Virus record (IMG/VR): IMGVR_UViG_3300048999_000343
Span: 1 to 25,550 of that record
Strand: one strand, 5' to 3'
Source of the DNA: a virus
DNA length: 25,550 nucleotides
The notes below the pieces were generated by a model. It did not search any database, was not told the origin of the DNA, and worked only from the letters and a program-made list of their open reading frames with translations. Numbering within the stretch: position 1 is the stretch's first letter; each line of letters opens with the position of its first letter. The translations under genes and the position numbers were made by a program. Shown here in pieces: positions 1 to 25,550 of this stretch.

Positions 1-534
1 GACACGGCCGACGGTCAGTTTTTTGGCCGGCGAGCCCTTTTCTTTGATCGGCGTAGTGAAGGCATTCGCGGAGGTCAGCCGACAGATGTAGACCTTGCCT
101 TCGAATCCGGCTATGAACCAGGAGTCATTTGCCGCCCACGTCTGGCCCGATTTTTCTTCGAGCAGGACGTTTTCCTTTTCGCACGCGATCGCGACCTGGC
201 CGGCGGTCGAGCCTTTGAACATGAAGAGTTCGTAGCGTTCGCCTTCGAGCTGCGCGACGAAGCCGAAGCCCTGGCCCGTCGCGGTCGTGAGCACCGGGAT
301 CTTGCAGCCGACGTACCAGTTGGTCCCGCCGCTCACCGGCCGTTGGAAGCCCGCGAAGACGGCGGTCGCGGTCTGCCCGGTCCAGCCCGTCGTCGTCCGC
401 TTGCCGATGTTGGCGGCGGTTTCCGGGAAGGTCGGGTTGACCGCGAGTTCGAACGGAGTCGTCAGGTTCGCTTCGGTCCCCGTCAGGGAGTCGAGCGCGA
501 CCGCGCCTTTGATGAATTCTTCGAGGGTCGCCAT
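1..534 (-). CDS. Tail-associated protein of unknown function, partial (3' end outside window)
   Basis: The minus-strand frame is open from an ATG at 534 through the left edge, giving 178 residues beginning MATLEEFIKGAVALDS. The C-terminus is missing. The sequence is rich in Gly, Thr and Trp and alternates polar and hydrophobic residues (for example TNWYVGCKIPV, QGFGFVAQLEGERYELF, NDSWFIAGFEGKVYICRL), which suggests a beta-sandwich. No catalytic motif is visible. It lies 36 nt beyond the tail fiber stop and is the last visible gene of the tail module, so a tail-tip, fiber-accessory or receptor-binding role is likely by position only. The Shine-Dalgarno match before this ATG is poor (GGCGGGT). 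An 8-codon ORF (544-570) sits between it and the fiber gene. I do not recognise the family. Confidence 0.75.
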   Translation of the reverse strand, partial: MATLEEFIKGAVALDSLTGTEANLTTPFELAVNPTFPETAANIGKRTTTGWTGQTATAVFAGFQRPVSGGTNWYVGCKIPVLTTATGQGFGFVAQLEGERYELFMFKGSTAGQVAIACEKENVLLEEKSGQTWAANDSWFIAGFEGKVYICRLTSANAFTTPIKEKGSPAKKLTVGRV

Positions 535-569
535 GACCCGCCGCTACAGACCGGCGTTGAGGGCGGCCA

Positions 570-1916
570 TCAGCGAGTCCGTTCCACCATCACCGTGACG
601 ACCAGGAAGGTCGGCGTGGAGACGGTTTCGGTTTCGAGCTGGAAGTAGTCTTTGTCGGCGACCGATTCCAGGGATGGGGCGAATTCCTGAGCTTCGGATT
701 TCGCTTCTTTTTCCTTCAGCGGTTCCGTCGTGGTGCCGCCCGCGGTCGTGCGCTTGAGCTTCACTTTCGCCGTGCCGGATACGGTCTTGCAGCGGATGCC
801 GAGCAGCTTCACCGTCTGCCCTGAAGCGGTCCGGATGAAGAAGCCGCCGATCACCTTCGAGGCTTCAGGTGCGGGTGAAGAGAAGGTGTAGACGTCGATG
901 TCTTCATTGGCGATCCACTTCAGGCCGTCCGCTTCTCCGGACTGGGCAGAGAGGACGAAGCCATTGGTGCCGGCGGCGAGAGCGGCGGGGGTGGCGCTTG
1001 CCGAGGCGGTGACGATCTGCCCCTTGCCGGTGACCAGCGACTTCGCGATCTTCGCTTCGGCTTCGGTGATCGAGGCCGCTTCGGCGATGGTCCGGATTGC
1101 AGCGGCAGAAGCGGCGGCGAGAAGCGAGCGGCCGACCGTCGTGGTGGTCAACGCTGCGATCGCGGTCAGGTCGCTGTCGAGTGGCTGGGAGGCAGCCTGC
1201 GCGGCGGCGGCTGCACCTGACGCATCGAAGGCACCTTCCGCTTTGACCGCAGCCGTTCCGAGTCCGAGGTTCGTCCTCGCGGTGGCAGCATTCGCCAGAT
1301 CCGAGAGGTTCGAGGCTTTGACCAGCTTCAGGGCCTCAGCCGTTTCGGCGCGGCTTTTCTCGGTGGAGACTTCGGTCGGCGTGGCGAATTCGCCGCTCGC
1401 TTTCACCGCTGCGGTTCCGAGACCAAGAGCCGTGCGAGCCGCCGATTCGCTCGCGAGCGTCAGCAGCGAGCGCCCGAAGGACGACGTCGAAAGCAGGGCG
1501 ATTGCGGTGAGGTCGGAGTCGAGCGGTTGCGCTTCGACATCGGTGGCCGTGAGGACCACGACGCCGGTGTGCCCGTTGACGGATTCGACCGCTCCGCCTT
1601 CGCCACCGCCTCCGCTTTCGCCACCCTTCGCGGCCTCCCAGTGGAGCACCTGGGTTTCTTCCCCTTCTCGTACCGGGTCGACGCGGAGGTCATAGGAGCC
1701 CGGTTCCACCCAGGCGTCTTCACCTTCGGGCCCATGCGGGCGACCGTCCTTGTCGGTGGTGAGCGGCTGGGTGAGGCTCGAGCCGCCTGATTCGGCCGAG
1801 TGGACGGTGGTCGGCGTTTCGGTGCCGCGGGCGCAGACCGTGACCTTGCGGGCGACGGCAAACGAGGGAGGATTCGTCGCCGCGAAGATGAGTTCGGAGA
1901 GGGCGACGCGGCTCAT
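570..1916 (-). CDS. Tail fiber protein with tandem repeats
   Basis: This 448-residue protein probably forms a trimeric host-contact fiber. The start ATG at 1916 overlaps the baseplate J stop (ATGA). An in-frame upstream extension exists but reads as the shadow of J. Residues 1-100 are a baseplate-proximal domain followed by a Gly-rich linker near 97-108. Residues 110-126 carry the common fiber motif VESVNGHTGVVVLTATDV. Two imperfect repeats follow, each starting QPLDSDLTAIA (about 130 and 244), and two copies of the LGLGTAAVKA motif (about 164-172 and 217-226). An Ala-rich, probably helical segment spans 230-295, and a beta-rich C-terminal domain (about 330-448) probably carries the tip. Position after J matches the fiber slot of P2-like tails. 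Host receptor cannot be read from sequence. Confidence 0.85.
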   Translation of the reverse strand: MSRVALSELIFAATNPPSFAVARKVTVCARGTETPTTVHSAESGGSSLTQPLTTDKDGRPHGPEGEDAWVEPGSYDLRVDPVREGEETQVLHWEAAKGGESGGGGEGGAVESVNGHTGVVVLTATDVEAQPLDSDLTAIALLSTSSFGRSLLTLASESAARTALGLGTAAVKASGEFATPTEVSTEKSRAETAEALKLVKASNLSDLANAATARTNLGLGTAAVKAEGAFDASGAAAAAQAASQPLDSDLTAIAALTTTTVGRSLLAAASAAAIRTIAEAASITEAEAKIAKSLVTGKGQIVTASASATPAALAAGTNGFVLSAQSGEADGLKWIANEDIDVYTFSSPAPEASKVIGGFFIRTASGQTVKLLGIRCKTVSGTAKVKLKRTTAGGTTTEPLKEKEAKSEAQEFAPSLESVADKDYFQLETETVSTPTFLVVTVMVERTR

Positions 1917-3103
1917 GCGCTGACCGCAGTGATAGAGAGCGTCCCGACTTCGGTCAGCGGGACCACACCTTCGAGCGTCATGTCTTTCGCTTCGATGGTC
2001 CCCGTCGCGTGTTTGCGGATTTTGGCGAGAACGACCCGCTGCACGCCTGCCACCCGATCCAGTTCCGAGATGACCTCGTCGATGTAGACGTGGGTGGCGT
2101 TGAGCCACGCCCCCGGCCCGCTTTCGCCTTCACCCGATCCGGCAACGCCCCAGTTGGCCGGCGAGAAGTATTCGGCGAGGCGCGCTTCGACGGATGCTTT
2201 GACGACTGCCGGTTCGAAGCCCGGCTTCGCGACGACTTCGGCCGTCACGTCGACCTCGGTGTATTTCGGGTCGTGGACGAAGACCTCCACCCCACTCGGG
2301 ACCTTGGCCTGCTGGCGACTCTGGAGCGCTTCCTTGATCGGCGTCGATAGGGCGGCGCCCGCTGAGTCGGTGGCGAAGACGGTCACGTCGAGTGGCTTGT
2401 TCGCGGTTTCGTTTTCGTAGCCGCCGAGACAGACCGCTCGGGCTATACCTGCCACAGAACGAGCGTCCTTCGCGAAGTCTTCGGGGACGATCAGCGAGAG
2501 CGAGAGCAGCTGGAGCTCTTCGGTCAGGCGGTCGAGGTAGGCGTCTTCGGTCTCTTCTTGGACGCCACCCGAGGAGACGCCTGAGAGGGTGATCGATTCC
2601 GTGGCGCTGGTCGCCGGATTGGCGTCGCCGTTCGGGGTCGGGTCAGCCGAGAGACCGTTGCCACCCGTTCCCGGTTCGATGGCGCGGAGGATCACCTGAC
2701 CGGCCGAGGTTTCGTCGGAGCCGGGGGCGATCACCACGTCTTCGACGACTTCGAAGGCGACCACCGATTCACCCGAGCTGGCGATGTTCACCTTGGTCCC
2801 GGCAGTGATCGTGTAGCCGGCAGTGTTGACCATCTTCCAGGTGCTCCCGACCGTTGCCGGAGACGCGAGGATCGGCGGCACATTGACGATCGTTTCGCCG
2901 AACTTCCTGAAGGCCGAGGCGGAGGTTTCTGCCGCCTGCCCACGGACGATCGATGAGATGCGGGCGAAGGCTTTGGCGAGCCAGACCTCGAGACTCGATT
3001 CGGCCGGTTGCCATTCTTCGAACTGCGCTTCGATCCGTCCGTAGATTTCCTGCTCAGCTTCGACCGCCGAGTTTTCGATGAGGACTTCGACGAACGTGCT
3101 CAC
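1913..3103 (-). CDS. J: Baseplate wedge protein, gpJ family
   Basis: The 396-residue product matches the baseplate J family, which forms the wedge arms that link the hub to the fibers in contractile tails. The N-terminus has the expected acidic helical region (EIYGRIEAQFEEWQPAESS) followed by the family-typical segment around WKMVNTAGYTITAGTKV, the Gly/Asn-rich GTGGNGLSAD, and the turn EETEDAYLDRLTEELQ near residues 183-197. The C-terminal part (DVTVFATDSAG, YTEVDVTAEVVAKPGF, VYIDEVISELDRVAGVQRV) also fits. It starts with GTG at 3103, overlapping the stop of the gp25-like gene (GTGA), with a strong GAAGGAGAG site upstream. Its length is close to the family norm. The overlaps on both sides imply co-translation with its neighbours. 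Confidence 0.93.
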   Translation of the reverse strand: MSTFVEVLIENSAVEAEQEIYGRIEAQFEEWQPAESSLEVWLAKAFARISSIVRGQAAETSASAFRKFGETIVNVPPILASPATVGSTWKMVNTAGYTITAGTKVNIASSGESVVAFEVVEDVVIAPGSDETSAGQVILRAIEPGTGGNGLSADPTPNGDANPATSATESITLSGVSSGGVQEETEDAYLDRLTEELQLLSLSLIVPEDFAKDARSVAGIARAVCLGGYENETANKPLDVTVFATDSAGAALSTPIKEALQSRQQAKVPSGVEVFVHDPKYTEVDVTAEVVAKPGFEPAVVKASVEARLAEYFSPANWGVAGSGEGESGPGAWLNATHVYIDEVISELDRVAGVQRVVLAKIRKHATGTIEAKDMTLEGVVPLTEVGTLSITAVSA

Positions 3104-3405
3104 GCGCTCTCCTTCACGACGATGCGCTCGATGGCGTCTTCAACTTCCGCAGAGCCTGAGACAACGGCACGCGGCTCCCATTCCTCCACCGCGACGAGGT
3201 ACGGCTCGGCGCTGGGCGCGACGCCCAGCTGCGAGAAGGTCCCATCCGGACGACCGAAGGCAGGTACGTCGATGCGCGAGCCTTCGGGAGTGCGGAGGAC
3301 TGCTTCGACGCAGTCGTCTATCTCGTCGGCCGAGTCCTGTTCGCTTGCGGCGAAGCTGGACCCGTCCAGGCGGAACGGGAAGCCGAAGTGAGGGGTGCGT
3401 GGCAC
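3100..3405 (-). CDS. W: Baseplate wedge protein, gpW/T4 gp25-like
   Basis: This 101-residue protein sits between spike and J, exactly where gpW/gp25 proteins lie in P2-like tails. Gp25-family proteins nucleate sheath polymerisation at the baseplate. Visible features are the N-terminal GFPFRLDGSSFAASEQDS and the acidic helix DEIDDCVEAVLRTPEGSR, then DVPAFGRPDGTF, similar to the family's 'I...L.T..GER...P.FG' pattern, and a C-terminal helix EVEDAIERIVV. It starts with GTG at 3405 behind GGAGGT at about 6 nt spacing, which decides the start. It ends in a GTGA overlap with J. Confidence 0.88.
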   Translation of the reverse strand: MPRTPHFGFPFRLDGSSFAASEQDSADEIDDCVEAVLRTPEGSRIDVPAFGRPDGTFSQLGVAPSAEPYLVAVEEWEPRAVVSGSAEVEDAIERIVVKESA

Positions 3406-3417
3406 AGATACCTCCGG

Positions 3418-4182
3418 TCAGCGTGGGCCGATAGCAATGAAGTGGAATTCCCCGTCGATTTCGGTCTGGTTGCTGACCTGGAAGACGACGAGTTTGGCTT
3501 TGGCTTTCGTCGCTTCCGATATCGAGCCGCCGCGGCCGAAGGAACCGGATGCGACTCCGAGGCTGACCGACGGAACATCAGTGAATTCGGCGGAGAAGGT
3601 GATGGTGACGGTGCCGGTGGAGTTCTTGGTGACCGTGAAACCCGACCCCTTGACGATGGTGGGAGTAGTCGTGTTCACGATCCCCCTGATGACCTTGAGA
3701 TTCTCGACAGTGGACTCGACGGTTTCTTCGCCCGGTGGTCCGGCGCTGCCGGTTTCCCCTTTTTCGCCCCGTTCCCCTTTGGCGCCGGTGGACCCCGTCG
3801 CCCCGGTCGGTCCCGTCGCACCAGCAGGCCCGGTGGAACCCGTCGAGCCTTTCGGCCCTTCAGGTCCGGCCGGTCCTTCTACCCCCGCTGAGGCTGCATG
3901 GTCAGGGTGTTCGGCCTTCGGTTCCCACCAGACGATCACCGGGGGTCCTTCTTCGGGGAAGGCGAGCAACGCCCGGTCTCCGACCTTTGGGTAGAAGGTG
4001 CCGAGCTCGGTGACCACCGGCTCCCACGGCATCGGGTCGGTGGCCGTGTTCGGGTCGATGCTCGGGATCGTGCAACGGACCTCTTCGCCTACGGCTTCGG
4101 CGGAGTCGTAGAGGCGCGCCTCGATGAGGCTCGGCTCTCCTGGTGCGATGGAGCCATTGAAGAGTTCGCTGATATCGCCCAC
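3418..4182 (-). CDS. V: Baseplate spike (gpV-like) with collagen-like stalk
   Basis: The 254-residue product has three parts. Residues 1-90 resemble the OB-fold of gpV/gp5-type spikes ([21 protein letters not shown], then [23 protein letters not shown]), the domain that trimerises under the tube. Residues 100-153 form 18 uninterrupted Gly-X-Y triplets (GVE GPA GPE to GPP GEE), a collagen-like triple-helix region. Residues 155-254 are Thr/Ser/Val-rich and probably a beta-structured trimeric tip. Most contractile phages use a beta-helical needle here, so a collagen stalk is unusual. The GTG start at 4182 has GGAGAACC directly upstream. It lies downstream of the hub gene and is separated from it by the plus-strand gene at 4215-4529. 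The OB-fold assignment is by pattern and context; the collagen repeat is read directly. Confidence 0.85.
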
Positions 4183-4200
4183 GGTTCTCCGATCTGCTGG

Positions 4201-4206
4201 TACGGT
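4201..4206 (+). promoter_or_regulatory. Candidate -10 element (TACGGT) of a leaderless-type promoter
   Basis: TACGGT fits TANNNT and lies 8 nt before the ATG at 4215. Transcription would begin near the start codon, as in many actinobacterial leaderless genes. No Shine-Dalgarno sequence and no convincing -35 box are seen. Confidence 0.45.
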
Positions 4207-4214
4207 CGCGGCGG

Positions 4215-4529
4215 ATGAAGACCGGCGAAGCCCACTTGGTCTTGAATGAAGGTCTGGACGGCTCCGTGCGGCGGACCTGGAAAGCCCTGGCCGAGCGCGG
4301 CTTTCGTGATTTAGAGGTAGCCGACAACTATTCGTGGCTGACCGCCCGATGTAAAACCGCCGGGCAGTGGCGCACGAATATCTCGCTTTCGATCGCCTTC
4401 ACATCGATCGGGGAGGGCCGGACCGAGTTGACGCTGGTGACCTCTGCCACCGCCAACAGCCTCTGGTCCGTGGCTCGTCACCCCGCTGACATCGCCATCA
4501 AAGAGGCCATCAAGGCGATACAGGACTGA
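4215..4529 (+). CDS. Unknown small protein on the opposite strand (moron-like)
   Basis: The 104-residue product runs against the late genes, inserted between hub and spike. It reads as a real protein: an alpha/beta pattern with an N-terminal helix ([19 protein letters not shown]), central strands ([33 protein letters not shown]) and a C-terminal helix ([14 protein letters not shown]). The overall plan loosely resembles small bacterial proteins that end in a strand-rich domain and amphipathic helix, but I cannot assign a family. It has no signal peptide or membrane segment. Its stop is 8 nt from the hub gene's stop, so the two are convergent. Its own promoter signature suggests expression outside the late programme, for example during lysogeny or early infection. 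Function unknown. Confidence 0.75.
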
Positions 4530-4537
4530 AACTTCTC

Positions 4538-6493
4538 TCAGAACCCCTTAGGGTGGCGCGCAGAGAAGGCGTCGAAGTACCCCGGGCCGTAGTAGCTGTC
4601 CTTGACCCAGCCGGCGCCTCCCCCGGAATTTTCTTCAGAGGTGGCGAAGTATTTCCACCCTTCCTTCGTTTTGAGGCGGCAGAGTGCGTGACCACTCGGG
4701 CCGTTGGGCCCGTGCGCATAGATCGTCATCCATTCGCCCTCGCCTGGTTCGCCGAAGTGGCTGAGTTCTTCCGAGGCGAGCGTCGTCTTCGGGGCGCCGC
4801 AGGCGACGTAGACGAGGCGCGAGGTGACGCCGGAGCAGTCGTATGGTCCGTTCGGAGGCGGTGGCGTGCCGCGCATCCCAGGCGACTCGTACGGATAGTG
4901 CTTGGCGTTGATCCGTTCGGCTTCTTCGATCGCTTCCTGGATGCCCTTCGGCATCCCTTCGCTGGTCAGCGCGCCTTTGCCCGCTGCGGTCGATTTACTT
5001 TCGGTCGACGGCAGTTTTTCCGGCAGCGGCTGCGTCGGTTTGACCAGCGTCACGGTGACCTCGCGCGCCCTAGGGTCGCCGGTCAGGTCCACTTCGATCC
5101 GCGAGACGAGGTAGCGGCCCTTGCCTTCGTGGGTGCTGGCCTTCACGCCTGAGGCGAGGCCGATCTCGGCTTCTTCATCCGGTTCCCCATCGCCGGGGCC
5201 GAGGCTGGCCGGGCCATAGCCGGCGAGGGTGACGACGCCGCCGGGGCGAACGTCCCAGTGTTCGGCCATCGCGGTGACGGTTGCTTCGTTGACGGCGATG
5301 TGCTGGTCGTATTCGAAGTCCACCTCGACGATGCCGAGGGTCTGCGGGTGGCGCTTGCCCGGTTCGCGCTCGATCGCCAGCTGGACCTGGCCGCGGCTCA
5401 GCTCCGGCTCGGAGATGAAGAAGAAGCGGCCCTCGACGACGAAGGCCCGCCAGTCGACTTCGCCTGCCAGCCGCTGGATCGCACCCCAGTAGGTCTCTTT
5501 CTTGCCGACCTGGAAGACGTAGGGCTCGGTGATCGTTTCCGAGGTTGCGCCTTCGCTCGAGCCGGTGAAAGCTTCGACCCATTGGCGCGCTTCGTCACCG
5601 AACTGGCCGTAGTTCCCGGCGCCTTTGGTCCCGGCGCCGGCGCCCGACTTCTGGACAGCCTGGGCGATTTCGTAGTACGTCGCCTCCGGGTGTTCGGCGT
5701 AGTAGCCGACCGCGGTGACGCCGGTCCACTGAGGCTTGCCGAAAAGGAAGCCGGAGATCTCTTCTTGGGCGGTGCCGATCGGAGCGCCTTCTCCTGACCC
5801 CTCGCCCTCGAGTACGTTGTCTCTGGCCACGGCGCCCATGTCGGTCTCGTCGATCAGGGCCGCGATCAGGGCGACCATCACCTTGAAGGGTGCGCCACCT
5901 TCTTCGGCGATCCGTAATCCCATCTCGGCGAGTTCGGCCTGCTCTGGCGATGGCTTCTGCCCCTTGATCCGGAGACCTTTGTGATCCCCGATGCCCTTGC
6001 CGCCGAGCTTCTTAGCTTCTTCAGCCTTTTTCTTTTCTTCCCGATCGCTCTTGGGCTTCGCTTCGACCGGCTGGGTTTCGTGACGCTGCGGGCAGTAGAT
6101 CGGGACTTCGGGTTCGAGCTCTTCGACCAGGCCGCAGATGAAATTGGCGCGGGTCTGTTTGGCGCGGAAGGCGCGCTTGGGGCCTTTCAGTTCCCGCAGC
6201 CGCGCGACGACTTCGTCTTCGAAGTTGAGCGTGACGGTCGGCCCCGACTTCGTCGCCCCGATGTAGCGGAACCGCAGGCCGTCGATGTGGGCGTCGAACT
6301 TCTGGGAGAGGATCGTCTTCTCGAGGATCGCGAGGGTCGGGTCGAAGAGCGGCACTTCGAGGACGGAGGAGGCTTCCATGTCGCGGATGAGGCTGGGCGC
6401 GGTGGTGACCGAGCCGCCGACCGAGACCGTGAGGCCGGTTCCGTCGCGCAGGACGATGTCCCTGACATCAGCCTCCATGCCTTTGGCCTTCAT
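4538..6493 (-). CDS. D: Baseplate hub (gpD/gp27-like) with C-terminal NlpC/P60 peptidase
   Basis: This 651-residue protein combines a tail hub with a cell-wall hydrolase. The N-terminal two thirds look like late-control gpD/phage tail protein D: beta-rich domains (VRDIVLRDGTGLTVSVGG, EVPLFDPTL, YRYIGATKSGPTV-like strands), a charged Lys/Glu linker near residues 145-170, and YVFQVGKKETYWGAIQRLAGEVDWRAFV typical of the second hub domain. The last ~100 residues are an NlpC/P60 (C40) domain: catalytic Cys in YDCSGVTSRL (about residue 553), His in PSGHALCRL (about 602), and the terminal ARHPKGF seen in actinobacterial relatives. It should cleave peptidoglycan stem peptides during DNA injection. 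The start ATG at 6493 overlaps the LysM gene stop (ATGA). A longer in-frame start near 6895 reads as shadow and is rejected. Confidence 0.9.
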   Translation of the reverse strand: MKAKGMEADVRDIVLRDGTGLTVSVGGSVTTAPSLIRDMEASSVLEVPLFDPTLAILEKTILSQKFDAHIDGLRFRYIGATKSGPTVTLNFEDEVVARLRELKGPKRAFRAKQTRANFICGLVEELEPEVPIYCPQRHETQPVEAKPKSDREEKKKAEEAKKLGGKGIGDHKGLRIKGQKPSPEQAELAEMGLRIAEEGGAPFKVMVALIAALIDETDMGAVARDNVLEGEGSGEGAPIGTAQEEISGFLFGKPQWTGVTAVGYYAEHPEATYYEIAQAVQKSGAGAGTKGAGNYGQFGDEARQWVEAFTGSSEGATSETITEPYVFQVGKKETYWGAIQRLAGEVDWRAFVVEGRFFFISEPELSRGQVQLAIEREPGKRHPQTLGIVEVDFEYDQHIAVNEATVTAMAEHWDVRPGGVVTLAGYGPASLGPGDGEPDEEAEIGLASGVKASTHEGKGRYLVSRIEVDLTGDPRAREVTVTLVKPTQPLPEKLPSTESKSTAAGKGALTSEGMPKGIQEAIEEAERINAKHYPYESPGMRGTPPPPNGPYDCSGVTSRLVYVACGAPKTTLASEELSHFGEPGEGEWMTIYAHGPNGPSGHALCRLKTKEGWKYFATSEENSGGGAGWVKDSYYGPGYFDAFSARHPKGF

Positions 6494-7185
6494 GGCAGGA
6501 TCAGGTGCGTGCCGGCGGGCAGCTTGGCGTTGGCTTCCTTCAGGCCGTTCTTGGCTCCCAGCGCCTTCCACGCTTCCCAGTTTCCGTACAGCTTCGCGGC
6601 GATCGAGACGAGGGTGTCGCCCTGCTGGGTCGTGTAGGTGTTGCCCGGGAAGGCGGTGCCACCGGTCTTGCCTGGTTCGCCTCGCTGATGTTCGGGCGTA
6701 ACTTCTTCTGCGCCCTTGACATCGTGATGCTTGTTCCGCTTGACCTGGTTCGGGTTGACGTACTCCATCAGGTGGAGCACCAGCGATTGCCGCACCAGCG
6801 TCCCATCGTCTTCGCGGATCGTGTCGGCGGTGCCGAGTTCGATCCCGCCGTCGCCCAGCACCCAGTTCTTCCCTTCGAAGAAGATTGGGCCCCACACCGT
6901 GAAGACCGGAGGCGCCGACCGCGGCCCGGAGAAGTCCCTCCCGAGTTTGAAGATCGTGTTCATCTGACGTTCGACGGATTCAGGATTGCGTCCCCAGCCG
7001 TCGAGCAGGATCGGCACGTCCTGGGTGAGCGGTTCCTGTCCTTCCCAACTGCTGAAGGCGATGTCGTCGAGGCGTTCCACCGACTTCCAGCCACCAAGGC
7101 CTCCGGTGATGACCGCCGCGCCGTCGCCCATCTGCACGGTGATGTCGATGCTCCGCGACTTGGCGATGATCCGGACTTCCTTCAC
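6490..7185 (-). CDS. LysM-domain baseplate/tail protein
   Basis: The 231-residue product has an N-terminal tail domain (residues 1-150; GWKSVERLDDIAFSSWEGQE, TVWGPIFFEGKNWVLGDGG, LVLHLMEYVNPNQV) and a C-terminal LysM domain (about 183-231; YTTQQGDTLVSIAAKLYGNW ending LPAGTHLILP). This architecture is common between tape measure and hub in contractile tails, where the LysM module acts in baseplate assembly like T4 gp53 or P2 gpX and may also touch peptidoglycan. A low-complexity linker near 150-180 joins the halves. The start GTG at 7185 overlaps the tape measure stop (GTGA) and has GGGAGAA upstream. It overlaps the hub gene at its end. Confidence 0.9.
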   Translation of the reverse strand: MKEVRIIAKSRSIDITVQMGDGAAVITGGLGGWKSVERLDDIAFSSWEGQEPLTQDVPILLDGWGRNPESVERQMNTIFKLGRDFSGPRSAPPVFTVWGPIFFEGKNWVLGDGGIELGTADTIREDDGTLVRQSLVLHLMEYVNPNQVKRNKHHDVKGAEEVTPEHQRGEPGKTGGTAFPGNTYTTQQGDTLVSIAAKLYGNWEAWKALGAKNGLKEANAKLPAGTHLILP

Positions 7186-8921
7186 GGCGTTCTCCCTTTA
7201 CGTGCGGACCGCCGCTTGGCGTGCTTCTCGGTGCTTTCGGCCAACGACTTCCCGTCGAGGATCGGCGCCACGGTGACCTGGAGCGGAGTGTTCCTGAGCG
7301 CCCTTTCGGTGTGTTCCCCGACCGACCGCCCGATCGCATCGGCGAACGGCTTCATTCCTGAGGTCGATGAGGGTGCGGGGGGCCCGGAGATAGCTGGACC
7401 GATGAGCGTGGGGCTCGTTCCGAGCTGGCCGGGCAGCAGCGGCACGCCGAGTGGACTTTCCGACTGGTGACGAAGGCGCCGTTCGGCTCCTGCAGTGGCA
7501 TGCCGTTCGCGGAGGTGGCGGCGATATGCGCGGCGTTCTTCCGCAGGTGAGCGCGCGCCCAGGAATTCTTCACCCGCCTGCGTCGTGGAGAGATGACCTA
7601 GAAGGACGGCGCCACCTGCGACGGCCAAGGGACCACCGACCGCGAGGCCACCTGCCGCTGCGGCACCACCCCCCCCGGCCGCGACGCCCCCGGCAGTCCC
7701 GGCTGCAGCACCTCCTGCTGCAGCCGTACCCTCGGCCGCCGCAGCCTCCGCGAGCTCGATGCCGAAATACGGCGCGACGACGGCGAGGAACCGTTTGCCG
7801 AGAGAAGTGGCAAGCCGCCCACCCGCCTCCGCAGCGGCCTTCTTGACCAGGCTGCCACCACCGAAGAGGTGGAGGACGTAGCCGGCGATCACCGCCTTGC
7901 CGAGGAGGTCTGAATGCACGAACCCGTGCCAGACCGCCCCGGCGATCTTTCCGCCCATCTGCCCGGCGTGTTCGGCGATCGACGGGAGCGCCTTTTCGAT
8001 CACCTTGATCACATCGCCCTCGAGCCCTTCGAACTGCCTGCCGATTTTTTCGATCTTCTCTTCGGCGGTGAGGTGCGGGCTGTTGAGGGTCTTGATGAAT
8101 TCCTGAAGCTGTTCATCCCCTGCGTTGATCGCGGGCTGAAGGAACTTCGTCATCGAGACCTGGAGACCCAACATCGCGACTTTGTTCTTGCGCTGGGCTT
8201 CGATCATCTCTTCGAGCCCTTTGTTGGTCTTGCCGTTCAGCGTGACGCCGAATTCGTCGGCCCAGTGAAGCTGTTCCTTCAGGCCTTCCGAGCCGCGGGA
8301 GAAGAGGGGCAGGAGCGTCTGATAGCCACGACCGAGCACCGCTTTCGCTGCGGTCGCGCGTTTGGTGCCGCCTTCCTCTTCGCCGAGGGCAGTGACGACG
8401 CGGTTGAGTCCCCACTGGAAGTTGTGGGCGCCTTTGGAGACTTCTTCCTGCGAGATCCCCAACTGGTGGAAAGGCGTAAGGAGCGTCCCGCCCTTTCGCC
8501 CCGCTTCGACCATTTTCGTCGAGAGGGTTCCGAACGCCATATTCAGCGATTTGGTGTCGATTTCGCGCGCCTGCGCAACGGCGCCCCACTCCGACGCCGC
8601 CTTGGTCGAGAAGCCGAGGTTGCGGGTCAGGCCGGTCGTCGTTTTCGACAGTTCCTCGGTGGCGTGGATGCCGTTGTCGATCTCGAACAACGCGCCTGCA
8701 CCGACGAGGCCGAACGCCCATTTCGCGTTGGAGCCGAGCTTCCCGTAGGCGGTGCTCAGCTTGCCGGTGGTCTTCTCGGCCTTTTCGGCAAGGGTCGACG
8801 TCTTTTTCGTCGCCGACCCGAGCTTTTCGGTCTCCTTGCGCGTTCCGGTGAGACCCGAGACGACGGCCTTGCCGCCGCTCAGTTTCATCCGGATGTCGAT
8901 CAGGTTCGAGCTGGTGCTCAT
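7182..8921 (-). CDS. Tape measure protein
   Basis: The 579-residue product sets tail length and is the largest helical protein of the module. Residues 1-70 are a Lys/Thr/Gly-rich helical start, about 95-260 resemble the globular helical domain of P2-like tape measures (ELSKTTTGLTRNLGFSTKAA, LLTPFHQLGISQEEV, LGRGYQTLLPLFSRG), 320-390 contain hydrophobic segments (KAVIAGYVLHLFGG, FLAVVAPYFGIELAEA), and 395-445 are almost pure Ala/Gly. At a usual 1.5 angstrom per residue the tail would be below about 90 nm. The ATG at 8921 follows GAAAGG at 6 nt, 12 nt after the end of the chaperone frameshift extension. Between about 7440 and 7573 the codon-position composition favours another frame, so residues about 450-495 may be wrongly framed. 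Confidence 0.88.
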   Translation of the reverse strand: MSTSSNLIDIRMKLSGGKAVVSGLTGTRKETEKLGSATKKTSTLAEKAEKTTGKLSTAYGKLGSNAKWAFGLVGAGALFEIDNGIHATEELSKTTTGLTRNLGFSTKAASEWGAVAQAREIDTKSLNMAFGTLSTKMVEAGRKGGTLLTPFHQLGISQEEVSKGAHNFQWGLNRVVTALGEEEGGTKRATAAKAVLGRGYQTLLPLFSRGSEGLKEQLHWADEFGVTLNGKTNKGLEEMIEAQRKNKVAMLGLQVSMTKFLQPAINAGDEQLQEFIKTLNSPHLTAEEKIEKIGRQFEGLEGDVIKVIEKALPSIAEHAGQMGGKIAGAVWHGFVHSDLLGKAVIAGYVLHLFGGGSLVKKAAAEAGGRLATSLGKRFLAVVAPYFGIELAEAAAAEGTAAAGGAAAGTAGGVAAGGGGAAAAGGLAVGGPLAVAGGAVLLGHLSTTQAGEEFLGARSPAEERRAYRRHLRERHATAGAERRLRHQSESPLGVPLLPGQLGTSPTLIGPAISGPPAPSSTSGMKPFADAIGRSVGEHTERALRNTPLQVTVAPILDGKSLAESTEKHAKRRSARKGRTP

Positions 8922-8933
8922 GTCAGCCTTTCG

Positions 8934-9140
8934 TCACAGGCCGAGTGCTTTGACGACGCTCCTTGCGAGTGCCGCCTGCTCGTCCTCCAGATCACTCCAT
9001 CCACGCCTGATGACAGCCGCGTCGATCAGCCGCTGGGTCCGATCGGTCTCGCAGAGCACTCGCTCCGCATCTAGACCAAAGCGGCCCGCAGAAGCGACCA
9101 CGCGGACTTGGTCATCTCCTGCGAGCCGCTCTAGAAATCC
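8934..9140 (-). CDS. Tail assembly chaperone, -1 frameshift extension (gpT-like)
   Basis: An open frame one base back from the chaperone gene continues past its stop for 66 residues (LERLAGDDQVRVVASAGR to VVKALGL) and ends at TGA 8934-8936, 12 nt before the tape measure start. It has no convincing start codon or ribosome binding site of its own. Its amino-acid pattern is that of a real helical protein (RTQRLIDAAVIRRGWSDLEDE). Tailed phages usually make a longer chaperone by -1 slippage at this position, joining the G and T parts. Here the fused product would be about 231 residues, spanning 8934-9628. The extension is normally needed to load the tape measure for tube assembly. Confidence 0.82.
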   Translation of the reverse strand, partial: GFLERLAGDDQVRVVASAGRFGLDAERVLCETDRTQRLIDAAVIRRGWSDLEDEQAALARSVVKALGL

Positions 9141-9628
9141 GCATCAGCTGCTTCCTGGCCCTGGTCGAGCCAGTGGGCCACGTCGAGGAAGTGCGCGCGG
9201 ACGCGCTTCTCTCCCTCCGGGCCTGCGCCGATGATCTGCTCGATCATCGTGCGCGCCTTGACGGTGCCGTCGACCTCGAGGCCGAAGAGCTCGATAAGGC
9301 GGGGGTCACCCCAATGGATTGGATCGTCGCCGAGATCTTCGGCCTCGTTCAGCGGCACGACTGCACCTTCGACTTCGGTGAAGATGCCGACGCAGGCCCG
9401 GGCCAGCGTCCCGCAGCGGAAGACTTCCGCTGCGTTCTCGTCCTCGGCCTGGACCATGCGGAACCGCTGCTTCTCGAGGTCCGCTTCCTCCGAGGGCGTC
9501 AACACCCGGTATTTCGCCTGCAACTCCGCTCCGTAGCCCGGGACCTCGAAGAGTTTGGGCTCGCGCTCCTCGCTCAGCTGGTCGCGCTTGCTGCGCAGTG
9601 AATCCTTGAGGCTGGGAATGTCCGCCAT
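9131..9628 (-). CDS. Tail assembly chaperone (gpG-like)
   Basis: The 165-residue acidic protein lies between tail tube and tape measure, the fixed position of tail assembly chaperones. Visible segments include PGYGAELQAKYRVLTPSEEADLEKQ near the start and a helical C-terminus (EKRVRAHFLDVAHWLDQGQEAADADF). The ATG at 9628 has a strong GGAAGGAG upstream. The stop TAG at 9131 follows GGATTTC directly, so a fraction of ribosomes can shift by -1 to give the long form. It belongs to the same transcription unit as sheath and tube. The sequence family alone is weakly conserved, so context carries the assignment. Confidence 0.88.
   Translation of the reverse strand: MADIPSLKDSLRSKRDQLSEEREPKLFEVPGYGAELQAKYRVLTPSEEADLEKQRFRMVQAEDENAAEVFRCGTLARACVGIFTEVEGAVVPLNEAEDLGDDPIHWGDPRLIELFGLEVDGTVKARTMIEQIIGAGPEGEKRVRAHFLDVAHWLDQGQEAADADF
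9134..9140 (-). promoter_or_regulatory. Slippery heptamer GGATTTC for -1 frameshifting
   Basis: In the zero frame the bases read G GAT TTC, directly followed by TAG. A -1 slip re-pairs as GGA TTT and enters the 66-codon extension. TTC to TTT re-pairing is easy for tRNA-Phe. A GGAUUU-type site is known from plant RNA viruses. A stop immediately after the heptamer would lengthen the pause. Confidence 0.7.
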
Positions 9629-9655
9629 CCCAACTCCTTCCGTATGGAGGTCGCG

Positions 9656-10063
9656 CTACTTGGCGACCGGGCTGATTTCGACTTCGTACATCCGCAGGCT
9701 GGAGTCGTTGGAGTCCGACTCGACCTCCGAGACTTTGATGATCGTCCCGACCCGCACCGTGGCGCGACCGACCGGGTTCTCTTCATCGTCGACCGACTGC
9801 TTGCGGATCGTCGCGGCATTTTTGACGCCCCGGATGCTTTCGAGAAATTCCTTGACGCTTTCGTCGCGGGCGTCTTCGTAGACACGGCTGGTGACGATCG
9901 TGTCGCGGGTCTTCTTGCCGCCGTAGCTTTCTTCGACCCCACCGCCGGCGGTGTAGCGCTGATCTTCAGCGCCGGAGTCGCCTCCGGTCCAGGTATCCCA
10001 GATGCCACAGTCGCGGCCACCTGCGGAGAAGTAGACGATGAAGTTCTTTTTGGACGACGCCAT
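9656..10063 (-). CDS. Tail tube protein
   Basis: The 135-residue product forms the inner tube under the sheath. It starts MASSKKNFIVYFSAGGRD and has the short beta-sandwich profile of tube subunits: GGGVEESYGGKKTRDTIVTSRVY in the middle and ATVRVGTIIKVSEVESDSND toward the end, with many charged strands. It directly follows the sheath gene, and its ATG overlaps the sheath stop (TGATG), which keeps sheath and tube translation in step. Length is near the lower end for contractile tubes. Confidence 0.9.
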   Translation of the reverse strand: MASSKKNFIVYFSAGGRDCGIWDTWTGGDSGAEDQRYTAGGGVEESYGGKKTRDTIVTSRVYEDARDESVKEFLESIRGVKNAATIRKQSVDDEENPVGRATVRVGTIIKVSEVESDSNDSSLRMYEVEISPVAK

Positions 10064-11478
10064 CAGATCGCCTCCTTGACGATTTCGATTTCTATGACCT
10101 CGGCCAGCTCGCTCATGCGAACGGAGGCGATCGCCTTCAATTTGCCTTCTTCGATCGACAGCGGCGTGTTGACCGCTTCGCCGATGTCCACCGAGAATGC
10201 TTCGGCCTGCGTTTCACCGAACAGCGCTTCCTGGTTGAACAGCGGCAGCAGCACTTCGCCTTCGATCGCCGAGCCGAACTCCGCCGGCAGCTTCTTGCCG
10301 ATCTGGCGGAAGATGAACCGCTTCCCCACCGCGGCGGCCTCGGCCTTGATGAAGGCGTCGAGACGGGCATTGGAGAGGAACTGCCAGGTGTTGTCGACGA
10401 CGTAGTTGACGAGCGTCCTGTAGCCGTAGAGCTCGACCTGGCTGTTCAGCACCCGGAAGGCGTTGACCCCGGCTTCGTTCAGTTCGCCACGCTGGGCATC
10501 GGTCCACGCTGCCTGCGAGAGGCCGACCGCGTAGCTCGAGATCCCGTTGTCACCGGCGGCCGGCTCGTTCGGGTTCAACCCGAGGCCATCGTTGCGGGCC
10601 ATCAGCCCGGCGACAAGAGCGCACGGAGGAACGGTACGGGTGGTGCCGACCGAGATGCCGGGGATGACGACCCACGGCGCGAACAGGCCACCGTAGCGAG
10701 CCGTGTTCTGTCCTCTGAGCGTCGCCGCCTGCGCGGTGAGGGTGCCGACCGTCGCGGTATCGGTGCCGTCCAGCAGCGCGATCCGATTGGCCTGTTCGGC
10801 GTGGGAGAGCAGGCCCTCCTGCGCTTCGGCCGTGGTGCGGCCGGGCATCGAGACCTGACCTGGGCCGAGGTCCTTGGTGAACAGTTTCCGGGCGTTCGTC
10901 CACTGCGTCTCGGTGACGTTCGACCGGTCGTCGGCGCCGCTGGTCAGCGACTTGGTCGCGGCTTCCGGGTTGCCGTGGCCGAGGGTTTCGATCCGCAGGT
11001 ACGCGGTGCTGGCCGCCCAGGAGATCGCTTCCGCCGCGGTGCTGAGCGACGGGCTTTCGGCGACGACGACCCCGGCGAGTTTGACCACGAACTTGAACGT
11101 TTCCGAGGTCGGATGGGAGGTAACCACCGAGAGTTCGTTGCCCCATTCACCGGGTGAGGAGGCGTTGAAGACCAGCGTGTTGTTGGTTCCGTCTTTGATC
11201 GTGACGGTGGCGGTGACGGGCGTGGGCCCGACAACGCGCGTCACGTAGGCGACGCTGCCGCCCGTCTTGAAGAACAGGTCGAGGGCGTCGTAGAGCGAGC
11301 CGTAGGCGACCCTGGCCCCGAAGTTCGTCACGTACTGGGCGAGGCTCCGGATTTCGACCGCGATGTTGATCGGGCCTTTTTCCGCGAGGCCGGAGACGAA
11401 CCACGTCCCGATGGCCACGCGCTGAGAGGAGGAGCCTGCGCTGGCCCCCGACTTGACGAGCACTCCTGGGGTAGCCAT
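10063..11478 (-). CDS. Tail sheath protein
   Basis: The 471-residue protein is a contractile tail sheath, the diagnostic gene that makes this a myovirus-type tail. The N-terminus MATPGVLVKSGASAG followed by FVSGLAEKGPINIAVEIRSL and the 'FFKTGGSVAYVTRVVG' segment match the sheath family, as do VAGLMARNDGLGLNPNEPAAG and the C-terminal ERCR-like sequence LYGYRTLVNYVVDNTWQFLS with RLDAFIKAEAAAVGKRF. The middle (about 100-215) is a variable surface insertion. The ATG at 11478 has AAGGAGGAG upstream. Length is typical. Confidence 0.96.
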   Translation of the reverse strand: MATPGVLVKSGASAGSSSQRVAIGTWFVSGLAEKGPINIAVEIRSLAQYVTNFGARVAYGSLYDALDLFFKTGGSVAYVTRVVGPTPVTATVTIKDGTNNTLVFNASSPGEWGNELSVVTSHPTSETFKFVVKLAGVVVAESPSLSTAAEAISWAASTAYLRIETLGHGNPEAATKSLTSGADDRSNVTETQWTNARKLFTKDLGPGQVSMPGRTTAEAQEGLLSHAEQANRIALLDGTDTATVGTLTAQAATLRGQNTARYGGLFAPWVVIPGISVGTTRTVPPCALVAGLMARNDGLGLNPNEPAAGDNGISSYAVGLSQAAWTDAQRGELNEAGVNAFRVLNSQVELYGYRTLVNYVVDNTWQFLSNARLDAFIKAEAAAVGKRFIFRQIGKKLPAEFGSAIEGEVLLPLFNQEALFGETQAEAFSVDIGEAVNTPLSIEEGKLKAIASVRMSELAEVIEIEIVKEAI

Positions 11479-11664
11479 CTATGACTCCTCCTTTTTCGCT
11501 TTGGATTTGCTGGGGTGCGTGATCTCCACGAGCACCCCTCTGTCGATCAGGTCCTTGTCGTGCGGGTCATCGGCGTCGACACCCACGGCCAACTCGCCGG
11601 GGGCGAAGACGGCACCGGAGGCGATGTCCTCGGCGTGTGAGGACGACACTCGGTAACGGGACAT
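11479..11664 (-). CDS. Small conserved-position protein before the sheath
   Basis: This 61-residue protein begins MSRYRVSSSHAEDIASG and has a central segment LAVGVDADDPHDKDLIDRGVLVEI and a Lys-rich tail (KSKAKKEES). Small genes of this type are common just before sheath genes, and the 'D..DPHDKDLIDRGVL' pattern fits a small beta/alpha unit, but no function can be assigned. The ATG at 11664 has a strong GAAGGAGAGCT site, and that site is one copy of the 16-nt direct repeat flanking the adjacent plus-strand cassette. Its stop is next to the sheath start. Confidence 0.75.
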   Translation of the reverse strand: MSRYRVSSSHAEDIASGAVFAPGELAVGVDADDPHDKDLIDRGVLVEITHPSKSKAKKEES

Positions 11665-11665
11665 C

Positions 11666-11681
11666 AGCTCTCCTTCTCGGG
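11666..11681. repeat. 16-nt direct repeat, left copy
   Basis: AGCTCTCCTTCTCGGG occurs here and at 12319-12334 in the same orientation. Beyond the match both copies continue into TTGC (after two extra G here). On the minus strand this copy is the Shine-Dalgarno region of the gene starting at 11664. Confidence 0.85.
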
Positions 11682-11683
11682 GG

Positions 11684-11713
11684 TTGCGGGGCTGCCGAAA
11701 GGCGGCGTAGGAT
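11684..11713 (+). promoter_or_regulatory. Candidate leaderless promoter (TTGCGG-N18-TAGGAT)
   Basis: A -35-like TTGCGG (11684-11689) is 18 nt from a -10-like TAGGAT (11708-11713). The GTG start at 11720 lies 6 nt after the -10, so the transcript would begin at or next to the start codon. Confidence 0.55.
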
Positions 11714-11719
11714 GTGGGG

Positions 11720-12058
11720 GTGGCTGAGCAGAGCGACCTTCAGCAGCAGCTCATGGCCGAGGTTCGGCAGAAGCTCAACGAGCGCTTTGAGATGCGCCCG
11801 AACGACGCCTATACGGAGGCAGCCGTAAGGGCGGAAGGAACGCGCCTTGGCCAGGAAGTCTTTGGAGACCAGCTCGGCGGCATCGACATCGCGCACCTTT
11901 ACCGCTGCCCGACGCGAGACTGTGAGTTCGAGTCACTGGACGCGGAGGCCACTTGTCCGCTGCATGACCGCCGTGTATACGATTGCGGCTACTCCCTCGC
12001 CGTCCATTTAGTGCCTGAGGAGATCGAGTTCACGGTCGTGAAGGACTCAGATGGCTAA
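11720..12058 (+). CDS. Cysteine-containing unknown protein, moron-like
   Basis: The 112-residue product runs against the late operon. The N-terminal half is helical (DLQQQLMAEVRQKLNERFEM). The second half contains a possible zinc site: Cys-X4-Cys (RCPTRDCEF), then CPLH, then a further Cys in VYDCGYSL. I chose GTG at 11720, which is 6 nt after a TANNNT hexamer; a GTG at 11714 in the same frame is closer to that hexamer and less likely. Its stop overlaps the start of the next plus-strand gene by 8 nt, so the two are co-expressed. It has no membrane segment. I do not recognise the family; a small metal-binding regulatory or anti-host role is a guess. Confidence 0.75.
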   Translation: MAEQSDLQQQLMAEVRQKLNERFEMRPNDAYTEAAVRAEGTRLGQEVFGDQLGGIDIAHLYRCPTRDCEFESLDAEATCPLHDRRVYDCGYSLAVHLVPEEIEFTVVKDSDG

Positions 12059-12320
12059 ACATTTCGAGGAGGCGCCTTCGGGTGATGCGAGGGCGTTGGG
12101 AGATCAGATCCTTGCCGCCTCATCCGAGCTGGGCATCTCGCAGTCCACGGATGTAGAGGTCACTCTCGGAGCCGACTCCGTCATTGCTGACGAGGCTTCG
12201 ATCCTGGACTGGGGTGCGCTCGTCGTAGAGAGCCAAGGCGGCACTTCCGTCTACGTCGTCGGCCTGTCTCCGAAGGACGCTGCCGCGCTGCTCCGCCGAG
12301 CCGCAGATGCACTGGACTAG
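12051..12320 (+). CDS. Unknown small protein, second gene of the plus-strand pair
   Basis: The 89-residue acidic protein starts at ATG 12051 inside the end of the upstream gene, so it is probably translated by coupling. Its pattern suggests an alpha/beta fold: helix (DARALGDQILAASSELGI), strands (DVEVTLGADSVIA, WGALVVESQGGTSVYVVGL) and a C-terminal helix (PKDAAALLRRAADALD). It has no Cys, signal peptide or transmembrane segment. It ends 18 nt from the stop of the convergent minus-strand gene, right at the second copy of the direct repeat. Function unknown. Confidence 0.72.
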   Translation: MAKHFEEAPSGDARALGDQILAASSELGISQSTDVEVTLGADSVIADEASILDWGALVVESQGGTSVYVVGLSPKDAAALLRRAADALD

Positions 12321-12334
12321 CTCTCCTTCTCGGG
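12319..12334. repeat. 16-nt direct repeat, right copy
   Basis: AGCTCTCCTTCTCGGG, identical to 11666-11681. On the minus strand it reads as an orphan ribosome binding site just after the stop of the 85-residue gene at 12339-12596. The segment between the copies holds only the two plus-strand genes and their promoter. Confidence 0.85.
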
Positions 12335-12338
12335 TTGC

Positions 12339-12596
12339 TTAGAAGTCGCGGCCAACGCGGACTGCGACTGGCCCAAGCGAGATGAGGCGACGGTCCGTCG
12401 GGCCGGATCGATCGAACTCTTCGGTTCTGCTGCGAAGCCGCCCCCACGCGATGGTGGTCCCGCCTGAAGCTGGTAGGCCGGTGATGCTGAGGCCGCCTTC
12501 TCGATGCAAATTCACGCCGCAGGTAGAACCACCAGCAGATGCGGCGAGAATGGCGCTGCGGCCGTTGCGCCATGCGAAGATCTCAAGCTTGCGCAT
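12339..12596 (-). CDS. Small neck/tail-region protein of unknown function
   Basis: The 85-residue protein starts at ATG 12596, which shares one base with the upstream stop (TGATG) and has GAAGGAGGAG before it. That decides the start; a longer in-frame extension into the tail terminator gene reads as shadow. It is rich in Gly, Arg and Ser with alternating strands (KLEIFAWRNGRSAILAA, GLSITGLPASGGTTIAWG, RLISLGPVAVRVGRDF), suggesting a small beta fold. The position between tail terminator and sheath suggests a neck or tail-completion role. Family not recognised. Confidence 0.7.
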   Translation of the reverse strand: MRKLEIFAWRNGRSAILAASAGGSTCGVNLHREGGLSITGLPASGGTTIAWGRLRSRTEEFDRSGPTDRRLISLGPVAVRVGRDF

Positions 12597-13186
12597 CACT
12601 CCTCCTTCTCTTCCACGTCGACCTCCGTGGAGACGACGGTCGGCCATTCGGGTGGACTGCCTTCCGGATCGGGCGCGATCGGCCCTTCGCCGGTGTTGAG
12701 GAACTTTTCGTGGGTGACCTCGAAGACGGCGGCGACGACCACGCTGGTCCGGCGTAGCTCCAAGTTCTGCCCTGCGAAGCCCGCGCCCGTCATCTTCGAG
12801 ACGAAGATCAGGTCCGACAGCTTGCGGTGCTGGAGCATCGAGCCGATCACGGCGAGGCCATAGTGCTGGGCCTGCCTGCGGGTGCTGATCGCATCCTTGC
12901 CTTGGACGACCATCGCGACTTCGACCGCGAACGTCCCTGACAGGAAGCGTTCGCCGCTCTCCTCTGGTTCGTCGACCAGCCCGGCGGACTCCACGATGAC
13001 CGCTGGCAAGCCGTTCTCCGGCCATCTGGCGTACTCGGAGACCACCGTGTAGGACTTCGGTTCAGCCAGCGGCGAGGAGTGCTGACGGGCGACCTCTTTG
13101 CAGTAGGTCGGCATCCAGCGGCGTAGGTGTTCAACGACTGCCAGCTCGAGCTCGCCGCCGTAGCTCATCTCCCCGAAGAGGCTCAT
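12596..13186 (-). CDS. Tail terminator/neck protein
   Basis: The 196-residue product lies after the virion morphogenesis gene and before the sheath block, the usual slot of the tail terminator that caps the tail and joins it to the head. Visible features: N-terminal helix (ELELAVVEHLRRWMPTYCKEVAR), 'PAVIVESAGLVDEPEE', strands FAVEVAMVVQGKD, helix RRQAQHYGLAVIGSMLQH and a long C-terminal strand region (RRTSVVVAAVFEVTHEKF). This alternation is typical of DUF1834-like/gpU-like terminators. The acidic C-terminal tail is probably flexible. The ATG at 13186 has little Shine-Dalgarno support, but the start lies 1 nt beyond the preceding stop, so translation is probably coupled. Confidence 0.78.
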   Translation of the reverse strand: MSLFGEMSYGGELELAVVEHLRRWMPTYCKEVARQHSSPLAEPKSYTVVSEYARWPENGLPAVIVESAGLVDEPEESGERFLSGTFAVEVAMVVQGKDAISTRRQAQHYGLAVIGSMLQHRKLSDLIFVSKMTGAGFAGQNLELRRTSVVVAAVFEVTHEKFLNTGEGPIAPDPEGSPPEWPTVVSTEVDVEEKEE

Positions 13187-13663
13187 CTAGAAGACCTCCC
13201 CGGTCATCACGAACTTCTCGATGATCCGGATCGACTTCGTCGCGTCGCGCTGGGTCATCCCCACAACGCGGCGTTTAGGGGCCGATGCTCCATGACCGGC
13301 TCCACTGGTCCCAGCCTGGGCGAAGATGCTGTACCAGACGCCGGTGCCCGAGCGGGCCATCGTCTTCGTGGCAGATCCGCGCTTGCCCCTGCCGCCGGTG
13401 AGGCTCTCGCCCATCGTGTCGGTGGCGACGAGGATCCGGCTGCCTTGACCAAGCCGAGCCTTCCTGGCCAAGGTCCCGGGGGCCAATGGTGCCCACGACT
13501 CTCCTAGATACGAGCCAGAGGTCTCGAAGTTCCTGGCGATGCCCCCTTCCATGATCGAGCGCACCTTCTGCATCGCCGGTTTGGCGTCGGTGGCGCGATC
13601 GCCGAAGTCCTTGAGGTTCGCCGATACTTGTTTGGTCCCGTCAGCTTCGATCGCGGCGGTCAC
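13187..13663 (-). CDS. Phage virion morphogenesis protein (gpS-like tail completion)
   Basis: The 158-residue protein matches the virion morphogenesis/gpS family by pattern: an N-terminal helix (SANLKDFGDRATDAKPAM), then MEGGIARNFETSG, 'SWAPLAPGTLARKARLGQG', 'LVATDTMGESLTGG', and the late 'AGTSGAGHGASAPKRRVVGM' region, where the family has a similar 'HQFG....PARPFLG' end. Such proteins complete the tail-head joint. The GTG start at 13663 overlaps the connector stop (GTGA). Length is typical for the family. Confidence 0.85.
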   Translation of the reverse strand: MTAAIEADGTKQVSANLKDFGDRATDAKPAMQKVRSIMEGGIARNFETSGSYLGESWAPLAPGTLARKARLGQGSRILVATDTMGESLTGGRGKRGSATKTMARSGTGVWYSIFAQAGTSGAGHGASAPKRRVVGMTQRDATKSIRIIEKFVMTGEVF

Positions 13664-14106
13664 GGCAGAAGCTCACTGGTCGGGAAGACGCCCGAGACAT
13701 CGGAGCGCATCCGCAAGGAGTAGATGCCTTTTTTGGTCGAGGTCGAGTCGGGAAGGGAGGCGATCAGGTTGCCGAGTTCTTCGGCATACAGTTCTTTGAG
13801 CTCCTTGTAGACCGTGTCGCGGTCTTCATCGGACTGCTCGGGGAAGTAGGAGAGCTCGACCCACATCGCGGCCCGTATGGCGACGACGTTCTTGGCGTAG
13901 TCGAAGTAGGGGCTTTCTTCTTCGATCACCTGCCCGACTCGCGCGGCGACCTCGACGTAGGAGCGCTGGATCAGCGCGATGACCTGGTCGAGAGTCGGGC
14001 GAGTTTCGGTCGACCATTCGCCCTCCAGTTTCGATTCGTCGTTGTAGGTGCGTGCACGAAGGATCGAGGCGACATCCGAGGCTTCGGGCAGATATTCGTC
14101 GCTCAT
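13660..14106 (-). CDS. Head-tail connector (adaptor) protein
   Basis: The 148-residue helical protein follows the small head proteins and precedes the morphogenesis gene. It shows the layout of head-tail adaptors (HK97 gp6/SPP1 gp15-like): DVASILRARTYND, a long helix TLDQVIALIQRSYVEVAARVG, then a helix VAIRAAMWVELSYFPEQS, and YKELKELYAEELGNLIASL. It should form the ring under the portal. The ATG at 14106 has AAAGG upstream. The C-terminus overlaps the next gene by 4 nt. Confidence 0.82.
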   Translation of the reverse strand: MSDEYLPEASDVASILRARTYNDESKLEGEWSTETRPTLDQVIALIQRSYVEVAARVGQVIEEESPYFDYAKNVVAIRAAMWVELSYFPEQSDEDRDTVYKELKELYAEELGNLIASLPDSTSTKKGIYSLRMRSDVSGVFPTSELLP

Positions 14107-14118
14107 GCGCGCCGCCTT

Positions 14119-14376
14119 TCAGGCCAGGAGGTCGTCCGGGACTTCGGTGATGTAGACGTCCTCCTGCGGGACATCGACGTACAGCTCCTCGAGGAATTCG
14201 CAGTCGTCACCTACGAAGTCGCGTTCGAGGCGAGCGAGGAGGACGGGCGACCAGGCAGCGTCGAGTTCTTCACGCTTCTGACGGTTGCCCGCCAGCGCGA
14301 CATATTGATCTCGACGGGCCTTGCGCCGAGCGAGATCATCCGCTCGGTACTGGGCCGCCCGTTCCTCTTCGGTCAT
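14119..14376 (-). CDS. Small charged protein of the head module, unknown
   Basis: The 85-residue protein starts MTEEERAAQYRADDLARRK. I chose ATG 14376 because it lies just past the upstream stop and begins a normal N-terminus; a longer extension to 14415 overlaps the decoration gene in another frame. It has a strongly charged helical N-half and an acidic end (DVPQEDVYITEVPDDLLA). No known domain is recognised. The position suggests a head-completion or assembly factor. The Shine-Dalgarno site is weak. Confidence 0.65.
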   Translation of the reverse strand: MTEEERAAQYRADDLARRKARRDQYVALAGNRQKREELDAAWSPVLLARLERDFVGDDCEFLEELYVDVPQEDVYITEVPDDLLA

Positions 14377-14380
14377 GGTG

Positions 14381-14785
14381 CTAGCTGCGGGTGATCTTGA
14401 CCCGGATCTCGCCACCAGGGTCGGCGATGCCGGTGCCTTCGTGAGCCGATTTCAGGGCGAGCACGTCGCCTTCGGCCACGACGAGGTTGGCCGCAGTGCC
14501 CGACAGCGTCAGGGCGATCTCGTCGAAGGCAGCCGGGTTGACACCGGAGGCCAGGGCGAGAGTGGCGACAACGGTCGTCCCGGTGCCATCCTGTTTCTTG
14601 TTGATCAGGCTCACGGTCCGGGAATTGGTGGCCGCTCCGGTGATGGCCGCAGTGGGTACCCAGACGACCGCCGAGACGGTCCCCGCGAATGGAGCCGCGC
14701 CCAGAGGCGTCGTAGCGTCGGAACCTGCCGCGACGGCGTCCAGATCGCCCGTCAGTGATTTGGTGAGTGGGGCTTGATCGGTCAT
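14381..14785 (-). CDS. Probable head decoration/head fiber protein
   Basis: The 134-residue protein is rich in Ala, Thr, Val and Gly and almost entirely strand-like (APFAGTVSAVVWVPTAAIT, SRTVSLINKKQDGTGTTVV, DEIALTLSGTAANLVV, EGDVLALKSAHEGTG). This composition and its position shortly after the major capsid protein fit head decoration or head fiber proteins that reinforce the capsid surface. The ATG at 14785 follows the previous stop directly (TAGATG), with GGAGAAAGAG as ribosome binding site. Confidence 0.75.
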   Translation of the reverse strand: MTDQAPLTKSLTGDLDAVAAGSDATTPLGAAPFAGTVSAVVWVPTAAITGAATNSRTVSLINKKQDGTGTTVVATLALASGVNPAAFDEIALTLSGTAANLVVAEGDVLALKSAHEGTGIADPGGEIRVKITRS

Positions 14786-14986
14786 CTAGTTCTCTTTCTC
14801 CGGGCCGGTGAAGCCCTTTTTGGTGATGCCGTCGAAGCGGGCCTGGAGCGCGCGGAGACCACCGATGTCCTCGGTGCCGTCCGTGGTTTTCGTCTCCTCG
14901 ACCACGCTCTCGTCCGACTGCGTCTCCGGCTCTGGGGCGGTCTCGACCTCGACCGCTTTCGGCTCGGCTTTTTTACGTGCGGCCAT
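14786..14986 (-). CDS. Small acidic protein after the major capsid gene
   Basis: The 66-residue protein starts MAARKKAEPKAVEVETAPE, with a long Pro/Glu/Thr-rich disordered stretch (to about residue 40) and a short helical C-terminus (DIGGLRALQARFDGITKKG). It is separated from the capsid gene by the terminator hairpin at 15012-15039 and has its own strong AAGGAAGG ribosome binding site. Function unknown; a head-assembly accessory is the natural guess. Confidence 0.7.
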   Translation of the reverse strand: MAARKKAEPKAVEVETAPEPETQSDESVVEETKTTDGTEDIGGLRALQARFDGITKKGFTGPEKEN

Positions 14987-15011
14987 TGCTGACCTTCCTT
15001 TCCAAGCGAAA

Positions 15012-15039
15012 GAGGAGGCGACCCGAAGGCCACCTCCTC
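15012..15039 (-). terminator. UUCG-capped hairpin terminator after the capsid gene
   Basis: On the minus strand a 12-pair stem (two G-U pairs) closes a C(UUCG)G tetraloop: GAGGAGG pairs with CCTCCTC at the base. The RNA continues TTTCGCTTGG. It lies 10 nt beyond the capsid stop. The short U run suggests partial termination, limiting expression of downstream genes relative to the capsid protein. Confidence 0.72.
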
Positions 15040-15049
15040 AGGGAGCGAT

Positions 15050-16003
15050 CTACGTGGCGAGAATGACGCCCGCGGGGTACCGTTCGGATTCGACCGGCTT
15101 TTCGTAGTTGATCGTGTTGGCGGTTTGCCAACCGGCCCGGAACACGACGCGCATGGCGACCATGTCCTGCTGGGCGAGGTTGAAGGCGATGTTGCCTTCA
15201 CCGTCCTGGATCACGGCTTCGTCGAGCATCTTGATCGTGATGTCCTGACGGACCGCGAGCACCTGCTCGGACGGGTCGCCGACGATCGCCTCGACGGGAT
15301 GGGAACCACCGGTAGGCCAGAGGCCCTTCATCGGGTAGGCCACGTCGACCCCGAGCACTTCCGTGCCCGAGACCTGACCGCTGCCGGTCCCGATCAGCGA
15401 CTCGCCCGTGGTGGCACGCGCCTGACGGAGCTTGCCTTTGTAGGCCCGCGTCGCCACGACCCAGTCGACGTCGTAACCATCCGTCTCCACCGTCGCGAAG
15501 ACGTCGGAGAAGTCGCCGACGATGCCGCCCGCTTTTGCTTCGTTGGCGCCACGGGTGACGGTGTTGCCGGCGGCGATGGCCTGGGCGGCGATCGCTTCAG
15601 GCCACGAGGCCGGTTTGTTGACGCCGAAGAACACTGCGGCGTCGAGCGTCCGGGCGATGGCGGTCTCCATCAGGGGCTGGATCTGCTCCCAGATGTCGAA
15701 CTCGACATCGTCGAGGACAGCTTCCGGCACCGGGACGATCACCGCGATCTCCTCGATGTTCAGGAACTTGTTTTTCCAGCTGGTGCTGGTGGTCTGCTTC
15801 AGACCGGTGTCACCGTTGACGAAGCCCGCGATCGGCAGCGCTTCGAGGACCGGGAACCGCACCTGATTGCGGGACACCGGAACGGTGGTGAAGGTCGACA
15901 ATGCCGCCGACGTTTCACTGAGTTTTTTGAGCATCGCATTCGAAACCTCCTCAGGCACCAGCGCCTGAGCGTTCGAGCGATTGATCTCGCTGTTAAAAGC
16001 CAT
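15050..16003 (-). CDS. Major capsid protein, HK97 fold
   Basis: The 317-residue product is an HK97-type capsid subunit without the long N-terminal delta domain, consistent with the separate scaffold gene upstream. Family-typical stretches are the N-terminal EINRSNAQALVPEEVSNAML, VPVSRNQVRFPVLEALP, WKNKFLNIEEIAVIVPVPEAVLDD (E-loop and spine region), the P-domain VETDGYDVDWVVATRAYKGKL, and the C-terminal EQVLAVRQDITIKMLDEA with MRVVFRAGWQTAN. The start ATG at 16003 has GGAGAGG upstream. The flanking RNA has inverted repeats around the ribosome binding site and a terminator behind the stop, as expected for the most strongly expressed gene. Confidence 0.96.
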   Translation of the reverse strand: MAFNSEINRSNAQALVPEEVSNAMLKKLSETSAALSTFTTVPVSRNQVRFPVLEALPIAGFVNGDTGLKQTTSTSWKNKFLNIEEIAVIVPVPEAVLDDVEFDIWEQIQPLMETAIARTLDAAVFFGVNKPASWPEAIAAQAIAAGNTVTRGANEAKAGGIVGDFSDVFATVETDGYDVDWVVATRAYKGKLRQARATTGESLIGTGSGQVSGTEVLGVDVAYPMKGLWPTGGSHPVEAIVGDPSEQVLAVRQDITIKMLDEAVIQDGEGNIAFNLAQQDMVAMRVVFRAGWQTANTINYEKPVESERYPAGVILAT

Positions 16004-16007
16004 GGAG

Positions 16008-16066
16008 GGGTCACCTCTCCTTGAATCGAGTGGACTTGGAGACCTCCGTCGCGGAGGGGGTGACCC
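16008..16066 (-). promoter_or_regulatory. Inverted repeats in the capsid mRNA leader
   Basis: On the minus strand GGGTCACC (16066-16059) and GGTGACCC (16015-16008) are perfect inverted repeats that enclose a smaller 6-pair hairpin CCTCCG-CGA-CGGAGG (16057-16043) and part of the GGAGAGG ribosome binding site of the capsid gene. The structure could regulate translation initiation or protect the mRNA. Read by eye; not folded computationally. Confidence 0.5.
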
Positions 16067-16113
16067 GCTGCCATCGCGGCCGGCGGGATCGAGGTAAAGC
16101 TTGGGTACTGCAG

Positions 16114-16132
16114 GCGGCTAGGGACTAGCCGC
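16114..16132 (-). other. 8-bp perfect hairpin at the scaffold stop codon
   Basis: GCGGCTAG and CTAGCCGC are separated by 3 nt and cover the scaffold stop (16125-16127). There is no U tract after it, so a simple intrinsic terminator is unlikely. RNA processing or attenuation between scaffold and capsid genes is possible. Confidence 0.5.
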
Positions 16133-16697
16133 GACCAGCCATCTCTCTGATGCGCTGGTTCATGTCGGTGCCGCTTTTCGCGGGCTTACGAGCACCACCG
16201 TCGAGCTTCACGCTGTCGTCAGCTTTCACCGACTTCAGGAGCTCGTCAGCATCAGCTTCAAGCTCGGCCTTGGTCTCACCTACGAGGCGAGATGCAAGGT
16301 TGGCCGGCACCTTCTTGTCGGCCGCGACCTCCAGCCGTAGAAGTTTGTGTTCGGCCTTCGTTGCCTTGTCCTCGGCGTCTTTGGCGCGTTTCTCCGCTTT
16401 CTCCTGCTCGGATTTGTCGCGATCCTCGAACTCCTGGACCTTGGCGCGAAGCTTCTCGGCCTCACTGGTGGCGTCGTCAGCGGCCTTTTTCGCCACCTTC
16501 GCGCGCTCACGCTCGGCCTTGATGGCGTTGCGTACTGCGTCGGGGTTCTGGGCGCCTTTGAGAAGGTCGTCTTCATCGGCCTCAGCCTTCGCGGCTTTGG
16601 TCTCGGCCTCTTTTGCAGCAGCGTCGGCCGCAGCTTTCTCAGCAGCCGCTTTCGCGGCGTCCTCCGCGCCCTCTGCGGGCATGCTCTCGTCTGCCAT
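16125..16697 (-). CDS. Capsid scaffolding protein
   Basis: The 190-residue protein is Ala/Lys/Glu-rich and almost wholly coiled coil (residues about 8-135), with a more structured C-terminal part (KKVPANLASRLVGETKAELEADADEL) and a basic end (MNQRIREMAGRG). This is the DUF4355/scaffold pattern: the coiled coil guides procapsid assembly and the C-terminus binds the capsid protein. It lies directly between portal and capsid genes, the canonical place. ATG 16697 has GGAAGGAG. No protease gene is visible in the window, so scaffold removal by exit is more likely than cleavage, though this is inference. Confidence 0.92.
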   Translation of the reverse strand: MADESMPAEGAEDAAKAAAEKAAADAAAKEAETKAAKAEADEDDLLKGAQNPDAVRNAIKAERERAKVAKKAADDATSEAEKLRAKVQEFEDRDKSEQEKAEKRAKDAEDKATKAEHKLLRLEVAADKKVPANLASRLVGETKAELEADADELLKSVKADDSVKLDGGARKPAKSGTDMNQRIREMAGRG

Positions 16698-16748
16698 CGC
16701 GGCAGCTCCTTCCTATGACGCCCTCTCCTCGCGAGAGAGCTAGAAAAC

Positions 16749-18179
16749 TCAGGTCTCCGACCGCTCGGTGATCGTCGTGATCGGGACAGCCGGTTCGCCA
16801 CCTGGGGCCTGCGCAGCAGCGAGTTCGCTCGAGGCTTCGATGCTGGCGACCCGCTCGGGAAGGTCGATCTTCTTTGCCCACTCTTCGACCTGCTGAGGAG
16901 AGGCGCCGATCATCGACCAGATCGCTTCGAGCGGGACGCTCAGGGCGCGTTTCTTCAGCGCCGCATCGACCATCTCGCCCTCCGAGCGATACTCCGGATC
17001 CCGCCAGATCGTTTCGGCGTTCATCGGTTTGCTCGGTTCGGCCGAGTCGGTCAACCCCAGCGCCAGCCTGATCGCCTCCTCCCAGCTGTCGGAGAAGTCC
17101 ACCTGCTTGCGCTTCACCTTGGAGACGAGACCGGTCTCGGCCGCCTTCAAGGCGTCGCCCGAGACATTCACGATCTGACCAAGCAGGTAGTGCGGCGGGG
17201 TGCGGGTCTGTGCGGCCAGGTGCTGAAGAAGAAGTTCGATCGCCTTGACGTAGTTGCCGAGGTCGGAGGCGGGCAGGCTGAAGACTTTTGCCTCGGCGTT
17301 CTCGAGCACCACCATGCGCTCGACTCCGCTTTTCAGCTTTTCCATCTCCGGGGTCGGATTGCCTTCGCTGTCGCTCTCGACTTCAAGGCCGGTGATGACC
17401 CGCTGCTGGAAGGCCGCGAACTCCGAGGCCACCAACATGTCGGCGAGCTCCTTGTTGATCGCGTCCTGAAGCGGGATGGCCGGTTTCAGGTCCGAGCGAC
17501 CGTCCCCGAGCATCGTCGGGTTGTTGTAGAGCGGGATGACCGGGACGATCGGCGCGCTTGGGTTGACGCCCGATTCTTCGCCTTCGAGAGGAGTCCAGTT
17601 ACGACCGACGCCGTCGATCGGCGGCACCTTCGACGGCGTCTTCGTCCGGTACTTGAAGATCCTGTCGGGCAGGTAGAGATTGGCGTATTCGTAGCCGTCG
17701 TCGTCACGCCATTTCTTCAGGGCGGCTTGACGGCGGCGACGGTTGCCCGGGGCGTGCTCGACCACGACCTGGGAGGCGTGCTCGACCGTGATCTGGGGAT
17801 ACTGGTCGCCAGGTTCGGCCGGTGCCACAAGGATGTAGGAGCGCCCATCTTTGACGGCCTCGGTATGAGCCATGACCGACTCCGAGTCGAGCCCGTTCGC
17901 CTGCCAGATGTCCCAGGCGCCGGTGTCCGCCGGTTTGTCGGAGCCGAACCTGAACCCCTCGACGAACAGTCGCTCTACGGGAGCATCGACCACGATCTCG
18001 CACCAGTTGTCAGCGAGGGCCCGGAAGAGGTAGCCGAACGACTGACGGAACTTCAAGGTGGCGAAGGCGAGTCGATGTTCGCCTTCGTAGTACTGCTCGT
18101 AGAGCTTTATTTCCTTCTGCTGAGCGGTCAGCTTGCGCTCGAGATAGCTGAGCCATGCTGCGGGGGTTTTCGAGGGCAA
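16749..18179 (-). CDS. Portal protein, SPP1 gp6-like
   Basis: The 476-residue product forms the dodecameric DNA channel of the head. The pattern is that of the Phage_prot_Gp6 portal family: an N-terminal helix (AAWLSYLERKLTAQQKEIKLYEQYYEGEH), ADNWCEIVVDAPVERLFVEGF, VPVIPLYNNPTMLGDGRSDL, LQDAINKELADMLVASEFAAFQQR, and a C-terminal crown (LLGQIVNVSGDALKAAETGLVSKVKRKQ). The start is TTG at 18179 with AAAGGT upstream; no other good start is near the family's expected N-terminus. It follows the large terminase by 19 nt, and the tail end is Pro/Ser-rich. Confidence 0.95.
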   Translation of the reverse strand: MPSKTPAAWLSYLERKLTAQQKEIKLYEQYYEGEHRLAFATLKFRQSFGYLFRALADNWCEIVVDAPVERLFVEGFRFGSDKPADTGAWDIWQANGLDSESVMAHTEAVKDGRSYILVAPAEPGDQYPQITVEHASQVVVEHAPGNRRRRQAALKKWRDDDGYEYANLYLPDRIFKYRTKTPSKVPPIDGVGRNWTPLEGEESGVNPSAPIVPVIPLYNNPTMLGDGRSDLKPAIPLQDAINKELADMLVASEFAAFQQRVITGLEVESDSEGNPTPEMEKLKSGVERMVVLENAEAKVFSLPASDLGNYVKAIELLLQHLAAQTRTPPHYLLGQIVNVSGDALKAAETGLVSKVKRKQVDFSDSWEEAIRLALGLTDSAEPSKPMNAETIWRDPEYRSEGEMVDAALKKRALSVPLEAIWSMIGASPQQVEEWAKKIDLPERVASIEASSELAAAQAPGGEPAVPITTITERSET

Positions 18180-18198
18180 GTTCGCTGACCTTTCCTAG

Positions 18199-19791
18199 CT
18201 AGGCGATGAAGGCGATGCCCTTCTTCTTTGGCTTCGCGCCGGCGGCTATCGCGTCACCGCGTGCCTCCCAGGACAGGACCCCTGCGACCGCGCCGTCTAC
18301 TTTGCGCGGAGATTCGGAGTTGTCCTTGCCGATCGAGTGCATCTGACGATGCTTCTCGTCGTAGACCTTGACCATCCGCTTGACGGCGTTCTTGATGTGG
18401 CTAGCGAAGGTGAGGTCGCCGTCGTGTTCGAAGTCCTTGGCGGCGATGGCTTCGCTGTATTTGCGGACCGCCCACGCCATCGGTCTCGGTTTGTTGGTAA
18501 ACCAGCGAATGACGAGCTTTTCTCCCCAGCGACCCTGCCAGATGTTGACCCAGTCCTCGATTTCCTGAGGGTCGGCATAAAGCCTCCACACCTCGTAGGT
18601 CTCAAACGCTTCGGAAAGGGCCCCGTCGATCTCCCCGAAGGGATGTTCGTAGTCATCCGGCGCTTTGGGAGGTCGCTCCCAGATGCCGACGGTCCATTGC
18701 CGACCGGACTCGACCTCGGTGCCAATGATCGCGAGCGCATCGAGGAACCTGGCCCCGTCGATCCCGAGGGTCACCAGAGCTTTCGGCTCGGGTCTCCATG
18801 CGGTCCTCGCCATGTCGTCCCAGCACTCCCCGTTGAGCGCTTTCGCCTCGTCGGCTTCCTTCCGATTCAGGAACCAACGCTCAGCTTGGCCGGGATCGCG
18901 TGGCAGAAGAGCCCTGATCTCGGAATCGATCCGATCAGGATCAATCCACGGGGTAATCGCGCCCTTCTTCCCACCTCGCTGACCCGTCATCGAATCGCCG
19001 TAGACGATTCTCAGTGCGCGCCTGCGCTCGACCTTGTTGCGGATCGAAAGACCTTCAGGGGGCTCAATGTCGTCGTGGAAGACGCCATCGCGCTCATGCT
19101 CGGCGGTGTGCTGGGCGACGGACTCCTCAGTGGGGTCGTATGCGTTCGGCGTCGAGAGCCAGCGACCGCCCGTCCCCGCAAGATTTCGGCGCTGGGCGTC
19201 GGCGAGTTTCCGTCCCTTGTTCGTCCGAAGCCAGGACTCAGTCTGGTCCTGGGCCGAGAAGGTGATCCGTTGTCCGAGCCGCGAGATTGCTGAGGCCGTG
19301 ACTGGTTTGATGCTGCCGCCGCCCGGAAGGTTGATCCGGCCTATGCCAGTGTCGTCGATCTCAGCGTGGAGCGCCCCAAGTTCGATCATGGGAAGAAGGG
19401 CCGAATAGATGTTCTCGGTCTGGTCCTCCGAGACCGCCGTGATCTGGATCAACGGCGTCGCCCAAGGTTTTCCGACTGGCTCGCCGGATGCATCCCAGCC
19501 GTCGAAGAGCGCTGGGCCCTGGGCCTCGGCGCAAACGAGCGCCGCAGCTAACGGTCCCTTTCCCCACTTCTGCGGCCGGGTGAGCTGCGCACCGCGGTCG
19601 TAGGTGAATCGCCCCGACCCAGGGGCGAGTCGGTAAAAGTGAAGAATGAAGCGGAGCTGTTCATCGGTAAGGAGGAATGAATTGCCGACCGCCTCGCGAT
19701 CCGGGATGGCACAGCGAGCCTCGATCCAATCGGCGATTGCGTAGCCGAGCGTGGGAAATTCCCCGGGGACCTCCGGCCCGCGCCAGGGCAT
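18199..19791 (-). CDS. terL: Terminase large subunit
   Basis: The 530-residue ATPase/nuclease packages DNA into the procapsid. The ATPase part has the Walker A-like RPQKWGKG at residues 72-79, LAAALVCAEAQGP after it, the AVSEDQTENIYSALLPM motif, and a Walker B-like ITFSAQDQTES near 176-186. The nuclease part shows TLGIDGARFLDALAI (Asp about 345), RLYADPQEIEDW (Asp about 407) and the final acidic KVDGAVAGVLSW (Asp about 503), consistent with RNase H-fold metal binding. The start ATG at 19791 is close behind the small subunit stop; its Shine-Dalgarno site is weak. This actinophage-like subtype is usually found in cos- or pac-packagers; the mechanism cannot be told here. Confidence 0.96.
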   Translation of the reverse strand: MPWRGPEVPGEFPTLGYAIADWIEARCAIPDREAVGNSFLLTDEQLRFILHFYRLAPGSGRFTYDRGAQLTRPQKWGKGPLAAALVCAEAQGPALFDGWDASGEPVGKPWATPLIQITAVSEDQTENIYSALLPMIELGALHAEIDDTGIGRINLPGGGSIKPVTASAISRLGQRITFSAQDQTESWLRTNKGRKLADAQRRNLAGTGGRWLSTPNAYDPTEESVAQHTAEHERDGVFHDDIEPPEGLSIRNKVERRRALRIVYGDSMTGQRGGKKGAITPWIDPDRIDSEIRALLPRDPGQAERWFLNRKEADEAKALNGECWDDMARTAWRPEPKALVTLGIDGARFLDALAIIGTEVESGRQWTVGIWERPPKAPDDYEHPFGEIDGALSEAFETYEVWRLYADPQEIEDWVNIWQGRWGEKLVIRWFTNKPRPMAWAVRKYSEAIAAKDFEHDGDLTFASHIKNAVKRMVKVYDEKHRQMHSIGKDNSESPRKVDGAVAGVLSWEARGDAIAAGAKPKKKGIAFIA

Positions 19792-19794
19792 GCG

Positions 19795-20343
19795 CTACGC
19801 GGCGTCTACTGCGCGGAGCCGAGTAACTGATGCTCCTGAAGAGATCCTCTTACCCGCCGCTGGCTCCTCATCCGGCACTTCCAACGTCCAACGTAGGTCA
19901 GCAAACGCTTTAGGGTTGAGGCCGAGCTTGTTGTCCATCTCCCGCATCTCCTTGAGCAGGGTCACTCGGCCGCCGGCCAACGCTTTCAGTTTCGCCATGA
20001 GCAGGCCGAGGTAGTTCAGCCGTTCCGGCACGTCCTCGGGATCCTCGCTCTCAAGGATCCGGAGCATTGAGTCGTGGATTCGCTCGACCAGATCCTCGGA
20101 TTCATCCAAGGCGACGAGCTCGTCCTCGAGCTGGGCGCGGCGAGCGACGAAGTAGATCGCGCCGTCGTCCCATGCAGTTGCCTGCGGCAATTTCCATGCC
20201 CATTTCCACCACTTTTTGCCCGGCCTGGCGAGGTCGTAGGGGCATTTCGGGATCGCGCCGAGCGGACCATCAAGTGGAAGCGGGGTTCCGGGTTTCCGCT
20301 TGTTTCTGCGGCGTGCGTTGGCGTCGGGCAGCGGGCCGGGCAC
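19795..20343 (-). CDS. terS: Terminase small subunit
   Basis: The 182-residue protein starts MPGPLPDANARRRNKRKPGTP, the disordered basic N-terminus typical of P27-type small terminases, and continues with a helical core (LARPGKKWWKWAWKLPQATAWDDGAIYFVARRAQLEDEL, then ERLNYLGLLMAKLKALAGG), which would form the ring that recognises the packaging site. It starts with GTG at 20343, 3 nt after the previous stop, with no strong ribosome binding site, so coupling is likely. The terL start follows its stop by 3 nt. Confidence 0.9.
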   Translation of the reverse strand: MPGPLPDANARRRNKRKPGTPLPLDGPLGAIPKCPYDLARPGKKWWKWAWKLPQATAWDDGAIYFVARRAQLEDELVALDESEDLVERIHDSMLRILESEDPEDVPERLNYLGLLMAKLKALAGGRVTLLKEMREMDNKLGLNPKAFADLRWTLEVPDEEPAAGKRISSGASVTRLRAVDAA

Positions 20344-20346
20344 ATT

Positions 20347-20637
20347 TCAGCGCTCGGAAACTGCGGTCGGCCGAGAAACTGGGAACCCGTACATGTTTTT
20401 TTCGACTTGCGCGGTGTCCATTTGACCTGGGTTTGCGGGTTCCCCCCCACGCCCGGGCCCTGAATCTGCGTCAGGCTCGGCCATGGCGATGCCAGATCCG
20501 GTAGTCGTGCCTATCTTCGCTTCGATAACGCGCAGTTCGTCACGGACGTCGGCAGTGAAGTGTTCGTGACCTTTGTTGAGGCAGGCCCGGAGCAGTCCGA
20601 TCTCGCTGTCACTCAGGTACAACGCGTACTCAGGCAT
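20347..20637 (-). CDS. Small unknown protein between HNH nuclease and terminase
   Basis: The 96-residue protein begins MPEYALYLSDSEIGLLRACL, with an amphipathic N-half (YALYLSDSEIGLLRACLNKG, DVRDELRVIEAKIG) and a Gly/Pro/Asp-rich, probably disordered C-half. ATG 20637 has GAGGGCG upstream. It is embedded in the packaging cluster and may help terminase or nuclease, but no domain is recognised. Confidence 0.75.
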   Translation of the reverse strand: MPEYALYLSDSEIGLLRACLNKGHEHFTADVRDELRVIEAKIGTTTGSGIAMAEPDADSGPGRGGEPANPGQMDTAQVEKNMYGFPVSRPTAVSER

Positions 20638-20673
20638 CGCGCCCTCGCTTCCCCGGGCATCGCGCCCGGTCGG

Positions 20674-20955
20674 TCAGCCGAACTCGGCTGGTGTTCTGTC
20701 TCCCTTGCTGCCGTTGCAATCGCTACAGGCGGCGACGAGGTTGGACTTGTCATCGGTCCCGCCTCTGCTGACGGGACGAAGGTGGTCGACGGTGGTGGCA
20801 GGATCACCGCAGTAGAAGCAACGTCGGTGGTCGCGCTTCAGGACTTCGTCGCGGACCTTGCGCCATGCGCGGGTTGAACCGTTGCGCTTCGTGGCGCGGT
20901 GCTCGGTGCATTCCTCGGCAAACTCCGGGCAACCCGGCTCGGAACAGATGCGCAT
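20674..20955 (-). CDS. HNH endonuclease next to the terminase genes
   Basis: The 93-residue nuclease has paired Cys motifs and the HNH core: CSEPGC near the start, STRAWRKVRDEVLKRD, CFYCG, the TTVDHLRPVSRGGTDD motif with the catalytic His, and NLVAACSDCNGSKG. Terminase-linked HNH proteins of this size stimulate cos cleavage in HK97-like phages, so a packaging role is likely, though a homing-type activity cannot be excluded. It starts at ATG 20955, just after the stop of the split gene at 20962, with AGGT before it. Confidence 0.93.
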   Translation of the reverse strand: MRICSEPGCPEFAEECTEHRATKRNGSTRAWRKVRDEVLKRDHRRCFYCGDPATTVDHLRPVSRGGTDDKSNLVAACSDCNGSKGDRTPAEFG

Positions 20956-20961
20956 CGAGAC

Positions 20962-21499
20962 CTACGTCGGTCGGCTGATGTTCGCCTGCTCCACCAGCAT
21001 CTCCAGCATGGTCTTGGCGCATCGCTCGGTGTAGAGATCTTTGAGCCCGGTCTGCTTCCTGTCGAGCTCGGCCTGGAACTGCTCGAGCGGGACGTTGCTC
21101 TTGACTTCGGCGAAGACCGGTCCTGCTCCGGCGAAGTGGCGTCGTGCCTCACCGCGTTCTGGGTAGGCGCGGATCTCGAAGCTGGTGACGAAGAGGTTGC
21201 CGTTCCCGTCGTCGAGCGGGAGTGCGAGACGCTCGGCCTTGGACTCGACGTTGAAGCCCATCGACCAGAGGTGGTCGGTCAGCGGCGTATTGGGCTGGAT
21301 TCCCGAAGATGAAGGCCTTGTTCGCTGCGGCGTTTGCTGCATCGAGCAAAGCAAGAGCCTCATCACCGAACTCTGCGGCGAAGTCTTCGCGACGGGTTTT
21401 CTCGAAGGCGCGGATCCGATCCATCCTCGCCATACCCTCGGGAGTGTCTTCGATCGGGCTGCTGATGGTGACGACTTGAATCTCGGCATCGTCGGTCAT
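20962..21499 (-). pseudogene. Split gene: one-base frame change at 21302-21304, function unknown
   Basis: A strong ribosome binding site (GGAGG, 8 nt) precedes ATG 21499. The frame reads normally as MTDDAEIQVVTISSPIEDT to ANKAFIFG (66 codons), then becomes shadow-like. One base on, the other frame continues as GIQPNTPLTDHLWSMGFNVE to MLEMLVEQANISRPT (ending TAG 20962-20964). Joining the two by removing one G of the GGG run gives a coherent protein of about 178 residues. The half-frames have no sensible separate starts. It may be a sequencing error, a real mutation, or +1 frameshifting at GGG-A. The C-terminal half has alternating strands and helices (GNLFVTSFEIRAY, VFAEVKSNVPLEQFQAELDRK). Family unknown. 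It is adjacent to the HNH gene and packaging genes. Confidence 0.75.
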
Positions 21500-21525
21500 T
21501 GAACAAACCTCCATTGAATGCGCGG

Positions 21526-21531
21526 TAGGCT
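21526..21531 (+). promoter_or_regulatory. Candidate -10 element (TAGGCT) of a leaderless promoter
   Basis: TAGGCT lies 6 nt before the ATG at 21538, with no Shine-Dalgarno sequence between. The nearest -35-like box (TTGAAC at 21499-21504) is 21 nt away, which is long. Confidence 0.45.
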
Positions 21532-21537
21532 TCACCC

Positions 21538-21762
21538 ATGTCAGATAACGCGATCGCCACCAACTTCATGAACTTCGCTCAACGCGTCTTCCAGCTCGAT
21601 CTGCCGTTCACGATCGAGGGGAATGGAGATGCGGGCTACGCGGTCGCCAATATCACCTGCTTCGAGCTTGGGCACTACGAAAAGTGCATCGATCTCGCGA
21701 AGGCACGAGATCTGAAGGCCCGGCCGTTTGCAGAAGGAATCAGCCTGGTGTTCGAAAGCTAG
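21538..21762 (+). CDS. Small unknown protein on the plus strand (moron-like)
   Basis: The 74-residue product is encoded against its neighbours and reads as a real protein: helix (DNAIATNFMNFAQRVFQLDL), strands (PFTIEGNGDAGYAVANITCF), helix (GHYEKCIDLAKARDLKARP) and a final strand. The minus-strand alternative in the same stretch is less protein-like. It starts divergently from the split gene's start (39 nt apart) and is preceded by a TANNNT leaderless-type signature. Family not recognised; probably a small regulatory or host-interaction protein. Confidence 0.68.
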   Translation: MSDNAIATNFMNFAQRVFQLDLPFTIEGNGDAGYAVANITCFELGHYEKCIDLAKARDLKARPFAEGISLVFES

Positions 21763-21812
21763 TCCCGCATCGCATCCAGCGCCCGCTCCGTGATCCCGAT
21801 TCGCCACGGTGT

Positions 21813-22082
21813 TCAGTCCTCGTCGTCGGGGGCATCGGAGGTCGACATGAAGAGCTCGGCCATCCTCAGCAGCCCCGAGACGATGCAGCTGCGCGTCGTG
21901 GTCGAGAGGTAGTTGCCGTGGTTGGTCGGCGGTGCGTCCGGGTCGTCCTTGTCGGGGACCAGGACGTCGAAGACGATCACCGCGTCGCCTAGCTCGGCGT
22001 CGTCTCCGTACTGCTCTTCGATCGTGTCGAGCGTGCGGAGTGCGAGGTCGGTGAGCTCGGCTCGCTTCTCGTCGGAGATCAC
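21813..22082 (-). CDS. Small acidic protein of unknown function
   Basis: The 89-residue product starts with GTG at 22082, which overlaps the upstream stop (GTGA). A longer frame to 22112 only adds shadow residues. It has a helical N-terminus (EKRAELTDLALRTLDTIEEQY), a strand (DAVIVFDVLVPDKDDPDAP), the segment NHGNYLSTTTRSCIVSGLLRMAELFMS and an acidic end. Small proteins of this layout occur in actinophages, but no function is known to me. Confidence 0.72.
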   Translation of the reverse strand: MISDEKRAELTDLALRTLDTIEEQYGDDAELGDAVIVFDVLVPDKDDPDAPPTNHGNYLSTTTRSCIVSGLLRMAELFMSTSDAPDDED

Positions 22083-22300
22083 GACCGACCCTCGGCGATG
22101 CAAGCTGGGCAAGTCGAGCGGTCGTGGTCAGACTCGAAGTGTTCGCGTCCGTCGAGTGCGTGGTGGACCAACTGGAAGCCCACCGATCCGTCGTCGCGCT
22201 CGACCGGCAACGTCTCCGGCCCGCATGGGCAGTCGGCTCCGTCGGTGAGGTGCTCGACGATGTCGTTCACTGGCACGGTGTGGATCGTGTCCGTGGTCAC
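22079..22300 (-). CDS. Small conserved phage protein with Cys/His motifs
   Basis: The 73-residue protein contains VPVNDIVEHLTDGADCPCGPETLPVERDDGSVGFQLVHHALDGRE, split here only as the ordered motifs 'PVNDIVEH', 'DCPCGP', 'VERDDGS' and 'HHALDGRE'. This pattern recurs in many actinophage accessory proteins of unknown role. A later CPAC pair could complete a zinc site. The start is GTG at 22300, overlapping the 17-codon ORF upstream (GTGA). The ribosome binding site is weak (GAAGGTG), so coupling is probable. Confidence 0.8.
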   Translation of the reverse strand: MTTDTIHTVPVNDIVEHLTDGADCPCGPETLPVERDDGSVGFQLVHHALDGREHFESDHDRSTCPACIAEGRS

Positions 22301-22350
22301 GCGGGTCGCACCTTCAGCCGCAGCTGCGGCTTGGTCTCGTAGATCGCCAT
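22297..22350 (-). CDS. 17-residue peptide ORF, possible leader or coupling peptide
   Basis: ATG 22350 with GGAGGT upstream (11 nt) opens a short ORF, MAIYETKPQLRLKVRPA, that ends in a GTGA overlap with the 73-residue gene. Its good ribosome binding site contrasts with the weak one of the downstream gene, which suggests a translational-coupling role. It is short, so this is tentative. Confidence 0.45.
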   Translation of the reverse strand: MAIYETKPQLRLKVRPA

Positions 22351-22530
22351 GGTGTAGGCGGACCTCCGTTGACGTGTGGATAGAAGTCGCAGCGCCCGCT
22401 ATCCGCAGCTTGCTAGGGCGTGCAGCAGGCGTCCAACCGGCCGGTGATCAATCCGGGGGCTGCGGGCCTACGGTGAAGATCGCTGCGCGCCGCCAGCGCC
22501 ACGGCTCAGAGGCTGGTCGCCCACTGGTAG
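22351..22530. other. Noncoding stretch between tRNA and small ORFs
   Basis: No gene is supported in these 180 bases. The only structure noticed is a hairpin with 6-bp arms GGATAG/CTATCC and a 15-nt loop (22378-22404) on either strand, and the GGAGGT site for the 17-codon ORF at the lower end. It may hold a tRNA processing region or promoter, but no clear -10/-35 pair was found. Confidence 0.5.
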
Positions 22531-22602
22531 TTCCGGGCGCAAGAGTCGAACTCGCGCTTCGTGGTCCAGAACCACGCGTGCTGCCGGCTACACCAGCCCG
22601 GA
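22531..22602 (-). tRNA. tRNA-Gln (anticodon CUG)
   Basis: A full cloverleaf of 72 nt can be drawn: acceptor TCCGGGC/GCCCGGA, U8, D stem GTGT/GCAC with GG in the D loop, anticodon stem CGTGG/CCACG with loop TTCTGGA (anticodon CTG), a 4-nt variable loop, T stem GCGAG/CTTGC with loop TTCGACT, and discriminator A. CCA is not encoded immediately after the discriminator, so the host must add it. It lies between an HNH gene and the small ORFs in the late-strand orientation. Phage tRNAs commonly supplement codon supply or resist host tRNA cleavage. Confidence 0.93.
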
Positions 22603-22630
22603 AGGAAGCTGAAGAACTAGAGGCCGGGAA

Positions 22631-22939
22631 TCAGGAGACGCGTTTGCGCTGAGACGACTGGTCGACAACCCTGGCGATGACTCGGCCGCGAGGCGTTACG
22701 GGTCGGACCAGCTTCGTTCCCTTGCGCTGGTTGCAGACCAGATGCGCTGGACGTTTGACGCCCTCACCGAAGAGCGATTTAGGGAGGACGTGATCCTCGC
22801 TATAGCTCAGCGGATCCGGATGCCTCAGCGCCGGATCGATCTTCTGGCCACAGATCGAACAGGTCGGGCGGGCGGCGAGAGCGGCCAGGGCGATCCTCAG
22901 ATTGAGGCCTGAGTCGGATTTCGCTTTGAGTCTGGGCAT
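22631..22939 (-). CDS. HNH endonuclease
   Basis: The 102-residue protein has a basic N-terminus (MPRLKAKSDSG), a helix, CSICGQ, SYSEDHVLPKSLFG with the HNH His, and HLVCNQRKGTK, the full HNH set with two Cys pairs. The basic C-terminus (RGRVIARVVDQSSQRKRVS) probably binds DNA. It follows the right-end cluster and precedes the tRNA. It may be a homing-type or packaging nuclease; it is further from the terminase genes than the other HNH protein. The start ATG at 22939 has a weak ribosome binding site. Confidence 0.9.
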   Translation of the reverse strand: MPRLKAKSDSGLNLRIALAALAARPTCSICGQKIDPALRHPDPLSYSEDHVLPKSLFGEGVKRPAHLVCNQRKGTKLVRPVTPRGRVIARVVDQSSQRKRVS

Positions 22940-23034
22940 GCCTGCGGCTGTTCCGATGATCTCGCGACGCCCTCTCGCGGGCGCAGCAACCGTTGATCCG
23001 GACCAGCCAAATGTAGACGACAGAACGGCGGAAC

Positions 23035-23715
23035 CTAGAAATCGTGTGCGAGGTTGACCGAGTTAGCGGCGGCGGTGTGGTCGCGGCGTGCCTGGATCTT
23101 CAGTCGCGCGTGCGCTCGCTTGGCGTCCCGCCGCCTGTTGGCCCGAAGGTCGAGGCTCTCCGGCTCCGCGTCGGCGGCGAAGGCCTTGAGATAGTCGTCA
23201 CCGACGCCAGTCGCCTGAACGAGATCGCCCTCCGCAGACATCTCGAACTCATTGCGACCGCCGTAGCCACGCTCGGTCTCGGAGGTCCAGTTCTCCTTCA
23301 GCTCGTCCTTGGTAGGGACATGCTTCTCCACGACCTTGACGGCGCCGCCGCTGTGGATCACCCTCGTGCCCCAGCGCGTCTTCAGGCCCGTCTCGCGCTG
23401 CAGTCCGCCGATCCCGTTGGCGAGCACGCGGTGGGTTTCGCGTTCGTCGTGGATGACCACTGCAGTCTCCCATTCGGTGCTGCCAGCTTTCAGGTGCCAG
23501 CCCTTGACCGTGATCCAGAGGCGCGCTTCCTTCGGGACCTCGATCGTCGCGCCGCTTGAGCGATCGAGGATCTGCCGGCCGCCGCGGGTCCAGCCGACGA
23601 CGAGTTTGTCCCCGCTCTTCTGGTCCGGCTTTTCGCTCCGGCGCAGCGCCTTCAGGTCGCCTGCGAATACGGCGTGGCGCTCCTTCTTGGTCAGCTTCAA
23701 AGGGGCGGCGATCAT
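23035..23715 (-). CDS. Basic phage protein of unknown function, possibly PUA/ASCH-like
   Basis: The 226-residue protein starts MIAAPLKLTKKERHAVFAGD. The N-terminal 110 residues (KLVVGWTRGGRQILDR, IEVPKEARLWITVKGWHLKAG, WETAVVIHDERETHRVLANG) have the 'gate' pattern of small PUA/ASCH-like beta-barrel domains that read RNA or modified bases, but this is pattern only. The C-terminal part is charged and helical, with a very basic end (RANRRRDAKRAHARLKIQARRD). It starts by ATGA overlap with the coiled-coil gene and has a strong GGAGGT site. Role unknown. Confidence 0.72.
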   Translation of the reverse strand: MIAAPLKLTKKERHAVFAGDLKALRRSEKPDQKSGDKLVVGWTRGGRQILDRSSGATIEVPKEARLWITVKGWHLKAGSTEWETAVVIHDERETHRVLANGIGGLQRETGLKTRWGTRVIHSGGAVKVVEKHVPTKDELKENWTSETERGYGGRNEFEMSAEGDLVQATGVGDDYLKAFAADAEPESLDLRANRRRDAKRAHARLKIQARRDHTAAANSVNLAHDF

Positions 23716-24014
23716 CTGAACCTCCAGTAGGCAGTTCGGCCGCGAGCCTCGAGCGTCTTATTGCGCTGGCCCTCGAGCCAATGCTCAACGGCCGGGTCGA
23801 GTTCAGGAAGTGCCAGTTCGCGATCGATCTCTTTCAGTCGCTCGTCGTACTGCTCGAGACGATGAGCTTCGACGAGTTCGACCTTGGTTTTACGTTGCTC
23901 TTCGACCTGGCGGTTGAAGTCGTCGGCCGCATGCTCGGCCCTGCGCTGCTGCGCGAGACGTACACGCTCCCGTTTCGCCGCAACTTCCTCCTTGAGCGTC
24001 CTCGGTGCGCTCAT
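23712..24014 (-). CDS. Coiled-coil protein
   Basis: The 100-residue protein is a nearly continuous charged helix (LKEEVAAKRERVRLAQQRR to LAELDPAVEHWLEGQ-type sequence), with a short aromatic C-terminus (RTAYWRFR). I chose ATG 24014, which has GAGGAAGGAG directly upstream; an in-frame extension to 24098 overlaps the micropeptide gene and is rejected. It overlaps the genes on both sides by 4 nt. It looks like a partner or adaptor within this cluster rather than an enzyme. Confidence 0.78.
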   Translation of the reverse strand: MSAPRTLKEEVAAKRERVRLAQQRRAEHAADDFNRQVEEQRKTKVELVEAHRLEQYDERLKEIDRELALPELDPAVEHWLEGQRNKTLEARGRTAYWRFR

Positions 24015-24106
24015 CGCGCTCCTTCCTCTGCTCGGTTTGCTCGACGACGACGTTCCCACCACCGGACAGCTGCGTAGGCGGCGACGTACGGGATCCACTT
24101 CCTCAT
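24011..24106 (-). CDS. 31-residue hydrophobic/basic micropeptide
   Basis: ATG 24106 has GAAGGAG upstream and overlaps the AAA ATPase stop (ATGA). The ORF ends by ATGA overlap with the coiled-coil gene at 24014. The peptide starts MRKWIPYVAAYAAVRWW, a short hydrophobic and Trp-rich segment, followed by an Arg-rich stretch (ERRRRANRAEE) and GAR. Coupling on both sides supports a real gene. It may be an amphipathic or membrane-anchoring peptide. Confidence 0.65.
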   Translation of the reverse strand: MRKWIPYVAAYAAVRWWERRRRANRAEEGAR

Positions 24107-25368
24107 GCGATCTCCTTCGCGGGAAGACGTTCGGCGGTTCGTGCGGCGGCGATCAGACTCGACGGGCTGGCACCGACGAAAGCGCCCGGGTCGAGCTGCG
24201 CGCCGAAGTGGTCGGCGAGGTCACGGGCCTGCTCGGCGTCGAGGGGCGTGAACTCCTCGTCCACGTCGATCCGGCCGGCGCGGATCAGCGCGTCATCGAG
24301 CTTCGCCTTGTCGTTCGTGGTGAGGATCGTGATCAGGCCGTGCGGGGTCCAGATCCCGTCGAGCGCGTTCAGCATCCCGGCGACCGAGACCTTGTCTTTG
24401 TCCTCGTCTCGCTCGGTGGCGGCGTGGAAGACGTCCACGTCCTCGATCAGCAGCACGGAGCGTGACTCGATCTGCCCGACGAAGTTCATGAGGTCGGTGT
24501 CCTGCTCGATGTCGCCGAGCGGCAGGTAGTAGGTCGGGAGGCCGAAGTGGTTGGCGAGCGCGCGGGCGATCGACGTCTTGCCGGTACCGGGTGCTCCGTG
24601 GAAGAGGTAGCCGCGGTGCCAGGGCTGAGACATCCGGTTGTAGTCGTCCTCGGAGGCGAGGAAGTCGGCGAGGTCGTCGACCAGGCGCTCGCGCTGGCCA
24701 GCCTTGAGGACGACGCTGTCCAGAGTGCGGGCCGGTAGATCACCGCGCCGCTGCCAGCTTCCACCCCATCGGGCGGGCACGAACAGCGCGGGCAGTCGCG
24801 GCCCGGCGTCTTTTTCGACGAGAAGGCCGTTGATGGTCGAGACGACGGCGTCCCGTCCCTCGATGGTCGAGGCGCAGAAGATGATCTTCTCCGTCCTCTT
24901 GCGCAGCCACGCGATCTCTTCGCGCTCGACCGAGATGTCCACCCGATGGCCGTCGATCGACACGGTCTGTCGCCGCGCACCGTCGTAGCGGAGATGTACG
25001 CGGCGAGGCTCAGGCCTCTCACCGAGCTCGACGTGCGCCTTCACGTCTTGGGGGCCGTCGCCATGGCTGGAGGCCGACGTCGAGGCGATGAGGGCCTTGC
25101 GGTCCGCCTCCGGCATCCGCGCCAGCACCCACTCGTGAAGGTCCGGATAGATGTCATCGTCGTTGTCGACGGTGATCGTGAAGACATCGCGGTTTCGGGC
25201 CTTGTCGTAGGCCCATTTCGCCAACGGGGCGATGGTCTGCGCAGCCGCGAGCATCGCGAAGGCCTGTTTGGTCCGCTTGCCGCCAAGCAGCTCGATCGAG
25301 GCGAGCCGGCTCATATCGAACCCGGCCGTGGAGTCTGCCTTGGCCTGCTGGTCGGGCTGGAACCTCAC
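24103..25368 (-). CDS. BCS1-like AAA ATPase
   Basis: The 421-residue protein has a C-terminal AAA module: Walker A GAPGTGKT (258-265), Walker B VLLIEDVD (305-312), sensor 1 TTND (350-353) and the Arg-finger region DDALIRAGRIDV (358-369), with SVAGMLNALDGIW as in the BCS1 family. A linker PARTLDSVVLKAGQRERLVDDLADFLASEDDYNR-type segment precedes the Walker A. Residues 1-190 resemble the BCS1 N-terminal domain but without a clear membrane anchor. Family members use ATP to translocate or remodel folded proteins; in phages the role is unknown. GTG 25368 overlaps the preceding ORF (GTGA); ATG 25314 is an alternative start. Confidence 0.9.
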   Translation of the reverse strand: MRFQPDQQAKADSTAGFDMSRLASIELLGGKRTKQAFAMLAAAQTIAPLAKWAYDKARNRDVFTITVDNDDDIYPDLHEWVLARMPEADRKALIASTSASSHGDGPQDVKAHVELGERPEPRRVHLRYDGARRQTVSIDGHRVDISVEREEIAWLRKRTEKIIFCASTIEGRDAVVSTINGLLVEKDAGPRLPALFVPARWGGSWQRRGDLPARTLDSVVLKAGQRERLVDDLADFLASEDDYNRMSQPWHRGYLFHGAPGTGKTSIARALANHFGLPTYYLPLGDIEQDTDLMNFVGQIESRSVLLIEDVDVFHAATERDEDKDKVSVAGMLNALDGIWTPHGLITILTTNDKAKLDDALIRAGRIDVDEEFTPLDAEQARDLADHFGAQLDPGAFVGASPSSLIAAARTAERLPAKEIA

Positions 25369-25550
25369 CCCAACCGCCTGCCGTAGCTGACCCCGCCCCT
25401 GATCCCCAACCCCTCGGTGCCCAAGATTCGTTTACCTCCCGAGCCTCCTAGGTCCCCTTCGTCTGAGGTCTTTCCGTTGCCTGCTCCTCCCTTGGCGGTG
25501 GGGGTGGCTCGGGAGAAGGCGATGCGGTTGCGGTTGGTGCGAGGGGTCAT
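25365..25550 (-). CDS. Small Gly/Arg-rich ORF at the window edge
   Basis: A 61-codon minus-strand frame begins with ATG exactly at the window's right edge and overlaps the AAA ATPase start (GTGA). The product starts MTPRTNRNRIAFSRATPTAK and is Gly/Arg/Lys-rich with no hydrophobic core or motif. The ribosome binding site lies outside the window, so the true start, or whether it is a C-terminal part of a longer gene, cannot be judged. The overlap with the ATPase start is the main support. Confidence 0.4.
   Translation of the reverse strand: MTPRTNRNRIAFSRATPTAKGGAGNGKTSDEGDLGGSGGKRILGTEGLGIRGGVSYGRRLG

Follow-up and report, generated by a model that had tools for sequence, protein, structure and literature searches.

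How did two genes on the plus strand come to sit inside a tail operon that is otherwise read from the minus strand, and is the short repeat at their edges a trace of their entry? The stretch of DNA analysed here (the window) is an entire virus record of 25,550 nt, a fragment of a contractile-tailed phage whose terminase, portal, capsid, neck and sheath genes all lie on the minus strand. In the direction of transcription of the tail operon, the genes around the plus-strand pair are a tail-terminator-like gene (12596-13186), so called from its position between neck and sheath, an 85-aa gene (12339-12596), a 61-aa gene (11479-11664) and the tail sheath gene (10063-11478; PF04984, 9.2e-10; phrog_23, 3e-35). 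The history that we consider probable is that a moron, made up of a promoter-like element and two coupled genes, was inserted at the ribosome binding site (RBS) of the 61-aa gene with ~16 nt of the target duplicated on both sides, and that this was probably the second insertion at the same boundary.

The repeat, AGCTCTCCTTCTCGGG, is found at 11666-11681 and 12319-12334, both copies being exact and lying either side of the two plus-strand genes, as a preliminary description of this DNA had reported, and there are two exact copies in the window. The same description had taken the left copy, read on the minus strand, for the RBS of the gene at 11664, and the right copy for an orphan RBS behind the 85-residue gene. 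Both assignments held: the minus strand reads CCCGAGAAGGAGAGCT at the left copy, which provides the 61-aa gene ahead of the tail sheath with its RBS, and only this copy sits at a start. The RBS core GAGAAGGAG is present in the window three times, all at the cassette locus and all on the minus strand, with copy 1 (12602-12610) within the 3' end of the terminator-like gene as the RBS of the 85-aa gene, copy 2 in the orphan right repeat, and copy 3 in the left repeat, before the 61-aa gene.

At 16 nt, the repeat is the longest exact direct repeat of the record (the runner-up has 15 nt, with its copies 22 kb apart), as well as the longest among the 31 matches listed by a scan for direct repeats (13 nt or longer) with an RBS core preceding an ORF. 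From dinucleotide shuffles, the expected number of repeats that reach 16 nt and have their copies within 1 kb is 0.017. Repeat length alone is nevertheless weak evidence, because 68 repeats that reach this length, with copies no more than 1.5 kb apart, lie in 1.16 Mb of related contigs. Most of them are of short period or apparently intragenic, and the count corresponds to a background of ~1.5 per 25 kb, above the shuffle level. What distinguishes the repeat is its position and its comparison with other RBSs, rather than its length. When 24 gene-upstream regions and the orphan site (24 nt each) were combined into 300 pairs, the pair of the left copy and the orphan shared 16 nt and the next best pair 10 nt; the 16-nt identity exceeds RBS convergence. 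A longer repeat of 20-32 nt, obtained by allowing gaps and counting GCAACC and GTCC-GT matches, was no better than chance (P about 0.4 for the gapped GCAACC match) and was rejected.

Of the two genes between the repeat copies, cassette gene 1 (11720-12058, plus strand, 112 aa) likely starts at GTG 11720, the ORF list giving 11714-12058, and its protein carries a Cys/His cluster, CPTRDCEF...CPLHD. Cassette gene 2 (12051-12320, plus strand, 89 aa) overlaps gene 1 by 8 nt (ATGGCTAA), and both genes have a positive codon score on their own strand. Homologues of gene 1 were found neither in viral contigs and bacterial genomes, where the scans used exact peptides and are blind to distant relatives, nor in phage and plasmid records or 24 related contigs. 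Neither cassette protein matched a transposase, an integrase or any other family, and their single-sequence structure predictions were of low confidence (mean pLDDT 63 and 49). For gene 2, one relative was detectable (67% identity over residues 30-89), at 5848-6204 of L120, an otherwise different 53-kb contig. Here the protein homology stops at ALD, the last residue before the repeat, and the L120 protein runs seven residues further (ASQSPPS); the DNA homology likewise stops at the repeat edge. The TAG stop of gene 2 (12318-12320) consists of a T followed by two bases (AG) from the right repeat. The C-terminus of gene 2 was apparently clipped at the junction, and an end at the repeat is what one would expect had a foreign gene been fused there to the DNA of the recipient, with the thin support of a single relative; a natural difference in C-terminal length instead of clipping is possible. 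In composition, the GC3 of the cassette genes is 0.70-0.74, and that of the three accessory genes together (with the 85-aa gene) 0.67-0.74, against 0.81-0.86 for the sheath, capsid, portal, neck and terminator-like genes. The contrast with the structural genes is only moderate, because terL and the tape measure gene have a GC3 of 0.76-0.78.

In front of gene 1, a promoter-like element (11684-11719, plus strand) was identified by eye, in which TTGCGG (11684-11689) is followed after 18 nt by TAGGAT (11708-11713) and, 6 nt further, by GTG 11720. It contains the hairpin-forming GCTGCCGAAAGGCGGC at 11691-11706, and it was not recovered by a scan for the sigma-70 consensus. The arrangement of TAGGNT and a start occurs in the window only at 11708 and 21526, with none at the minus-strand genes, and these two occurrences compare with 0.87 expected by chance, so that the excess is small. 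L120 has a site with a fuller version of the element (TTGACA, 17 nt, TAGGGT, 7 nt, ATG). Taken together, the element suggests that the transcript of the cassette is leaderless and would start from a predicted promoter right next to the left repeat, on its inner side. A scan of 11400-12700, blind to terminators lacking a T-run, gave no intrinsic terminator.

The state of the site without the cassette can be read from relatives. A search with the capsid gave 72 viral contigs, and the nearest relatives that cover the site are L005, L006 and L067 (capsid 72-77%, portal 78-80%); the capsid query had no relative among bacterial genomes and so gave no hint of a host, whilst among viral contigs the sheath query matched L003 only and the terminator-like query had no match. 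In the three nearest relatives the order is neck, terminator-like gene (44-46% identity to that of the window), a 61-aa homologue directly after it, and sheath, with both the cassette and the 85-aa gene absent. In all three, the terminator-like gene passes into the 61-aa homologue through one stop/RBS/start phrase, namely GTGGAGAAGGAGAACTGATG in L005 and GTGCAAAAGGAGAACTGATG in L006 and L067, and the syntenic phrase of L005, GAGAAGGAGAACTGATG, has one mismatch in 17 nt to the minus-strand left repeat plus start codon. Farther sheath-bearing relatives have no room for extra genes, with the exception of L042 and its 4-kb gap, and none of the relatives compared carries the 85-aa gene without the cassette. 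The prediction that relatives would hold an empty site with a single repeat was thus borne out as regards the one RBS phrase, but not as a direct precursor: the 85-aa gene is absent too, so these relatives represent the state before two changes. When the flanks in the window are joined in silico, with one repeat and the cassette removed, the result is TAA-GCAACCCGAGAAGGAGAGCTG-ATG, which is the normal junction with one RBS that the preliminary description had foreseen. Because the joined flanks give such a junction, a clean reversion by loss of one repeat plus the cassette would be possible.

The 85-aa gene looks like an accessory gene as well. Its homologue in L121, an unrelated contig, has 50% identity and lies near HNH-like and terminase-like genes. 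In the window, the end of the terminator-like gene is a GAAGAGAAGGAGGAGTGATG of its own that also provides the start of the 85-aa gene. Since the relatives lack both the cassette and the 85-aa gene, and given this GAAGAGAAGGAGGAGTGATG, the simplest history would be one of two insertions at a single boundary. On the sequence, we infer an order in which the 85-aa gene would have come first and the reverse-strand pair second, at the same boundary, with each event keeping both neighbours supplied with an RBS. In the second event, the two translationally coupled genes with their promoter-like element would have entered in an orientation opposite to that of the contractile-tail operon and precisely at the RBS that serves the 61-aa gene, most likely by illegitimate recombination, staggered or short-homology joining, or template switching during phage replication. 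Such a join would leave the cassette flanked on either side by ~16 nt of the target, RBS included; the left copy would keep serving the 61-aa gene, and the right copy would now only close the clipped frame of gene 2. The insertion may have been tolerated because the duplicated RBS kept all tail genes intact and the operon translatable. The preliminary description had proposed insertion by duplication or recombination at an RBS, and the insertion itself stood, given three relatives without the cassette and with one RBS phrase, and a gene end cut at the repeat. The duplication is another matter, since it is inseparable from the import of a similar second RBS, because exact matches to the 19-nt phrase exist in unrelated phage contigs.

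This import is the main rival reading, which we regard as rather unlikely. It holds that the cassette arrived with its own RBS-like flank and was exchanged at a shared stop/RBS/start phrase, in which case the repeat would be two similar linkers and no target would have been duplicated. Such phrases do arise independently, as the 19-mer CCGAGAAGGAGAGCTGATG, a stop/RBS/start phrase, has four exact matches in viral contigs (L122, L123, L124 and L125), all at unrelated genes. However, the exchange requires that a donor carried the phrase next to the cassette, and L120, the sole relative of gene 2, has no phrase adjoining; the phrase is also rare, its last 12 nt or more being absent from the 1.16 Mb of related contigs. 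If instead the two RBS-like sequences were alike by coincidence or functional convergence, with the orphan perhaps serving an unrecognised short antisense ORF, the 16-nt identity would have to fall precisely at both cassette edges, and other RBS pairs of this phage share at most 10 nt. A GTG ~10 nt behind the orphan does open a 43-codon frame (the end of the minus-strand ORF 12181-12573), and repeats of this length have the background rate in related phages given above, but the codon score of the antisense frame is strongly negative (-0.51), and we hold this explanation to be very unlikely.

Even less credit is due to a small mobile element, transposon-like or similar to the mycobacteriophage mobile elements MPME1 and MPME2, with a 16-nt target-site duplication. 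A direct repeat at each edge would be in keeping with it, and at ~640 nt the cassette is near the size of ultra-small phage elements (MPME1 has 439 bp, PMC3029335), with which it shares the very small insertion and an actinophage-like genome. However, MPMEs have terminal inverted repeats and their insertions add 6 bp (PMC3029335), whereas the cassette has a 16-nt direct repeat and no such inverted repeats. Transposition is unlikely because no inverted repeats pair the ends and there is no transposase; nor was there an integrase or other enzyme match, and neither the window nor 24 related contigs showed a second copy of the cassette. Membership among MPMEs or transposable elements was rejected on the lack of end-pairing inverted repeats, of a recombinase match and of further copies in those contigs.

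Insertion of a moron at a duplicated RBS can also be set against known systems. A transcription terminator of its own is a common part of the moron concept, and no terminator-like site was seen in 11400-12700 by the scan that misses those without a T-run. In the definition of PMC2629481, morons are genes that appear inserted when related phages are compared, and a terminator is not required. The cassette is like the morons of that description in being extra genes in a morphogenetic operon, in reverse orientation, absent at the same boundary from L005, L006 and L067, with a promoter-like element in front (TAGGAT 6 nt before GTG 11720, yet no consensus promoter match) and a GC3 lower than that of most structural genes, the contrast being moderate. 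By insertion and composition it would be classed as a moron, its expression being predicted. It differs in that a duplicated RBS of 16 nt still marks its junction, and in that no terminator was found. The start-associated sequences (SAS) of Cluster K mycobacteriophages (PMC3203893), GGGATAGGAGCCC, are present at many starts per genome, at non-structural genes. As in SAS, the repeat is a repeated sequence whose Shine-Dalgarno core lies shortly before a start codon, but it has two copies only, one without a start behind it, in a tail operon. Membership in SAS was rejected, there being two exact copies and only one at a start. The literature on RBS-flanked morons yielded nothing matching.

The case is a clear but fairly ordinary example of phage gene acquisition, with an unusually legible junction. 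The entry of morons into tightly packed, overlapping late genes is rarely visible, and in our case the cassette junction can still be read. The duplicated RBS shows how the inserted pair and the surrounding tail genes could all remain intact, and it predicts clean loss via recombination between the repeats. Should boundaries in other late operons turn out to carry such a mark, recent gene gains in phages could be traced by looking for orphan RBS copies. A wider reading, which we consider doubtful, is that the stop/RBS/start phrases of late operons are recurrent insertion sites, at which each entry duplicates the RBS and thereby keeps the genes on either side translatable; the cassette locus, with its three related RBS cores, would then record two rounds, the 85-aa gene and then the reverse-strand pair.

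Several further observations were made along the window and its relatives. At gene ends, CCGAGAAGGAGAGCTGATG takes the form of an EKES-stop/RBS/start overlap, in L122 and L125 alike, and is apparently a recurrent coupling phrase. The homologues of the 61-aa protein in L067 (13716-14024) and L005 (5766-6077) have a C-terminal E3_binding domain (PF02817, E 6e-9 and 5e-6). This peripheral subunit-binding domain, which belongs to 2-oxoacid dehydrogenases, is unexpected in a phage tail operon, and the protein of the window (11479-11664) ends before it. Single plus-strand genes at 4215-4529 (104 aa) and 21538-21762 (74 aa) also oppose minus-strand operons; they had no family matches and no convincing flanking repeats, and in the one at 21538 the ATG follows 6 nt after a TAGGCT, an arrangement like that of the cassette. 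A sharp mosaic break lies at the portal/terminase boundary (window 16749-19791; L080 7563-10440), where the portal is ~80% identical to those of L080 and L067, and the large terminase preceding it has no match to that of the window. The 98-aa and 148-aa genes adjoin in the window, and their homologues in relatives are separated by 3-5 kb (L067 8822-12219, L006 8065-11468, L007 5748-10595 and L008 9332-14602), a stretch that in L067 includes a 628-aa fibre-like protein. Finally, the minus-strand gene at 24103-25368 encodes an AAA ATPase with a BCS1_N match (PF08740, 1.9e-7), which weakly resembles the IetA/TRIP13 defence models.
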